Source: Candidatus Gastranaerophilales bacterium | GTDB taxonomy: Bacteria > Cyanobacteriota > Vampirovibrionia > Gastranaerophilales > Gastranaerophilaceae | Length of the DNA stretch: 64,000 nucleotides | Assembly: GCA_944324915.1 (NCBI GenBank) | Contig: CALUYD010000004.1 | Span: 62,001 to 126,000 of the forward strand | Direction: 5' to 3' | In this document: in pieces, positions 1 to 64,000 of the stretch | How the letters are laid out: each line of letters opens with the position of its first letter | How positions within the stretch are numbered: position 1 is the stretch's first letter | Made by a program: the position numbers and the translations under genes | The notes under the pieces: model-generated | Told to the model about the DNA's origin: nothing | Seen by the model: the letters and a program-made list of their open reading frames with translations, nothing else | Database searches by the model: none

Positions 1-1234
1 TCATAGAGCAATTATTTTTGGTGCTTTAACAAACGGGAAAATTAAAATAAAAAACCTCTCTAAAGGTCAAGATTGCCTATCTACCCTTAAAATCTTTGAA
101 AAATTAGGGGTAAAATATGAATTTATCTCTGATAGAGATTTGATTTTAAATTCTTCAAATGGTATTACATCAAATAAAGAAATGACTTTTGATTGCGGTA
201 ATTCAGGAACAACCACAAGACTTTTATCAGGGCTATTATCTTGGCAAAACTTTAACTCAACATTAATTGGAGATGAAAGTTTATCTAAACGCCCTATGAA
301 AAGAGTAATTGAACCGCTTAAATTAATGGGTGCCGATATTTCATCAAACGACAATAAATTGCCTATTAAAATAAAAGGCAAATCACTAAAGGGAATTGAA
401 TATTTTTCGCCCATTCCATCAGCGCAGGTTAAAAGTTGTCTTATGCTTGCAGGGCTTGGCGCACAAGATGAAACAACAATTTATGAAAAAACGCTATCAA
501 GAAATCATTCAGAGATAATGCTTAAATATCTTGAAGCTGATATTGAATATGGAAAAGATGAAAAAGGTTTTTATACAAAAATCAAAAAATCAAAATTAAC
601 TCCTAAAGATATAGAAATCGTTGGAGATATTTCATCTGCGGCATTTTTTATGGTTGCAGGAGCAATTATTCCAAATTCATCAATCATAATTAAAAATGTC
701 GGTATAAACCCTACAAGAACAGGTATTATAGATATTTTTAAGCAAGCAAAAATAAATTTTGAAATATTAAACCAAAAAACCGTATCAAATGAACTTTGCG
801 CCGATATTAAAGTAAATTATACAAAAAATATCCAGCCTTTTAAAATTGAAGGCGATATAGTTCCAAGATTAATCGATGAAATACCGATTTTAGCGGTACT
901 TGCTACTCAAGCACAAGGAAAAAGCATAATAAAAGACGCTAAAGACCTTAGAAACAAAGAATCAGACAGAATTAAAACAATTTGCGAAAGTTTTAAACAA
1001 TTAGGACTTGAAATTGAAGAAAAAGATGACGGTTTTGAAATCGTAGGCAAAAAAATTATTGATAAAAAAGCAACTCTTGAAACACATCTTGATCATAGGC
1101 TTGCTATGAGCTATTTTGTACTTTCTTTGATTAATGAAAAAGAAATGATAATAAAAGGCTTTGATTGCATTAACACTTCATTTCCGGAGTTTTTGGATTT
1201 GATGAAAAAAATTAAGTGTACTTCTTGCCATTAA
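1..1234 (+). CDS. aroA: 3-phosphoshikimate 1-carboxyvinyltransferase (EPSP synthase), 5' end outside the window
   Basis: EPSP synthase joins shikimate-3-phosphate and phosphoenolpyruvate in the shikimate pathway (cytosol). The frame is already open at base 2 and reads SHRAIIFGALTNG-like sequence, so the true start lies left of the window. The ATG at 140 is internal. About 410 codons are present against a usual length near 430. Family signatures seen: GNSGTTTRLLSG near codon 67, KESDRIKTI near codon 320 and DHRLAMSY near codon 364. The stop is 25 bases before the ATG of the next gene, whose promoter overlaps the aroA 3' end. Identification is very secure. Confidence 0.96.
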   Translation, partial: HRAIIFGALTNGKIKIKNLSKGQDCLSTLKIFEKLGVKYEFISDRDLILNSSNGITSNKEMTFDCGNSGTTTRLLSGLLSWQNFNSTLIGDESLSKRPMKRVIEPLKLMGADISSNDNKLPIKIKGKSLKGIEYFSPIPSAQVKSCLMLAGLGAQDETTIYEKTLSRNHSEIMLKYLEADIEYGKDEKGFYTKIKKSKLTPKDIEIVGDISSAAFFMVAGAIIPNSSIIIKNVGINPTRTGIIDIFKQAKINFEILNQKTVSNELCADIKVNYTKNIQPFKIEGDIVPRLIDEIPILAVLATQAQGKSIIKDAKDLRNKESDRIKTICESFKQLGLEIEEKDDGFEIVGKKIIDKKATLETHLDHRLAMSYFVLSLINEKEMIIKGFDCINTSFPEFLDLMKKIKCTSCH

Positions 1235-1253
1235 TCGATGTTTGTTGTATTAT
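1225..1253 (+). promoter_or_regulatory. Sigma70-type promoter giving a leaderless nrtR transcript
   Basis: TTGCCA (1225-1230), a 17-base spacer and TATTAT (1248-1253) precede the ATG at 1260 by only 6 bases, so transcription should begin at or next to the start codon. No Shine-Dalgarno sequence is present. The -35 lies inside the last codons of aroA. Confidence 0.65.
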
Positions 1254-1259
1254 AGCCGT

Positions 1260-1946
1260 ATGAGAACATTTGCGGAAACAAAAACACACGAAGTCACAGT
1301 CGACGTTGTAATTTTAACAATTCATGATAACAAACTTAAAGTTTTGCTAATTAAACGTGCAAACGAACCTTTTAGAGGTAAATGGTCAATCCCCGGCGGA
1401 TTTATCAGATTATCAGAAAATATTGACGATGCGGCGCTTCGTGTCTTAAAAGAAAAAACAAATGTTTCTAACATTTATTTAGAACAATTATACACATTCG
1501 GCGACCCTTTGCGTTATCCTAATGCTCGTGTCATAACTTGTGCTTATTTTGCACTATTGAGAGCAGAAGATATAAAACTTGATATAAAAGGAGCTCAAGG
1601 TGTATCAGATATTCAATGGCATGAAGTTGAAAAACTACCGCCATTAGCTTTTGACCACAAAGAAATTATTGATTATTCTCTTAAAAGAACTCGTGAAAGA
1701 TTGGAATTATGCCCAATTGCATTCCAATTATTACCTAAAAAATTCACATTAACAGAATTACAAAAATCTTACGAATTAATTTTGAAAAAAGACTTAGATA
1801 AAAGAAATTTCAGAAAAAAAATGTTATCTTCAAACATTTTGGTTGAAACAAATGAATATACAAAATCCGTTTCAAAACGCCCAGCAGCGCTTTATTCATT
1901 TGATAATATCACTCTTAATTCTAAACGTGGTCATTTCTTTTCTTAA
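1260..1946 (+). CDS. nrtR: NrtR-family transcriptional regulator (Nudix-like domain plus winged helix)
   Basis: The N-terminal two thirds is a Nudix fold (PGGFIRLSE near residue 45). The C-terminal part has the NrtR winged-helix pattern (PIAFQLLPKKFTLTELQ, then KRNFRKKML and KRPAALYSF). NrtR proteins bind ADP-ribose-type ligands and repress NAD-metabolism genes. In the Nudix box the catalytic REXXEE segment reads RVLKEK, so two of the usual acidic residues are lost. This suggests ligand sensing rather than hydrolysis. I chose the ATG at 1260 over the TTG at 1242 because a -10 box ends 6 bases before it. nadK lies two genes away on the other strand. A pyrophosphohydrolase role is less likely. 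Confidence 0.85.
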   Translation: MRTFAETKTHEVTVDVVILTIHDNKLKVLLIKRANEPFRGKWSIPGGFIRLSENIDDAALRVLKEKTNVSNIYLEQLYTFGDPLRYPNARVITCAYFALLRAEDIKLDIKGAQGVSDIQWHEVEKLPPLAFDHKEIIDYSLKRTRERLELCPIAFQLLPKKFTLTELQKSYELILKKDLDKRNFRKKMLSSNILVETNEYTKSVSKRPAALYSFDNITLNSKRGHFFS

Positions 1947-1947
1947 T

Positions 1948-3543
1948 TTATTTAATCAAAGTTTTTGCAAAATCAATTGTTTGTTGAGTTACTTCACCGC
2001 TTGCAAGCTGAGCTAGCGCTTCAAGACGTCTGTTTTCATCTAAGATTTCAATTTTGATATTTGTATTATCACTATGAGTTTTTGTAATCCAAATAAAATT
2101 ATCTGCCTTAGCGCAAATTATAGGCTGATGAGTAATACATATAATTTGAGAGGTTTTTGATAGTTCAATCATCGCTTGAGCTACTGAATTAGATGTAATA
2201 CCTGAAATACCTGTATCAATTTCATCAAAAACAACAACAGAAACATTATCCACAAGAGCAAAAACGGTCTTTAGCGCAAGCATAACTCTTGAAATTTCAC
2301 CGCCTGAAGCTACTTTTGATAATTGTGATAAATTTTGATTTTTATTTGTTGAAATCATAAATTCAACACTATCAACTCCATTTTCATTTTTTGAAATCGG
2401 GCTAACTTTTATTTCAAATTGAGCTTCTTTTAATTCAAGATTTTTTAATTTTTCTTCTACTAATTTTGATAATTCTTGAGCATATTTTTTTCTATATTGA
2501 CTGATACTTTCGCTCAAAATTTCAAGATTAGATAATAAAGTGTTGTAATTTTCTTCTAAAACCTCGATATTATTATCACCATTTGTTAATTCATTTAATT
2601 TTTTTTCAATATTATCTCGCTCAATATCAAGATTTTCTCCGTATTTTCTTTTTAGCTTTTGAATTAGAGAAATTCTTTCGTTTAATTCATCTAATCTTAT
2701 AGGATTTAGCTCTAAATCTGAAGAATAATCCCTTAAAAATACTGCAACATCTTTTAAGTTCTCAAAAGCATCAAACAGTGAATTTTGAGCTTCAAGCAAA
2801 TTTTTATCAAGCTCTGATAAAGATGAAATTGTATATTTAATTTTACTAAGCGCTTCAACTATACTTTGATTATCGCCATAAAGCGCATAATAAGAAGAAT
2901 AAGAGCCTTCTTTTAATTCTTGAACATTTGATAAAATATTCAATTCTTCTTTTAATTCTTCTTCCTCATTTTCTTTAACTGCCGCTTCATCAAGCTCATG
3001 CAGTTGAAAGTTTAAAAATTCAATTTCTTTTTCATTATTTTCAAGATTACTTCTCAAATTTTCAAGTTTTTTTTCAACCTCTCTAAATTCAGAATAATTT
3101 TCTTTATAGTTCTTAATTAATTCATCAAATTCAACACTTTTTTTTGAAATATAACTATCTAAAAGATGAATATGACTTTTAGGCTGAATATAAGAGTATG
3201 TCTGATGTTGAGAATGAATATCCGCCAAAGTTTCTCTTAAATCTTTGATTTCATCTAAACTTGATAAAATACCGTTTAATCTAAATTTTGATTGGGTTGA
3301 AATCTCTCTTGAAATAACTGTTTCAACACCTTTATCTTCAAATACGGCTTCAATATAGCAAGGTGATTGCTTATCTAAAACAACCTCTTTTGAAACTTTC
3401 GCCCCTAAAACACTATCAAGCGCTTTTATTATAATACTTTTACCTGCGCCTGTTTCACCGCATAAAACATTAAAACCTTTGGTAAAATCAAGGCATGCCT
3501 CTTTTAAAAGTATGAAATTTTTGATTTTTAGTGATTTTAACAT
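1948..3543 (-). CDS. recN: DNA repair protein RecN
   Basis: RecN is an SMC-like ATPase that acts at double-strand breaks in recombinational repair. The protein has 531 residues, slightly shorter than the usual 550 or so. Walker A GETGAGKS is near residue 30. A long coiled-coil region runs from about residue 130 to 370. The signature region SKVASGGEISRVMLALK is followed by Walker B VVVFDEIDTGISG near residue 440. The gene follows nadK by 2 bases, a pairing also common in other bacteria, so the two are probably co-transcribed. It converges with nrtR with a single base between the stop codons. Confidence 0.95.
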   Translation of the reverse strand: MLKSLKIKNFILLKEACLDFTKGFNVLCGETGAGKSIIIKALDSVLGAKVSKEVVLDKQSPCYIEAVFEDKGVETVISREISTQSKFRLNGILSSLDEIKDLRETLADIHSQHQTYSYIQPKSHIHLLDSYISKKSVEFDELIKNYKENYSEFREVEKKLENLRSNLENNEKEIEFLNFQLHELDEAAVKENEEEELKEELNILSNVQELKEGSYSSYYALYGDNQSIVEALSKIKYTISSLSELDKNLLEAQNSLFDAFENLKDVAVFLRDYSSDLELNPIRLDELNERISLIQKLKRKYGENLDIERDNIEKKLNELTNGDNNIEVLEENYNTLLSNLEILSESISQYRKKYAQELSKLVEEKLKNLELKEAQFEIKVSPISKNENGVDSVEFMISTNKNQNLSQLSKVASGGEISRVMLALKTVFALVDNVSVVVFDEIDTGISGITSNSVAQAMIELSKTSQIICITHQPIICAKADNFIWITKTHSDNTNIKIEILDENRRLEALAQLASGEVTQQTIDFAKTLIK

Positions 3544-3545
3544 AT

Positions 3546-4343
3546 CTATTTCTTTGGTGATAATGACCAGTGTAATTTTTCTTTTAAAATATCATAGAAT
3601 TTATCTTTTTTTTGATTTAAAACTAAAAGTTTTGCAAAATTATCATTTTTTTCTATGGTTATTTCATTTTCTACAATTATATCAACTTGTCCGTCAAAAG
3701 AAACATTTAATTTTGCAGGATTTTCGTGATTTTTTATTGCGATTTTTTCATTGCTCGATACAACAATCGGGCGCATATTTAATGTATGAGGACAAATCGG
3801 AATAATTAAAAAACAATCTACTTCAGGAGATACTATCGGGCCTCCCGCAGATAGTGAATAAGCGGTAGAACCTGTTGGAGTTGAGATAATTAAACCGTCT
3901 GCAATATATGAACATAATTTTTTATCGTTTATGTATAAATCAAGCGTAGAACTTCTTGCGCAATTAACACCTTTTATAACGACATCATTTAGTGCTGTTT
4001 CATTATTTGCTTTCAACATTAAACGATTTTCAATTGAAAATTCTTTATTTTTTAATTTATTAACTACTTCATTTATTTCATCAGGCTTTGCTTGGGTTAA
4101 ATAGCCTAATCTGCCTACGTTAAAACCTAAAATCGGAATTTTATAATTTGAATAAAATCTTGAAGCCTTTAAAAATGTACCATCTCCGCCGATAACCACT
4201 GCTAAATCAATATCAGCGCTCATGTTATCAACATTCATCAAAGCTGAATTATTAAATATTTTTAATAATTTTTCAGCAAGATTTTTTGATTCAACAACAT
4301 CTGAATTATAGATTATTCCAATTTTTTCAAAAGTTTTATGCAT
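3546..4343 (-). CDS. nadK: NAD kinase
   Basis: NAD kinase phosphorylates NAD to NADP in the cytosol. The protein has 265 residues. It shows the family GGDGTFLKA motif near residue 52 and the NAD-binding TPTGSTAYSLSAGGPIV segment near residues 153-170. The ATG at 4343 lacks a ribosome binding site and sits 6 bases after an extended -10 box, so its mRNA is probably leaderless. It is first in a two-gene unit with recN. Proximity to the NrtR-like gene makes NAD(P) control plausible but unproven. Confidence 0.95.
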   Translation of the reverse strand: MHKTFEKIGIIYNSDVVESKNLAEKLLKIFNNSALMNVDNMSADIDLAVVIGGDGTFLKASRFYSNYKIPILGFNVGRLGYLTQAKPDEINEVVNKLKNKEFSIENRLMLKANNETALNDVVIKGVNCARSSTLDLYINDKKLCSYIADGLIISTPTGSTAYSLSAGGPIVSPEVDCFLIIPICPHTLNMRPIVVSSNEKIAIKNHENPAKLNVSFDGQVDIIVENEITIEKNDNFAKLLVLNQKKDKFYDILKEKLHWSLSPKK

Positions 4344-4349
4344 ATCTAT

Positions 4350-4358
4350 ATTTTAGCA
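4350..4358 (-). promoter_or_regulatory. Extended -10 promoter of nadK-recN, leaderless start
   Basis: Read on the minus strand the sequence is TGCTAAAAT, a TGn-extended -10 element, followed by 6 bases and the nadK ATG. No convincing -35 is seen 17 bases upstream, as expected for extended -10 promoters. Confidence 0.55.
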
Positions 4359-4425
4359 AAAAAATTTTTTTTGTTGATTTATAAAAATAATGGCATTTTT
4401 TTTATTTTTATGCTAGAAAGGATAT

Positions 4426-6402
4426 ATGAGATTAAATAGTGTTGTTAGGATCACCAACGGTAACATGGGTCGAGATGTTGCTTTTGGTCGAGCACCTAAA
4501 AAGGGTTATGAAGAACAAGATTTCAATAGAACGCTTAAGGTTTCATTTGATTATCTTGGGACGGAAAATGTATCATTAATTATGCATGGGGTGAGCTTCC
4601 CTGAAATTCAAGGACAGTATAATTCAAAAGTAGGTACTCCAAATGGCGCAGGTGAACTTGTCGAATTTACGCAATTACATGGATTTAATTCACACCAATT
4701 AGGTCCAAACGGCAAATTAAAATATGGCGACGACGATACATCACCATACAGTTCATCAGTATTTGAAAAAAATACATTATTTATTAATTTTAACCAACTT
4801 TTATCCGGTGATTATGCTTCAATTTTAGATGAAAAAGATTTAGCAAAATATCTTGAAAAACCAAAAGCTACATCTAAAAATTTCACAACTGCAAATTATA
4901 AAGAAGCAAAAAAAGATACAGATGCACTTTTAGATATTGCTTATAAAAACTTTAGCTCTAAATTAAAAGCAGGAAACAAAGATGCCATAAGACTTAATGA
5001 TGAATTTACGGCTTTTCAAAAACAAAATTCTCAATGGCTTGATTATTATGCAGTTTTAAGTATCATCACAAAACAACACAATACAGATTACTATCCCAAT
5101 TGGCCACAAGAAGATCAAAATCTTATTTATGATGTAAAACAAGGCGATACTGTTGCAAAACAAAGATTTGAAAGAATTATTGCAGATAACAAAGAAGAAA
5201 TAGAAAAATATAAATTCGCTCAATTCTTAGTTGATAAACAAACTAAAGCTGACAATATAGCAAGAGGCGGTTATGTTTATATTTCAGATCTTGAAGTTGG
5301 AACAAGCTCATTAGATGAACTTGTATTCAAAGATGTATTTTTACCAAACTACAAAATCGGCTGTAAATATGGCGGTATTAAAAATTCTCCACAATTATGG
5401 GGAATATCTATACCCGATCCTAATAAATTATTCAATAAAGACGGTTCACTTGGTCCATCAGGTCAATTTATTAAAGCAAAATTACAAAACGCTCTATCAG
5501 GCGCACAAAGTATCAGAATTGACCATGCTATGGGTCTTGTAAATCCATATTTATATAAACCTGAAAGCGTAAAATATGCGGTAGCTTTTGAAAACGGACA
5601 AAGAATTAAATATCCGATTAGAGAAGCTCTCCATGCCGGATACCTTTCAGAGCTTGGAATAGATAAAAACAATAACTATCAAAAGGTCTTATCTAAAATC
5701 GTAATTCCAACAATGGAAGAAATGGGAATAAATCCTCAAGATGTAATTTGGGAAGATTTAGGAAACGATGAAACAGGAATATTTGATAAAATATTCAGAG
5801 ATGAGCTTCATTTACCCGGAATTTCTTGCATGATTTGGGAAAAAGGAACAGACGCAAGACAAAAAAGAGATAATTGGGCTTATGTAGGTTGTCATGATAA
5901 TAAACCCGGTAGACAACTTGTACATGACAAAGAAACAAGAAAACAAGAACCTTGGAAAAGCGAATATTTAGTTGATGCTCTTCGTTGCGACCCATACAAA
6001 AGCGCCGAAAGATCAGCACTCGAACGAAAAATAACATTAAGCCCTAAAGAATTATGGAAAGCAAAATTAGCTGATTTATTCTATTCAACAAAGAATATTC
6101 AAATTTCATTTATGGATTTCTTTGGAATTAATAAATCATTCAATACTCCAGGGACTGTTGGAGCTGAAAATTGGTCATTAAGATTGAATTCAAATTACAA
6201 AGATACATATTATAGAGCATTGGAAAACAATGATTGGGCAATTAACATGCCGGAAATTTTAGAAATGGCAGTCCAAGCAAAATTCGATGAAGAAGTATCT
6301 AAAAACCATAAACCATATTGGGAAACAAGAGAACAAGTTGATCCAATTTTAAGAAAATTAAATTATTGGAAAAACGTATTAAAAGTAAAAGAGAGCAAAT
6401 AA
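4426..6402 (+). CDS. malQ: 4-alpha-glucanotransferase-like protein (GH77)
   Basis: GH77 enzymes (amylomaltase, disproportionating enzyme) transfer glucan chains in maltodextrin and glycogen metabolism. Landmarks in this 658-residue protein: RIDHAMGL near residue 363 with the nucleophile Asp, WEDLG near 442 with the acid/base Glu, and CHDNKPG near 490 in place of the usual THD. The first 30 or so residues are a polar, poorly ordered extension and there is no signal peptide, so it should be cytosolic. An AGAAAGGA ribosome binding site stands 4 bases before the ATG. The sequence is divergent, so exact specificity is uncertain. It belongs functionally with the two GH13 enzymes at 21-27 kb. Confidence 0.8.
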   Translation: MRLNSVVRITNGNMGRDVAFGRAPKKGYEEQDFNRTLKVSFDYLGTENVSLIMHGVSFPEIQGQYNSKVGTPNGAGELVEFTQLHGFNSHQLGPNGKLKYGDDDTSPYSSSVFEKNTLFINFNQLLSGDYASILDEKDLAKYLEKPKATSKNFTTANYKEAKKDTDALLDIAYKNFSSKLKAGNKDAIRLNDEFTAFQKQNSQWLDYYAVLSIITKQHNTDYYPNWPQEDQNLIYDVKQGDTVAKQRFERIIADNKEEIEKYKFAQFLVDKQTKADNIARGGYVYISDLEVGTSSLDELVFKDVFLPNYKIGCKYGGIKNSPQLWGISIPDPNKLFNKDGSLGPSGQFIKAKLQNALSGAQSIRIDHAMGLVNPYLYKPESVKYAVAFENGQRIKYPIREALHAGYLSELGIDKNNNYQKVLSKIVIPTMEEMGINPQDVIWEDLGNDETGIFDKIFRDELHLPGISCMIWEKGTDARQKRDNWAYVGCHDNKPGRQLVHDKETRKQEPWKSEYLVDALRCDPYKSAERSALERKITLSPKELWKAKLADLFYSTKNIQISFMDFFGINKSFNTPGTVGAENWSLRLNSNYKDTYYRALENNDWAINMPEILEMAVQAKFDEEVSKNHKPYWETREQVDPILRKLNYWKNVLKVKESK

Positions 6403-6412
6403 GCTCTCTTTT
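6387..6412. terminator. Bidirectional rho-independent terminator
   Basis: AAAAGAGAGC and GCTCTCTTTT form a 10-bp stem around a 6-base loop that contains the malQ stop codon. The A and T flanks make it work in both directions, separating malQ from the convergent lpt cluster. Confidence 0.8.
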
Positions 6413-6866
6413 ATTTATCTTCATCGTACTTTGAATAAACCACAAAAGATGGCGGTTTAATTACTGTTCTTGAAATAAGTTCACCTTTTTTATTATATGC
6501 AGTTAATAAAATCATCTTTGCGCTATCGTCATAACTTACACTATTGCAGCCATAGCAATTTTGCTCAAAAGTATAAGCGGGTTTCTTTTTATCATAAGGA
6601 TTTTTCATAGTAGCATTTAAATTTTCAACAAGTTTTTTTGCTACATCAGATGATTTTATATTTTTATTTTGTGCAAATTCTTCTAGCGCTCTTGAGGTAA
6701 ATATAGCGTTATTCGCCTTAATTTTAGCAGCTTTTGTTATTTCTTGTTTTTGAATAAAATGAGGAGAATAAAAAATTCCAACTCCCAATAAAACAATAAC
6801 TAAAACAATAACTTCAATTAAAGTAACCTTTTTAATTTTACTAAAATCTATTTTTATTTGTTTCAT
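6411..6866 (-). CDS. Type IV pilin-like (prepilin/pseudopilin-type) protein
   Basis: This 151-residue protein starts with a short basic segment, then VTLIEVIVLVIVLLGVGIF (residues 14-32). This matches the prepilin FTLIE-type helix with Glu at position +5 (E18). The usual Gly before the cleavage site is Lys13, so processing by prepilin peptidase is doubtful. The rest is a soluble, presumably extracytoplasmic domain with a CYGC pair near residue 94. It is last in the lptB operon, 2 bases after the glycosidase gene, with an AAAGGT ribosome binding site. Function unknown; pseudopilin-like minor protein or N-anchored membrane protein are both possible. Confidence 0.5.
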   Translation of the reverse strand: MKQIKIDFSKIKKVTLIEVIVLVIVLLGVGIFYSPHFIQKQEITKAAKIKANNAIFTSRALEEFAQNKNIKSSDVAKKLVENLNATMKNPYDKKKPAYTFEQNCYGCNSVSYDDSAKMILLTAYNKKGELISRTVIKPPSFVVYSKYDEDK

Positions 6867-6868
6867 AT

Positions 6869-7672
6869 CTACCTTTCTACAACCAAGAACGATTTAACTC
6901 TTCTTTGGAATTTACCTAGTGAACCTATATTGATATTTCTATAATTAACTGAGGTTGATAAACCACCGTCAAAAGCCATTGCTTTTTTTAGTTTAAGAGT
7001 ATTTTCCATATAATCTTTCATTTCATGAGCATCTACTTTATGGTCTTTTGTAAATATTACAATATATAGATATTTACCCTTTAAACCTATTGCTGTTCTT
7101 TCGCGTCTTTTTAAAATATCAACACTTTGATATTTTACAATACCATCCTCTTTAATTACAAACCCCTCATTAACTAAGTCCATATCAGGAGTAAGCATAG
7201 GGCCGGCTTGCAGAGCATGTTTTATTGTGTAGCCTTTTTTAATTGGTTCATTATGTAAAGCAATATCAAATTTTAATTTATGTCTTTTATTTTCTAAAAT
7301 TCTTAGTTCTGCTCTTGATAGGACTTCTTCATATCTTTTTTGTTTTTTTAAGTCCTTCATTAATTCGATATTATCTTCAACATCAGAAACAAGTTCATTA
7401 TCAATAGTTACATAAGAAACACTTTTACCCGTTTTAACATCAAAAAAACCACCATTAACAACTAAATCAAAACAATTATCATCATAAATTTTTTGTGTTG
7501 TAGTTAATTTATTTGACATATAAGGTTTAATTTTTGAACCGTATTTATTTGTATCAATTTTAAATACATAAACCCCTAAAGTATCATTAATAACTTCGAT
7601 TTTATCTTTCGCTAAAACAGGACACAGTGTCATAATTAAAGCTATTAACAACAAAAATATTTTCTTTTTCAT
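6869..7672 (-). CDS. Secreted phosphodiester glycosidase (NAGPA-like) domain protein
   Basis: A signal peptide covers residues 1-21 (KKKIFLLLIALIMTLCPVLA). The following NAGPA-type domain shows VVNGGFFDV near residue 73, GPMLTPD near 157, RTAIGLKGKYLYIVIF near 193-208 and FDGGLSTSV near 238. The family includes the enzyme that removes covering GlcNAc from mannose phosphate and many bacterial envelope proteins of unknown substrate. It overlaps the LPS permease gene at a shared base with an AAAGGA ribosome binding site, so it is translated as part of the lpt cluster. A role in modifying surface glycans is an inference from context. Confidence 0.8.
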   Translation of the reverse strand: MKKKIFLLLIALIMTLCPVLAKDKIEVINDTLGVYVFKIDTNKYGSKIKPYMSNKLTTTQKIYDDNCFDLVVNGGFFDVKTGKSVSYVTIDNELVSDVEDNIELMKDLKKQKRYEEVLSRAELRILENKRHKLKFDIALHNEPIKKGYTIKHALQAGPMLTPDMDLVNEGFVIKEDGIVKYQSVDILKRRERTAIGLKGKYLYIVIFTKDHKVDAHEMKDYMENTLKLKKAMAFDGGLSTSVNYRNINIGSLGKFQRRVKSFLVVER

Positions 7673-8802
7673 TATAAATCCTTTGCTTTCTTAATTACAA
7701 AAATTGATATAATAAATAAAATTATAGGAAATGCCGCAGCGATAAACGGCGGCAATACGGATTTTTGAGCCAATAAGTCAAAAAACGGCAAGGTTATATA
7801 GTAGCCAAAAATCATACCTACTGCTATGGTAAAACCAACCAACCTTTGAGAACGTGGCGGAGCAAAACCAAGCATACAGCCAATTATAGCAAATAAAATA
7901 CAAGTTAGAGGATGCAGGTATCTTTGATATAATTTTGCTTTAAAATACTTATATTCATCAGAAAAATTAGCTCTTTTTAATAACTTTGTATAATTGCTTA
8001 TCTGATGATTTGTAAACACACGCTCTTTTCTTGTGTTATTAAGCATTAAATCAAAAACTTCTTGGGCTTGATTTTTTTCGGTTAAAATTGGATATTTTTC
8101 TTTTTGAGAAACTTTTTTATATATTCCATCATCATCTATATCATAAATAAGAGCGTCCTCTAACATCCAGCAATCCTTTTGCTTATGAGCAATCGGAGCA
8201 AAAATAATGCTTTTAAACATTGTAGCGTCACTATATTTTTCGTGCGAAAAATTCATAACCGTAATTCCAAAAATTTCACTTGGAGAAAAATTGGATACAA
8301 TTATGTTTTGTTTTGGTGTTTTATCCGGATTTTCTACAATATATACAAAATGGCTTCCGCCGCCTCTTGATTCACCAAGTTTTTGAGAGGCAATCGGAAC
8401 AAGTTTATCATTAACCGTATAACAAAAGAATGATAAAACTACGCCCAAAACTATAACAGGAGCCATAATTCTATTAAATGAAAGCCCTATACCTCTTAAA
8501 ATTGATAATTCTGAATTTTTAGATAATCTATCAAATGTAAAAATTGAACCCAATAAAATACCCACAGGAATAGCTTTAGCTAAAACTTGAGGAATTTCAA
8601 GAACTAATCTTTTTAACCCCATCATAGGAGTATAAACATCATTTAGAATTTTTTTGATGATTTTAAATAATGTTTCAGGTGCTATCCATACAATTATAAA
8701 TAAAATCAAGCATACTAAAGTCGCACCCAAAACTTGAGATAAAATAAATTTATCCAGCAATGTTATTTTATAATTTTTAATTTTTGATAATACATCTATC
8801 AT
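7672..8802 (-). CDS. LptF/LptG-family LPS export permease
   Basis: This 376-residue YjgP/YjgQ-type inner membrane protein has about six transmembrane helices, three near residues 20-130 and three at the C-terminal end after residue 290. A periplasmic domain lies between them. It partners LptB to extract LPS from the inner membrane. Only one permease gene is here, while enterobacteria have both LptF and LptG, so it may form a homodimer or pair with a gene elsewhere. Its start overlaps the lptB stop (TAATG), which points to coupled translation. Confidence 0.88.
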   Translation of the reverse strand: MIDVLSKIKNYKITLLDKFILSQVLGATLVCLILFIIVWIAPETLFKIIKKILNDVYTPMMGLKRLVLEIPQVLAKAIPVGILLGSIFTFDRLSKNSELSILRGIGLSFNRIMAPVIVLGVVLSFFCYTVNDKLVPIASQKLGESRGGGSHFVYIVENPDKTPKQNIIVSNFSPSEIFGITVMNFSHEKYSDATMFKSIIFAPIAHKQKDCWMLEDALIYDIDDDGIYKKVSQKEKYPILTEKNQAQEVFDLMLNNTRKERVFTNHQISNYTKLLKRANFSDEYKYFKAKLYQRYLHPLTCILFAIIGCMLGFAPPRSQRLVGFTIAVGMIFGYYITLPFFDLLAQKSVLPPFIAAAFPIILFIISIFVIKKAKDL

Positions 8803-9542
8803 TACAGAACGAAATCTTTTCCTAAATAAAACTCTTTTGCCACAGGATCAACAGCTACATCTGTACTTTTTCCCGAAATTTTAATTTTACCGTCAAAAAT
8901 AACATTAGCTCTATCAGTGATTGATAAAGTAGCTTTTGGGTTGTGATCAGTGATTAAAATTCCTATATTTTTTTCTTTTGCAAGTTTATAAATATTTTCT
9001 TTAATTTCACCTATTGCAATAGGGTCAATCCCTGTAAAAGGCTCATCCAGCAATATAAATGAAGGAGTAGCAGCAAGTGCACGAGCAATTTCAACCCTTC
9101 TTCTTTCACCGCCGGAAAGAGCTACTGATGGAGCTGTTCTTAATTTTGCAACACCAAATTCATTCAATAAACTTTCTAAAAGCTCATCTTTTTGTTCTTG
9201 ATTTAATTTTTCATTCATTTCAAGAACGAGCTTTAAATTATCTTCAACATTTAATTTTCTAAAAATTGAAGTTTCTTGAGGAAGATAACCAATACCTAAT
9301 TTAGCTCTTTCATTCATAGGCAATTGTGTAACATCAATAATATTTCCGTCATCTTCTTCAATTAGAACTTGACCTTTATTTGCTCTAACAAGACCTACAA
9401 CCATATAAAATGTTGTGGTTTTGCCTGCACCATTAGGACCTAAAAGCCCAACAACCTCACCTTTATTAACATCAAAAGATACATCGTTTACAACTGATCT
9501 ATCTCCATATATTTTAACAAGATTTTTAGCTATAATTCTCAT
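8802..9542 (-). CDS. lptB: LPS export ABC transporter ATP-binding protein LptB
   Basis: LptB is the ATPase that powers LPS extraction. Seen in its 246 residues: Walker A GPNGAGKTTTFY near residue 36, Q-loop YLPQETSIF near 90, ABC signature LSGGERRRVEIA near 143 and Walker B FILLDEPFTGIDP near 162. The family LptB tail is also present. It heads a four-gene minus-strand cluster. A TATAAT element at 9564-9569 gives a leader of about 15 bases containing GAGAG before the ATG. Confidence 0.93.
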   Translation of the reverse strand: MRIIAKNLVKIYGDRSVVNDVSFDVNKGEVVGLLGPNGAGKTTTFYMVVGLVRANKGQVLIEEDDGNIIDVTQLPMNERAKLGIGYLPQETSIFRKLNVEDNLKLVLEMNEKLNQEQKDELLESLLNEFGVAKLRTAPSVALSGGERRRVEIARALAATPSFILLDEPFTGIDPIAIGEIKENIYKLAKEKNIGILITDHNPKATLSITDRANVIFDGKIKISGKSTDVAVDPVAKEFYLGKDFVL

Positions 9543-9581
9543 ATTTTTCTCTCTTTTTATTCAATTATAATATAAAATGAA

Positions 9582-10451
9582 TTATTTTTTGACTTTTATT
9601 AAGAAATTACTTCCTTTTAAAATAAAATATTTTCTGTTGTTTTCTATTATTGCATAAGGTTTTTTGTCTTTATTTTTTTCATCAACTTCTAAAAATTCAA
9701 AATTAGGAATTTTAACGTATCTTCTTGCAATTTTTACATAAGGACAAGCCCAAGGATGAAGCGCTCTTAGGTGTCTGTATACATCTTCTTTTGATTTTGT
9801 TAAATCAATTATTACTTCTCTTTCGCTCAATTGAGGCTCATAGCTTGCAAATTCCTCATTTTGCTTAATTGGTTGGATTTGTTTTTTATCATACAAATCT
9901 AAAAAATCTTTAACCATTCCCTTGGCTAAACGAGTTGTTTTGTCTTTTAAGCTCTCGCCTGTTTCGTTTTCATCTATTACGATTGCTTCTTGTAAAATAA
10001 TATCGCCTCTATCAAATTTTTCATTCATAAAATGAATTGTAAGACCTGATACCTTTTGATTTAAATAAATTGACCAAAAATAAGGGTTAGCACCACGATT
10101 TTTAGGCAAAAGCGCAGGATGAAAATTAACACAAGGCAATAAATTCAAAATATCAGACCTGAATTTTTCGCCCCAAGAACCAACAATAATCATATCAGGA
10201 TTTAATCTTTGAATTTCATCATAAAATTTTTGGCTATTAACGCTTGTGCCTTTAATATCATATAATTTTTTAGATTTTATAATCGTATAATCTTTGCTTG
10301 GATTAAAAATATCTTTAAAAAACAACTCAAACTTTGAATAAAAGCGTCTATCGTTTCTAAAAACACCTAAAATTTGATGATTTGAGGCTTCTATTCCTTC
10401 AATTAAAGAATAGAGCATTTGACCGTATCCTACTAAAACAACTTTTGCCAT
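9582..10451 (-). CDS. Formyltransferase-family protein (Fmt/ArnA-N type)
   Basis: This 289-residue protein carries the formyl-transferase core NFHPALLPKNRGANPYFW near residue 108 (catalytic Asn and His) and FDRGDI near 147 (catalytic Asp). It is shorter than methionyl-tRNA formyltransferase and has a smaller C-terminal domain. It could therefore be Fmt or a sugar-amine N-formyltransferase of LPS synthesis. The adjacent lpt genes mildly favour the latter, but the strands and promoters do not prove co-function. The ATG lies 6 bases after TATAAT with no ribosome binding site. Confidence 0.7.
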   Translation of the reverse strand: MAKVVLVGYGQMLYSLIEGIEASNHQILGVFRNDRRFYSKFELFFKDIFNPSKDYTIIKSKKLYDIKGTSVNSQKFYDEIQRLNPDMIIVGSWGEKFRSDILNLLPCVNFHPALLPKNRGANPYFWSIYLNQKVSGLTIHFMNEKFDRGDIILQEAIVIDENETGESLKDKTTRLAKGMVKDFLDLYDKKQIQPIKQNEEFASYEPQLSEREVIIDLTKSKEDVYRHLRALHPWACPYVKIARRYVKIPNFEFLEVDEKNKDKKPYAIIENNRKYFILKGSNFLIKVKK

Positions 10452-10457
10452 ATAAAA

Positions 10458-10463
10458 ATTATA
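10458..10463 (-). promoter_or_regulatory. -10 element of the formyltransferase gene, leaderless start
   Basis: On the minus strand TATAAT is followed by 6 bases and the ATG at 10451. The same 64-base gap carries the divergent tRNA-Lys promoter. Confidence 0.55.
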
Positions 10464-10471
10464 TAATAAAT

Positions 10472-10500
10472 TTGATTTTAAGATAAGATTGTTCTATATT
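10472..10500 (+). promoter_or_regulatory. Promoter of tRNA-Lys
   Basis: TTGATT (10472-10477), 17-base spacer and TATATT (10495-10500). Expected transcription start is near 10507, a few bases before the mature tRNA at 10516. Confidence 0.6.
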
Positions 10501-10515
10501 AATTATACATGCCTT

Positions 10516-10588
<73 letters not shown>

Positions 10589-10593
10589 GATTT

Positions 10594-10617
10594 AAACTCC
10601 TCAAAAGAGGAGTTTTT
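10594..10617 (+). terminator. Rho-independent terminator after tRNA-Lys
   Basis: AAACTCCTC, loop AAAA, GAGGAGTTT and then TT: a 9-bp stem 5 bases after the tRNA end. Confidence 0.8.
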
Positions 10618-10667
10618 AAGTCGTTAATTCATTTATTTTTTTGATTTTTAAGATACCATATAAAAGT

Positions 10668-11909
10668 ATGAAAAAGATTTTTATTACCCTAGCCTTGATA
10701 TTTTTTACAAACCCCATTTTTGCAATTGAAGAAAATGCAAGCAAAATTTCTCTTGAAGAAGCAATAAATCTGGCTCTTAAGGGAAATATCGAACTACAAG
10801 AGCAAAGAAAAAACCTGGGAATTTCTGAATATAGCATTAAAAAAGCCAACGCTCTTAAAAATCCGCAACTGCAATCAAACCTTTTAATGGGACCTATTGC
10901 AAGAGGAAATTCAAGCCAAGTAGGGCTTATGTTACCTATTGAAATAGCAAAAAGAGGTGCAAGGAAAAAAGTTGCTCTATCAGAATTTGAATATACAGAT
11001 AACAAAATTAAAGACTACGAATTTAAACTAAAACTTAGAATTAGAACAGCTTATTTTGATTTATTAGTTGCAAAAACAGAATTAAAAATTTTAGAAGAAA
11101 GAAAAGAACTTTTAGAAGAACTTCTTGAAATAACAAAGCAAAAAAATGATGAAATTGACGCTCTTCAAGCAGACATGAAATTAGAAAAAATTCTTGTTCA
11201 AATCAACAGAGCAAAAGCAAATATAAGAACTGCGCAATATGATTTCAATAAAATATTAAATCTTGAAAACAATTTTCTTTTTTATGACACAAAAGAAGAA
11301 ACGGTCTTTAGTGCAGAATTTTTCACAAAACTAGAGCTTCCGCCTTATGAAAATTTAGAGCAAATCGCTCTTGAAAACAGATACGATATTAAAATGGCGC
11401 AAAATAAAATTACCCAAGCGAAAAATACGCTATCATCTGTTGCAAGACAAAGAATTCCTGATTTATATTTAGCAGGCGGTTATGCTTTTGCACATGACGG
11501 CACATCAGGAGCTTATGTTGGTGCAGGAATTGATATTCCATCACTATATCTTTATACTCCTGAGATTAAAAGCGCAAAACTAGAGCTTGATAAAACACAA
11601 CTTGAATATAATTCGATTGTTAATATAACCAAAAATATAATCCATACAAACCAAGATAAATTTATTATGGCTCAAGAAAACGTTGAGCATTACAAAAAAA
11701 TATTGGATAAATCTCAAAAAATATTAAATTTATCAAAACAACAATATAAAAAAGACAAATCAAATTTAGTTAATTTAATTGTCGTAGAACATTCGCACCA
11801 AGAGCTTTTAAAAGAATTTTTAGACACAATGAAAGAATACTATAATTCATATATTGCGCTAATTCAAGAATTAGGACTTGATAATCTCACTATTGATATT
11901 GATTTATAA
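10668..11909 (+). CDS. TolC/CzcC-family outer membrane efflux protein
   Basis: An outer membrane factor of about 413 residues, the exit duct of tripartite efflux or type I secretion systems. The signal peptide is KKIFITLALIFFTNPIFA at residues 2-19, which is why I take the ATG at 10668 and not the TTG at 10641. Two repeated long alpha-helical regions follow, as in TolC (LEEAINLALKGNIELQEQ near residue 27 and LEQIALENRYDIKMAQNK near 230). No periplasmic adaptor or pump gene is adjacent, so the substrate cannot be inferred. Confidence 0.85.
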   Translation: MKKIFITLALIFFTNPIFAIEENASKISLEEAINLALKGNIELQEQRKNLGISEYSIKKANALKNPQLQSNLLMGPIARGNSSQVGLMLPIEIAKRGARKKVALSEFEYTDNKIKDYEFKLKLRIRTAYFDLLVAKTELKILEERKELLEELLEITKQKNDEIDALQADMKLEKILVQINRAKANIRTAQYDFNKILNLENNFLFYDTKEETVFSAEFFTKLELPPYENLEQIALENRYDIKMAQNKITQAKNTLSSVARQRIPDLYLAGGYAFAHDGTSGAYVGAGIDIPSLYLYTPEIKSAKLELDKTQLEYNSIVNITKNIIHTNQDKFIMAQENVEHYKKILDKSQKILNLSKQQYKKDKSNLVNLIVVEHSHQELLKEFLDTMKEYYNSYIALIQELGLDNLTIDIDL

Positions 11910-11949
11910 TTTATAGGCAATTATTTTTATATTTCGGTTTTAAGACAAT

Positions 11950-12567
11950 ATGAAAATAATTAATCAAAATTTTTATTCTAAAACAAATTTTTGTTCAAAA
12001 GACCTTTATAGAGTTAATCTCAAAAAGGATAATCAACCCTTGCAAGTAAAAGCAATACAATTCGACCATTCGAAAGGTGATACAAGATTAATTTCACATC
12101 TTGCGTTTGATTGGATTGATACAGAATATATGAAAAATATTGTCGCAAATTATTCTTGCAGACATGAACAAGCTGTTGTAATTGGAATTGCAAGCGATAA
12201 AGAAGATTTATCCTCAAAAGATATAAAAAGTTTAGTTGCTTACAAAGACAACATAATAAAAGGCAGAAAAGAATGCGAAGTTCTATTTTTACAAGCATCA
12301 CCCGAAATTGCAAATAATCGAAAAAGCTCGATTAAAGGTGCAGGAATAATGGCTCTATATACAGTTGTAAAACATGCAAAAGCAAAAAAATGCAAAAAAG
12401 TAAATCTTATGAGCACAAATCACGGTTTTTATGAGCACATAGGTTTTAGCAAAGAGCCTCCAATAAGCCCGCTATATAGTACAAGAGGCTTTTATTTGGA
12501 TGAAAAAGATTATGATGCTTTTTTATCAAAAGTTGAAGAAGAATATAAATTTGATTGCAATGCTTAA
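11950..12567 (+). CDS. GNAT-like acetyltransferase-fold protein
   Basis: A 205-residue soluble protein. The C-terminal half resembles the GNAT acetyl-CoA-binding region (GAGIMALYTVVKHAKAKKC near residue 128, then FYEHIGF near 158), the usual late GNAT pattern. The N-terminal part is not recognisable. Substrate unknown. It stands alone between tolC-like and the YeiH remnant, converging with the latter after a one-base gap. The family call is moderate. Confidence 0.5.
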   Translation: MKIINQNFYSKTNFCSKDLYRVNLKKDNQPLQVKAIQFDHSKGDTRLISHLAFDWIDTEYMKNIVANYSCRHEQAVVIGIASDKEDLSSKDIKSLVAYKDNIIKGRKECEVLFLQASPEIANNRKSSIKGAGIMALYTVVKHAKAKKCKKVNLMSTNHGFYEHIGFSKEPPISPLYSTRGFYLDEKDYDAFLSKVEEEYKFDCNA

Positions 12568-12568
12568 A

Positions 12569-13136
12569 TTAAACTATATATTTTGCAACCACAGCACCAA
12601 AAACCACGAGCCAAACAAACATAATGCCTGCAAGTAAAATTGGTTTTAGTCCCAACCCTTTTATTTTTTCAAAATTTGTTTCAACGCCTAGCGCAAACAT
12701 TGCAACTGTAAGCAAAAATACGTCAAATTCTATTATGCCCATTTTTAGGGTTTTAGGAAGAATATTCAAAGAATTAAATCCGCACATAACTACAATATAA
12801 ATTCCAAAAACATCACTTGGAACAATATTAAGACCGGCTAAAACAGGATATAAAAACATAGAAATTGTCCTGTAAGCCTACTAAAAAGATTTACTGAAAA
12901 ATTATTCTAAAACCATATAAAAATAGCTAACCTCAAAAGCCTTTTAGCGCAAAAGTTACACCTTCTTTATAATCTTGAGGAATAAATTTATTAAAAACAT
13001 TTCCTACAATCATACCGATTATAATTGCAAATGTCAGCGAATTTAAATTAATTGATTGGCAAAAACCGCATTTACAGGTAAAATACGCAACAAGTGCAAA
13101 AATAGAACAAAATATGCTTCCTTTAATATATTTCAT
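12569..13136 (-). pseudogene. Decayed YeiH/UPF0324-family membrane transporter
   Basis: Two fragments in order match the ends of the roughly 330-residue YeiH family of ten-helix membrane proteins. The first is 13136-12933, 67 codons (SLTFAIIIGMIVGN near residue 33), after an AAGGAA ribosome binding site. The second is 12859-12569, 96 codons, ending in helices like FDVFLLTVAMFALGVET and KPILLAGIMFVWLVVFG. The middle of the family is absent. A second deletion within the 3' fragment joins FGIYIV directly to FNSLNILP. In-frame stops (TGA, TAG) occur between the fragments. A sequencing error alone cannot explain this, because several hundred bases are missing. Confidence 0.75.
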
Positions 13137-13187
13137 AAAAATTCCTTAAAAATTCCATTATGTTAATTTAAAGGAAACAAAATAAAA

Positions 13188-14150
13188 TTAAAACACTATT
13201 TCTTCGAGCTTAAATATGCGCTCTAACAATGATAATAAATTTCTCCAAATTACATAGCTGAAAAACAAAATAAATATATTTAAATATAATTTTAAATAAT
13301 CAGATATTTTTGGATTTTTTATTCCGATAATAAAAAGTCCTGTTGTCTTAGCGTATGTTCTTTTGCCTTTTAATTGTTTGATTACTTCATTATAATAAAT
13401 GTTAAATTCTTGCTCATTCATATATTTAAGGCATTTTTCCTTAAAATCAGGAATAGTTGGCGTATTAGAATAAAAAATTCTTCGATTTATTCTCTCTTGC
13501 GTCAAATCAAAATAATCATAAGTATATGTTTTAATAACTTTTACACACTTAAACTCTGATTTTATAAGATTATTTTTAATTGTTTTTTCATCATAATTGT
13601 AAATAAAATCATCTTCGTTATTTCGGATTTTTTCTTCAATCTCTTTGTAAAATTCAAAATTAGGCGTCTTTTTGGGATTTAAAAGTTTATGTATTCTAAA
13701 ATATTTTTCCCCCACAATAGGTTCATAAGCAAGCACCATTCCTCTATCTTTTAAAATACGATAAAATTCATCAAATACTTTTTGCTTATTTTTTAAATAC
13801 ATTATCGCAGAGCGAGAAAAAACCCTATCAACTAAAGCATTTTGCAATTTTGTTTCATCTATTGAGCGCTTTAAAACCTCAATTTTATATATAAGCCCTT
13901 TTTTAGCAACTAAATCATTGCAATATTTTACACATTCATCATCAACATCAAGAGCATATACTTTTCCGTCATCAATTTTATCTGCAAGTTTAAAAGCAAG
14001 CGTACCAAGCCCTGTACCACAATCCAACACTGTATGCGTTTTTTTGACATCTGATAAAATTATCAAAAAATCCATAACGTTTTCAATAAACGCACCGATA
14101 CTATAATTTTGGTACATTGAAGAAAGCCAAAATACCCAATTCTTTTCCAT
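13188..14150 (-). CDS. Class I SAM-dependent methyltransferase with a C-terminal membrane helix
   Basis: 320 residues. The SAM-binding motif I is VLDCGTGLGTLAFKLAD near residue 41, followed by the acidic motif VYALDVDDECV near 64 and RVFSRSAIMYLKNK near 109. A hydrophobic stretch near residues 285-303 (LNIFILFFSYVIW) suggests membrane association at the C-terminal end. The substrate is unknown. The ribosome binding site is AAAAGG, and a small zinc-ribbon gene lies just upstream on the same strand. Confidence 0.75.
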   Translation of the reverse strand: MEKNWVFWLSSMYQNYSIGAFIENVMDFLIILSDVKKTHTVLDCGTGLGTLAFKLADKIDDGKVYALDVDDECVKYCNDLVAKKGLIYKIEVLKRSIDETKLQNALVDRVFSRSAIMYLKNKQKVFDEFYRILKDRGMVLAYEPIVGEKYFRIHKLLNPKKTPNFEFYKEIEEKIRNNEDDFIYNYDEKTIKNNLIKSEFKCVKVIKTYTYDYFDLTQERINRRIFYSNTPTIPDFKEKCLKYMNEQEFNIYYNEVIKQLKGKRTYAKTTGLFIIGIKNPKISDYLKLYLNIFILFFSYVIWRNLLSLLERIFKLEEIVF

Positions 14151-14165
14151 TAAAGACCTTTTTGT

Positions 14166-14438
14166 TTATTGCTCTTGTTGGCGTTTTAAGAAACATTCCT
14201 TGCAAAATACTTCCTTGCCTTCAACGGGTTTAAAAGGAACTTTTGTTTGAACTCCGCATTGAGAGCAAGTTGCATCATACATTTTTCTTCTTGATTTACG
14301 TTTTCTTGCTTTTCTGCATTCTTGGCAACGTTTTGGAACATTTAATAAGCCTTTTTGTGCATAAAACTCTTGTTCACCCGCACTGAAAACAAATTCTTTC
14401 CCACAATCTTCACAAATCAGATTTTTGTCTTCGTACAT
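14166..14438 (-). CDS. Small double zinc-ribbon protein
   Basis: A 90-residue cytosolic protein with two treble-clef or ribbon-like metal sites. One is CEDCGKEF (residues 9-16) paired with CQECRKA (38-44). The other is CSQCG (58-62) paired with CKEC (79-82). A basic linker KARKRKSRRK joins them. Similar small zinc-ribbon proteins occur widely with no fixed function; nucleic acid or ribosome binding is possible from the charge. It has a strong AAGGAG ribosome binding site. Confidence 0.75.
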   Translation of the reverse strand: MYEDKNLICEDCGKEFVFSAGEQEFYAQKGLLNVPKRCQECRKARKRKSRRKMYDATCSQCGVQTKVPFKPVEGKEVFCKECFLKRQQEQ

Positions 14439-14561
14439 TTTTGGTCTCCTTTTATTTTACTTACACGACCACTTGAGCAAAAAATTTTTTAAATATAAAG
14501 AATTCAGCGCGCAAATAGTTTAATTATGGTTATTTTATACTTTTTTTAAAGGAATTGCAAA

Positions 14562-15935
14562 CTATTTCTTTAAAATTTCATAAATTTCATCAACCAAAGA
14601 TGGAGTTGTCAAAATAAGCATTGTTTCGTTTTTTTCCAACTCCCAATAGCAACACTGAATAGCGTTTTTAATTGAACCTTCCATAATAATTAAAGAAGGG
14701 TTTACATTAGCATATTTAAGCCTTAGCGCCATATCATCAAATCGATTAGCGCTAACATAAATTTTATTTTCAAAATAAGATATTGAATTAAAATTAGCGT
14801 CCCAAATCCAGCTTGTATCAACTCCATCTTGCTTTTCATCATTCAAACAAAAAACAACTTTGGTATTTTTATTTGCATAAAGCTCTCTTAAGGCTAAAGA
14901 CAATGATGTCGGATTTTTAATTGTTTTTATTTTAATTCTTTTATTTTTATAAGTTAAAATATCATCTCTGCCTTTTAATAAATTATATTCTTCAAAAGCA
15001 TCAGATATAACTTTGCGCTCAATTCCTAAATTAATTGCAACAGCAATAGCACCAAGTGCGTTATAAGCGCCTTCAATACCGCCAAAAGGCAATTTAAAGA
15101 CCATTTTATTGTCATTATAATACGCAGTTAAAAATGAATAATCGCTAAAAACTTTAACATCAGCACTCAAATCAAGTCTTGGTCTTTTAAAACCGCAAGC
15201 GCAACTGTATTCACCTATATGAGAATAATAATTTTTCTTATAATCCAATACACAAGCGCAATTAGGGCATTTAATCAAATCGTTTTTTTGTGCAAGATTT
15301 ATATTAGAATCCCCATATTCAACGTTATTAAAACCATAATAAAATTTAGTTCTTTTTTTATTCAAAATAGTATCATTTTTTATTTCATCAATTTGATAAA
15401 ACATAGGCTCATCCGCATTAATTATAAGATTTAACTTAGAATTAAGAGAAATTGCAGCTTGTATTCTTTCTTTTTTTTCTTCCAAAGAAGTAAAATCAGT
15501 TTGATTAACAAACAAATTACCCAACAAAAGATAATCGAATTTCATAGAATTAAAATATTGCTCAATATCAAATTCATTTAAAGCTATTGTATAGTAATCT
15601 TTTTGCCATTGAGAATCAAAAATATCAAAGCCATGTGCTAAATCAAGAACAATAGAGGTCAGTGGAGGATAAGTTTTTCCGTCTTTTGAAATGTTAGAAA
15701 TATATGTTTTATCATCACTTGATAAAATTTGATTTAAAAGGCTTGTTAATAAAGTTTTTCCGTTTGTTTGGCAAATTGCAATTTTTGCCAATTTAGCATA
15801 GCTTTGAAGTTTAGCTAAAACCTCGGGCATATTATTATCGACAATATAATCTAAGTTAAATTTATCTTCAAAATTTAACTTTTCTAATAGCTTATATAGT
15901 CGTCCTGACCATAGTATTGAGGTTTTAAAATCCAT
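14562..15935 (-). CDS. murT: MurT-like lipid II isoglutaminyl synthase, Mur-ligase subunit
   Basis: 457 residues with a Mur-ligase central domain and C-terminal DUF1727. It shows QTNGKTLLTSLLNQ near residue 74 (nucleotide binding). The four-cysteine insertion typical of MurT is CPNCACVLDY then CACGFKRP near 227-255. QDGVDTSWIWDANF near 368-381 contains the Asp that completes the GatD active site. With GatD it amidates D-glutamate of the peptidoglycan stem peptide. No gatD lies within the window. The ribosome binding site is AAGGA. Confidence 0.82.
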   Translation of the reverse strand: MDFKTSILWSGRLYKLLEKLNFEDKFNLDYIVDNNMPEVLAKLQSYAKLAKIAICQTNGKTLLTSLLNQILSSDDKTYISNISKDGKTYPPLTSIVLDLAHGFDIFDSQWQKDYYTIALNEFDIEQYFNSMKFDYLLLGNLFVNQTDFTSLEEKKERIQAAISLNSKLNLIINADEPMFYQIDEIKNDTILNKKRTKFYYGFNNVEYGDSNINLAQKNDLIKCPNCACVLDYKKNYYSHIGEYSCACGFKRPRLDLSADVKVFSDYSFLTAYYNDNKMVFKLPFGGIEGAYNALGAIAVAINLGIERKVISDAFEEYNLLKGRDDILTYKNKRIKIKTIKNPTSLSLALRELYANKNTKVVFCLNDEKQDGVDTSWIWDANFNSISYFENKIYVSANRFDDMALRLKYANVNPSLIIMEGSIKNAIQCCYWELEKNETMLILTTPSLVDEIYEILKK

Positions 15936-15989
15936 TTTTATCCTTAAAAATAATACAAGTTAGGTATAGAATTTTAATTTTACATATAT

Positions 15990-15995
15990 TATAAT
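15990..15995 (+). promoter_or_regulatory. -10 element, leaderless start of the 134-residue protein gene
   Basis: TATAAT followed by 6 bases and the ATG at 16002. No ribosome binding site and no clear -35. Confidence 0.5.
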
Positions 15996-16001
15996 ACATC
16001 A

Positions 16002-16406
16002 ATGCTCGATTTTATTTGCGTATTGTTAATATTTATTGAAATTATCTTTACAGTATTTTGCGTAAAGAAACTTCGTGAATTTGAAATCAAAATAGATGAA
16101 ATTCATGTAAAAATGCTTGATGGCGCAAGAAAAATTCTTGAAATTAATGATGAAATCAGAAACACAATCCAAAAAACCAATAAAATCATAAGAATTCTTG
16201 CAAATAAAAGATTACACCAAATCAGAAGAATTATAATGTATACCATAGATATTGTACAAGTGATTATATTAATCAAATCACTTAATATCTCAAAGGGCAA
16301 AAAAGCATTGAATTTAAGTATATTAAAGAAACTTGCATACGCAAAAATCATTCAACAAATTGTAAGAAAAATTCTTGATTTTACACAAAACTTATGTGCA
16401 ATTTAA
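16002..16406 (+). CDS. Small membrane protein with coiled coil, unknown
   Basis: 134 residues. An N-terminal helix FICVLLIFIEIIFTVFCV (residues 4-21) is followed by a charged, probably coiled-coil segment (about residues 25-65). A second hydrophobic stretch IIMYTIDIVQVIILI lies near 77-91. I do not recognise a family. The upstream neighbour murT is divergent. The next genes lead into RNase E/G. Confidence 0.6.
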   Translation: MLDFICVLLIFIEIIFTVFCVKKLREFEIKIDEIHVKMLDGARKILEINDEIRNTIQKTNKIIRILANKRLHQIRRIIMYTIDIVQVIILIKSLNISKGKKALNLSILKKLAYAKIIQQIVRKILDFTQNLCAI

Positions 16407-16461
16407 TGTTACATAATTTTAATTTTTAGCCCCCTAAAAACAAAAATGCTAAATTAAAAAT

Positions 16462-16686
16462 ATGGAAACATTTTTTCAAGATGAATTTATAAATTCAAAA
16501 ATTTTATCACGTCTTAAAAAAGAAATAAAACGTGAACAATTAAATTCGACTATTGCTGAGCTTAATTATTTAAACGAGCTTCAAAGTCATATAATTTCAA
16601 AGTGCGATTTAACGCCATCTCAAAATCAAGAACTAGAATTTATTAAAAAAGTAAACAATGCAAGAAGAAAAAATTTACAAGCATAG
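16462..16686 (+). CDS. Small helical protein, unknown
   Basis: 74 residues, predicted all-helical and charged, no membrane segment. Its start is 6 bases after the TGn-extended -10 box TGCTAAATT (16447-16455) with no ribosome binding site, so it looks leaderless. Its last 29 bases overlap the next gene, suggesting translational coupling to the DUF2344 protein. Confidence 0.55.
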   Translation: METFFQDEFINSKILSRLKKEIKREQLNSTIAELNYLNELQSHIISKCDLTPSQNQELEFIKKVNNARRKNLQA

Positions 16687-17347
16687 ATTAAAAATAACTA
16701 AAAATAAAGAGTTGTGTTTTATTTCCCACTTAGATTGGCAAAATCTGATTTTGAAAATTTTCAGACGCTGCGAATTAAAACTTGTATTATCTCAAGGTTT
16801 TAATAAGATGCCAAAAGTGTCTTATTCGCCTGCATTACCGATATTTTTAGAATCAGACTGCGAACTTGTTAATTTTCAAACATATACACCGCTTGAGAAA
16901 GATTTTATCGAAAAATTTGAAAAATATTCTCCAAAAGGAATAAAAGTAATTGAACTAAAAGAAATAAATGACGATACAGAAGAACCTAAATCCCTTGAAA
17001 ATTATATACAATGGGCGCAGTATGAAGCTAAATACGACTTTGAAAAAAATCATGTTTACAATTTAGAAAAATTAAGATATATTATAGAAAAGTGTTTATC
17101 TTCGGATGAATTATTAATCACGAAGAAAACTAAAAAAGGTATAGAAAAAACAATAAATTATCGAAATTCCCTAAAAGAATTTGAAATTAAGGATGACGGC
17201 ACGTTGATTTTTGTCTTAAAAGCAGGACAAAATGAACAAATCCCCTCGCTTCGTGCGGATGAATTTCTGAAAACTATTTTTGGCGAAAGCAATATTTTCA
17301 AAATAAAAAGGGTAAAATTTTTCGATACCGACTTGAGAGTTATTTAA
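16658..17347 (+). CDS. DUF2344 (TIGR03936) radical-SAM-linked protein
   Basis: 229 residues. The N-terminal pattern HRLKITKNKELCFISHLDW followed by LSQGFNKMPKVSYSPALP (near residues 48-65) is diagnostic of the DUF2344 family. That family is normally fused to, or next to, a B12-binding radical SAM protein and next to RNase E/G. Here RNase E/G follows after 18 bases, but no radical SAM partner is adjacent. Molecular function unknown. Confidence 0.85.
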   Translation: MQEEKIYKHRLKITKNKELCFISHLDWQNLILKIFRRCELKLVLSQGFNKMPKVSYSPALPIFLESDCELVNFQTYTPLEKDFIEKFEKYSPKGIKVIELKEINDDTEEPKSLENYIQWAQYEAKYDFEKNHVYNLEKLRYIIEKCLSSDELLITKKTKKGIEKTINYRNSLKEFEIKDDGTLIFVLKAGQNEQIPSLRADEFLKTIFGESNIFKIKRVKFFDTDLRVI

Positions 17348-17365
17348 GTTTAAAGGAATTTTACG

Positions 17366-19117
17366 ATGACAAAAAAAATTATCATTTCTGAAAAGGATAA
17401 TATTGCAGCAGTCCTAGAGGACAATAAAGTTTGCGAATTTTTCGTTTCAAAAGGAGATGTTTTATTAGGTGATGTTTATTTATCTCGTGTAGATAATGTT
17501 TTACCATCTATTGAAGCGGCATTCGTTGATGTCGGAATGAGCGATAAAATGGGCTTTATCCATACAGATGATATTATGGGTAAAGGAACTCTAAAAGAAA
17601 AAGTCAAACCAAACCAAAAATTAATTGTTCAAGTAATAAAAGAACCAACAGGACACAAAGGTCCAAGAGTAACAACAGCGCTATCACTCCCTGGTAGATT
17701 TTTAGTATTATTACCTGATGAAAAAGGTATAAATGTTTCTAAAAAAATCACCTCTCAAAAAGAAAGAGCAAGACTAAAATCAATAGTTAGCCTTCTAAAA
17801 CCTGTCGGAGTAGGAGTTATTGTAAGAACTGAAGCAGAAGGACAAACTGACGCTGAAATTCAAGAAGATTTAGAAATTTTACTTGAAAAATGGAATTCAA
17901 TCGTAAATGCGGCAGATAGCGCAAATCCGCCAACATTATTATATAGAGATCAAGATTTATTATATCGAGTAATAAGAGAAGCATGCGATTCTAATGTTGA
18001 TGAAATTGTTGTAGATACAGCATTTGCACTTCATAGAACAACTCAACTTTTACAACATTGGAATATTCAAGTAAAAGTTACAATGCACAAGGGAAATGAG
18101 CCTTTATTAGTTTCAACAGGAGTTAACAAAGAAATAGAAAAAGCTCTTAATACAAAAGTAAACCTACCTTTAGGCGGTTATTTATTCATTCAACAAACAG
18201 AAGCATTGACTGTTGTTGATGTTAACTCAGGTAAATTTACAAGCTCATCAAACCAAGCAGAAACTATCCTAAAAACAAATATCCAAGCGGCAGATGAAAT
18301 TGCTCGCCAATTAAAATTAAGAAATATCGGCGGTATGGTTGTAATAGATTTCATCGATATGGCTTCACGTATGGATAAATTAGCTCTATTAGAGCATTTT
18401 GAATTGGTTTTAGAAAAAGACAAAGCAAAACCGCAAATCGGTCAATTATCAGACTTGGGTCTTGTTGAATTAACAAGACACCGTCAAGGTCAAAGTTTAG
18501 CTGAAATTTTCACTAAAAAATGTGATAAATGTCAAGGTCAAGGCTTTGTAATAGATGATTTAAAATTTGCAACCGCAACAGCAGTTGGCGAAAATAGAGC
18601 AAAATTAAATAAAATCAAAGGTCCATTTAACTCAAACTTTAATTCAGTTGAGCAAGCTCCAAATCAAAACAATAAAAATCATAAATTTGATAAAAATAAC
18701 AGACGTGATAAAAATAAAAACCGTCAATTCAACCAAGAAACAAATCAAAATCAGCAAAATGAAGCTGAAGTTCAAGAATTAACCAAAACACAAGTGAATG
18801 AATTAATTGATGATTTAATTAAAGACGTTGTAATTGATGGCGCAATTGAAGCTATTGAAGAAAGAAAAGAAACAATAAAAGATGAACAAACTCAAGAAAT
18901 AAAAGAAGAAAAAGAAAATAAACCTGAAGAACAAGAAATAGCAAAAGAAGAAACAATAGAAGAAAAACCTGCTAAAAAACTTTCAAGAAAAGCCAAAAAA
19001 ACAAAGAAAAAAGAAGAAATAACACCGGATGAAACAACAAACAGCGAAGAAACAAAACCGGAAGAAAAACCAAAGAAAAGAACAAGGAGAACAAAAAGTG
19101 CTAAAACAACTTCGTAA
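17366..19117 (+). CDS. rne: Ribonuclease E/G
   Basis: An endoribonuclease for rRNA/tRNA processing and mRNA decay. Its 583 residues carry an S1-like RNA-binding domain near residues 35-120 and the catalytic core with TVVDVNSGKFTS near 283 and MVVIDFIDMA near 324. The Zn-link is CDKCQGQG near 387. From about residue 410 the tail is low-complexity, first Asn-rich then Glu/Lys-rich, ending in a basic patch. This is the kind of disordered scaffold seen in other RNase E proteins. The ribosome binding site is AAAGGA. Confidence 0.93.
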   Translation: MTKKIIISEKDNIAAVLEDNKVCEFFVSKGDVLLGDVYLSRVDNVLPSIEAAFVDVGMSDKMGFIHTDDIMGKGTLKEKVKPNQKLIVQVIKEPTGHKGPRVTTALSLPGRFLVLLPDEKGINVSKKITSQKERARLKSIVSLLKPVGVGVIVRTEAEGQTDAEIQEDLEILLEKWNSIVNAADSANPPTLLYRDQDLLYRVIREACDSNVDEIVVDTAFALHRTTQLLQHWNIQVKVTMHKGNEPLLVSTGVNKEIEKALNTKVNLPLGGYLFIQQTEALTVVDVNSGKFTSSSNQAETILKTNIQAADEIARQLKLRNIGGMVVIDFIDMASRMDKLALLEHFELVLEKDKAKPQIGQLSDLGLVELTRHRQGQSLAEIFTKKCDKCQGQGFVIDDLKFATATAVGENRAKLNKIKGPFNSNFNSVEQAPNQNNKNHKFDKNNRRDKNKNRQFNQETNQNQQNEAEVQELTKTQVNELIDDLIKDVVIDGAIEAIEERKETIKDEQTQEIKEEKENKPEEQEIAKEETIEEKPAKKLSRKAKKTKKKEEITPDETTNSEETKPEEKPKKRTRRTKSAKTTS

Positions 19118-19529
19118 AACTCTTTATGTAAGTATTTTTGCTCTTTTGTTAATGTTTAGCTCAAGCGCAATGGCAGACATTAACACTAATGCCTTGAAAA
19201 ATACTACCGCAGAAGAAATGAACTTTGTTCAACAAGATGTCAAAGTTAACGACTTAGATATTGAACCAATAAACACTCAAAAAGTTAAAAAAGATGTAAT
19301 TCCCGATACTCAAAAAGAAGGCAGAAAGGTTATTGCATACTTTTTAAGAGCAATGCTCGGCGTTGTATTTTGTTCAATAATCTTATATTTAATTTTGGTT
19401 TTTGTGAAAAAATACTACGGAAGTGCTTTTGTAAATCCGCAAGAAGAAGAATATTTTGAAGGTTTCGACCTTTCAACACCTCATTCAAAACAAGACGCGC
19501 TTAAAGCATTCTTAAACAGAACAAAATAA
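19098..19529 (+). CDS. Small exported membrane-anchored protein, unknown
   Basis: I choose the GTG at 19098, inside the last codons of RNase E/G, because AAGGAG precedes it by 8 bases. It also begins a clear signal peptide (LRKTLYVSIFALLLMFSSSAMA). An upstream in-frame ATG at 19029 would add a highly charged run in front of that signal. The 143-residue protein has one further membrane helix near residue 95 (AMLGVVFCSIILYLILVFV) and a short cytosolic tail. FliO-like or other small anchor roles are possible, but nothing is specific. Confidence 0.7.
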   Translation: MLKQLRKTLYVSIFALLLMFSSSAMADINTNALKNTTAEEMNFVQQDVKVNDLDIEPINTQKVKKDVIPDTQKEGRKVIAYFLRAMLGVVFCSIILYLILVFVKKYYGSAFVNPQEEEYFEGFDLSTPHSKQDALKAFLNRTK

Positions 19530-19530
19530 T

Positions 19531-19857
19531 TTAAGCAACAATATCATTTTGTTGAGGTATTTGAGCATTATCAAGGATTTCCTTTTCATTAGGAAGTCCT
19601 TTTGTCTTTAATAAAATCTCAACAATATATTTCATTTGACATTTAAAAGAATATTTTGCCTTTGTAATCGGGCAATTTTCACACTTTGATTTTAGTTTAT
19701 AACATTCAAGTGCTTGCAGCGTCCAATTTTGAACTATGGAATCCGAAATTACACCGTTTGTTTGGCATTCAAAATATTCTTCCTTAAAATTATACTTATT
19801 AAACAACTTCTTCCCCAAATCGCAGTAAATCTTATATATAGTTACATTATGAGCCAT
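19531..19857 (-). CDS. Small cysteine-rich protein, unknown
   Basis: 108 residues, no signal peptide, with cysteines at about 12, 30, 52, 59, 62 and 73, including CENC. The pattern could hold zinc or an iron-sulfur cluster. It converges with the preceding exported-protein gene after 1 base. Not recognised. The start is the first ATG of the frame; TATAAT directly abuts it, so the true start could differ. Confidence 0.5.
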   Translation of the reverse strand: MAHNVTIYKIYCDLGKKLFNKYNFKEEYFECQTNGVISDSIVQNWTLQALECYKLKSKCENCPITKAKYSFKCQMKYIVEILLKTKGLPNEKEILDNAQIPQQNDIVA

Positions 19858-19954
19858 ATTATAAATTTTTTCAAATTAATCCTATAAATGTAGTATTAAA
19901 AAAATTAAACCTTTCGGCAATTAAAAACTTTCAATAATAAATTAGACTTTAAAT

Positions 19955-21421
19955 ATGTACGACTTTTTTAAAAACATAGTAGAAAAAAATTCATGCTCAT
20001 TAATGGGAGTATGCTCAATACATCCAAGCATTAATGCGCTTTATCAAATTATTTTGAATGAAATTAGAGAAATGTCTTCTTATCTTGTTAAATTAAAAGC
20101 CTTTGATATAGTAGACAAAGAAGCAAGTGATTTAGCAATTAAGGGACTGTCTATATTTCTTATAAACACAAGTTACAATCAAGAAAATTATATCGATTTT
20201 TTAAGCAAAATTTATGACGCAAAATTGCGAGTAAAAAATTTATATGTAGATTATTGCACAAATAACGAACTTCCTTGCGAAGTAATTAAGACCAATTTCA
20301 AATTTGATAAGTCAATGACCATATCAGAATTGATTAATTACTCGCAAAATAATTTAATAAACAAACAAAAAAATGCAGACAAAGTAAAATTAAGACTTTT
20401 TGAATTAATAACACTTTTTTCAAGACTTTGTGCGATTGAAATTACAAAAATCAAAAAACTTGAAGACTGCAACGATTATGATTTTGAAGTTTTAAGGTTT
20501 TTTGCTTTAACTAACGGTTATTCTATCAGAAATGAAAAAATAATAAGAAGAATTTACGAATTTTCCGATTTTTCACTAAAAATCGCCATAAAATTATCTT
20601 TAATTTATCAAAAAAGATATGGCAAAAAAGAAAATGCAGACACCAAAACCTCGCTTTTGGACGGTCATTGCATTTTAGCTTCAGGCGATGATTTAGATGA
20701 ATTGGAAAAACTTTTAAAAACAATTGATGAAATGGATATAAAAGAAAAAATTAATGTTTATACCCATGGACCTTTGTTTTTAGCGCATTTTTATCCGTAT
20801 TTCAAAAAAAATAAAAACTTAATCGGACATTTTGGAGCAGATAACGCTCAATATGATTTTTCTGTCTTTGATGGAGCGATATTAATTACTCAAAATTTCA
20901 TTCAAAAAATAGATAATTTATATCGAGGAGAAATTTTTTCAAATAAATTAATATCATTCTCAAAATTTGCCGATATTAAAAATAATGACTATAAGCCTTT
21001 AATTGAAACGGCTCTAAGATTGAACGGCTGCAAAAAATCAAAAGAAACAACATCAATCAAAATCGATTATGATAGAGAAAAAATCAAAAAATTTATAGAA
21101 GAAGCTAATGTTAAAGAAATAATAGTAATTTCAGGACTATTAGATAACGAACAAGCAATTGATGAATACGAAGGCAAAAAAATTGTCAAAATCAGCTGTC
21201 CCCTAGAAGGTGATATTTTAATTGAATCAATTAATAAGCTAAAAGAAAAAGGAATAAAAATAACGGTATTTTTAGCTCAATGCAACCTTACAAATCTAGG
21301 AGTATTATTAATGCTTTTAAATCAAGATATAGAGCTTAATATCGCAAGTTGTCCGCATTCTTTAATTAATCCGCATGTATTAGAATCTCTAAAAGAAGAT
21401 TTCAATGTTAAAATAATTTAA
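19955..21421 (+). CDS. Degenerate hybrid-cluster-protein (Hcp/prismane)-like protein
   Basis: 488 residues. The segment HCILASGDDLDELEKLL then VYTHGPLFLAHFYPYF (near residue 267) and NLIGHFG follows the Hcp pattern SGHDL...VYTHGEMLPAHGYP...LVGNYG. AQCN near residue 441 matches the Hcp QCND segment. However, the cluster-ligand Glu in HGEM is Pro, and the Cys of the TNC segment is Phe (LITQNFIQ). Only two N-terminal cysteines remain (C14, C20). It is therefore unlikely to be an active hydroxylamine reductase or NO reductase. The ATG lies 6 bases after TAGACT. Confidence 0.6.
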   Translation: MYDFFKNIVEKNSCSLMGVCSIHPSINALYQIILNEIREMSSYLVKLKAFDIVDKEASDLAIKGLSIFLINTSYNQENYIDFLSKIYDAKLRVKNLYVDYCTNNELPCEVIKTNFKFDKSMTISELINYSQNNLINKQKNADKVKLRLFELITLFSRLCAIEITKIKKLEDCNDYDFEVLRFFALTNGYSIRNEKIIRRIYEFSDFSLKIAIKLSLIYQKRYGKKENADTKTSLLDGHCILASGDDLDELEKLLKTIDEMDIKEKINVYTHGPLFLAHFYPYFKKNKNLIGHFGADNAQYDFSVFDGAILITQNFIQKIDNLYRGEIFSNKLISFSKFADIKNNDYKPLIETALRLNGCKKSKETTSIKIDYDREKIKKFIEEANVKEIIVISGLLDNEQAIDEYEGKKIVKISCPLEGDILIESINKLKEKGIKITVFLAQCNLTNLGVLLMLLNQDIELNIASCPHSLINPHVLESLKEDFNVKII

Positions 21422-21446
21422 AAGCCCCTTAAATTGGGGCTTTTTT
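21421..21446. terminator. Bidirectional rho-independent terminator
   Basis: AAAGCCCC and GGGGCTTT form an 8-bp stem with loop TTAAATT, followed by seven T on the plus strand and preceded by A's, between two convergent genes. Confidence 0.85.
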
Positions 21447-24400
21447 TATTTCTTCGGAACAAATACGCTTACTGTATCTGTTAAGTTTATTTTTCTGTTA
21501 TCTTTTCTTACAATTTTACCGTCTTTAACGATATAACCGCTTTCTTTATTACCTTTATAATCAACTTTTAAAAGCTCTGTATTATCTTCAAAAGGACAAG
21601 CACCTTTATTATCTTTTATTGGAATTGCAGTTAATTCTTTTGATTTTAATTGAGCATTATCTTGCCAAGAAGCCTTTTTATTAGGTAAGCCTAGATTTGT
21701 TACAATGCTTACTGCTTCATTACCTTTTGAATTTTTACGATATATCGGCCATAATTGAAAACCGTCAGAATTTTTCATTGCTTGCGCTTTTTTAAAAACC
21801 AAATCTCTAACTTTTTTAAAATTTTCATGATTGCCGTTATTAGAATCAATTCCATATTCAGCAGGGGATAAATTATATCCTTTACCACTATTTACAACTT
21901 GATTTACAAAGTAACCAAATGCACCTAAGTTAACACCTTTTTTAAGTGCTTCATCATCATATTGTTGTAAACCAGAATACATTTCCAGAGAATATGGTGT
22001 ACCATCTCTTAAAACGCCAAGTCCTGGGAATTTATAAAGCCCTGATATATTATACATTTTATTGTAATAATCTTTGTATCTTTCATCTTCTTTTAAGTCA
22101 TGTAAAACTTCATTTCTGATACCAAGATATACGTTTTTAGATGGTGTTTCATAGCCTGTTTGAGCAAACTCGTTACCTCCAAACAATGTAGGAGTACCAA
22201 CACAAGCGGTCATTACCTGCCATAATCTTTCATATTGATTCATTGAATTTTTCATCATTGCATAATGAAAATCACGAACTTTATTTTCTAAATCTTTTTC
22301 ATTTTTTGCAATTCCTGCGTTTTCAATCATATCTTTAATTGTTCTCTCAAAAGGTCTAACGCCGAATGTTCTTGCTCTTTTAAAGCTATAATTGCCGCTT
22401 CCGTCAGCCTTTTTACCATTTACAAGATTTTGAAGAGAATCAAATAATTTAGCCTTATCACCTTCATTGAATGAGCTTGGAAGATTTTTAATTACCTCTA
22501 ACATAACCAAGCCTACGCCTGCTGCTTGAGGACAAATGTTTTTCAAATCATCTCTATCTGTTAAATAACGTATAGATTCTTTCGTTTGTTCATCTAAATT
22601 TTCAAGATTTTGCGCCATAAACACTGACATATTTAAAGGCAAAGTATGTAAAACAGAAGGTTTATCGTGGTTTCCAACAAACATATGAGAAAATATAGCA
22701 GCATCAGCTTGACTATATTTCATCAATTCTTCCATTTCTCTTTTTAAAATGCTTAAATCGCCCGCTTTAGCTGTTGTAGCTTTATAAGAATTAAAGTCAG
22801 AAACGGAATGTTCAGGATCAACCCCTGCAAAGATTGAAAATGCATTAAATCCTTTAGCATATTCAGATATTGTTGTAGAATTTGTTTCTTCAAGGAATTG
22901 ATTTTGTTTTGTATAAATTGGTTTTTCTTCGTATTTTTCAGGTTTACCTGCTTTTTTCCATGCTTGAGTTAATTTTGGATCAAATTTTTCTAATGCTTCT
23001 TCGCTATTTACATCACAAAATTCACCCAAAGATGTAACTTCGTTGATAATATAAGGCGAAGGGTTATTTTTTCTAATTCTTGCAATAAAACTTTTGAAGA
23101 AATTTTCAACCCCAGGTTGCATTTCATCAGATTGCCAAATTTGATTTACAGTTCTTTTTTCTGCTCTAACAGCATCTAAATCACCAATATCTTTAGCAGC
23201 ATCAAAACGCCAATTCAAACCGCCCTTACCATGTAAAACAATAGCTTCAGCCATTTTGAAATCTTTAATTGAAACATTTTTCAACTCAGCCTTTAACTTG
23301 CCTTCTAAATAGCCGACATTTGAAGAAGTTAAACCTTCTTTAATTCTTTCAATTACTTGATTTCTTTCATCTTTTGGAGAAACTGATGTATGTTTTTCTA
23401 AAGATTTTAAAGTAACTTCTTTTAATTTATCTAAATTAATTGTGCCATCACTTGTAATGGCTTCTTTATTTAAGGCAGTTACAAATATATATCTTAAAAT
23501 TTCATTACCGTAAGTCTTTTTAACATATTTAATATATTCTTGATTTTCAAGATATTCTTTAGGCACAATATCTTTTATTATAGTATCAAAAATATTTGCC
23601 ATTTTATCAAGACTATCACCTTGGAATAATTCTTGAGCAAACTGAGGTTGAGCAAAAATTGCACTTAATTCTTCGCTTGTTTCTAAAGTTTGCAATGGGA
23701 ATTTTTTAATTAATTCTTTAGTGTCATATTTTTCTAATAATACGATTGAATTAAATGTATTATTTTCAATAGATTTTTCTATTTCACCTAAAAGTTCACT
23801 TGAAATTCCGTTATTTTGGGCAATAGTCTTAAATTCACCGGATTTCTTTGCAGTTTCTAAAATTAAATGTGATTGAATTAACCCGCTCCAATAAGAAGCA
23901 ACGCCATATAAATAATTTCTTGCGTTAACGTATCCTTCTTGATTTTCAAGTTTTCCTGAAGGATTAGATAAATTCATTTTAATAATATCAGTATTACCAT
24001 CCCAGCAAGTAGCGCCTGCAACTTTACTTTTTGTTGTAAGTGAAAAATTATCAAAACTTACAAAACTTTTTAATCCGCCCAATCTTCTATCAATTTCTGT
24101 TGCTAATACTGCATTTTTATTTTTGAAAACTCTTAATCTGCTATCGTTTGGATCAACCTCAAAGGCATAAGGTTGCACTGAATCTTGATGTGAAGATATT
24201 TCATAACTATCTTTTGGAGTAGTATCATATTCAAAATGAAGTTTACCATCAACTTGGCTTTCAGGGCTCAATAATCTATCATCATATAATTGAATATATG
24301 TAGGTTTAGTTTTATCATAATTTTTACCCTTAGGGTTAACTATTCTAAAACCAATGTGTTCATAAGGATTTATATCTTGCTCTTCTATTGCATCAGGAAA

Positions 24401-25249
24401 TACACCAAGTGCAATTTTTCCATCAATTTTTAACATGTTATAAAATGGTGATTTTTCGCCCCATTTTAAAACGTGTTGCACCAATGGAGATTGAATACCT
24501 TGAGAAGTAAAAGCACCGTCTGCAACATAGCCTTTACCTCTTTTAAATAATTCAAAGTTGAATTCTTTAAAATCTTCTAAGTTATTACATTGATATTGGT
24601 TGTTTGGCCAATATTTATGGCTTGAAATTTTATCTACACCAATATCGGGAGTAGTCATAAAATATGTATAAGGCTCAAGTTCATCAGTATTAGTTAATAA
24701 CCAATTTAAACCTTTTATGCTACCGCCTAATTTATTAAAGTGATTTCTAACAAATTCTTTATTAGCTTGTGCTCTTAGTCCGCTTTTTTTATCAAAAACA
24801 ACGTCTGAATCAAGGAAACTATGACGCATTGTACCTGCTTTTGGGGAGATAAATACTTGTTGCCCTGGGTTTACAACGTTAATTTCGGTATTATTTTTAC
24901 CGAATTTCATAGTTTTAAATGGATCAAGAGCATATCTTACTTTTTGATTTTCACCTTCTATTCTATATCTATAACCAAAGCCGGCTCCTGCTTGTCTAAC
25001 CATGTCTTGAGGAAGCTCTACAACGTCTTTTTCGCTAAAGCCTAATGTATAAAATTTCTTTGGATCTTTAAATTGAGAGGTATTTTCATCTTTATCTAAA
25101 GGGAAAAATTCAAGATAAACTGTTTCATCTTGTCTGTGAGCGGGAGCATAAAATCTAAATACAGGCACTGTTTTAGCATTATAAGCGCCCTCTAAACCTT
25201 TAAAACTTATGCTTTCTTTTAGATTTATTTTGTTAATTGAAAAATCCAT
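21446..25249 (-). CDS. Very large GH13 (alpha-amylase superfamily) protein
   Basis: 1,267 residues, far longer than most GH13 enzymes. The N-terminal 160 or so residues look like a beta-rich CBM48-like domain (VPVFRFYAPAHRQDE near residue 28). The (beta/alpha)8 barrel is interrupted by long insertions. The GH13 catalytic set is visible: nucleophile Asp in NWRFDAAKDIG (near 683), acid/base Glu in IINEVTSLG (near 737) and third Asp in VGNHDKPSV (near 860). There is no signal peptide, so it should be cytosolic. Last gene of a four-gene operon, with an AAGGAAG ribosome binding site. Exact activity (branching, debranching or amylase-type) unknown. Confidence 0.8.
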   Translation of the reverse strand: MDFSINKINLKESISFKGLEGAYNAKTVPVFRFYAPAHRQDETVYLEFFPLDKDENTSQFKDPKKFYTLGFSEKDVVELPQDMVRQAGAGFGYRYRIEGENQKVRYALDPFKTMKFGKNNTEINVVNPGQQVFISPKAGTMRHSFLDSDVVFDKKSGLRAQANKEFVRNHFNKLGGSIKGLNWLLTNTDELEPYTYFMTTPDIGVDKISSHKYWPNNQYQCNNLEDFKEFNFELFKRGKGYVADGAFTSQGIQSPLVQHVLKWGEKSPFYNMLKIDGKIALGVFPDAIEEQDINPYEHIGFRIVNPKGKNYDKTKPTYIQLYDDRLLSPESQVDGKLHFEYDTTPKDSYEISSHQDSVQPYAFEVDPNDSRLRVFKNKNAVLATEIDRRLGGLKSFVSFDNFSLTTKSKVAGATCWDGNTDIIKMNLSNPSGKLENQEGYVNARNYLYGVASYWSGLIQSHLILETAKKSGEFKTIAQNNGISSELLGEIEKSIENNTFNSIVLLEKYDTKELIKKFPLQTLETSEELSAIFAQPQFAQELFQGDSLDKMANIFDTIIKDIVPKEYLENQEYIKYVKKTYGNEILRYIFVTALNKEAITSDGTINLDKLKEVTLKSLEKHTSVSPKDERNQVIERIKEGLTSSNVGYLEGKLKAELKNVSIKDFKMAEAIVLHGKGGLNWRFDAAKDIGDLDAVRAEKRTVNQIWQSDEMQPGVENFFKSFIARIRKNNPSPYIINEVTSLGEFCDVNSEEALEKFDPKLTQAWKKAGKPEKYEEKPIYTKQNQFLEETNSTTISEYAKGFNAFSIFAGVDPEHSVSDFNSYKATTAKAGDLSILKREMEELMKYSQADAAIFSHMFVGNHDKPSVLHTLPLNMSVFMAQNLENLDEQTKESIRYLTDRDDLKNICPQAAGVGLVMLEVIKNLPSSFNEGDKAKLFDSLQNLVNGKKADGSGNYSFKRARTFGVRPFERTIKDMIENAGIAKNEKDLENKVRDFHYAMMKNSMNQYERLWQVMTACVGTPTLFGGNEFAQTGYETPSKNVYLGIRNEVLHDLKEDERYKDYYNKMYNISGLYKFPGLGVLRDGTPYSLEMYSGLQQYDDEALKKGVNLGAFGYFVNQVVNSGKGYNLSPAEYGIDSNNGNHENFKKVRDLVFKKAQAMKNSDGFQLWPIYRKNSKGNEAVSIVTNLGLPNKKASWQDNAQLKSKELTAIPIKDNKGACPFEDNTELLKVDYKGNKESGYIVKDGKIVRKDNRKINLTDTVSVFVPKK

Positions 25250-25300
25250 TGCTCTTCCTTTATATTTATATATTTCCCTTTTTTGACTTTTTTTAAACTA

Positions 25301-27196
25301 TTATAAATATTGTTGTTGCAATACATTTTTAGAATCTGACAACTCTTGAATATTTGGAGTATCAATTTCAAATACGCAAGCTCTACTTGTTCCCAATTCA
25401 ACTGTTAGAGAACCATCTTTATTATTTTGGAACTTACATTCTTCGCCATAAGCAGGCATTAAGTTTTTGAATGTTTGATCAGGTTTCAAGCCCGGGATTT
25501 GAATTGTACCGCCAACTTTGAAGTTAACATTTCTATTGCCTACAAATAACAATGTTTTTCCGTCTTTATGTCTTGCAAATGCAATAATTTGAGGATTATT
25601 AGTAGGTAATATTATAAATGAACCCTTAGTTATAACATCTTGAGCATCTTTCATTTGAAGCAGGTTGTTACCCATTACTTTATTATATTCATTATTTCTC
25701 AATGCAAATGCAGCTCTTACTACATTTGAAATTTCAGGAGATTGACCACCGGGTTTTCTTGATTTATTAAAGATGTCCATTCTGCCTGTATGAACCGTAC
25801 ATTCATGGTTATCTGTTTGAGTTTCTTTAACCAAAGCATGATCATAAGGGAAAATGTAGTAATCGCCTGTTTGTACACCATCTGTCATATATGGATTTAC
25901 TTGAGGCAACATTGATTGCAGAGTTGTTGTAAACATTACCCAAGGAGCACCGCCATATAACATTGGTGATCTATCATCATGTGTTGCAAATGAACCGATT
26001 AAAGATTTTGGCTCACCGATTTTGTTGTTCATATCTATGTTTTCTTTAACATAGCTATATAAGTCATTAGCTTCTAACCAATCGCTATATATGTGATATT
26101 GACCATAATACGAATCAAAACCTACCTCTAAAAGCTCTTGAGGTCTGTCATAAGGCATATTTAATTGAGGTGAAGCATCTTCATGGGTGTATGTTTCAGC
26201 CAACCATGCAAATTGTGGGTCTTTAACTCTTGAATAATTGATAATTACATTCCAAAATTCAACAGGTTTCGCTCTGCCTACATCGGCTCTGATACCGTCC
26301 ATTCCTAAATCTACGCACATATCTACATATTTTTTATGTAAATCTAATACGTCTTTGTTTAGTTCTCTTGTTTGTTCATTTTCGAATGGCTTTAACATTC
26401 TGATATCTTGCCAGCCTTGAGGAACTTTTTCCTTGCCGTCAGCCCCTATTGCCATCATTTCAGGATGTTTTTTAGCATAATCAACGCTAGCACAAGACGG
26501 TAAGTCAAGCATTACTCTAATGCCACGTTTATGGCATTCATCAATAAAATATTTGCATTGAGCAAAAGCTACTTCAGGATCATTTTTATCCATTTTAACG
26601 AGCTTTTTGCCTGTTTTTTGTTCATATAATTGAGCAATTTTTTCTCTTGCTTCTTGAGGAGGATTTTCATCTACAAGCTCCGGATCAACTAACAAAAAGT
26701 CAGCCGGAGCATATAAAGAGCCTGCTGTACCCATAGCGTGAGTTTTTCCTGTCGGATGAATAGGAAGAACATGCAGAGTATTAAATCCTAAATCTTTAAT
26801 TTCGTTTAATCTTTCAATAGCGTTAACAAAATTTCCTGCTTGTTCATCACCTTGAATTAACTCATTTCCGTCTTTATCTTGAGCATTCATAATTCTTGGA
26901 ATAACAGCTAGAATATTGGCTCTATTATGAGTTAACATATCTCTTAAATCGTTTTTATAGCCGTATACTCTTTTTGAAGCCTCTGTTAGGCCAACTTGAG
27001 AAACAGGTTTTGCAGTTGAAATAGGTTGATTATTAGCCATAAGAGCTTTTAACAACATAGGGCTAACTGCAACAGATGTTTGAGTATTAACAACAGGTGC
27101 ATTATTTTGAATTGGTGTTGGAATTGGATTTTTCACAACAGGTTGCATTCCATATATTCTTGGTTGAATATAATTTACAGGTTGAACACTAATCAT
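25301..27196 (-). CDS. GH13 alpha-amylase-family enzyme with disordered N-terminal extension
   Basis: 631 residues. The first 60 or so are rich in Pro, Gln, Asn and Val and look disordered. The catalytic barrel shows HVLPIHPTG near residue 146, GIRVMLDLPS near 222, nucleophile Asp in GIRADVGRA near 303, Glu in AWLAETYT near 335 and FATHDDRSP near 403. The C-terminal beta domain ends near 610. No signal peptide. Its start overlaps the stop of the preceding membrane protein (TAATG) with a GGAGG ribosome binding site, so translation is coupled. Confidence 0.85.
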   Translation of the reverse strand: MISVQPVNYIQPRIYGMQPVVKNPIPTPIQNNAPVVNTQTSVAVSPMLLKALMANNQPISTAKPVSQVGLTEASKRVYGYKNDLRDMLTHNRANILAVIPRIMNAQDKDGNELIQGDEQAGNFVNAIERLNEIKDLGFNTLHVLPIHPTGKTHAMGTAGSLYAPADFLLVDPELVDENPPQEAREKIAQLYEQKTGKKLVKMDKNDPEVAFAQCKYFIDECHKRGIRVMLDLPSCASVDYAKKHPEMMAIGADGKEKVPQGWQDIRMLKPFENEQTRELNKDVLDLHKKYVDMCVDLGMDGIRADVGRAKPVEFWNVIINYSRVKDPQFAWLAETYTHEDASPQLNMPYDRPQELLEVGFDSYYGQYHIYSDWLEANDLYSYVKENIDMNNKIGEPKSLIGSFATHDDRSPMLYGGAPWVMFTTTLQSMLPQVNPYMTDGVQTGDYYIFPYDHALVKETQTDNHECTVHTGRMDIFNKSRKPGGQSPEISNVVRAAFALRNNEYNKVMGNNLLQMKDAQDVITKGSFIILPTNNPQIIAFARHKDGKTLLFVGNRNVNFKVGGTIQIPGLKPDQTFKNLMPAYGEECKFQNNKDGSLTVELGTSRACVFEIDTPNIQELSDSKNVLQQQYL

Positions 27197-29580
27197 TATT
27201 TAGCACCTCCGTTTTTTTCTTCCGGAAACTCTTTATCGATTTTACCAAACAACGGCTGTACTAATAAAGTCACAGCAACCAAAATAATTGTCATTGGAAG
27301 GAATGTATGTAACCAAATCTTATTATTACTTAATCTTTTTGCAAAATTTCTCAAATTATTCATTACGGAACTACATCTAGTATAATCCAATGCTTGATTT
27401 GTAGTATCCTTACCGTTCTCAAATATTGCATATATACTTTCAAGATATTTTTTAAGTCCTTTTCCTTTTTCTAATGAATCATCTGCCATACCAATAAACA
27501 TTTTTAATTTATCAGCTACATCTTTTTCTATTTCAGAAAATTTTTCAAAGTTAAATACTTCTTTAGCTACATCTTTAACGCTACCTTCGTTAAAAGCGTA
27601 TGCGCCATTTTTAAATACATTATAATCGCCATCATATATTGCTTTTTTGATTGCGCCTAAAACTTCTTTATCGCAACCATTAAACTCGCCATCAGCTAAT
27701 CTTCTTTCAAAATTTGCACATAATAACATTCTTATTCTTGTAGCATCTAAGTCTATTTTTTTGTTTTCAACAACATTAGATAAAATTTTTCTTGCAAATT
27801 CTTCATCGCCACCAAGAAGCGCTTTATTTAAGCCTTTTAAATCAATTCCATCTATTGAAGCCTCATCAATTGCAATTTGTGATAATGTATCTTTATCTTG
27901 CAATTGTTTAATAATATTTAAAACACTATCATCCATTTGTCCTAAAGTTACGGATTCTAAAAATGCTTTATAATCAGCATCTGTACCTTTTACAGCTTTA
28001 CTTACCAATTCTGACAAATAAGCAACAGCTTCTTTATCTTGTAAATCTTTCAATTTGAAATAATCAGGAGTTTTAAATCCAAGTCCGCTGAATACTTTTT
28101 TCATTGCTTTAGAATATTCTAAAGTTGAAGCAGATTCAGATTTTGAACCTACAACAGGATTTAATAAATCAGCGTATGCTTTTAATCTTGCTCTTAATTG
28201 TGCAACAGGACCTTTGTTATATGCTTCAACAAACTTAAAGAAATCCTTTTTATCTGAAATTGCATCAGCTTTTTTCATAACTTTTTCTTTAAATTCTTTA
28301 GAAAAGTCTAATTTTCCTAATTCATCCTTTAATTTTTGAATTGAAGGATTTGTATCCAACGCATTTTTAAGACTTGCTAATTTCATAGCGTCATCAACTG
28401 CTTCTTGCGCACCATCTATTGAAGAAACAGTTGCGCCAAGAGCTCCAAAAGCCCCATCTATTGGAGAAGCGGTTGCACCAAGAGCTTCAAAAGCACTATC
28501 TACACTTTTAATAGTGCAACTATCTAATATTTCATCAAGATTTAAATCATCAGTTTTTAAAGTAGCTAAACTATGATAAATATCTCTTAATTCTTCAATA
28601 ACCCCAAATGGTTTGAAATCTTTCAATGCATTAGCGTCATCTATATCTTTATATTTTAAAATAAAGTCAGTTGGGAATAGAGTTTTTGCAATATCTCTCA
28701 AAAATCCGCCTTCAAGAGGAGCGTCTTTAGCACTTTCAAGTATTGATGCTAATTCCTTTTCATTTCTTACTTCAGGTTTAACTGATTTTATGAAATCTAC
28801 AAAACCACCGTCATGGAATATCTTATTTACTTTATTTACATCATGAGCTACAACAGCTTTTTCAACAACAGGTTCAACATAATTACCTATAATTGAAGTT
28901 AATAAAGGAGTTGCAAAACCTGCTGTTGCCATCCATAAAGTTCTATTTTGAAGAGTTGTTTTTTGTATTTTTCTTTGTATTTTTTCTTTTCCGTTTTCAG
29001 AATCGTAATCAATTCCCGCTCTTTTTGCGTCTTTTCTTAATTGTTCTTCAGGATATGCATCCCAAACATAGAATTGATTATCTAAACCAAAATCTTTTTT
29101 ATCGCCTTGAGCGCTGATATATTTTCTATCAATTCTAAAACCATGAACTAATCTTGCAGGAATATTGATAAATAATTTTGGCCATAATGACATCATGCCA
29201 ATAAAAGTAGCTCCGCCTACATAGCTCATAATTGCATTTGTTTTTGTTTTAGATTTAAGAGCTAAAAATGACGCAATTAAAAATGCACCTAATTTTAAGC
29301 CTAAATCATTTATTCTACCAAGGCTATTATCACCCATTTCGCCTGTTTTAACGGTTTTAAAGAAATTTTTTACATCATTAAAATCATCTTTAATTGCTGT
29401 AATGGGATTTCCAAGCATGCCTTCATCAACCAACTTAGCCTTTGCTTCATTTGGTTTTACTTCGTTTGCTCTTTTTTGAAGCTCAACATAAGCTCTTTCA
29501 TGATGACTTTGAGTGCTTGGAGCTTGCTTATTAGTGCTAATATTTAATTTATTTTGTAAAATCGGACTTATATATGTCAT
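27196..29580 (-). CDS. Large membrane protein of unknown function in the GH13 operon
   Basis: 794 residues. Hydrophobic helices occur near 95-130 (LKLGAFLIASFLALKS, YVGGATFIGMMSLW), near 220-235 and at the C-terminal end (TFLPMTIILVAVTLLVQP). A long, charged, mostly helical middle lies between. A tandem repeat reading ALGATASPIDGA and ALGATVSSIDGA sits near residues 374-400. I use the ATG at 29580, which overlaps the upstream stop (TAATG) after GAGGTG. No family recognised. Operon position suggests it anchors or organises the two GH13 enzymes, an inference only. Confidence 0.65.
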   Translation of the reverse strand: MTYISPILQNKLNISTNKQAPSTQSHHERAYVELQKRANEVKPNEAKAKLVDEGMLGNPITAIKDDFNDVKNFFKTVKTGEMGDNSLGRINDLGLKLGAFLIASFLALKSKTKTNAIMSYVGGATFIGMMSLWPKLFINIPARLVHGFRIDRKYISAQGDKKDFGLDNQFYVWDAYPEEQLRKDAKRAGIDYDSENGKEKIQRKIQKTTLQNRTLWMATAGFATPLLTSIIGNYVEPVVEKAVVAHDVNKVNKIFHDGGFVDFIKSVKPEVRNEKELASILESAKDAPLEGGFLRDIAKTLFPTDFILKYKDIDDANALKDFKPFGVIEELRDIYHSLATLKTDDLNLDEILDSCTIKSVDSAFEALGATASPIDGAFGALGATVSSIDGAQEAVDDAMKLASLKNALDTNPSIQKLKDELGKLDFSKEFKEKVMKKADAISDKKDFFKFVEAYNKGPVAQLRARLKAYADLLNPVVGSKSESASTLEYSKAMKKVFSGLGFKTPDYFKLKDLQDKEAVAYLSELVSKAVKGTDADYKAFLESVTLGQMDDSVLNIIKQLQDKDTLSQIAIDEASIDGIDLKGLNKALLGGDEEFARKILSNVVENKKIDLDATRIRMLLCANFERRLADGEFNGCDKEVLGAIKKAIYDGDYNVFKNGAYAFNEGSVKDVAKEVFNFEKFSEIEKDVADKLKMFIGMADDSLEKGKGLKKYLESIYAIFENGKDTTNQALDYTRCSSVMNNLRNFAKRLSNNKIWLHTFLPMTIILVAVTLLVQPLFGKIDKEFPEEKNGGAK

Positions 29581-30614
29581 TAGCACACCTCATACTCTTT
29601 CTTTGTATCGACTTTGCTCTTCATATTGTCAGGCTTATGTTTAAAGCCTAAAATAGGAATTAAGCAAGTTAAGAATGTTGCAACTGCGGATGCGATAATT
29701 AAGCCCTTACCTAAGTGTTTGTATAAAGGTTTAATTAATTTACCTAAATTTGTATTTTTAACATCTATATCTCTACCCTTCCACAATTCAATAGCGCCTT
29801 CTTTTATTGCGCTTAAAATCGTTCTAGGTTGTTTTATTTTAATTCCCCCAAACGCATTTTGAGAGCCAAGAGCAACACCTGTTGCAGCTACTATATATTT
29901 TCCGATGTTTTCAAGAGCTGTTGCTCTGGCTTTAACGCCTCTAATTTTTTCACTCGCCATTTGGTTAGATGCATTCTTTTTATCTTTATAACCTACTTTT
30001 TCTACAATTCTGTCGTCATGATAATAAGCATTATTGTGATTTAATTCACCATCTTTTGTTAATAAATCACTACGATAGAATTGAACAGAATCATATACTC
30101 TAGGATATTGCGTTCTAACGAGTCCTTTTTCTTGACCGGGTTCCGGTAATTCATTTACTTTCTTAGTGTAGAATAAATCAAGATTAACACCGGTAAATGC
30201 ATTAATTACTGTTCTTGAAAGTTTTTGAAATGCCCATTTACCAGCTGCATATAATATAACGCCTGCTGCTGCTTGTTTAAAACTAATATTTGCAAATCTT
30301 GCATCGTCAGCGCTAAATTTATGATTTACAAGTCCGTATGAAGCCATTAACATCAAGCTACCAACTATATTTGGAACCATGCCTAATGATAAATATTCAT
30401 AAAAATCACTATTTTTAGAACCCGCAAAACCTTTAGGATAATACGTTAAAATATCGTTATAAAGTTTGTGAGCCCCTACTTTTACTCCCTCAAGCGGTCC
30501 TTGTTTATGAATATGAGTTTCGTATTTATAAAATTTCTCTTTCTTGTCCTTATCTGAAACAAGATATCCGACATTTGGAAGATTTTCTACATTTACACTT
30601 GCTACCGGTTGCAT
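29580..30614 (-). CDS. Membrane protein of unknown function, first gene of the GH13 operon
   Basis: 344 residues. Hydrophobic segments lie near residues 75-92 (MVPNIVGSLMLMASYGLV), 105-125, 235-250 and 310-330 (LIIASAVATFLTCLIPIL), with soluble charged parts between. The N-terminal LPNVGY motif (residues 12-17) recurs in the small protein at 49.6 kb. The ribosome binding site is GGGG. A TGn-extended -10 (TGTTAATAT, 30627-30635) lies upstream. No family recognised. Confidence 0.65.
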   Translation of the reverse strand: MQPVASVNVENLPNVGYLVSDKDKKEKFYKYETHIHKQGPLEGVKVGAHKLYNDILTYYPKGFAGSKNSDFYEYLSLGMVPNIVGSLMLMASYGLVNHKFSADDARFANISFKQAAAGVILYAAGKWAFQKLSRTVINAFTGVNLDLFYTKKVNELPEPGQEKGLVRTQYPRVYDSVQFYRSDLLTKDGELNHNNAYYHDDRIVEKVGYKDKKNASNQMASEKIRGVKARATALENIGKYIVAATGVALGSQNAFGGIKIKQPRTILSAIKEGAIELWKGRDIDVKNTNLGKLIKPLYKHLGKGLIIASAVATFLTCLIPILGFKHKPDNMKSKVDTKKEYEVC

Positions 30615-30783
30615 AAATACCCCAAAATATTAACACATTTTTTATAACACACATAAATCTCAAAATTTGCCTTTTTTGAGTAAATATTCTTAACAATAAT
30701 TAATAACGTAAAATATACACCTAATCTTAGTTACGAGGTTTTGACAATTATTAAATTCAACACCATTAACGAATATTTACCTG

Positions 30784-30813
30784 TTGCAAATAATACCAAA
30801 AATTTTGTAAAAT
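30784..30813 (+). promoter_or_regulatory. Promoter of the STAND-TPR gene, leaderless start
   Basis: TTGCAA (30784-30789), 18-base spacer, TAAAAT (30808-30813), then 6 bases to the ATG at 30820. No ribosome binding site. The 205-base gap to the divergent GH13 operon holds no other gene that I can support. Confidence 0.6.
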
Positions 30814-30819
30814 ATTATT

Positions 30820-33141
30820 ATGACACAAGGCTTTTTTCAATTTAATAATTCTATTATAAATGAAATAAGAAATTTTGCTACATCTTCTTTCGACTTACTC
30901 TTCATGAGTGGTCAAAGAGGTAGCGCAAAAAGCGAAACAATAGAAAAAATAATACCCGAATTAGAGGAGAATAACCTTGTTTTTCAGCACTTTTGCTTCG
31001 AGAATACAGTTATTGATGATTTTCTTTTAAATTTTTACGATTCGTTAAGAAATTTTTCAATTTTGCAAAAAATTTCTCTTAAAAAATTTTCAACTGACAA
31101 TTTTAAAGAAAAAGTAAGTCATTATTTTAAAACAATTGATGAAAATTGCATTATAATTGTTGAAAACTTTGAAAAAGTAGATTCAAACGTTGAAATTGTT
31201 GATTTTTTGTCGCACCTCGCAAGTTATGTAAATGTAAAAATTGTAATTGTTACAAGAAATCGCGAAAAAAATCTTTTCAGATTTAAAAAAATAAGAACAA
31301 AAAACCTTGAAATTAATGAAATTAATAAAGAAGACTTTAAATCAAGACTATCAATTCTAACAGAGCCTATGAGCCTTGATATTAAGGAAAAATTTTATGA
31401 AATAACTCAAGGATTAGAATTATTTCTTAAAATGAGCGTTAAATATTGCACAACAACAAACACTGCAATAGCTGATTTAATTGCTGAATATGAAAGAAAA
31501 AATCTTGGCTCTTATACATCTTATGAAGAATTTATTGTAACAAAATTTATTTCTCTTGTTCCTGCAATATATAAAAATTTATTAAAAACCTTATCTGCAA
31601 TATCTCATCCTGTGAGTATTGATTTTTTAAACAGATATAAATTAGGTAATGTTTCATATATTGAATATTTGTCTAAAAATTTCTTGGTTAATAAATTTAA
31701 AGACGAATACTATGTAAAAGACTATTTTAGGCAATACATAACAAAAAATTTCTCTATTCAAGAAAAAGTAACTTATTACAAAAATTTAGTTGAAATTTAT
31801 GAAAATGAATTAACAAAAAGCCCTAAAGACCGATTAATCAGACTTTCGAGAGAAGCAATAAGAAAAGAAATAGAAAATTTTAAAATCAAAATTCCTTCAA
31901 TCAATTCAAACGAAAAAAATGCTTTTTCATATCTTGGAGTTAATTCATCTCCTTGGCAAGATGAAAAAACAATTCAAAAAACAAAACTCTCCGAAAAGCT
32001 GAATAAAATCAAAGAAAGAAGAAATTTCTTAATCAAAGAACAAACAAAAATTGAAAAATTTGATAAAGCTCAACTCAAACAAAATCGAGAAGAAAGAGAA
32101 AAAAATAAACGCTTTATTATTGATTTAATTAATTCTTCAAGAGATTTTGCAAAAAATTATCAATATCAAGATGCTCTAAACGAATTAAAAAGAGCCCAAG
32201 AGGTTGATTTTGAAAACGAATTTCAAATTGAAATTCTGATTTTGATTGCAAAAAATAATGAAGCGCTAAATCGTACAAATCTTTCTTTGGAATATTACCA
32301 AAAAGCCCTTGATTTGGCCAAAGAAAAAAATGATTCAAGAATTTGCGAAATAGAATTTTTAATAGCAAGACTTGAAAAAAACACCTTTAAAATTGATGAA
32401 GCCAAAGAAAAATTCAGAGAAATTATCAAAAATAAATCTAATTCAATACACTTTATCGCAAAAGCAAACCTTGAATTAGGAGAAATTGAAGAAGCAAATT
32501 CAAACTTAGAAGAAGCAATAAAATGCTATAAATCAGCTCTTGATTTATCTTTAGGCAAAGACAAAAATCTTGTTTGCAAATGTTATTACAGGCTTGCTGT
32601 TTTATATGATGAACATCAAGACTACCAAAACGCTATAAAATATTATCAAAAAAATTATCAAACAAGCTCAGAGCGAAAAGAAAACAAATATTATTCAGTA
32701 TCTTTAACAAACCTTGCTTCAATTTATAACGAACAAGGAAGATTAAAAGATTCAATTGATTATCTGAAACTTGCTCTAATTTATGACGGCGAAGTGGATG
32801 ATTGGGAAAATATGTATTTTTCTCAAAAAGAATTAGCCAAATTATATCAAAGATTTGATGAAACAAGCGCAATCGGTTATTATAAACAAGCTCTAAACAG
32901 TGCTAAAAAATTAAATGATACATTTAAAGAAGCACTTGTTCATTTTGAATTGGGCGAGTTCTTCTATGACAGAGGAGAAGATGAAAAAGCGCTCGTTAAT
33001 TTCTATAATGCAAAAATTATCTTGAAAAAAATTCAAGATAATGAGAATATTTTAAGAGTTGAATCTCGAATAAAAGATATAAAAATGAGGCTTGATGATA
33101 CAGCATTCAGCTTAATTTCTCAAAAATATGATAACATCTAA
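30820..33141 (+). CDS. STAND-type ATPase with C-terminal TPR repeats, MalT-like without DNA-binding domain
   Basis: 773 residues. The N-terminal P-loop-like motif is SGQRGSAKS (near residue 29), where the usual GK[ST] is AKS. A Walker-B-like CIIIVENFE lies near 109 and a sensor segment KIVIVTRNR near 135. A helical region follows, then TPR repeats from about residue 450 to 760 (for example ALNELKRAQEV, AIKCYKSALDLS, AIKYYQKNY, AIGYYKQAL). MalT and related STAND regulators share the NTPase-TPR plan, but no helix-turn-helix is visible here. It is divergent from the GH13 operon and overlaps rsmG by 14 bases. Protein-protein signalling is a guess. Confidence 0.6.
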   Translation: MTQGFFQFNNSIINEIRNFATSSFDLLFMSGQRGSAKSETIEKIIPELEENNLVFQHFCFENTVIDDFLLNFYDSLRNFSILQKISLKKFSTDNFKEKVSHYFKTIDENCIIIVENFEKVDSNVEIVDFLSHLASYVNVKIVIVTRNREKNLFRFKKIRTKNLEINEINKEDFKSRLSILTEPMSLDIKEKFYEITQGLELFLKMSVKYCTTTNTAIADLIAEYERKNLGSYTSYEEFIVTKFISLVPAIYKNLLKTLSAISHPVSIDFLNRYKLGNVSYIEYLSKNFLVNKFKDEYYVKDYFRQYITKNFSIQEKVTYYKNLVEIYENELTKSPKDRLIRLSREAIRKEIENFKIKIPSINSNEKNAFSYLGVNSSPWQDEKTIQKTKLSEKLNKIKERRNFLIKEQTKIEKFDKAQLKQNREEREKNKRFIIDLINSSRDFAKNYQYQDALNELKRAQEVDFENEFQIEILILIAKNNEALNRTNLSLEYYQKALDLAKEKNDSRICEIEFLIARLEKNTFKIDEAKEKFREIIKNKSNSIHFIAKANLELGEIEEANSNLEEAIKCYKSALDLSLGKDKNLVCKCYYRLAVLYDEHQDYQNAIKYYQKNYQTSSERKENKYYSVSLTNLASIYNEQGRLKDSIDYLKLALIYDGEVDDWENMYFSQKELAKLYQRFDETSAIGYYKQALNSAKKLNDTFKEALVHFELGEFFYDRGEDEKALVNFYNAKIILKKIQDNENILRVESRIKDIKMRLDDTAFSLISQKYDNI

Positions 33142-33760
33142 ACAAATTGACATTTTAAAAAAAGAACTTAATTTCACTTTGGATGAAAATACAATCCAAA
33201 AGTTAGACCTATGGGAAAAAATATTTAAAGAATATAATTCCCACACAAACCTTATGAGCAGAGGGGATATTGAGGTTTTATTTGAAAAGCATGTTTTTGA
33301 TTCTTTAGCTATTTTAAAATGGGAAAAATTTAAAAATCATAAAAAAATTTTAGATGTCGGTACAGGTGGCGGTTTTCCAAGCGTTATTTTAGCGATTTGT
33401 TTTTCTGATATTAAAGTAATAGCTAACGATTCAAGAATTAAAAAGATAAATTTTATAAAAGAAATAAAAGAAAAATTATCGCTGAATAACCTTATAATTG
33501 AATATAACAGAGTTGAAGATATTGAAAATCTTGAAGTTGATTTAATTGTTTCAAGAGCAGTCGGAAAAATGCTTGATGTGTATGAGCTATCTAAAAAACA
33601 TCTAGCTAAAAACGGAGATTTTTTAATCTATAAAGCAAAATTATCTGATGAAGAAATTAAAAATTTCAAGAAAAAATATAAAAACGCAAATTTTGAAATT
33701 ATACCTTACAAATTGCCTCTTGAAGAAAATTACGAAAGAAATTTAATCCTCTTGAAATAA
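33128..33760 (+). CDS. rsmG: 16S rRNA (guanine-N7) methyltransferase RsmG
   Basis: RsmG methylates G527 of 16S rRNA. The 210-residue protein has the GidB pattern: NLMSRGDIEVLFEKHVFDS near residue 38, SAM motif ILDVGTGGGFPSVILAI near 72 and SRAVGKML near 139. The start lies inside the end of the preceding gene, implying coupling. Its 3' end overlaps the convergent nuclease gene by 18 bases. Confidence 0.95.
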   Translation: MITSKQIDILKKELNFTLDENTIQKLDLWEKIFKEYNSHTNLMSRGDIEVLFEKHVFDSLAILKWEKFKNHKKILDVGTGGGFPSVILAICFSDIKVIANDSRIKKINFIKEIKEKLSLNNLIIEYNRVEDIENLEVDLIVSRAVGKMLDVYELSKKHLAKNGDFLIYKAKLSDEEIKNFKKKYKNANFEIIPYKLPLEENYERNLILLK

Positions 33761-34330
33761 TTTTTGTATTATTTTTTCAATTCTTTCTTTATATTTTTCA
33801 TCATTTAGATAATCAACCTCAACAATATCAAGTTTTTCTAAAGATAAATAGCGCATTTTGATGTTTTTTGTATTAAAAATTTTACTTGCACAATACATAT
33901 AAACAACGCTTTGAAGGTCATAAGAAGGGTTTTTTGGCAAATTCAAAGTTTTCCAATCATAAATTATATAAAAATCATCCTTTTTATAAATAGCATCAAA
34001 TCTGCCTGTTAGATAATAATTCCAGCCGTCTAAATCCTCTTTAATTAAAAAAGGGTATTCAGTATGAATAAAATATTTTCTTTCATCTTTTAAAATTTTT
34101 TCTAAATTTTGCCAAACAATTTTTTCTTTTTCATCTAGCGAATTAATCATTTTATCAACATCAAAATTATTTATATAATAGCAAATTAAAGCGTGAAATT
34201 TTTGCCCTAAAACGGCCCTATCATCCTTTTTAAACAATGAAAGATTATAGATAAATTTATCCTTAAATTCATCTAAATTTTTTTCTAAAATTTTTAGAGA
34301 ATGTGCGCTGAATGTATCTATTTTATTCAT
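33743..34330 (-). CDS. Stand-alone PD-(D/E)XK (RecB-type) nuclease
   Basis: 195 residues. The nuclease core GRFDAIYKKDDFYIIYDWKT near residue 105 supplies the metal-binding Asp residues and catalytic Lys. QSVVYMYCA near 138 matches the RecB motif QL..Y. Such domains normally form the C-terminal end of AddB, AddA or RecB. Here it is separate, overlapping the stop of the helicase gene by 4 bases (ATGA), so the two products probably work together in end resection. Confidence 0.85.
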   Translation of the reverse strand: MNKIDTFSAHSLKILEKNLDEFKDKFIYNLSLFKKDDRAVLGQKFHALICYYINNFDVDKMINSLDEKEKIVWQNLEKILKDERKYFIHTEYPFLIKEDLDGWNYYLTGRFDAIYKKDDFYIIYDWKTLNLPKNPSYDLQSVVYMYCASKIFNTKNIKMRYLSLEKLDIVEVDYLNDEKYKERIEKIIQKLFQED

Positions 34331-37300
34331 TTCAAGCCCTCAAAAATTTCGCTTTCTTCTATTGGTTTTATTCTTCCAAAATATTTATAATTTTTTGCAG
34401 TTGATAAAAGCAATTTTTTCTTAGCTCTTGTAATTCCAACATAAATTAATCTATAATTTTCTTCCACAATTTCTGTTTTCAATTCAAGCTCTGTTTTTGG
34501 CTCTTTTTTAATTTTTTGAATGAATTTGGAATTTTCTTTCAATTTATAATCATTCACGCTAAAACAAAGGTTTTCTTTAGTTAATTCAGGAATAAACACA
34601 TAATCAAATTCATCCCCTTTTGATTTATGCAATGTCATAATCTGTACTTTTGAGCGCTTTTGAGCCGTATCATCATTTTGGAAAAATTTAATATTTGAAA
34701 AATTATTTTTAAATTGAATTTCTCTTAATCTTAAAACCGTATTTTCAAAATTTCTTTGGGTATTCATTATTTTTTGAGCAATAGTAGCTACAAGCGAGAT
34801 ATTATCCTTATTTGCGCCAGATGAAAAATAAAAAGAGCCTATCTCATAAACTAAATCATAAACAGAATAATGATTTTTAAATAAAAAATAGGTCATATCC
34901 CAATAAAATTGCTCGTCATAATCATCTCTTAAAAATATAGGTTCATTTAGGCTATTAGCATATTTTACAGAGTTAAAATCATAATATCCAAGCTCAAACA
35001 ATTCACGAGCGATTTCTTTTACAATTTTCAATTCAAAAGGATTTGAAATAAATTCCAAAATCAAAAGGCAAATTCTATAAACAGGGTTATTTATAAGGCT
35101 TTCAGAGTTTTTATAAGTCTTTATAGAGTTGTCCTCTAATAATTTTGCCCATTTATTTATAGCAAAATTACTCCTTAAAAGTATTGCTACTGTTGCTTCT
35201 TTTTCATTTTTAAATATATTTTTTATATCTTTTATAATTTCATTTGATTCTTCAATTTCATTTTCAAAAACTGCGCGTGAAACAGCGTTTTTATCAACGA
35301 TATTAACATGCTCAACAGGCTTCATTATAAGATTTGAAAAAGCGTCAATTTTTTCTTCTTTAGCCCAAGCTACAACGCTATTGGCGCAATCTAAAACCCC
35401 TGTTGCACATCTTTGACATCTATCCATCTCAACATTATAAGAATTTTTCATAAATTCTCTAAAACCTTTTACATCAGAATTTGTAAAAGTAGATGTTATT
35501 GCTTGATTTATATCTCCACAACGAATAATATTTTTATATTTTCCACCCAAAAGCATAATTAAATTTTGCTGAATATAGCTTGAATCCTGCGCTTCATCTT
35601 CAATAATAATTTTTGCTATATTTTGATAATATTCTAAAATATCCTTGTTTTCCCTCAAAAGCCTTAAACTATAAAGCAATAAATCATCATAATCAATTAA
35701 ATTTTGCTCTTTTAATTTTTGCTCGTAAGCCTGATAAACATTCAAAAACAAACGATTAGAACAGATATAATTATTATCCATTGCAAGCTCATTTTTATAA
35801 GCAGAAATAGCGCTTGAATATAATTCCGTTTTATCTGCTCCTATTCCTAAAGCATAAACAATCTCATTTAAAATAGCATTTCTTTTAATTTCATCCACTA
35901 TCTCAAAATCATAATCAAGATTTAATTTTGCATAATTGTTATTATCTTTAATTATTCTAAGCGCAAGCCCATGAATTGTAGATATATTAGGCAATTCAGA
36001 TAAATCAGGGTATTTTGCTTTTATTCTTTCTCTAAAATTTCTTGCAGCAGATTCCATAAAAGTTAAAACAAAGATGTTTTTTGATTCAATATTATCTAAG
36101 ATTTCACCCGATAAAATTTTATCTACCAAAAGAAGCATAATTGTAGTTTTTCCTGAACCTGCAGTAGCGCTCACTGACATCAAACCGCCTTTATAATCTA
36201 AAACTGCTTGCTGGTCCGGTCTTGGAATTATTGGTTTTGCTTCCTTTTTTTCGCTTGAATTTTGATATTTATAATATTTATCAATACCGCCTAAATTTTC
36301 TTGACCCAAACTATCATAAACACTTGAATAAAGATAAATTTCATCAGCTAAAAGATAGAGTTTATATAAAGTTCTTGCAGTTCTATCTTTTGTTAATTCA
36401 ATATTATCTTCAAGCTCAAAAGTGTCTTTATTCCAACTTTTTTGCATAACCCAAGCGTTATATAATGGTCCTATATCTTGTTTTAGCCAATTTTCACTAT
36501 TTACATCCAATAAAAACTGATATTTTACATTATATGAATAATCAATTATTTTTTGAGCAGATGAAACAACAATCGAATTATCATCCATTTCATCATCAGA
36601 CAAAGGATTTTCAGAAATTATAGTGTTTTCTAATTGCACAATAAGCTCTAAATTTGAAACGCTAGACCCAAAAACCTCTTCAAAATCATAAATTTGCTTT
36701 AATAATTGATTAATTTTAATTATATCTTTTGAAATTTCACGCTCGATTTTAACAAAATTCGAAACTATTTCAAAAAGTTGAGTTGATAATTTTTCAAAAC
36801 GTATTTTTTCATAAACTTCAATTAACTTCTGAAATTCAGATATATCTTTATTTTTAATAACATCAAAAATATTTGAATTTTTAAAATCTCGCTCGAGTTT
36901 ATATTCTTGAATTATTTTTATAGTTTGTTTTTTATCCAAATTTAAAAGCTCAATAAAAATACCTTTTAAAATATAAGGTGAAATATCTTGATTATCTTTA
37001 TCGTTAATTATTTTTAAAAGCTCTAGAATATAACCTATGAGCTTATTTTGGTTTAGTTTTTCGTTTTTAGTTAAAAAATTAAAATTAAATCCTGATTTTT
37101 CTAAAATCAATTTCAAAAAGTCATCGGAATTTGGCGTAATAATAGCTATTTCATTAGGTTTTATGCCGTTATTTATAAGATTTTTTATATTAGATAAACC
37201 ATCTTCAATCATTTCATTTCTTTTCAAAAATGATTTTGTTTTAATGTTTGAAAATTCAATTTCCTTATCATTTCTAACATTTTCAAGAATTTTTTTCGCA

Positions 37301-38103
37301 TTTTTTATTTTGTCATTTTCTTCAAAAAGCTCTTTTGCTTTTGTATCTAAAAATGCTTCAAAATCAATGTTTATTGCGCCTAAATACCCTAATCTTGATG
37401 AACCAAAAGTATCATAACCTATGTAAAATTCTTTTACGGTTGGTTTTATATGATTTAAATAGGCAAATAAAGCTGGAGTTATCTCATCGCCGTCATCTAA
37501 GAAAACATATTTAAATTTATTTTCTTGTTTTTTGTATAAAAATTCGAAAAGATTGACTTGTCTTACATAATCAAAAGCCCTTAATTCAATAGATTTTAGC
37601 TTATATTTATTAATGGCTTCCCTTGCTTCATTTGAATAGCTTTCGCATAAAATTTCTGTTCTTTTTTTAACTTCTTCATCAGATAAATTATTAAAATTAA
37701 TCAAAGAATTTCTTCTAAATAGCTGATGTAAAAGGCTTGTTTTAGAGTTATATCCGCTAAAATCAACCTCGCGAATAACTTCTTTTAAAATCTTTTGAGA
37801 AACCTCAAGACCGCACATATTAGGAATGATTTTAGCTTCGCCTTTTTTGATTGAATTTTCAATTATCGCCCAATTTTCAAGAATATAATTATAAATAAGC
37901 CCTGAAAAACTATAAATTTTTAAATTCCCAATAGAACCTAATGGACTTTTTTGTTTAATTGCGTCAATAAATTCTTTTTTCTTTTTTGAATTTTGCACCA
38001 AAACAAGGATATCTTGAGCATTCACTCCATCTTGCAATAGCTTATAGTATTCATCTTGCAAGATTTTTGTTCTATTTGTAATATTTGGTGCATTTATTAG
38101 CAT
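34327..38103 (-). CDS. Large UvrD/AddA-like helicase with a degenerate AddB-like N-terminal half
   Basis: 1,258 residues from the ATG at 38103. A TTG 27 bases earlier is less likely, since it lies within priA. The C-terminal half is a complete SF1 helicase: Walker A ATAGSGKTTIM near 645, motif II IIIEDEAQDSS near 850, motif V/VI LHKSKGDEFDYVFIPEL and YVGITRAKKKLL near 1165-1240. The N-terminal 600 residues contain NAPNITNRTKIL in a P-loop-like position and VFLDDGDEITP as a motif II relic, resembling inactive AddB-type helicase domains. With the nuclease that follows, it looks like a rearranged AddAB/RecBCD system. Confidence 0.75.
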   Translation of the reverse strand: MLINAPNITNRTKILQDEYYKLLQDGVNAQDILVLVQNSKKKKEFIDAIKQKSPLGSIGNLKIYSFSGLIYNYILENWAIIENSIKKGEAKIIPNMCGLEVSQKILKEVIREVDFSGYNSKTSLLHQLFRRNSLINFNNLSDEEVKKRTEILCESYSNEAREAINKYKLKSIELRAFDYVRQVNLFEFLYKKQENKFKYVFLDDGDEITPALFAYLNHIKPTVKEFYIGYDTFGSSRLGYLGAINIDFEAFLDTKAKELFEENDKIKNAKKILENVRNDKEIEFSNIKTKSFLKRNEMIEDGLSNIKNLINNGIKPNEIAIITPNSDDFLKLILEKSGFNFNFLTKNEKLNQNKLIGYILELLKIINDKDNQDISPYILKGIFIELLNLDKKQTIKIIQEYKLERDFKNSNIFDVIKNKDISEFQKLIEVYEKIRFEKLSTQLFEIVSNFVKIEREISKDIIKINQLLKQIYDFEEVFGSSVSNLELIVQLENTIISENPLSDDEMDDNSIVVSSAQKIIDYSYNVKYQFLLDVNSENWLKQDIGPLYNAWVMQKSWNKDTFELEDNIELTKDRTARTLYKLYLLADEIYLYSSVYDSLGQENLGGIDKYYKYQNSSEKKEAKPIIPRPDQQAVLDYKGGLMSVSATAGSGKTTIMLLLVDKILSGEILDNIESKNIFVLTFMESAARNFRERIKAKYPDLSELPNISTIHGLALRIIKDNNNYAKLNLDYDFEIVDEIKRNAILNEIVYALGIGADKTELYSSAISAYKNELAMDNNYICSNRLFLNVYQAYEQKLKEQNLIDYDDLLLYSLRLLRENKDILEYYQNIAKIIIEDEAQDSSYIQQNLIMLLGGKYKNIIRCGDINQAITSTFTNSDVKGFREFMKNSYNVEMDRCQRCATGVLDCANSVVAWAKEEKIDAFSNLIMKPVEHVNIVDKNAVSRAVFENEIEESNEIIKDIKNIFKNEKEATVAILLRSNFAINKWAKLLEDNSIKTYKNSESLINNPVYRICLLILEFISNPFELKIVKEIARELFELGYYDFNSVKYANSLNEPIFLRDDYDEQFYWDMTYFLFKNHYSVYDLVYEIGSFYFSSGANKDNISLVATIAQKIMNTQRNFENTVLRLREIQFKNNFSNIKFFQNDDTAQKRSKVQIMTLHKSKGDEFDYVFIPELTKENLCFSVNDYKLKENSKFIQKIKKEPKTELELKTEIVEENYRLIYVGITRAKKKLLLSTAKNYKYFGRIKPIEESEIFEGLK

Positions 38104-38107
38104 AACT

Positions 38108-40132
38108 TTATAATATATCGGATGGATCAATATCTACAACCATTTTAATATCAGACGGCAATTTAATTGATTTTAAAAACCTTAAAATTGTTCTGTGCCC
38201 ATTTAGGGATAATTTATTTTTAACAATTATATTAAATCTGTATTCATCTTTTATTTTATTTATAACGCAAGGACTTGGACCTAAAACAAGCAATGTTTCA
38301 TCAAGAGATAATTTTTTAATATAATCGCTCAATGCAAGCTCTATTTCAAGAGCCGATTTTTCTGCTCGATATTCATTTTTAGAAGATAAAATTATTCTAA
38401 TCATTTTTGAAAATGGCGGATAGTCAAGCATTTGTCTTAATTCAATTTCATTTTCATAAAAATCTTCATAATTTTGCTCTTTGGCATTTTGAAGATAAAT
38501 ATTATTAGAATTATAAGTTTGAAAAATTACTTTTCCCTCATCATCCCCTCTGCCGGAGCGCCCTGCAACTTGCGTCAATATTGAAAAACCGCGCTCTGAA
38601 CTTCTATAATCAGGCAAATTAAAGCTCAAATCAGCATTAATAACTCCAACTAAAGTAACATTTTTATTATCCAAGCCTTTGGCTATCATTTGAGTACCGA
38701 TTAGAATATCAATTTCGCCATTTTGAAATCTTTTTAATATTTCAATATGTTCGTTTTTCTTAGATAAACTATCTGAATCAAGCCTTTCAATCCTATAATC
38801 CTTAAAAATTTCCTTTGCGACTAATTCAACTTTTTGACTACCCATTCCAAAATGTTCAAAAATATCAGACCCGCATTTTTCACATTTTGGTTCTTTTAAT
38901 TCAAAATTACAATAATGACACTTGTATGAATTTGTTTGAGAATGATATATCAAAGGAATTGCGCATTTTTTGCACTCTAAAACTTCACCGCATTCCATAC
39001 ATTGAGTATAACTTGCAAAACCACGTCTATTTATTAGAAATATTACTTGATGACCCTTTTCAATAGTTTCTTTTACATTTTTTTGTAAAGTCCTTGAAAA
39101 AAGAGTGTAATTTCTCTCAAAACGCTCTGTTTTCATATCAATCAATACAACTTTAGGTAATTTTGCGCTATTATATCTTTCTTTTAATTTAAATAATGAA
39201 TTAGTGTTAATCGCTTCATAATAGCTTTCAATAGATGGCGTTGCAGAGCCTAAAATCAATTTTGCGCCATATAATTCGCATAATTTTTTTGCAACGTCTT
39301 TAGCGTTATATCTGGGGTTGGGCATGGTTTGTTTATAGCTTGAATCATGTTCTTCATCAATTATAATAAGCCCTAAATCCTTAATAGGCGCAAAAACCGC
39401 ACTTCTTGCACCGAATAAAATTTTTATTTCATTATTTCTTAATTTTTTCCAAGTTTCATATTTTTCAGCTTCAGTTATAGAGCTATGCCAAATAGCAACG
39501 CAATCAGAGCCAAAATGTTCCATTGTTCTCATTGTTAATTGAGAAACAAGGGCTATTTCAGGCGCTAAAAAAATTACATTTTTACCTTCTTTAATTGTAT
39601 CTTCGATTAATTTAAAATAAATCTCAGTTTTACCTGAACCTGTAATTCCATATAATAGCGAAGTTTGAGCATTTATTCTTTTAATCTCGTTATAAATTTT
39701 TTCTTGATTTTGAGTTAATTTTTTATCATCGACAATTTTTTCAACATCATATATTTTAGATTTTATCTTAGGTTTTCTATATTTTTTTACGTTCTTTTCA
39801 AAAAATTTCTGAGGCAAAGCCGTATTTAAAACCGTTTGAATATCGCAAAAATAATAATTTGAAACCCATTCTAAAAGATTTAAATATTCCATTGAAAATA
39901 ATGGTGTTTTATCTAATATTTCAATTATTTCTTTTGCTTTTATGCCTTCTTCTAAATAATCACTAAACCCTACAACATAAGCTACTAAAGGCTCTTTTCT
40001 GCGCCCAAAAGGAATTGAAACAGCACAACCTATTTTAATTTCATCTTTTAAATTTTCAGGAATTAAATAGCTGAATGTCTTTGTTCCTAATTTATTTATA
40101 TCTACCAAAACTTGCGCATATTTTGAGCTCAT
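38108..40132 (-). CDS. priA: Primosomal replication restart helicase PriA
   Basis: PriA reloads the replisome at stalled forks. The 674 residues show Walker A YGITGSGKTEIYF near 160, motif II LIIIDEEHDSSY near 255 and zinc-binding cysteines CMECGEVLECKKC, CHYC and CEKCG near 376-420. Also seen are LIGTQMIAKGLDNKNVTLVG near 480 and QVAGRSGRG near 525. The start is 1 base after the preceding gene's stop. The stop is 4 bases before the helicase ATG. It is the middle of a polA-led operon. Confidence 0.95.
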   Translation of the reverse strand: MSSKYAQVLVDINKLGTKTFSYLIPENLKDEIKIGCAVSIPFGRRKEPLVAYVVGFSDYLEEGIKAKEIIEILDKTPLFSMEYLNLLEWVSNYYFCDIQTVLNTALPQKFFEKNVKKYRKPKIKSKIYDVEKIVDDKKLTQNQEKIYNEIKRINAQTSLLYGITGSGKTEIYFKLIEDTIKEGKNVIFLAPEIALVSQLTMRTMEHFGSDCVAIWHSSITEAEKYETWKKLRNNEIKILFGARSAVFAPIKDLGLIIIDEEHDSSYKQTMPNPRYNAKDVAKKLCELYGAKLILGSATPSIESYYEAINTNSLFKLKERYNSAKLPKVVLIDMKTERFERNYTLFSRTLQKNVKETIEKGHQVIFLINRRGFASYTQCMECGEVLECKKCAIPLIYHSQTNSYKCHYCNFELKEPKCEKCGSDIFEHFGMGSQKVELVAKEIFKDYRIERLDSDSLSKKNEHIEILKRFQNGEIDILIGTQMIAKGLDNKNVTLVGVINADLSFNLPDYRSSERGFSILTQVAGRSGRGDDEGKVIFQTYNSNNIYLQNAKEQNYEDFYENEIELRQMLDYPPFSKMIRIILSSKNEYRAEKSALEIELALSDYIKKLSLDETLLVLGPSPCVINKIKDEYRFNIIVKNKLSLNGHRTILRFLKSIKLPSDIKMVVDIDPSDIL

Positions 40133-40133
40133 T

Positions 40134-40493
40134 TTATTTTATTTGCTCCATTGGTTTTAATTTGATTTGAGAATCAATTTGACTAAATATCGCTTTTGCT
40201 ACTTCGCTACCTTCTGAATAATCGCTATTTTGTGGCAAAATCTTAATTTCAGTTTGATTAGAATAGCGCTTCGTTAAAGTTAAAAGATAATATTTTGCAC
40301 CGTATAAAAATAATATATAGCCGTTTTTAGACTGCATTTCAACTATTTCAAACTTAGGATTAGAATCAATTGCACTAAGCGCGTGCATATATAAATTATC
40401 AGCGCTCATTGGATAAAGTTTAAAACTATCCTCAAAAATTCCAGCTAGTGCAAATGAAGTTAATAAACAAAATGTAAGAATTAATTTTTTCAT
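40134..40493 (-). CDS. Small secreted protein within the polA-priA operon, unknown
   Basis: 119 residues from the ATG at 40493, chosen because a signal peptide (KKLILTFCLLTSFALA) begins there. The frame remains open upstream into polA, but that extension has no signal. The mature part has about 100 residues with mixed beta/alpha character (GYILFLYGAKYYLLTLTKRY near residue 58), resembling small periplasmic domains. It begins 1 base after the polA stop and ends 1 base before priA. Confidence 0.7.
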   Translation of the reverse strand: MKKLILTFCLLTSFALAGIFEDSFKLYPMSADNLYMHALSAIDSNPKFEIVEMQSKNGYILFLYGAKYYLLTLTKRYSNQTEIKILPQNSDYSEGSEVAKAIFSQIDSQIKLKPMEQIK

Positions 40494-40494
40494 T

Positions 40495-43104
40495 TTATTT
40501 CTCCATCCAAGTTTTTCCATAACTAACATCAACCTTCAGGGGCACTCTTAGAGGCTGATTTAATTCCATTGCTTCAATTACTATCGGTTTTATTTCATCA
40601 AGCTCTGAAGTTGGAACTTCTAAAACAAGCTCGTCATGGATTTGTAAAATCATTTTTGATTTATATTTTTTCAATTTTTGATGTAAATCAACCATTGCCA
40701 TTTTAACTATATCAGCACTTGTTCCTTGTAATGGCGCATTAATTGCAGCTCGAGCGGCAAATTCTCTAATATTTGCATTTCTTGAATTTAATTCTGCTCC
40801 TAAATATCTTCTTCTGCCGTATAGTGTTTCAACCCAGCCGTTTAATTGTGCACATTCAAGTGTTTCATTGATATATGTTGAAATCTTTGGATAAGTTGCA
40901 AAATATTTATTAATCAAATCTTGCGCTTCGTAAGGAGTTATTCCTAAAGTTGATGATAGACCGTATCTTGTTTGACCGTAAATTATACCAAAATTAACAG
41001 TTTTTGCCTTTCTTCTCATATCTTTTGTAACTTCTTCAACAGGAACATTAAATATTTTTGAAGCAGTAACCCTATGAACATCAATATCAAAACAAAACGC
41101 TTCAATTAAGCCTTCATCATTAGAATAATGAGCTAAAAGACGAAGCTCAACTTGAGAATAATCAGCGCTCATAATAACATTATTCTCATTTTCAGGAACA
41201 AACCCTGCTCTTATTCTGTTTGAAAATTCTGTTCTAATTGGAATATTTTGCAAATTAGGATCAGATGATGATAATCTTCCTGTTGTAGTAACAATTTGAT
41301 TAAAATGAGTATGAATTTTACCATCTTGTTTAACTAATTTTGGTAGAGCGTCAATATATGTTGTTTTTAATTTCATTAATTGACGATGTTCCAAAATATT
41401 TTTTGCAATTGAATATTCAAGAGCTAATTCATCTAAAATTTTAGCATTTGTTGAATAATTTCCGGATTTTCCCTTTTTTTTGGGTTTTATTTGCAATTTA
41501 TCAAATAAAATTTCTGCTACTTGTTTTGGAGAATTAATATTAAAAGTTACTCCTGCTTCATCATAGATTAATTTTTCGTAGTTTTTTACTTTAATATCTA
41601 TCTCATCGCCAATTGTTTTTAGATAATTAACATCAAGTTTAACCCCTGTGTTTTCCATATCTTTTAAAACAAAAGCTAGGGGAAGCTCGGTATTATTTAA
41701 AAGTTTTAGCTCTTTTTCATTTAAATTTTTATTGTAAAAATCCTCTAAATCTAATAAATATGAACATAATTTATAATAATCATTTTCATCAGGAATAATT
41801 TCAAGACACTCGTTAATTTGAGTAATTAAATCATGTTTTCTTGATGAATCCTTGATATAGCTCGATAATTGAACATCAGATATAACGCCTTTTATATCGC
41901 TTTCAATATTTTTTACATCATAAGTTACTTTTTTTATATTCGGATTTTCAATTATTTCTTTTGCCTCATTTGTTGGAATTTTTATAACTGAATTATTATG
42001 AGCTATATAGCAATAATTTTTATCTTGAAAATCTAATAAAAATGCTATTTTATCGCCATCTTTGATGTTTTTTAAATATGTTTTATCTTCTATTTTTATT
42101 TCTTTTTGTTCTTTTTTTACCTTCTCAAAAGAAAATAATCCTAATTGCTCATTTTCTTCTTTTTTTTCTTCAAATTGAACAATATTACAGGAATTATCAG
42201 AATTAAAAGGAGCTAAGAGTTTATCTATATTTTTTACAAAAGAATAAAACTGCACTTTTTGCAAGAAATCTTTTGCAATTTCTTTATTTGGAATATTTAA
42301 ACAAGCTCCGTCAAAATCAAATTCAATATCAATATCATCTACAATTTTTGCTAAATATTGAGATAAATAAGCATCCTCTTTCCCATTAATTAATTTCTCT
42401 TTTAGAGCTTTTTTAGTAATCAAATCAATATTTTGATAAACGCCATCCAGAGTTTGATATTCTGCTAATAAAGTACTTGCTGATTTTGGACCTATTCCTT
42501 TAATTCCCGGAATATTATCTGAACTATCTCCGCATAGCGCCTTATAATCAACAATTTGACTTGGATAAACTTCCATTTTTTCAAAGACTTCTTGCTTATT
42601 ATATTTTACAATCTCGCCTTTTGAAGGTATTAAAACAGTAACTAAACCCTCATCGTCAACTAATTGAAAGCTATCTCTATCCCCTGTTAAAATATATGTT
42701 TTATGACCTTTTAATCTTGCTTGTTTTGCTATTGTTCCTATAACATCATCGCCTTCATAGCCTTCTTTAGTGTATATTGGTATGTCAAAAGCTCTTAAAC
42801 CCTCTTGAATTAATGACAATTGAGTTCTTAAGCTATCTGGCATAGTTAATCTATTTGCTTTGTATTCAGGGTATTTTTCAAGTCTGAAAGTTGCTTTTGA
42901 AACATCAAACGCAACAGCAATGGAGTTAGGCTTAATATTTAATTTTTTATCTGCTAATAAATCAAACACTGCTTTAAAAAAGCCCCAAACAGCCCAAGTA
43001 GGAATATGTTCTGTTGTTTGCATGTTTGTTCGCTCAAGGGCGAAAAACATTCTAAAAGCCAGCGCATGACCATCTATTAATATTAAAGTCTTTTTATCTT
43101 CCAT
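40495..43104 (-). CDS. polA: DNA polymerase I
   Basis: 869 residues. The N-terminal 5'-3' exonuclease has LIDGHALAFRMFFAL, YEGDDVIGTIAK and DSSDNIPGIKGIGPKSA within residues 1-215. The middle 3'-5' exonuclease-like region lacks the DxE proofreading motif (FLLDFQD instead). The C-terminal polymerase has TTGRLSSSDPNLQNIPIRT near 600, SADYSQVELRLLAH near 640, RRKAKTVNFGIIYG near 694 and QIHDELVLEVP near 820. Proofreading is probably absent, as in several other bacterial Pol I enzymes. A strong AAGGGGAG ribosome binding site and its own promoter precede it. Confidence 0.96.
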   Translation of the reverse strand: MEDKKTLILIDGHALAFRMFFALERTNMQTTEHIPTWAVWGFFKAVFDLLADKKLNIKPNSIAVAFDVSKATFRLEKYPEYKANRLTMPDSLRTQLSLIQEGLRAFDIPIYTKEGYEGDDVIGTIAKQARLKGHKTYILTGDRDSFQLVDDEGLVTVLIPSKGEIVKYNKQEVFEKMEVYPSQIVDYKALCGDSSDNIPGIKGIGPKSASTLLAEYQTLDGVYQNIDLITKKALKEKLINGKEDAYLSQYLAKIVDDIDIEFDFDGACLNIPNKEIAKDFLQKVQFYSFVKNIDKLLAPFNSDNSCNIVQFEEKKEENEQLGLFSFEKVKKEQKEIKIEDKTYLKNIKDGDKIAFLLDFQDKNYCYIAHNNSVIKIPTNEAKEIIENPNIKKVTYDVKNIESDIKGVISDVQLSSYIKDSSRKHDLITQINECLEIIPDENDYYKLCSYLLDLEDFYNKNLNEKELKLLNNTELPLAFVLKDMENTGVKLDVNYLKTIGDEIDIKVKNYEKLIYDEAGVTFNINSPKQVAEILFDKLQIKPKKKGKSGNYSTNAKILDELALEYSIAKNILEHRQLMKLKTTYIDALPKLVKQDGKIHTHFNQIVTTTGRLSSSDPNLQNIPIRTEFSNRIRAGFVPENENNVIMSADYSQVELRLLAHYSNDEGLIEAFCFDIDVHRVTASKIFNVPVEEVTKDMRRKAKTVNFGIIYGQTRYGLSSTLGITPYEAQDLINKYFATYPKISTYINETLECAQLNGWVETLYGRRRYLGAELNSRNANIREFAARAAINAPLQGTSADIVKMAMVDLHQKLKKYKSKMILQIHDELVLEVPTSELDEIKPIVIEAMELNQPLRVPLKVDVSYGKTWMEK

Positions 43105-43123
43105 ATACTCCCCTTTTTAAAAT

Positions 43124-43152
43124 ATTTTACTATAAATCGATATATTTCCCAA
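43124..43152 (-). promoter_or_regulatory. polA operon promoter
   Basis: On the minus strand: TTGGGA (43152-43147), 17-base spacer, TAAAAT (43129-43124). It lies at the 3' end of ldcA. The stretch from TTTATAGTAAAATATT through the ribosome binding site to the ATG closely matches the gyrB leader. Confidence 0.55.
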
Positions 43153-43939
43153 AGGGTATCGTAATATTATTAATTTTATGAGTAATATTATCGCTAATAT
43201 AGCAAGGAACATTAAATAAATCGCTATATTGCTCTAATATCGGCATAATTTCATCACTAGCCAAATAAAAATCACCAAAAATAATGCCTTTAATTTTTGC
43301 TTTTAACTTTTTATTTCTATAAATCTCATAAAGCATTTTATCGATTTTATATAATGGTTCTGCTAAATCTTCTAAAAATAAAACTATATCGTCATTTGGA
43401 ATAAATTGTTCATCTGAAAATAAAGAAACTAAACTTGATAAATTTCCACCCCAAAGAATACCTTTTAATTTGCCTTTTTTTATTGGTTTTAAATCAATGT
43501 TAAATATATCATTTTCAATAATTTCAATATTTTTATCTAAATTTTCAACAAAACCATTGGACACCATTAAACCATGAAAGGTTTTTATTTTTGTATTTTT
43601 AAATAAAGAAGCTAAAAGTATTGTCCCATCTGATGAAGCAAGGTAATATTTTGATGTTTTTTTGATTAAATCATAATTAATTTTATCAACCATTCTAATA
43701 GCGCCATATCCGCCGCGAACAGATAAAACTAAATCAACTTCATCATCTAAAAAGGCTCTCTCAAAGTATCTTGCCCTATTTTCATCGCTATCCGATAAAT
43801 AAAAATAAGAAGCATTTTCATCATAATATTTTTTAATTTTAAATCTTTTTTCAAGGATAGAAATTTTTTTATTTATTTCATCTAAATTTTTTAATTTTCC
43901 GCTTGGTGCAACAAGGGCAATTGTGTTAATTTTTTTCAT
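43130..43939 (-). CDS. ldcA: LD-carboxypeptidase (peptidase S66), LdcA-like
   Basis: It cleaves the terminal D-Ala of murein tetrapeptides during peptidoglycan recycling. The 269-residue protein shows SVRGGYGAIRMVDKINYD near residue 74, the nucleophile segment ASSDGTILLAS near 101 (usually GYSD), LFLEDLAEPLYKID near 187 with the catalytic Glu, and ITHKINNITIPFG near 252 with the catalytic His. There is no signal peptide, so it is cytosolic. The start is leaderless behind a strong promoter. Confidence 0.88.
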   Translation of the reverse strand: MKKINTIALVAPSGKLKNLDEINKKISILEKRFKIKKYYDENASYFYLSDSDENRARYFERAFLDDEVDLVLSVRGGYGAIRMVDKINYDLIKKTSKYYLASSDGTILLASLFKNTKIKTFHGLMVSNGFVENLDKNIEIIENDIFNIDLKPIKKGKLKGILWGGNLSSLVSLFSDEQFIPNDDIVLFLEDLAEPLYKIDKMLYEIYRNKKLKAKIKGIIFGDFYLASDEIMPILEQYSDLFNVPCYISDNITHKINNITIPFGKYIDL

Positions 43940-43945
43940 AAAATA

Positions 43946-43975
43946 ATTATAAATTTATTAACAAATTCAAGTCAA
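43946..43975 (-). promoter_or_regulatory. Strong promoter of ldcA, leaderless start
   Basis: On the minus strand: TTGACT (43975-43970), 18-base spacer, perfect TATAAT (43951-43946), then 6 bases to the ATG. This is the clearest leaderless promoter in the window. Confidence 0.7.
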
Positions 43976-44066
43976 GAAAAAGCCAAAAAACTACATTTGT
44001 AGCCTATATTCAAAAAAGATATTAAAAATTGTTAAAAAATTATACAAAATTAGTCAAAATCTCATC

Positions 44067-44111
44067 TTGCATGTTTTTTTGTTATAGTGTATATTTGTTC
44101 TTGCAACAAAT
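44067..44111 (+). promoter_or_regulatory. speD promoter with an inverted repeat over the transcription start
   Basis: TTGCAT (44067-44072), 17-base spacer, TATATT (44090-44095). Immediately over the expected start site is ATTTGTT (44093-44099), loop CTTGC, AACAAAT (44105-44111), a 7-bp inverted repeat. It could be an operator or a 5'-end mRNA hairpin. The 202-base gap upstream otherwise holds only the divergent ldcA promoter. Confidence 0.55.
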
Positions 44112-44141
44112 GAGATAGATAACCATAAGGGGGAATATGAA

Positions 44142-44594
44142 TTGGCAGTAATGACACCTATCGGAATGGACGAAGCAATTAAAAATACATCCAAACAACA
44201 ATACTTAGGAAGACATATCCTAGCTGAATTTTTTGAATGTGATCCTAATGTTTTAAATAATCCTCAATTAGTAGAAAAATATATGTTAGAAGCAGCTCTT
44301 GAATGTGGCGCTACAATCGTTAATAAATGCTTTCATTTATTTGCACCACACGGCGTTTCAGGGGTTGTAATTATTTCAGAAAGCCACTTAGCAATACACA
44401 CATGGCCTGAATATGGTTATGCTGCTGTTGATTTATTTACTTGTGGCGAACAATGTGACCCAAAAGTTTCTTACGAATTCTTAAAAAGAAAATTCAACTC
44501 AAGAGACACAAAATATTCTCAATTAAACCGTGGTTTAATGGATTTTGAATCTCATGTTGAACATAAACCATTTATGGTATCAGAAAATTTTTAA
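44142..44594 (+). CDS. speD: S-adenosylmethionine decarboxylase proenzyme (class 1B)
   Basis: SpeD makes decarboxylated SAM for spermidine synthesis. It cleaves itself before a Ser to create the pyruvoyl cofactor; the cleavage site is in ISESHLAIHTWPEYGYAAVD near residue 85 (Ser in ESH). FFECDP near 28 and LFTCGEQCDP near 107 are family landmarks. I start at the TTG at 44142, 8 bases after AAGGGGG. The ATG at 44151 is the alternative. An out-of-frame ATG at 44137 opens a 4-codon ORF whose TAA overlaps that second ATG. Confidence 0.93.
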   Translation: MAVMTPIGMDEAIKNTSKQQYLGRHILAEFFECDPNVLNNPQLVEKYMLEAALECGATIVNKCFHLFAPHGVSGVVIISESHLAIHTWPEYGYAAVDLFTCGEQCDPKVSYEFLKRKFNSRDTKYSQLNRGLMDFESHVEHKPFMVSENF

Positions 44595-44614
44595 TTTTTT
44601 GATATTATAAAATT

Positions 44615-45124
44615 ATGGCAGAATTTAAAATTCGTGAAATGACTGAAGATGATATAGATGACATTCTTCAAATTGAAGAATTATGTTATGGTGCTCATCA
44701 TTGGTCAAGGGACTCATTTTTAACGGAATTATCTAATAAAATTTCGCTCTATCAATGTGTCATAAATAACGAGGGCAAATGTGTAGGTTATATGGGCATT
44801 TGGAAAATAATAGATGAAGCTCACATAACCAATATTTCAATTCACCCTGATTATCAAAACAAAAAACTTGCCCATAGATTAATTCTATCTGCCATTAATG
44901 AATGCTACAAAGAAAAAATCAAATACATAACCCTTGAAGTTAGAGTTTCTAACGAAAAAGCAATACATCTTTATGAAAAATTCGGTTTTAAATCTTTGGG
45001 TTTAAGAAAAAAATATTACCAAGACAACAACGAAGATGCGCTTATTATGTGGAGCGAAAATATTTTCGATAAAAAATATAAAGATTTATATACAGAAATA
45101 AATAAAACACTCAACGAAAATTAA
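44615..45124 (+). CDS. rimI: Ribosomal-protein-alanine N-acetyltransferase RimI-like (GNAT)
   Basis: 169 residues with the RimI pattern: DIDDILQIEELCYGAHHWS near residue 10, AHITNISIHPDYQNKKLAHR near 69 with the acetyl-CoA-binding loop, and LEVRVSNEKAIHLYEKFGF near 106. It acetylates the N-terminus of ribosomal protein S18 in E. coli. A TATTAT box (44603-44608) lies 6 bases before the ATG, so it may have its own leaderless transcript despite following speD closely. Confidence 0.85.
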   Translation: MAEFKIREMTEDDIDDILQIEELCYGAHHWSRDSFLTELSNKISLYQCVINNEGKCVGYMGIWKIIDEAHITNISIHPDYQNKKLAHRLILSAINECYKEKIKYITLEVRVSNEKAIHLYEKFGFKSLGLRKKYYQDNNEDALIMWSENIFDKKYKDLYTEINKTLNEN

Positions 45125-45159
45125 GCATAGTGTTATAATAAAAGACATTGAGAGAGTTT

Positions 45160-45843
45160 ATGATAAGCAAACGTTACAGAGATATTTTTGAACAATACAT
45201 ACATAAAGGCGAAGCAACACCCTTATCAATAGGAACATTAGTTGTTTGCGGTCTATGTTTTATGCTTTTAATTATCGCAACTTTTACTCAAATAAACTTT
45301 GCTCATCCTTGGATTAAATTTGTTTCAGGCGAAGGCTTTATGATTTCTTTAAAAAATATATCATATAGCCCATTATTACCTGCTATGATTTTTACAATTT
45401 ATATTTTAGGCAGAGCCTATTCAACTTTAACATTTATTTTATATCTTATTGTAGGCTTTTTTATATGGCCGATATTTGTTTTTGGTGGCGGACTTGATTA
45501 TATTCAAAATTATCTTTTCGGATATATGTTAGGCTTTATTTTCGCCATTATAATAGTAAGCTCTATTTTAAAAATTTCAATGAATGCACTATATAGAATA
45601 ATAGCTGCAATTTTTGGGGTTTTAGCAATTCATATCTGCGGTTTTATTTATTGTTTAATATTAGCAATATTTAAAGTTATAAGTTTTGGTTTAATAATCC
45701 CTATTTTAAAAGAAATTTTCCTTGAAAATATTTTATATGACATATTATTCAGCATTTTAGTTATTTTAATTGCTCCATACATTAAAAACGTTCTTTGGAC
45801 TTGTATGAAACCAAAATTTGAAAGAAAACCTAAAAAATGTTAG
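45160..45843 (+). CDS. bioY: BioY-like biotin/vitamin uptake membrane protein
   Basis: 227 residues from the ATG at 45160. A GAGAG ribosome binding site precedes it, and TATAAT (45134-45139) gives a short leader. The protein has about six membrane helices. The segment LIVGFFIWPIFVFGGGLDY then NYLFGYMLGFIFAI near residues 94-130 follows the BioY (S component of ECF transporters) pattern. No ECF ATPase is adjacent. The family call is good, the ligand less so. Its 3' end overlaps fliR on the other strand by 14 bases. Confidence 0.7.
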   Translation: MISKRYRDIFEQYIHKGEATPLSIGTLVVCGLCFMLLIIATFTQINFAHPWIKFVSGEGFMISLKNISYSPLLPAMIFTIYILGRAYSTLTFILYLIVGFFIWPIFVFGGGLDYIQNYLFGYMLGFIFAIIIVSSILKISMNALYRIIAAIFGVLAIHICGFIYCLILAIFKVISFGLIIPILKEIFLENILYDILFSILVILIAPYIKNVLWTCMKPKFERKPKKC

Positions 45844-46609
45844 CGTAAGAAACTAAATAATCAGTAATTACGTTAATTAACATAGGCAAAATAACGATTA
45901 AAATAAAAGCACCCATAACCGGTTTAAATAAGAAGCTCAATGAAAAAACGTTAACTTGAGGAGCTGTTTTAGATATGATACCCAAGATAATATCTTGCGC
46001 CATAGTAGCAAGCAAAATAGGCCCTGCTATATGCATACCCATAAATAAAATATTTCCCGTAATTTGACTTAAATAGCTGATATTAACAAAATTTTCAAAA
46101 TGAAAATTCACGCTATACATAGGAAACAATTCAAAACTACGAATTAGCGCATTAAAAAGCCAATAAATACCGCCCGAATATATAAAAATCAGCATAGCTA
46201 AAACAGAGAAAAAATTAGCCATAATACTAACTTGCGATTTTGTACTCGGATCCATAATCATAGCTGATGATAAACCCATTTGGGTATTTATCATATCTCC
46301 ACCTGTTAAAACCGCAGCTAAAACGCAATTTGCAACAAACCCAATCAAAGCACCAAAAATAAAATTTAAAAACATACAAAGATATATAGGACAATCAGGA
46401 CTTGGCGCAGCAGGTTTTATAACGCCAACTAAAATAACTGTTGAAATAATTGCAAAAGACAATCTAACCATAGATGGAATTTCACTCTTTGATAAAACAG
46501 GAGCTAATCTCATCATGCCAACAAGTCTAAGAAATATCATAATACCCGCGCCAAGAGCATTATTTATCTCAGGAAACATATATGCAAATTGTTTTAAGAT
46601 TTCATCCAA
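45830..46609 (-). CDS. fliR: Flagellar export apparatus protein FliR
   Basis: FliR is a core component of the flagellar type III export gate. The 259-residue protein has about eight hydrophobic segments and the family region GGDMINTQMGLSSAMIMDPS near residue 103. I take the TTG at 46609 as the start because AGGGGA precedes it by 7 bases; the next in-frame ATG would remove 10 residues. It follows fliQ by 11 bases. FliR versus SctT cannot be settled by the sequence alone, but the FliO-like gene upstream favours a flagellar system. Confidence 0.85.
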   Translation of the reverse strand: MDEILKQFAYMFPEINNALGAGIMIFLRLVGMMRLAPVLSKSEIPSMVRLSFAIISTVILVGVIKPAAPSPDCPIYLCMFLNFIFGALIGFVANCVLAAVLTGGDMINTQMGLSSAMIMDPSTKSQVSIMANFFSVLAMLIFIYSGGIYWLFNALIRSFELFPMYSVNFHFENFVNISYLSQITGNILFMGMHIAGPILLATMAQDIILGIISKTAPQVNVFSLSFLFKPVMGAFILIVILPMLINVITDYLVSYANIF

Positions 46610-46620
46610 TTAATTATCCC

Positions 46621-47118
46621 CTACCTTGAATTTGATTGAATTTTCACTCTTTCAATAAAATTAGGCTCGATACTTCCTGTTTGTTTTGAATTGATATATA
46701 TTTGACGTTTTGTTGCTTTTTTATCCCATGGAATAGCGCCATTATTGATATATGCTTTATTGAATGAAGAATTTGAGTTAATTTTATCCTGCATCTCAGC
46801 ACTAAAAGGACGAGTATATTTATAATAATTATCAGGTAAAACATAAGTTTCAGACTTAGGCACGATTTGAAATGCCACGTGAGTACCTTCAAAGAAATAA
46901 TTTGTTAAAACTTTTATAAAATAACCGCCTAAAACAACTATTGTTAAAAATACCAAAACAATTTTAGGAGCAGCAGCGATAGTTTGTTCTTGAACTTGCG
47001 TTACCGCTTGCAAAATACCAACCACAAGACCAACTAAAGCAGCCATTAAAACGCAAGGCATGCTAATCATTAGCATAACCATAAAACCTTTTCCCAAATA
47101 TTCTACTAAAACTTCCAT
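46621..47118 (-). CDS. fliQ: FliQ with an unusual C-terminal extension
   Basis: FliQ has two transmembrane helices and is usually near 90 residues. Here the core (KGFMVMLMISMPCVLMAAL and VGILQAVTQVQEQT, residues 10-48, then IVLVFLTIVVLGGYF near 53-67) is followed by about 80 extra polar residues. That makes 165 in all. The extension carries basic and aromatic clusters (NYYKYTRPFSAEMQD near 98) and is not recognised. Start and stop of the neighbours overlap (TAATG), so this is a tight fliP-fliQ-fliR unit. Confidence 0.85.
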   Translation of the reverse strand: MEVLVEYLGKGFMVMLMISMPCVLMAALVGLVVGILQAVTQVQEQTIAAAPKIVLVFLTIVVLGGYFIKVLTNYFFEGTHVAFQIVPKSETYVLPDNYYKYTRPFSAEMQDKINSNSSFNKAYINNGAIPWDKKATKRQIYINSKQTGSIEPNFIERVKIQSNSR

Positions 47119-47759
47119 TAGTTAAAGCTCTCCACAAGTCCTTTTACAATCAAACTCCAACCGTCAACTGCAATAAATATAAGCAATTTAAAGGGTGTCG
47201 ATACAATTTGAGGAGATAACATAAACATCCCCAAAGCAAGCAAAATATTTGCTACAACCAAATCCAGAACAATAAACGGCACATAAATAATAAAACCTAT
47301 TTCAAAAGCTGTTTTTAATTCTGAAATTATATATGCGGGAGCTACTTCCCACAAAGTCAATTCATCAGGAGTATTTGGAGCTTGACGCCTTGTTTTTTCA
47401 ACAAAAAACGCCAAATCCGACTGACGAGTTTGCTTTAGCATATATTCTTTTAAAGGTTTAGAGCTGGCATTTAGCGCCTCAACGACATTTTTATTCTTTT
47501 GATAAGGAACTTGATAAGCCTGATACATATTATCAAACACAGGCGCCATAGTATAAATAGTTAAAATTAAAGATAAACCTATTAAAGTAATTGCAGGAGG
47601 AACAGAGTTTGTACCCATTGCAGTTTTAAGCATTGAAAAAACAACCGTAAACCTTAAAAAAGGAGTCATAGATACAAAAATGAACGGCAAAAGAGAAAAT
47701 GCCGCCATTGTAATCAATAGCTGTATTACAGGATTTATATCTTTCAGTAAATTATCCAT
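47118..47759 (-). CDS. fliP: Flagellar export apparatus protein FliP
   Basis: 213 residues with the FliP/SctR core: FLRFTVVFSMLKTAMGTN near residue 34, PPAITLIGLSLILTIYTMAPVF near 54, SELKTAFEIGFIIYVPFIVLD near 146 and LALGMFMLSPQIVSTPFKLL near 173. FliP forms the pore of the export gate with FliQ and FliR. It lacks an obvious cleavable signal, like SctR. An AGGAG ribosome binding site precedes it. Confidence 0.9.
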   Translation of the reverse strand: MDNLLKDINPVIQLLITMAAFSLLPFIFVSMTPFLRFTVVFSMLKTAMGTNSVPPAITLIGLSLILTIYTMAPVFDNMYQAYQVPYQKNKNVVEALNASSKPLKEYMLKQTRQSDLAFFVEKTRRQAPNTPDELTLWEVAPAYIISELKTAFEIGFIIYVPFIVLDLVVANILLALGMFMLSPQIVSTPFKLLIFIAVDGWSLIVKGLVESFN

Positions 47760-47777
47760 TAAAATTTACTCCTAATT

Positions 47778-48278
47778 TTAATCTTTTAAAAGCCTTTTGA
47801 GCATTTCTTTTTTGCTCATCATAGAATCTGTGATTTTAGGTTTTGTTTCTTCTTTTTCGTATAGCTCTTTGAATTGTCTTTGAAGCTCGTCTAATCTTGC
47901 TTTTTTATTATCATCATAGAGTTTTTGTTCATTTTTTTGTGAAAATGTTTCACCGTAAATTTTATCTACCAAATTTTCATCAACAATATTATTTAAAACA
48001 GGATTTTTTAATGTTTCTTTTTGTGTGTTATCATCTTCTAATTTTGATAAAAATGTTGTATGCTCAAGCCCTGAAGCAATTAAAAACTTTTCATTTTTAA
48101 TTTTTACAACTAAAAGCATTTTTTTATTTCCAATGGGTAAACTGTCTATAACTTTTATATAGCCTTTATTTTCACCTTTTTCGCTCATAAAAGTTTTTTT
48201 ATAAACTATAAAACCTACAAGCAATATTCCAATCATTGCAAGTGTATAAAATATAAAAGCTGTAACATAGGTCATCAT
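47778..48278 (-). CDS. fliO: FliO-like flagellar assembly protein
   Basis: 166 residues: one N-terminal membrane helix (TAFIFYTLAMIGILLVGFIVY, residues 6-26), then a small beta-rich cytosolic domain IDSLPIGNKKMLLVVKIKNE near 43 and FLIASGLEHTTFLSKL near 64, the FliO pattern. A charged helical tail follows. FliO assists FliP assembly in flagella and is not found in most injectisomes. Its position between the SPOA protein and fliP supports the call. Confidence 0.75.
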   Translation of the reverse strand: MMTYVTAFIFYTLAMIGILLVGFIVYKKTFMSEKGENKGYIKVIDSLPIGNKKMLLVVKIKNEKFLIASGLEHTTFLSKLEDDNTQKETLKNPVLNNIVDENLVDKIYGETFSQKNEQKLYDDNKKARLDELQRQFKELYEKEETKPKITDSMMSKKEMLKRLLKD

Positions 48279-48292
48279 AATTTTAAATATCC

Positions 48293-49507
48293 TTATTTTT
48301 CAAAATCAGAGTAGTCAAATTCTTCATCATCCCCAACTTGAACCCTTGGTCTTGGTTGAGGCTTTTCTTGTTGAGGTTGTGGTTTTGGCTGTGCTTGCGC
48401 TTTTGGCTGTGCATGCGCTTGAGGCTTTTGCGCTTGCGGTTTTGCTTGCGCTTGCGGTTTAGGCTCTGCTGCAACTTTATTAGTATTAGTACTTAAAACC
48501 TCATTTAATCTAACTGCATATCTATCATTAATAATTATAAGCTCACCTTTTGCAACTTTTCTATCTTCAACAAAAAGCGAAATTTCATTATCAAAAATCG
48601 AACCTAAATCTATAATTTGACCTTGAGAGATTTGTTTCAGCTCTCCGATTGTCATTTTTACTTTTTCAAATTCGGCATTCAACTCAATTTGAATATCATC
48701 CCAAACGTTTTTTTCCATTTTTACCTCTTCATAAGTTTGATTAAAATCTTCATCATCTTCTTCATTGTTAATATCAACAATCAAAGAAGGATTAATTTTT
48801 ATATTAAATTTCTTTTTAACATCCCCTGAAATAAGCGTCATTTTATCAAGTTCGCTATTATCAAGAACAACAATATCATCTTGCGCAAGATTTTGAAGCT
48901 CATCAAGTGTAATTTTAGTATTTCCTGCACATAATCTTATTGAAGCATTTGATGTTAAAAAATCCTCCTCTTTGAAGTTCTGTTTCTTTTCTAATTTTTC
49001 AAATTTAATTCTATCTTGGGGTATGGATATCATTATTTTTGAAACTACATCATCTTTTTGTGCTACAACAAAAACCATATTAATGTTTTTTTCGCTTTTT
49101 TCGCTTAATTTAGCATCAGAAGGCGAAATTAATACATCTTTTAATCTTTTGTATAAAAATTCGCAAAAACCATTCAAAATATTTATTTCAAGAGGGGTTA
49201 TAGCACTTAATCTAAATACAGAGGAATTTATTCCAAGCGAATTTTTAAGTATATTTTCAATAAATTCTTTACTTAATCTTATTATTACGGGCTTATGGCT
49301 TTCAACTTTGATTTGACTTGAAAAGAAATCAAGATTGGAAATGAGTTTTTCATCTCTAATTTCACGATAGTCATTAACCGCTTGCAGAGTGATTTTAGCG
49401 TCTTGCTCCCAGAATAATTCAAGCGCAGACTTTAATGCTTCACAAAATTGTGAAGTAAAAACATTTAAATTTTTATCATGAAATATATTTTGAATTTTAT
49501 TGTGCAC
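48293..49507 (-). CDS. fliN: FliN/FliY-type flagellar switch protein with two SPOA domains
   Basis: 404 residues from a GTG start. The N-terminal 170 or so residues resemble the FliM/FliY CheC-like region (ITPLEINILNGFCEFLYKRL near 98). The first SPOA-like domain is near 190-245 (KITLDELQNLAQDDIVVLD). A second clear SPOA domain is near 275-340 (VKMTIGELKQISQGQIIDLG). A Pro/Gln/Ala/Lys-rich low-complexity segment follows near 350-390. Two SPOA domains in one chain resemble SctQ/HrcQ as well as FliY. A TTGCCT-18-TATAAT promoter (49572-49543) precedes it. Confidence 0.75.
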   Translation of the reverse strand: MHNKIQNIFHDKNLNVFTSQFCEALKSALELFWEQDAKITLQAVNDYREIRDEKLISNLDFFSSQIKVESHKPVIIRLSKEFIENILKNSLGINSSVFRLSAITPLEINILNGFCEFLYKRLKDVLISPSDAKLSEKSEKNINMVFVVAQKDDVVSKIMISIPQDRIKFEKLEKKQNFKEEDFLTSNASIRLCAGNTKITLDELQNLAQDDIVVLDNSELDKMTLISGDVKKKFNIKINPSLIVDINNEEDDEDFNQTYEEVKMEKNVWDDIQIELNAEFEKVKMTIGELKQISQGQIIDLGSIFDNEISLFVEDRKVAKGELIIINDRYAVRLNEVLSTNTNKVAAEPKPQAQAKPQAQKPQAHAQPKAQAQPKPQPQQEKPQPRPRVQVGDDEEFDYSDFEK

Positions 49508-49542
49508 TTGATATCCGAATTTTGCTATAAAACCCCACGTGT

Positions 49543-49572
49543 ATTATATAATTTTATTTTTTTCCAAGGCAA
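49543..49572 (-). promoter_or_regulatory. Promoter of the fliN-fliR cluster
   Basis: On the minus strand: TTGCCT (49572-49567), 18-base spacer, TATAAT (49548-49543). The leader to the GTG start is about 30 bases. Confidence 0.5.
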
Positions 49573-49626
49573 AAATTTAAAAAATCTTAAACAATAGATT
49601 TTTAATTAAAAAAGGCAATTTTTTTT

Positions 49627-49947
49627 ATGTTTTGGTTTTATTTAGCTATGAATAATTCTCCATTGAATATAAATTCTATTCGACAACCGGCACCAAACGC
49701 TCAGAATACAACAAATAATCAAACTGAGCGCCAATACAATTTGCCTAATGTTGGAGTTGTAAGCCCTCCTGCGATTTCAAGAACACCAATGGCAGACACT
49801 ATGACACTTAAAAAGCAAGAAAATCCCAGAATGGCATACAAATTAACGCCAAAATCCATAAAAGGCTTTAAATTACAAAACATTTTTTCTTTAGCGATAG
49901 CCGCTTGTTCGATAGGAGCTTTATTAAATCTGCTAAAGAAAAAGTAA
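49627..49947 (+). CDS. Small tail-anchored-like protein, unknown
   Basis: 106 residues from the ATG at 49627, or 99 from the ATG at 49648; the start is not certain. The first 70 residues are Asn/Pro/Gln-rich and look disordered, containing LPNVGV. The C-terminal end is a hydrophobic helix followed by lysines (IFSLAIAACSIGALLNLLKKK), like a tail anchor. No family recognised. It converges with the amidase gene. Confidence 0.55.
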   Translation: MFWFYLAMNNSPLNINSIRQPAPNAQNTTNNQTERQYNLPNVGVVSPPAISRTPMADTMTLKKQENPRMAYKLTPKSIKGFKLQNIFSLAIAACSIGALLNLLKKK

Positions 49948-49952
49948 TTTAA

Positions 49953-51122
49953 TTAATTAAAACTTTCTCTTAAATATTCTTCGCAACCCTTAGTTATAGC
50001 TTTTGCTATAATTTTTTGGAATTTTTTATCGGATAATTTTTTAGCTTCATCCTCTTTTATAATATATCCGCATTCAATTAAAACGCTTAATTGGCTTGTT
50101 GGTCTGGTTAGAGCAAATGAAGCATGGTTAATCTTATCATCTCTAAAATTTGTTGCACTTATCAAATTTTCTTGAATTTTTTGAGCTAAAGGTCTTGATT
50201 GCGGATGATAGTAATATGTTCCAACGCCATGTTTTTTATCAATATCGGCTCTATTTGCTAAAGAATTTTGATGAATACTCAATAAAATATCGCTTTGTTT
50301 TTCTTTTGCAAATGAAATTCTATCATTTAGCGAAACTTGTTTATCTTTTTTTCTTGTTAAATATACTTTAGCGCCTCTTTTTTTAAGCTCTTTTTTCAAT
50401 GCTTTTGTAATTTGCAGATTAATTTTCTTTTCTTCTAAACCAAAAGCGCAAGCACCTTTTTCGCAACCGCCATGACCGGCATCAAGTACAACTTTTATAT
50501 TGTTTAAGGGTCTATATTTATTAACACAAGGAGCTTTTTTAACAGATAAAACATAGCCTTCAGGCGATTTTTCAACGTCATAACCAAATAAGGGCTTATC
50601 ATTTAAATATTTTAAATTTAGCTCATTATTTATTTTTTCATCTAAAAGAAATCTGTTAGTTTTGTTTGAAACTTTTGTTTCTATTGGGTCAAATCTGTTA
50701 TCAAAAAGAGTAAAATTGAGATTGTTTCCTTCTTCTTGAACCTTGAAAGCGCTTTGCGATGGTGTTTGGATATATGCGCTAAATTTATTTTTTTCGTTTT
50801 TAAAAGCAATTTTATTTATATTATCAAATCTTTTTTCAGGAATTATTGCTTGAACTTCAACAAATTTCTTGTTAATCCAAGCATAATCATTCTCTTTTAA
50901 TTCAACTCTGAAATAATTTTCATTTTGCTTATCAGCAAATAAAACCGCATTTTTAAACAAATGAGTTAATCTTTGCGCATTTTCATTGTCCTTTTGACGC
51001 AAAGGAGCATTATCGGATAAAACCTCTAAAACTGCATATTTTGCAATTCCAACGTCTTGCAATTCGCTTGCATAAACTCCTTGCGCCAATAACAATAATA
51101 AAAATAAAATCCAATTTTTCAT
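49953..51122 (-). CDS. Secreted N-acetylmuramoyl-L-alanine amidase (Amidase_3)
   Basis: It cleaves the bond between MurNAc and the stem peptide during cell separation. From the ATG at 51122 there are 389 residues: a signal peptide (residues 2-18), an SH3-like domain (about 30-90), a beta-rich middle of AMIN-like character, and the zinc amidase domain from about 205. The zinc ligands are His in VLDAGHGGCEKGA, Glu in GLEEKKINLQ and His in LLSIHQNS. The final Glu is in VLIECGYI. The start is 7 bases after TGATATAAT (51130-51138), so it is probably leaderless. Confidence 0.9.
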   Translation of the reverse strand: MKNWILFLLLLLAQGVYASELQDVGIAKYAVLEVLSDNAPLRQKDNENAQRLTHLFKNAVLFADKQNENYFRVELKENDYAWINKKFVEVQAIIPEKRFDNINKIAFKNEKNKFSAYIQTPSQSAFKVQEEGNNLNFTLFDNRFDPIETKVSNKTNRFLLDEKINNELNLKYLNDKPLFGYDVEKSPEGYVLSVKKAPCVNKYRPLNNIKVVLDAGHGGCEKGACAFGLEEKKINLQITKALKKELKKRGAKVYLTRKKDKQVSLNDRISFAKEKQSDILLSIHQNSLANRADIDKKHGVGTYYYHPQSRPLAQKIQENLISATNFRDDKINHASFALTRPTSQLSVLIECGYIIKEDEAKKLSDKKFQKIIAKAITKGCEEYLRESFN

Positions 51123-51143
51123 AATCAAAATTATATCACAATT

Positions 51144-52010
51144 TTACATCCAATCATTAACTTGGATTTTTTGCCTTGAATTTACGCAAATTGAACATTT
51201 TTCGCAATCCAAGTAATTAATTTTAGAACAATCCCAAATGTTTGAGCCTAATCTTGCTCTATAATCATCACTCAACATAGGACAAGCATAAACGCCATTT
51301 TGAGATACAATTCTTGAATTATAACAGTCTAATTTTTCGATATTAACATCGTCAATCATCTCAATTTGAGCCATTTCATCAGATTTTCTAAAATAAGGAA
51401 TGATTTTTAAATTAATATCATCAAGCGCAAAACCTTTTTTAAAAAAATAGCTTTGAAATTCATCAAAAATTTCTTTTCTATCTCTATTTTTAAAGTTTAC
51501 AACACTAATTATCGGATTAAATTCATATTTTAAAAGACTCATAATAGCAACGAGCGCTTTTCTGAAACTTCCTCTGCCTCTAATTGCGTCATTTTCCAAT
51601 TCATTGGTTGAATCCAAGCTAATTCTATATATTGTTTCAAATTGGCTTTCATCATCAATTTTTCTTAGAAATCTTGCTTTTTTATCATTTATCATAACTC
51701 CGTTTGACATGACGGTGGTATTAGATATTTTTAAACACATTCTTAAAATCTGATTAAAATCAGGGTGCATTAAAGGCTCTCCGCCTGTCAAATAAATAGA
51801 TTTTAGATTTTGTCCTCGAAGTGCAATAAGTGTTTTTTTAATTTTATCTAAATCGATGAAATCTTCTTCATTTTTATATGGATTTCTCTCGATATAGCAA
51901 TGCTTACATCTTAAATTGCAAGTTTTTGTACATAATTGAAAAAATAAATTATCCAAATTTTTTAATTCGACCTTTGGGGGTGTTTTAAAGACTAATCTTT
52001 GATTTTCCAT
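51144..52010 (-). CDS. Radical SAM protein with auxiliary cysteine cluster
   Basis: 288 residues. The SAM-binding [4Fe-4S] motif CNLRCKHCY is near residue 32. The SAM-contacting GGEP segment is IYLTGGEPLMHPD near 74. A second cysteine group at the C-terminal end (CSKINYLDCEKCSIC near 259-273) resembles an auxiliary cluster of the SPASM/Twitch type. Such enzymes often modify peptides or cofactors. No substrate peptide gene is evident, though two small proteins follow on the other strand. AAGGAGA precedes the ATG. Confidence 0.8.
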   Translation of the reverse strand: MENQRLVFKTPPKVELKNLDNLFFQLCTKTCNLRCKHCYIERNPYKNEEDFIDLDKIKKTLIALRGQNLKSIYLTGGEPLMHPDFNQILRMCLKISNTTVMSNGVMINDKKARFLRKIDDESQFETIYRISLDSTNELENDAIRGRGSFRKALVAIMSLLKYEFNPIISVVNFKNRDRKEIFDEFQSYFFKKGFALDDINLKIIPYFRKSDEMAQIEMIDDVNIEKLDCYNSRIVSQNGVYACPMLSDDYRARLGSNIWDCSKINYLDCEKCSICVNSRQKIQVNDWM

Positions 52011-52174
52011 TCTTTTCTCCTTGATTGCTTGCTCTATTTTATTTTAATTTTATTAATGTAGAAATTAGCTGATTGGGTATATTTATTTTTTTTGTGGAAT
52101 TATAAGCATGTTTATTTTTTCTTTAAAATTTTAATAAAATTTGTTATACTGATGTCGAGAGAAAGGCGGAGTTA

Positions 52175-52504
52175 ATGAGCGAACAAAAAAACTATTCTAA
52201 ACGTTGGTACGATAGAGATCCGATTTTAAAAGAAGCGCTTGATTTATTAAGATTATCAACCGATGAGCAAAAAGAACAAGCAAAAGACTTTATGCTTAAA
52301 TTGCAAGAAGATGTTGCTCAAGATGTTATAGAAAGAATTTATGAAATAATTACTCAATACCAAGGCAAAGGTAATCGTTGGTATGATAACGACCCTGTAA
52401 TGATTAAAGCAGTTGAAATGCTAAGACAGGCTGACCCTAAAACACAAAGAATTGCAGCTCTTAAATTATTATTAGCTCTTGAAAAAGGCTCTGCAATAGA
52501 ATAA
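52175..52504 (+). CDS. Small protein with duplicated RWYDxDP unit, unknown
   Basis: 109 residues, soluble and helical. Two similar units occur: RWYDRDPILKEALDLLR (residues 10-26) and RWYDNDPVMIKAVEMLR (68-84), each followed by a helix ending in hydrophobic residues. This suggests an internal duplication. I recall similar WYDxDP small proteins in other bacteria without a known role. A strong AAGGCGGAG ribosome binding site follows a TATACT -10 box (52146-52151). Confidence 0.65.
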   Translation: MSEQKNYSKRWYDRDPILKEALDLLRLSTDEQKEQAKDFMLKLQEDVAQDVIERIYEIITQYQGKGNRWYDNDPVMIKAVEMLRQADPKTQRIAALKLLLALEKGSAIE

Positions 52505-52528
52505 TTAATATTTCATAGAAAGATTTAA

Positions 52529-52852
52529 ATGAAGAAAATAATATACATTTTATTTTCAATTCTTCTTGTTTCTAATATTGCACTATCAAATGAAGTTCAA
52601 ACGAATATGCCAAGCGATGAAGAAATAATGCAAGCAATTGAAAAATTTAATTTCCCGCAAGAAGAAAAACAGAAAATTTTTGAACAAACAAAAAACACAT
52701 TGGAAGAATTATACGACCCAAACAACGCTAATCCAAACGTTCTGCCTGATATACAAAAAACAGACAGAAATCTTGAAATAGAAAAACCAAAATTAAAAGA
52801 TAACCCTAAAAAATACACAAATCATCCCCCTCTTACAAGAAGAAGTAAATAG
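52529..52852 (+). CDS. Small secreted protein, unknown
   Basis: 107 residues. A signal peptide (KKIIYILFSILLVSNIALS, residues 2-20) is followed by a polar, Pro/Asn-rich, probably disordered chain. It is 24 bases downstream of the preceding gene and may share its transcript. gyrB, with its own promoter, follows. Not recognised. Confidence 0.6.
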   Translation: MKKIIYILFSILLVSNIALSNEVQTNMPSDEEIMQAIEKFNFPQEEKQKIFEQTKNTLEELYDPNNANPNVLPDIQKTDRNLEIEKPKLKDNPKKYTNHPPLTRRSK

Positions 52853-52872
52853 ATTTAGAAAAATTAACCGCT

Positions 52873-55382
<2,510 letters not shown>

Positions 55383-55394
55383 TTCAAAAACATC

Positions 55395-55422
55395 TTGAAA
55401 AAAAATAAAAATAGTATATAAT
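55395..55422 (+). promoter_or_regulatory. Promoter upstream of the island's first gene
   Basis: TTGAAA (55395-55400), 16-base spacer, TATAAT (55417-55422), just after the gyrB stop. Transcription from about 55429 would pass through the hairpin at 55462-55501 before reaching the gene. Confidence 0.5.
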
Positions 55423-55461
55423 GAATTTATAAGTTTAATATAAATTAATTATAGATATAAT

Positions 55462-55513
55462 AGAGAGTCAATAAAATCAAAATAGGTTTTAATGGCTCTC
55501 TTTTAATTTTATT
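55462..55513 (+). terminator. Hairpin terminator or attenuator before the HPRDEDGKFT-motif gene
   Basis: AGAGAGTCA (55462-55470) pairs with TGGCTCTCT (55493-55501) over 9 bp with one G-T pair. An inner stem AAAATC/GGTTTT strengthens it. TTTTAATTTTATT follows. Depending on which promoter is used, it ends gyrB mRNA or attenuates the island transcript. Confidence 0.7.
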
Positions 55514-55547
55514 GGACTTTGAGGATTATATTAAAAAGGAGGAAAAA

Positions 55548-56528
55548 ATGACTTGGAATGAACAAGACCATCCTAGAGATGAAGACGGTAAATTTACCTT
55601 TAAAAATGGCGGAATGATGAAAGAAAGAAACCAAAATCCCGCTGAAATTTTGTATGGTAAAAAAACAAAAGAAGAAAAATTAAAAACAGAAAAAAGAAAT
55701 GAATTATTGCACACTTTAGGCAATAATTTATCACCTGCACAAGTTCTTTATTCCTCAAACGAAGATTTAGAAAAAATATTAAATAAAAATCTTCAAACGC
55801 CCTTAAAGGCAGGATTAAGTGATACTAAAATAGACAATTTGAAAACAAAAAACGAAGAATTTGAAAAAAATGTAAAAAATATGCAGAATAAAATCAAATT
55901 AACAAAAATCCCAATAGTTGGAAAAATCGCCACGAGTTATTTGGGTGGTCCAGATGCCGCTGGAATGCTTAATCTGGCAGAAAACAAAAAACTTCCAATT
56001 TACACAAAAGACAGCACAAAACTTTTAAATGTTAATGATAGAAAATTAAACGAATATGATAATGGCAGACTTTCAAAGTTCAAATCTTATATTCAAGATA
56101 AAGTACTAAATCAATTCAAAGATTTTGGATACAATTTAAATAGTATTGAAGGAAGAATATTTCACAATAACTCAGCCCCAGCAAAAAGAATAAAAGAAAG
56201 CAGTGATTTCAAAGAAGCATTAATCAAAAACAAAGAAAACATATTAAATGGTAAGGATTTTACTCAAAGATTTACTAACTATGGAAACAATAAAAAGTCG
56301 AATTTATACAATGCATTTGGAAGTGTTGATTTTCTAAATTCCGGTATTGATAAAAATGGCAACTTGCATTTATTCATGTTTGACACATACGATTTTAACA
56401 AAGGAGAAAATGCAAAAGTTGAAGCCGGAAGAAGACAAATGCTTGAAGGTAAATTAAAAGGACATTTTACTATTCATGATATAATAGTTACAAAAGATGA
56501 GCTTGATACAATATGGAACAAAAATTAA
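55548..56528 (+). CDS. Phage-like/polymorphic-toxin-like protein with N-terminal HPRDEDGKFT motif
   Basis: 326 residues from the ATG at 55548, which follows AAGGAGG. The motif at residues 8-17 (HPRDEDGKFT) resembles the xPRDxxGKFT motif found in phage head/portal-associated proteins and MuF-type toxins. Two similar short motifs, NPAEILYG (30-37) and SPAQVLYS (62-69), follow. Then comes a helical middle and a C-terminal domain from about residue 240 with FDTYDFN (278-284) and FTIHDIIVTKDELDTIW. No catalytic family recognised. Its last 16 bases overlap the next gene, a small membrane protein, as in toxin-immunity pairs. No secretion signal. Confidence 0.5.
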   Translation: MTWNEQDHPRDEDGKFTFKNGGMMKERNQNPAEILYGKKTKEEKLKTEKRNELLHTLGNNLSPAQVLYSSNEDLEKILNKNLQTPLKAGLSDTKIDNLKTKNEEFEKNVKNMQNKIKLTKIPIVGKIATSYLGGPDAAGMLNLAENKKLPIYTKDSTKLLNVNDRKLNEYDNGRLSKFKSYIQDKVLNQFKDFGYNLNSIEGRIFHNNSAPAKRIKESSDFKEALIKNKENILNGKDFTQRFTNYGNNKKSNLYNAFGSVDFLNSGIDKNGNLHLFMFDTYDFNKGENAKVEAGRRQMLEGKLKGHFTIHDIIVTKDELDTIWNKN

Positions 56529-57055
56529 ACAAAAAAATCATTTTAAAAATAATATTATATGTAATCTTTTTAAGTTTAAACGGATATTTGTTTTTTATTG
56601 GCATAACAAGCTCTATTCCAATGCTTTTGTTGTGGTTAATTAGTCTAAATGATAAAATATATCAAATAATAATTAATAATTTTGATATATTTTTATTCAT
56701 CCCAATATGTTCTCCATTTGCTTCATATTTGTTAGCTAAATTATTTGGAATGTTTAAATATATTGATGATTTAAAAATTGACATATTTAAAAAGTTATTT
56801 TTATTAACCTTGATTTCAATTTTGTCTTTTTTGATTTTGTTTTTAAGATATAGATTTTTTGAAGGTGATAATTTTGCATATAAAATTGCAAGTATGATTT
56901 TTAGCTTAATTCCTGCTTTTGGATTGTATAAATATTTTCAATATTTAACTAAAAAATATCCTAATACTTTTGGCAAAATTGGTTATTATTTTTCTATTGA
57001 ATGTTATAAAAATTTGTTTAAAAAATTATTGTCCGGAATTAACAAAAGGGGCTAA
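56513..57055 (+). CDS. Small membrane protein, island paralog A1 (possible immunity protein)
   Basis: 180 residues with about four hydrophobic helices. The conserved tail is LTKKYPNTFGKIGYYFSIEC (residues 146-165). Its start overlaps the preceding gene by 16 bases. It is nearly identical to the gene at 58033-58575 except for residues about 26-64. A third paralog shares only the tail. Overlap with a toxin-like gene and paralog diversification suggest immunity, but this is inference. The stop lies inside a terminator hairpin. Confidence 0.65.
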   Translation: MEQKLNKKIILKIILYVIFLSLNGYLFFIGITSSIPMLLLWLISLNDKIYQIIINNFDIFLFIPICSPFASYLLAKLFGMFKYIDDLKIDIFKKLFLLTLISILSFLILFLRYRFFEGDNFAYKIASMIFSLIPAFGLYKYFQYLTKKYPNTFGKIGYYFSIECYKNLFKKLLSGINKRG

Positions 57056-57070
57056 ACAAGCCCTTTTTGT
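57042..57070 (+). terminator. Terminator after paralog A1
   Basis: ACAAAAGGGGCT, loop AAACA, AGCCCTTTTTGT: a long stem that includes the stop codon of the gene. The same sequence recurs at the end of the third copy. Confidence 0.75.
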
Positions 57071-57099
57071 TATATTATTTTAAAAAGGATTAAAAACAA

Positions 57100-57576
57100 A
57101 TGAAATTAAAAGAAATAATAGAATATATTTTAAGAATTGGATTATTTTTGCTACTAAATAGAAAATTTGCCATATCAATAACAATTCCAATATTGCAATT
57201 TTTGAGCAAAAATTTAAACACCGACAATGCAATTATATTATCTATATTAATTTGGATTATATATTTATATATTTCTTTAAAAATATGCGGTTTATTTAAA
57301 AAACTAGATAATTTAAATTTCTTAAATAGTTTAATTTTTGTAATTATACTAAATTTAATTTTTAATTATTCCATAAATACAACAGTTCAAATTATCCCTT
57401 TTAAAATTTCATATACTTCAGGTAGCTTTTTATACATAATTATAATTTATTTCATTTACTACCGAATTTTAAATTGGCTTGGCAAAAAATATCCTAATAC
57501 TTTTGGCAAAATTGGATATTATTTTTCTATTGAATGTTATAAAAATTTGTTTAAAAAATTAAAAAATAGCAAATAA
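57100..57576 (+). CDS. Small membrane protein, island paralog B (possible immunity protein)
   Basis: 158 residues with about four hydrophobic helices. Most of the chain differs from A1/A2, but the C-terminal KKYPNTFGKIGYYFSIECY segment is the same, and its last 77 or so coding bases (57484-57560) match A1 almost base for base. That points to recombination between copies. AAAAAGGA precedes the ATG. Function unknown. Confidence 0.6.
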   Translation: MKLKEIIEYILRIGLFLLLNRKFAISITIPILQFLSKNLNTDNAIILSILIWIIYLYISLKICGLFKKLDNLNFLNSLIFVIILNLIFNYSINTTVQIIPFKISYTSGSFLYIIIIYFIYYRILNWLGKKYPNTFGKIGYYFSIECYKNLFKKLKNSK

Positions 57577-57583
57577 GCTATTT
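57564..57583. terminator. Convergent hairpin terminator
   Basis: AAATAGC and GCTATTT flank a 6-base loop containing the stop of paralog B. It is A/T-flanked and could serve both this gene and the convergent regulator. Confidence 0.6.
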
Positions 57584-57901
57584 AATAGCCAAAATAGTTT
57601 TTATAATTTCTGATAAAGCATTAATTTCTTTTTCTGTCGCTGAAGTTAATAAATATTCTAATTTTTCTTTACTATCACAATCGGGCTCGAATATGAATAA
57701 TTTATAAACAGGAACATTAAGAGCTTTAGCCAACAATGGCAATTTATTAAAGCTCAAAGTATTTTTAGAATTTTCAATATAAGAAATAGTCTTTGTTGAT
57801 AAACCTATAAGCTCTGCTAATTTTTCTTGGCTCAATCCTGCCAATTTTCTTAAATAACGTACTCTTGCGCCAAATAATTTCTTAAAATTTCTATCTTCCA
57901 T
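57578..57901 (-). CDS. Cro/CI (XRE)-family HTH regulator of the island
   Basis: 107 residues. The N-terminal helix-turn-helix is VRYLRKLAGLSQEKLAELIG (residues 14-33), followed by the recognition helix STKTISYIENSK (35-46). The C-terminal 45 or so residues are helical and could mediate dimerisation. It is divergent from the third membrane-protein gene across 131 bases holding a palindrome, and probably regulates that promoter and its own. CATAAT lies 7 bases before its ATG, so it may be leaderless. Confidence 0.85.
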   Translation of the reverse strand: MEDRNFKKLFGARVRYLRKLAGLSQEKLAELIGLSTKTISYIENSKNTLSFNKLPLLAKALNVPVYKLFIFEPDCDSKEKLEYLLTSATEKEINALSEIIKTILAIK

Positions 57902-57939
57902 AATAAAAATTATGACTTATTAAGGTATAATACTCTACC

Positions 57940-57972
57940 CCTATTAGAAGTATATTTATATACCATAATAGG
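57940..57972. promoter_or_regulatory. Palindromic operator between the XRE gene and paralog A2
   Basis: CCTATTA (57940-57946) is mirrored by TAATAGG (57966-57972). Inside are GTATA (57950-57954) and TATAC (57959-57963) around TTTA. The two arms differ by one base in spacing. The element lies upstream of the TATAAT at 57985-57990, over the expected -35 region. Confidence 0.6.
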
Positions 57973-57996
57973 TTAAATATATGTTATAATTAAGCT

Positions 57997-58026
57997 ATGA
58001 TAAAAATATTGAAAAATAAAGCATAA
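57997..58026 (+). CDS. Possible 9-residue leader peptide before paralog A2
   Basis: TATAAT (57985-57990) is followed by 6 bases and an ATG opening MIKILKNKA, ending in TAATAA. The A2 start codon lies 6 bases further on. The geometry matches the window's leaderless starts, so it may be translated and couple to A2. It could equally be chance; low confidence. Confidence 0.25.
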   Translation: MIKILKNKA

Positions 58027-58032
58027 TAAAAT

Positions 58033-58575
58033 ATGGAACAAAAATTAAACAAAAAAATTATTTTAAAAATAATATTATATGTAATCTTTTTAAGTTTAAA
58101 CGGATATCTATTTTTTATTAATTTTGTCGGAGTTATTCCAATGCTTTTATTAAGCCCACTTTATATGAATAGCAAATTGAATACATTAATAAATAATTAC
58201 TTTGATATAACTTCATTTTTTACAATATGTTCTCCATTTGCTTCATATTTGTTAGCTAAATTATTTGGAATGTTCAAATATATTGATGATTTAAAAATTG
58301 ACATATTTAAAAAGTTATTTTTATTAACCTTGATTTCAATTTTGTCTTTTTTGATTTTGTTTTTAAGATATAGATTTTTTGAAGGTGATAATTTTGCATA
58401 TAAAATTGCAAGTATGATTTTTAGCTTAATTCCTGCTTTTGGATTGTATAAATATTTTCAATATTTAACTAAAAAATATCCTAATACTTTTGGCAAAATT
58501 GGTTATTATTTTTCTATTGAATGTTATAAAAATTTGTTTAAAAAATTATTGTCCGGAATTAACAAAAGGGGCTAA
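58033..58575 (+). CDS. Small membrane protein, island paralog A2 (possible immunity protein)
   Basis: 180 residues, the same length as A1. The first 74 or so bases and the last 364 are almost identical to A1, while the central part (residues about 26-64) differs strongly. It lies beyond the XRE regulator with its own promoter region and is followed by the same terminator hairpin as A1 (58562-58588). No toxin-like gene is adjacent, so this looks like an orphan extra copy of the putative immunity gene. Confidence 0.65.
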   Translation: MEQKLNKKIILKIILYVIFLSLNGYLFFINFVGVIPMLLLSPLYMNSKLNTLINNYFDITSFFTICSPFASYLLAKLFGMFKYIDDLKIDIFKKLFLLTLISILSFLILFLRYRFFEGDNFAYKIASMIFSLIPAFGLYKYFQYLTKKYPNTFGKIGYYFSIECYKNLFKKLLSGINKRG

Positions 58576-58588
58576 ACAAGCCCTTTTT
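58562..58588 (+). terminator. Terminator after paralog A2
   Basis: A near-copy of the hairpin at 57042-57070: AAAAGGGGCT, AAACA, AGCCCTTTTTT. It ends the island against the convergent rsfS. Confidence 0.75.
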
Positions 58589-58980
58589 TATTCATATTGA
58601 GCAAATTCTTTTGACTGTTCTTCCCAAACTTCCCTATCCAAAGTAAGAGCATGCGACCAAAATTTTTCAATTTTATATATATCTCTTTGCTCTTGAGTCA
58701 TTATATGAACAACAACTTCGCCATAATCAAGCAAATTCCATTTGCTCATTCTTTCAGATTCTTCGCCCAAAGGAAGTCTTTTAAACACATCTTTTAATTT
58801 TTTTCTTAAATTTTCAGTAAGCGCTCTTATATGAGGAGTGGATGAGCCTGTTGCAATAATAAAATAATCAGATAACGAGCATACATTTGAAACATTTAAT
58901 ATAACTATATCTTTTGCTTTATTATCATCTAAAAATCTTGCTATTGCGCTTGCAAATTTTTCGCTTGTAATATTTTCCAT
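58588..58980 (-). CDS. rsfS: Ribosome silencing factor RsfS
   Basis: RsfS binds ribosomal protein uL14 and blocks subunit joining under starvation. The 130-residue protein shows the family pattern DIVILNVSNVCSLSDYFIIATGSS near residues 24-47 and WNLLDYGEVVVHIMTQEQRD near 81-100. AAGGAATAGGA precedes the ATG, 9 bases after the ricT stop, so the two are probably one transcript. Confidence 0.95.
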   Translation of the reverse strand: MENITSEKFASAIARFLDDNKAKDIVILNVSNVCSLSDYFIIATGSSTPHIRALTENLRKKLKDVFKRLPLGEESERMSKWNLLDYGEVVVHIMTQEQRDIYKIEKFWSHALTLDREVWEEQSKEFAQYE

Positions 58981-58989
58981 TCCTATTCC

Positions 58990-59904
58990 TTATATATTTC
59001 CTGTTGATGAATTTTTATCATCTTCCAAAGATTTAATGTCGACAACTTCTTCTTCATGATAGTTCAAATTATTATCAATATCGATATCAATATTAACTTC
59101 GCCATCTATCATTTCTATTTCACATTTTTTATATTCTTTTATTTTGCCATCTTCCAATTTTGCACTGACAGTTTGTTTTAAGAAATTAACCATAAATATT
59201 TTACCCACACCATCAGGCGTCATAACGCCTGAACCAACAGGAGGAAGTGTTGTTGCTGCATCAAGATAATTTTTGTATTCATAATTTAAACAACACAACA
59301 ATCTTCCGCAAGCTCCCGTAATTTTTCCTGGGGTAATTGGAATGCCTTGGTCTTTAGCTAATTTTGTATTTACTTGTTCAAATTTCTTTAAAAACCTGCA
59401 ACAACAATAATCTTGTCCGCAAATTCCTTGACCTTGAAGAATAGAGGTTTCATCCCTAACCCCAATGTGTCTTAAATCAATTCTAACTCTTTTAAATTCT
59501 TGGGTTAAATCTTTTAAAAGTTCTCTAAAATCAACACGCTCAGGCGCTGTATAATAAAAAGTTATTTTTTTCCTATCAAAAGTATATCTTGCTTGAGTAA
59601 ATTTCATAACAAGATTTCTTTTTTGCGCTAAATCTCGGCATTTATAAAAAGCCTTAACCTCAAGTTCTTTTTGCTCTTCGTACATTTTCATATCTTCATC
59701 TGTCATAATTCTAACAACAGACAAAGGCTCCGGTTTATGTTTTTCCCATAAATGTTGAATACAAGAATTCACAAGAAAAACTTGAAATACTTCTTCACCC
59801 TTATCAGTCTTAACCAAAACATACTGCCCATGCTTAATATTAGCATTGGAAGCTACTTTCAGAGGGTGAAATTGATTTTTTATTACACGAATAGCAAATT
59901 TCAT
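58990..59904 (-). CDS. ricT: PSP1/RicT (YaaT) family protein
   Basis: 304 residues. The PSP1 core includes VDFRELLKDLTQEFKRVRID near residue 128 and the cysteine-rich segment CGQDYCCCRFLKKF near 162, then CGRLLCCLNYEY near 197. In Bacillus, RicT acts with RicA and RicF to assist RNase Y and other processes; in many bacteria its role is unclear. Residues after 265 are acidic and disordered. The ATG is 7 bases after a TTGCAA-16-TATAAT promoter with no ribosome binding site. Confidence 0.92.
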   Translation of the reverse strand: MKFAIRVIKNQFHPLKVASNANIKHGQYVLVKTDKGEEVFQVFLVNSCIQHLWEKHKPEPLSVVRIMTDEDMKMYEEQKELEVKAFYKCRDLAQKRNLVMKFTQARYTFDRKKITFYYTAPERVDFRELLKDLTQEFKRVRIDLRHIGVRDETSILQGQGICGQDYCCCRFLKKFEQVNTKLAKDQGIPITPGKITGACGRLLCCLNYEYKNYLDAATTLPPVGSGVMTPDGVGKIFMVNFLKQTVSAKLEDGKIKEYKKCEIEMIDGEVNIDIDIDNNLNYHEEEVVDIKSLEDDKNSSTGNI

Positions 59905-59911
59905 AGCATTA

Positions 59912-59939
59912 ATTATATCTGAAAAATACGCAGTTGCAA
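59912..59939 (-). promoter_or_regulatory. Promoter of ricT-rsfS, leaderless start
   Basis: On the minus strand: TTGCAA (59939-59934), 16-base spacer, TATAAT (59917-59912), then 7 bases to the ATG at 59904. The divergent SNF2 gene has TAAAAT (60004-60009) 6 bases before its own ATG. Confidence 0.6.
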
Positions 59940-60015
59940 AAATATATCCACTTTTTAAATTAATTTAAATTATGCATATCTTTTAAAATGTAATCATTTG
60001 TAATAAAATAATCAG

Positions 60016-62901
60016 ATGAACAAAAAATATAATTTAAGTTTTAAAAAGAACGACATTGAAAAATTACTTTTAAACCTCGATCAAAATCCTTATTCTCAAA
60101 AAAATAAAGATTTTAGATACACCCTTTCTTTAATATATGAGCTTGTTGAAGAAGAATTTGCAGATACTTTTGATACAAAAAATCCTATATTAAGACAAAC
60201 TGAAATTTCGCTTGATAACGATAACAACGAAGTATCAATTTTTATCACACCACCTTATAATTTCGATTATTACTTAAAACAAAAAGGTTCTCTATACCGC
60301 CTAAGACCGCAATACAAGGGTTCTCAATATGGCTATAAGATAAATCTAAATATGTTTTTTGAATATTTCACAGGAGTTGATGAAAATTTAGATTTGTCTG
60401 ATTGTTCTGAAAGCTATAAATTTTATTTTAATTTAGTTCAATTTGTCAAAAAAACAGTTGAAAAACTGCATTTTATACCTGCTGTTAATTTTAAAAAAGA
60501 AACATTCAGCATTTATTATGAGCCTTATTTTAAAAATAAAGATTTTGTAAGTTCATACTGTGATATCGTTGAAAATAATATCTTAGACAGCACAACAACT
60601 AAAAAACTTATTGAAAAATATTTAAATTATCTTATTTTCACATTCTTAAATGTTAAGCATTATCGCTTTAAAGACCTAAAAGCAGCACCTTATCTTGTTA
60701 AAAATGCTTCTCAAAAAAGAATATTCAAAGGCAACGATTTAGCTAATGATATTCAAACTTGGTTTGATGAAATGAGCCTTGGAAGCTATGATATTATTCC
60801 TGTTTTTAATATCGAAAAATTATCGGATGAAAAATTCTTACTTAGAATTTTAGCCAAAGACAAAACAAAAAATGAAATAATCGACCTTGAAAATCTTGAT
60901 GATGAACAAAAAATATTAATCGAAAAACAAATAAATTGGGCAACAAAATACATCGAAGACCTCGAAGATGTTACTATGGAGCTTGATTTATCAGGAGTTT
61001 ATAAGTTAATTACTCAAATTACTTATTATTTATCTCAAGCAGGAATGGAGGTTAATCTTCCTGAAGGTCTTGATAATGTTATTATTCCAAGAGCTTCAAT
61101 CAATGCAAAAATTAAAGCCAAAAGAATGGATGATTTAAAAGAACTCCTTGCAAATCCAAACGGTTCAACTATTTCTCTTGATGAAATAATGAACTTCAAA
61201 ATTGAAATTGCTCTTGGAGATAACGAAAAAATTTCAGCCGACGAATTTAGAGAATTGGCTAAAAATTCTCAAGGTTTAATTAAATATAAAGATAGATACA
61301 TCTTAATTGATAAAGAAGAAACAGATAAACTCCTTGAAAGACTTGAAAAAGCGCCTAACTTAAATGTTAATAAAATGCAATTATTACATAATGCCTTATC
61401 AGGAAAAATCGATGAATATGATTTTGATTATGATGAAGCATTTGCAAGAGTAATTTCTGATTTTACAAAAGTTGAAGATATAACTCTGCCAAAAAATCTT
61501 GAAGGAACACTAAGAGCCTACCAAGAAATAGGTTTCAGATGGCTATATACCAATATTAACAAAGGTTTTGGCTGTTGTATAGCTGATGATATGGGTCTTG
61601 GTAAAACAATTCAAGTTATAAGTTTAATCTTAAAATTAAAAGAAGAAAATAGACTTAAACAGCCTGTTTTGGTAGTTTGTCCTACAACTTTAATGGGCAA
61701 TTGGAAAAGAGAGTTAAACACATTCTCTCCAAGTTTAAAGGTTTTAACCTATCATGGCTTTAATCGTGAGTTTTCAACAAATTGCGATGTAATTTTAACA
61801 ACTTATGCAATTTTGAGAATTGATTTAGAAAAATTCCAAAAAAATAATTGGGATTTATTAATTATTGATGAAGCTCAAAATATCAAAAACCCATCAACAA
61901 ACCAAACTCAAGCAATTAAAGCAATTAAAGCTCAAATGAAAGTTGCTATGACAGGTACACCTGTTGAAAACAGATTATCCGAATTATGGTCAATATTTGA
62001 CTTTATCAACAAAGGATATTTAGGCTCTTTAACTGATTTTTCAAAGAATTATTCAATTCCTATCGAAAGATTTAAAGAATTAACTCGTGCGCAAAAACTT
62101 AAAAAAGCAATAAGCCCGTTTATGCTAAGACGTTTAAAAACGGATAAAACAATTATTTCGGATTTGCCTGAAAAAATTGTTCTTGATGATTATTGTTATC
62201 TAACAAAAGCTCAAGTTGCGCTTTATGAAAGAATTTTAAAAGAATCAATGGATTCAATTACAAAATCAGAATCAAAAATTTCAAGACGAGGCGCAATATT
62301 TAAACTAATTACAAACTTAAAACAAGTTTGTAATCACCCGTATCACTATCTAAAACATGGTGATATGTCAGCAAATGCCTCAGGAAAAACTCAAAAATTA
62401 ATCGATATTTTACATAACATCGTAGATAATGACGAAAAAGTTCTTGTTTTCACTCAATATAAAGAAATGGGAACAATTTTAGAAAATATTATTGCTTCAG
62501 AATTTAACCAAAATCCGCTATTTTTCCATGGAAGTTTAAATGTTAAACAAAGAGAAGAAATAATTAAGCAATTCCAAGAAGATTTAGCTCAAAAAATTAT
62601 GATATTATCCCTAAAAGCCGGAGGCTTAGGGCTAAACCTTACAAGTGCATCAAATGTTATACATTATGATTTATGGTGGAATCCTGCTGTTGAAGACCAA
62701 GCAACAGATAGAACATATCGTATAGGACAAGATAAAAATGTTATGATACACCGTTTTATCACACTATCAACATTTGAAGAAAAAATAGATAAGATAATAA
62801 AAGATAAACGTGAGCTTGCAAACGCTGCGGTATTTGAAGGCGAGCGCACAATTACGGAATTATCTGATGATGAAATTTATGAAATATTCTCACTAGCTTA
62901 A
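60016..62901 (+). CDS. SNF2-family helicase-like ATPase
   Basis: 961 residues. The C-terminal half is a complete SNF2/SF2 ATPase: motif I CIADDMGLGKTIQV near 520, motif II LLIIDEAQNIKNP near 615, motif III MTGTPVENRLSELW near 647, motif V LSLKAGGLGLNLT near 870 and motif VI DQATDRTYRIGQ near 895. The N-terminal 480 residues form an uncharacterised region typical of bacterial SNF2 proteins. These ATPases translocate on double-stranded DNA and displace proteins such as RNA polymerase; the target here is unknown. The start appears leaderless. Confidence 0.93.
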   Translation: MNKKYNLSFKKNDIEKLLLNLDQNPYSQKNKDFRYTLSLIYELVEEEFADTFDTKNPILRQTEISLDNDNNEVSIFITPPYNFDYYLKQKGSLYRLRPQYKGSQYGYKINLNMFFEYFTGVDENLDLSDCSESYKFYFNLVQFVKKTVEKLHFIPAVNFKKETFSIYYEPYFKNKDFVSSYCDIVENNILDSTTTKKLIEKYLNYLIFTFLNVKHYRFKDLKAAPYLVKNASQKRIFKGNDLANDIQTWFDEMSLGSYDIIPVFNIEKLSDEKFLLRILAKDKTKNEIIDLENLDDEQKILIEKQINWATKYIEDLEDVTMELDLSGVYKLITQITYYLSQAGMEVNLPEGLDNVIIPRASINAKIKAKRMDDLKELLANPNGSTISLDEIMNFKIEIALGDNEKISADEFRELAKNSQGLIKYKDRYILIDKEETDKLLERLEKAPNLNVNKMQLLHNALSGKIDEYDFDYDEAFARVISDFTKVEDITLPKNLEGTLRAYQEIGFRWLYTNINKGFGCCIADDMGLGKTIQVISLILKLKEENRLKQPVLVVCPTTLMGNWKRELNTFSPSLKVLTYHGFNREFSTNCDVILTTYAILRIDLEKFQKNNWDLLIIDEAQNIKNPSTNQTQAIKAIKAQMKVAMTGTPVENRLSELWSIFDFINKGYLGSLTDFSKNYSIPIERFKELTRAQKLKKAISPFMLRRLKTDKTIISDLPEKIVLDDYCYLTKAQVALYERILKESMDSITKSESKISRRGAIFKLITNLKQVCNHPYHYLKHGDMSANASGKTQKLIDILHNIVDNDEKVLVFTQYKEMGTILENIIASEFNQNPLFFHGSLNVKQREEIIKQFQEDLAQKIMILSLKAGGLGLNLTSASNVIHYDLWWNPAVEDQATDRTYRIGQDKNVMIHRFITLSTFEEKIDKIIKDKRELANAAVFEGERTITELSDDEIYEIFSLA

Positions 62902-62910
62902 GGAGGAATT

Positions 62911-63570
62911 ATGTTACTTGATTTAATCAAAGAAAGAAAAAGCGTTCGTGAATACCAAGATAAAAAAATCCCAAACGAAGATTTAAAGAAAATCTTGCAA
63001 GCAGGCTACCTAGCCCCATCTTGGATGAACAGCCAGCCTTGGAAATTTATTCTTGTAGAAAATCAAGAAACAAAAGATTTATTATGCGAATTATCTTCTA
63101 ATCAACCTCATGTTAAAAATGCTTCAGCTTTAATTGTTTGTATAGCTGATAAAAACGGTTGGTCAAAAGAAGAATTCGGCGAAGTCCTCAAAAAAAGAGG
63201 AATGAATGAAGCCGGAATTGAAAAAATATTCTCTATTCCTATGTTCTATCCTGTTTTATTAGGTGACAACACAGTTCTAATGCGCTCAGTTGAGCAAGTT
63301 ACTTATGCTATATCTTATATGATGTTAGAAGCAAAAGAGCTTAAAGTTGATTCTTGCATTATTGGCGCACTTCAAAACGAAGCAACCGTAATTAAAAATG
63401 AAGAATTAGTTAAAAAAGTAAACGAAAGATTAAATCTAAGTAAAGATGATGTTATTATCACAATAATAACACTAGGTTACGCTAAAGAAGAAACAAAAAC
63501 CGAAAAACAAAGAAAAGACTATAATAAAGTAGTCTACTATGAAAAAGTCGGTCAAAATATTAGCTTCTAG
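62911..63570 (+). CDS. Nitroreductase-family flavoprotein
   Basis: 219 residues with the FMN-binding nitroreductase pattern: KERKSVREYQDKKIP at residues 6-20, LAPSWMNSQPWKFILVE near 33-49 and VTYAISYMMLEAKEL near 130-144. Members reduce nitro, quinone or flavin substrates with NAD(P)H. A perfect AAGGAGG sits before the ATG, 9 bases after the SNF2 stop, so it is co-transcribed. Substrate unknown. Confidence 0.9.
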   Translation: MLLDLIKERKSVREYQDKKIPNEDLKKILQAGYLAPSWMNSQPWKFILVENQETKDLLCELSSNQPHVKNASALIVCIADKNGWSKEEFGEVLKKRGMNEAGIEKIFSIPMFYPVLLGDNTVLMRSVEQVTYAISYMMLEAKELKVDSCIIGALQNEATVIKNEELVKKVNERLNLSKDDVIITIITLGYAKEETKTEKQRKDYNKVVYYEKVGQNISF

Positions 63571-63577
63571 AGCTAAT
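63559..63577 (+). repeat. Short inverted repeat at the nitroreductase stop codon
   Basis: ATTAGCT and AGCTAAT flank TCTAG, which contains the stop codon. No T-run follows, so it is at best a weak terminator or mRNA 3' hairpin. Confidence 0.35.
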
Positions 63578-63658
63578 CCTTAATAGTGTCAGAATAATAC
63601 AGCAAACTATCAACCTAGGTAATTTATTTTTTGCCTCAATAGAGGTAGTTTAGTTGTA

Positions 63659-64000
63659 TGGAAAATACTATCGAAAAAGCAAGACTCATTGTTGATGAGA
63701 ACGAAAAAGTAATAGCAAACATTCTTCATGACATCAAAAGCCCTCTATATAGCATTAAAATCGGCTTACAAAACAAACTAAATAACGAATTAAACAGAGA
63801 TATTTTTGAAACTACTCTTGATGTTATCAAATACATCGAAAATTTTTTAGTTAATTACAGTTTTAAAGAGGGAAGATTTGAAAACAAAATAACAAACTGT
63901 GATATTAAAAAGATAATCGATAAAAAAATCGAAAACTATAAATATATTTTTTTGGATAAAAATATACATATAGATATGATTTTAGATGATTGTGAATATT
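63659..64000 (+). CDS. Sensor histidine kinase, N-terminal part (runs off the window)
   Basis: The frame is open from the ATG at 63659 to the end of the window, 114 codons. The HisKA H-box is NILHDIKSPLYSIKIGL (residues 22-38) with the phosphorylated His at 24, preceded by a short helical segment and no membrane helix. It is therefore likely a cytosolic sensor kinase. The CA (ATP-binding) domain lies outside. The ATG is 6 bases after TAGTTT (63647-63652), with no ribosome binding site. Confidence 0.75.

Follow-up and report, generated by a model that had tools for sequence, protein, structure and literature searches.

The window analysed here, a stretch of 64,000 nucleotides of contig CALUYD010000004.1 from a Candidatus Gastranaerophilales bacterium, contains the gene of a 773-aa STAND-type protein with TPR repeats, which faces a four-gene set on the opposite strand and is followed on its own strand by rsmG (Table 1). 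The reading frames of the STAND protein and rsmG overlap by 14 bp, which is absent from an earlier interpretation of this locus made from the letters of the DNA (the sequence-only reading). The latter had assigned the STAND gene to positions 30615-33141; the forward-strand gene is real, but its ORF starts at 30820, and the more distant start takes in the 205-bp divergent intergenic region. No Rfam family was found in this region (30615-30819), and positions 30500-34000 contain 19 promoter-like sites, as compared with 19.5 in shuffled sequences. The sole Rfam match in the whole window is a tRNA at 10516-10588 (+).

Table 1. Features of the locus, in positions of the 64,000-nt window
Feature	Positions	Strand	Basis
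1267-aa remote GH13-like protein	21446..25249	-	profile match to alpha-amylases, best E 4.2e-5
GH13 protein, 631 aa	25301..27196	-	alpha-amylase/GlgE matches
796-aa protein	27196..29586	-	no Pfam match
344-aa protein facing the STAND gene in GH13-linked genera	29580..30614	-	no Pfam match
Divergent intergenic region between the STAND gene and the GH13 set, 205 bp	30615..30819		no Rfam match; promoter-like sites not above chance
STAND-type TPR protein, 773 aa	30820..33141	+	ORF, homologues, structure model
N-terminal segment, residues 1-24 (MTQGFFQFNNSIINEI...); lowest divergence within the genus	30820..30891	+	divergence
P-loop nucleotide-binding domain, residues 25-181	30892..31362	+	model secondary structure, structural matches
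Degenerate Walker A GQRGSAKS, residues 31-38	30910..30933	+	motif alignment
Walker B strand CIIIVEN, E115 in place of the expected D	31147..31167	+	motif alignment
Helical domain, residues 182-246; GxP motif is GLE at 198-200	31363..31557	+	motif alignment
Winged-helix domain of the STAND core, residues 247-312	31558..31755	+	models
Segment after the winged helix with R338-x4-S343-R344 (31831-31851)	31756..31893	+	motif alignment
Linker, residues 359-420, partly of low confidence (pLDDT < 50 at 362-385 and 404-416)	31894..32079	+	model
TPR superhelix, residues 421-773	32080..33138	+	Pfam; matches to LGN/Pins TPR domains
rsmG, 16S rRNA m7G527 methyltransferase gene, conserved partner	33128..33760	+	TIGR00138 7.3e-40; synteny

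The combination of a STAND-like domain with TPR repeats, proposed in the sequence-only reading, is borne out by the ORF, its homologues, Pfam and structural matches. Homologues at E <= 0.001 were found in 39 of 39 relatives searched, with the match in one of them (G038) covering the TPR part alone. The TPR repeats of the window protein match Pfam TPR_12 at 2.3e-21, and TPR_MalT at 7.7e-8, yet the latter match is below the cut-off of that model. The profile search for NACHT/AP-ATPase relatives gave for the window copy a single weak STAND match in Pfam (NPHP3_N, 0.08), but six of nine orthologues scanned pass the cut-off of a P-loop/STAND-type family (AAA_22, AAA_16, AAA_35, NACHT, NPHP3_N or nSTAND6), while the remaining three (L036, L157, and L159) have no such family above the Pfam cut-off.

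The full-length AlphaFold model of the window protein (50 sequences; pLDDT 81.5, pTM 0.48) predicts a P-loop domain, a helical domain, and a winged helix in the order and fold typical of STANDs, followed by a low-confidence linker and a C-terminal TPR superhelix, that is, a MalT-like core and then a TPR-type sensor; residues 1-359 modelled alone gave pLDDT 88.2 and pTM 0.86. Foldseek ranked 6mfv (PH0952, a STAND with TPR sensor; E 5.0e-15) first for the full-length model and, for the core model, CED-4 first (1.6e-11), 6mfv second (2.1e-11), and 8bob of the maltose system seventh (7.6e-10). When core residues 1-359 were compared with the use of VIA-align, 8bob chain C (Z 23.3), which we take to be MalT from the entry title and the match, PH0952 (23.1), and Apaf-1 (23.0) tied on top; NB-ARC proteins, STANDs too, came next at about 19-20, and ORC/Cdc6 and others at 16.3 and below. 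Given this tie, the MalT likeness claimed earlier is real at the level of fold and is common to other STANDs. Fold likeness by itself is no demonstration of function.

No helix-turn-helix family matched the window protein in Pfam or NCBIfam up to E 1, and the full-length model ends in TPR-type helices at residue 771, with no DNA-binding domain after the TPRs, in agreement with the sequence-only reading, which had seen no helix-turn-helix. A hidden DNA-binding domain, sought in Pfam, NCBIfam, and the models, was likewise not found; the winged helix at about residues 247-312 is, in the models, part of the STAND core. Neither was any effector domain of its own, including a nuclease, found in the window protein. 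The suggestion that it signals through protein contacts is plausible.

The window copy differs from its relatives in the nucleotide-binding motifs. These were compared in 101 proteins, of which 17 represent other orders of the class, 16 other families within the order, and 68 the window's family; the last comprise 19 without GH13 linkage, 21 from other GH13-linked genera, and 28 from the window's genus, where members of the named set (see below) and L153 were assigned to the two latter groups by identity, gene order, and tree, and not by taxonomic label. The canonical Walker A motif, GxxxxGK[ST], occurs in 31 of 33 proteins from outside the family and in 18 of 68 within it, and is absent from the window copy, whose P-loop, GQRGSAKS, was read correctly before. 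The reported deviation from the GKS ending also stands, as GK[ST] is present in 15/17 proteins of other orders, 16/16 of other families of the order, 11/19 of the family without GH13 linkage, 6/21 of other GH13-linked genera, and 1/28 of the window's genus. Position 36 is G in one of the 28 genus copies and K37 is present in all 28; the P-loop lysine is kept in 100 of the 101 proteins, including 68/68 in the window's family. The Walker B aspartate (30/33 outside the family and 29/68 within; in the same order of groups 16/17, 14/16, 7/19, 21/21, and 1/28) is replaced by glutamate in the window copy (E115) and in 27 of the 28 genus copies. The GxP motif, which is among the residues contacting adenosine in PH0952 (PMC6468293), is GLE in the window copy and is found in 29/33 proteins outside the family (15/17 of other orders, 14/16 of other families of the order) but in 0/68 within it (0/19, 0/21, and 0/28). 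The R338-x4-S343-R344 signature is complete in 84/84 copies of the order and in 0/17 from other orders, while R338 alone is present in 101/101, including all 17 of the latter.

In a quick tree of 61 selected rows of the 101, with SH-aLRT support only and a weakly supported placement of L153, the STAND protein follows the groups, and the window's family is nested inside the order. The intact motifs thus look ancestral, and the odd P-loop appears to be one step of a family-wide erosion. As the window copy fails Walker A, Walker B, and GxP, while most relatives from outside the family pass all three, it can be regarded as a degenerate STAND descendant. The mean divergence among the 28 sequences of the genus is 0.185 in residues 1-24, 0.275 in the R-SR segment, 0.308 in the P-loop domain, 0.381 in the winged helix, 0.405 in the helical domain, 0.411 in the TPRs, and 0.515 in the linker. 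Judging by these sequences, constraint evidently remains in the window's genus, although catalysis is doubtful.

The STAND profile has hits at E <= 1e-15 in every one of the 192 genomes of the order, although the weakest hits (1e-20 to 1e-27, such as those in G083, G047, G049, G038, and G043) may represent other TPR proteins; rsmG is above the TIGR00138 cut-off in 189 of these genomes. In all 119 genomes that appear among the best 150 matches of both searches of the 192, rsmG directly follows the STAND gene, in the same direction, with a distance of -22 to 153 bp between the profile ends. The window's genus contributes one of its 11 genomes to the 119 and is covered by fetched loci and the named set. 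Among the 73 genomes outside the 119, 23 were inspected on fetched stretches or in the window (G000, G007, G009, G023, G024, G025, G028, G029, G030, G031, G034, G036, G038, G045, G055, G065, G113, G117, G127, G133, G169, G170, and G193), and the pair is adjacent in 21. The two exceptions, G031, where the STAND gene is apart from rsmG, and G038, where rsmG is present without the STAND gene, indicate that the link is not obligatory. The only three of the 192 genomes without an rsmG hit (G083, G047, and G049) are among the five with the weakest STAND hits, and this co-absence may reflect co-loss or assembly gaps (G047 and G049 consist of about 300-330 contigs, G083 of about 10).

The fetched neighbourhoods gave a similar picture, with the pair present in 13 of 14 from other families of the order, in 20 of 20 from further genera of the family, and in 6 of 6 from the window's genus. 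In the named genomes, which were selected for their likeness to the window's clade, rsmG is the next ORF in 49 of 50, and in the fiftieth it stands behind a split STAND ORF. No STAND-RsmG fusion was found, the listed rsmG frames of the order being of 261 aa at most. The STAND and RsmG protein distances correlate over 98 loci (Spearman 0.93), a value that common descent alone can give.

A class-wide search extended the pairing to other orders: families f9, f14, and f15 contain homologues, most of which have 900 to 1000 aa. The two genes are divergent in 15 of 15 fetched loci from other orders that hold both (L159 with an ORF between them). Of 16 genomes outside the order with profile hits, 12 have the STAND gene divergent to rsmG, two end at a contig edge (L181 and L182), and two of family f8 (G237 and G285) contain a 55-position match alone, G237 having no STAND gene beside rsmG; G219, G224, and G246 were found solely with a wider profile around rsmG. 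When 18 further loci of the class were selected around rsmG, 14 of them, from families f8, f10, f11, f12, and f13, proved to have no STAND gene next to it. As the divergent group is the outgroup, the tree does not tell which orientation is ancestral. Outside the class, where photosynthetic relatives were sought, 18 genomes of the phylum gave weak hits; on three inspected stretches (L103-L105) no rsmG was found near them, and one of these hits is a regulator with a BTAD domain. In family f8, rsmG faces a different large protein (L168, 2836-5772 (-); L172, 6824-10402 (+)), whose DnaJ-domain match is weak and does not reach the Pfam cut-off, and may thus have another neighbour of interest.

In 53 of the 55 loci inspected (40 of the order and 15 of other orders), the two genes are adjacent; L159 has an ORF of 173 codons between them, and L038 is without rsmG on its stretch, so that the pair is kept in 53 of 54 loci holding both. 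The flanking ORFs, defined mechanically, form 20 clusters next to the STAND gene and 39 next to rsmG. The pair is thus the constant element and its surroundings are not.

Results of our comparison of gene neighbourhoods point, with moderate confidence, to the window protein as an RsmG-linked STAND-type protein that is functionally tied to RsmG, with the two probably acting in one process; direct physical contact between them is a more tentative proposal. The constancy of rsmG as a partner, the restriction of the GH13 arrangement to a few genera, and the change of outer neighbours argue for such a role and against that of a GH13-specific regulator. By multimerising, STANDs form hubs for the activation of target macromolecules (PMC6468293), and RsmG methylates N7 of G527 in helix 18 of 16S rRNA (PMC10521367). 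The TPR superhelix would sense a partner or ligand, which would open or stabilise the MalT/Apaf-1-like core, and the protein would act on RsmG or on its substrate 30S particle, tuning G527 methylation; an action in trans is proposed because no recognisable effector domain is present in the STAND protein. With its nucleotide switch eroded, the protein of the window's family may serve as a scaffold with weak or static nucleotide binding instead of a hydrolysing switch. It is possible, although we put it forward as speculation, that a STAND/NLR-type switch became dedicated to rRNA modification via RsmG, that the pairing predates the split of Gastranaerophilales from the other orders, and that in the family the ATPase decayed to a pseudo-STAND scaffold while the partnership persisted. 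No description of a STAND-rsmG pair was found in our literature searches.

Adjacency can persist for transcriptional reasons, and the STAND protein might be a passive neighbour with an unrelated housekeeping role, kept at its place by a shared promoter region and translational coupling in the order. The overlap of the two genes in 88 of 92 tandem loci, an upper bound since ORF starts were taken as the longest possible, and a set in which at least nine genomes were counted twice, would make separation costly, and the genomes in which the genes are apart (G031) or the STAND gene is absent (G038) are also consistent with this explanation. However, the flanking genes turn over while the pair stays, and one shared transcript cannot explain the pairing, since the pair is divergent in other orders. 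We consider a passive association rather unlikely.

Divergent or operonic placement is typical of transcriptional regulators, and the STAND gene is either in tandem with or divergent to rsmG. Its product could regulate rsmG by binding DNA via the winged helix or, in other orders, via a basic N-terminus. The class-level homologues (L092-L102 and L156-L159) contain a conserved basic N-terminus of about 60 residues with a net charge of +3 to +9 (10 of 17 copies counted), roughly FIxxxVIERLxxGxFVPxRR...DRRxxLSPLxVTKRCIRYEPxVF, which could be a contact with nucleic acid or the ribosome. A profile of this N-terminus gave, in 292 genomes of the phylum (which may not include f9, f14, and f15), one match, in the order itself. 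The regulation of rsmG is also favoured by the role of MalT as a regulator and by the putative role of PH0952 as another (PMC6468293). On the other hand, the winged helix is a standard element of the STAND core, the models contain no extra DNA-binding domain, and promoter-like sites are no more frequent around the gene than expected by chance. Proteins of the window's order were not seen to carry the long basic N-terminus, those of the genus starting with a short conserved segment instead. The regulation of rsmG transcription seems an unlikely function.

The idea of the sequence-only reading, a MalT-like regulator standing head to head with two GH13 genes, agrees with the MalT-like fold and with the head-to-head arrangement in 47 of 48 named close relatives with an upstream ORF, a set chosen by clade similarity. 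Two GH13-type genes are indeed in the facing set, but the gene directly facing the STAND gene encodes the 344-aa protein and is neither of them. The window copy of the 1267-aa protein has no Pfam match and no single-sequence PDB match, and one of seven members matches Alpha-amylase at 7.1e-5. The four genes (21446-30614, -) stay together in genera where they face the STAND gene. Among the 121 genomes represented within the best 150 matches of both the STAND and GH13 searches, of which the best GH13 match per genome was considered, a GH13 gene is near and divergent in 20 (genera g1, g31, g35, and g40, and one case in g20 with about 9 kb between the two) and not in the other 101; in these searches the conserved neighbour is rsmG and not GH13. 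Conservation of the head-to-head order had been set beforehand as a test of the idea, and the order proved not to be conserved in relatives: a GH13 gene is near the STAND gene in three of the fetched neighbourhoods from 20 other genera of the family and in none of the 14 from other families of the order, so that the arrangement is missing from 31 of 34 neighbourhoods outside the genus. The STAND gene is far more widespread than this arrangement, which needs two changes on the tree, and its product has no effector domain and, in the window's genus, eroded nucleotide motifs. The GH13 regulator, which we consider improbable, was rejected as the main role of the protein since the arrangement is confined to a few genera. 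Another run of genes stands divergent to the STAND gene in nine genera of the family (L051, L053-L055, L057-L060, and L070): its first product looks exported, and a class II aldolase-like and, in most of the nine, an LpxB-like protein are also encoded, all named by eye from the N-termini.

An anti-phage, Avs-like sensor is hardly credible: Avs3 and Avs4 are among the structural matches, via the common core fold, but the gene is inherited order-wide (the best 150 matches come from 150 different genomes), its tree follows the groups, and no nuclease or other effector domain was found. PADLOC was uninformative: for the four proteins scanned it gave generic TPR models along with weak ones of P-loop or unrelated type, and no Avs model.

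RsmG is usually treated as a housekeeping enzyme. Its pairing with the STAND gene is the more interesting point of this locus, the GH13 link being secondary, and hints at uncharacterised control of ribosome modification in a gut-dwelling cyanobacterial relative. If the STAND protein were a dedicated partner, a large group of gut bacteria, most of them uncultured, would sense and tune the modification of G527; loss of RsmG leads to low-level streptomycin resistance in several bacteria (PMC10521367). The series of STAND cores, from intact to eroded beside an unchanged neighbour, is also a natural experiment on the STAND without ATPase motifs. Were the link passive, the finding would still be a correction, as the gene is not primarily that of a maltose-type regulator.

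Among known systems, the window protein shares the P-loop/helical/winged-helix core with MalT, the E. coli maltose regulator (8bob; Z 23.3, rmsd 4.1, 328 aligned), at 8% identity over the aligned core. MalT carries a C-terminal LuxR-type helix-turn-helix, while none was found in the window protein, which, unlike MalT, has lost GxP and strict Walker A and has rsmG, not maltodextrin genes, as its conserved neighbour. PH0952 of Pyrococcus horikoshii (6mfv) combines the same core (Z 23.1, rmsd 4.0, 302 aligned) with a TPR sensor. This putative transcription regulator also has an arm module and GxP (PMC6468293), whereas the window protein is without GxP, and its low-confidence linker appears in the model to stand where part of the PH0952 arm would lie. 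Apaf-1, CED-4, and NB-ARC proteins have the same core fold (Apaf-1 3sfz, Z 23.0, and 1z6t, 20.4; NRC1, 20.0) but other sensors and effector domains, and have no functional link to the window protein. As compared with rsmG (gidB) of other bacteria, that of the order is ordinary in the 189 of 192 genomes where it exceeds the TIGR00138 cut-off; what distinguishes the rsmG of the window from those at 14 inspected loci of other class families is its STAND-type neighbour.
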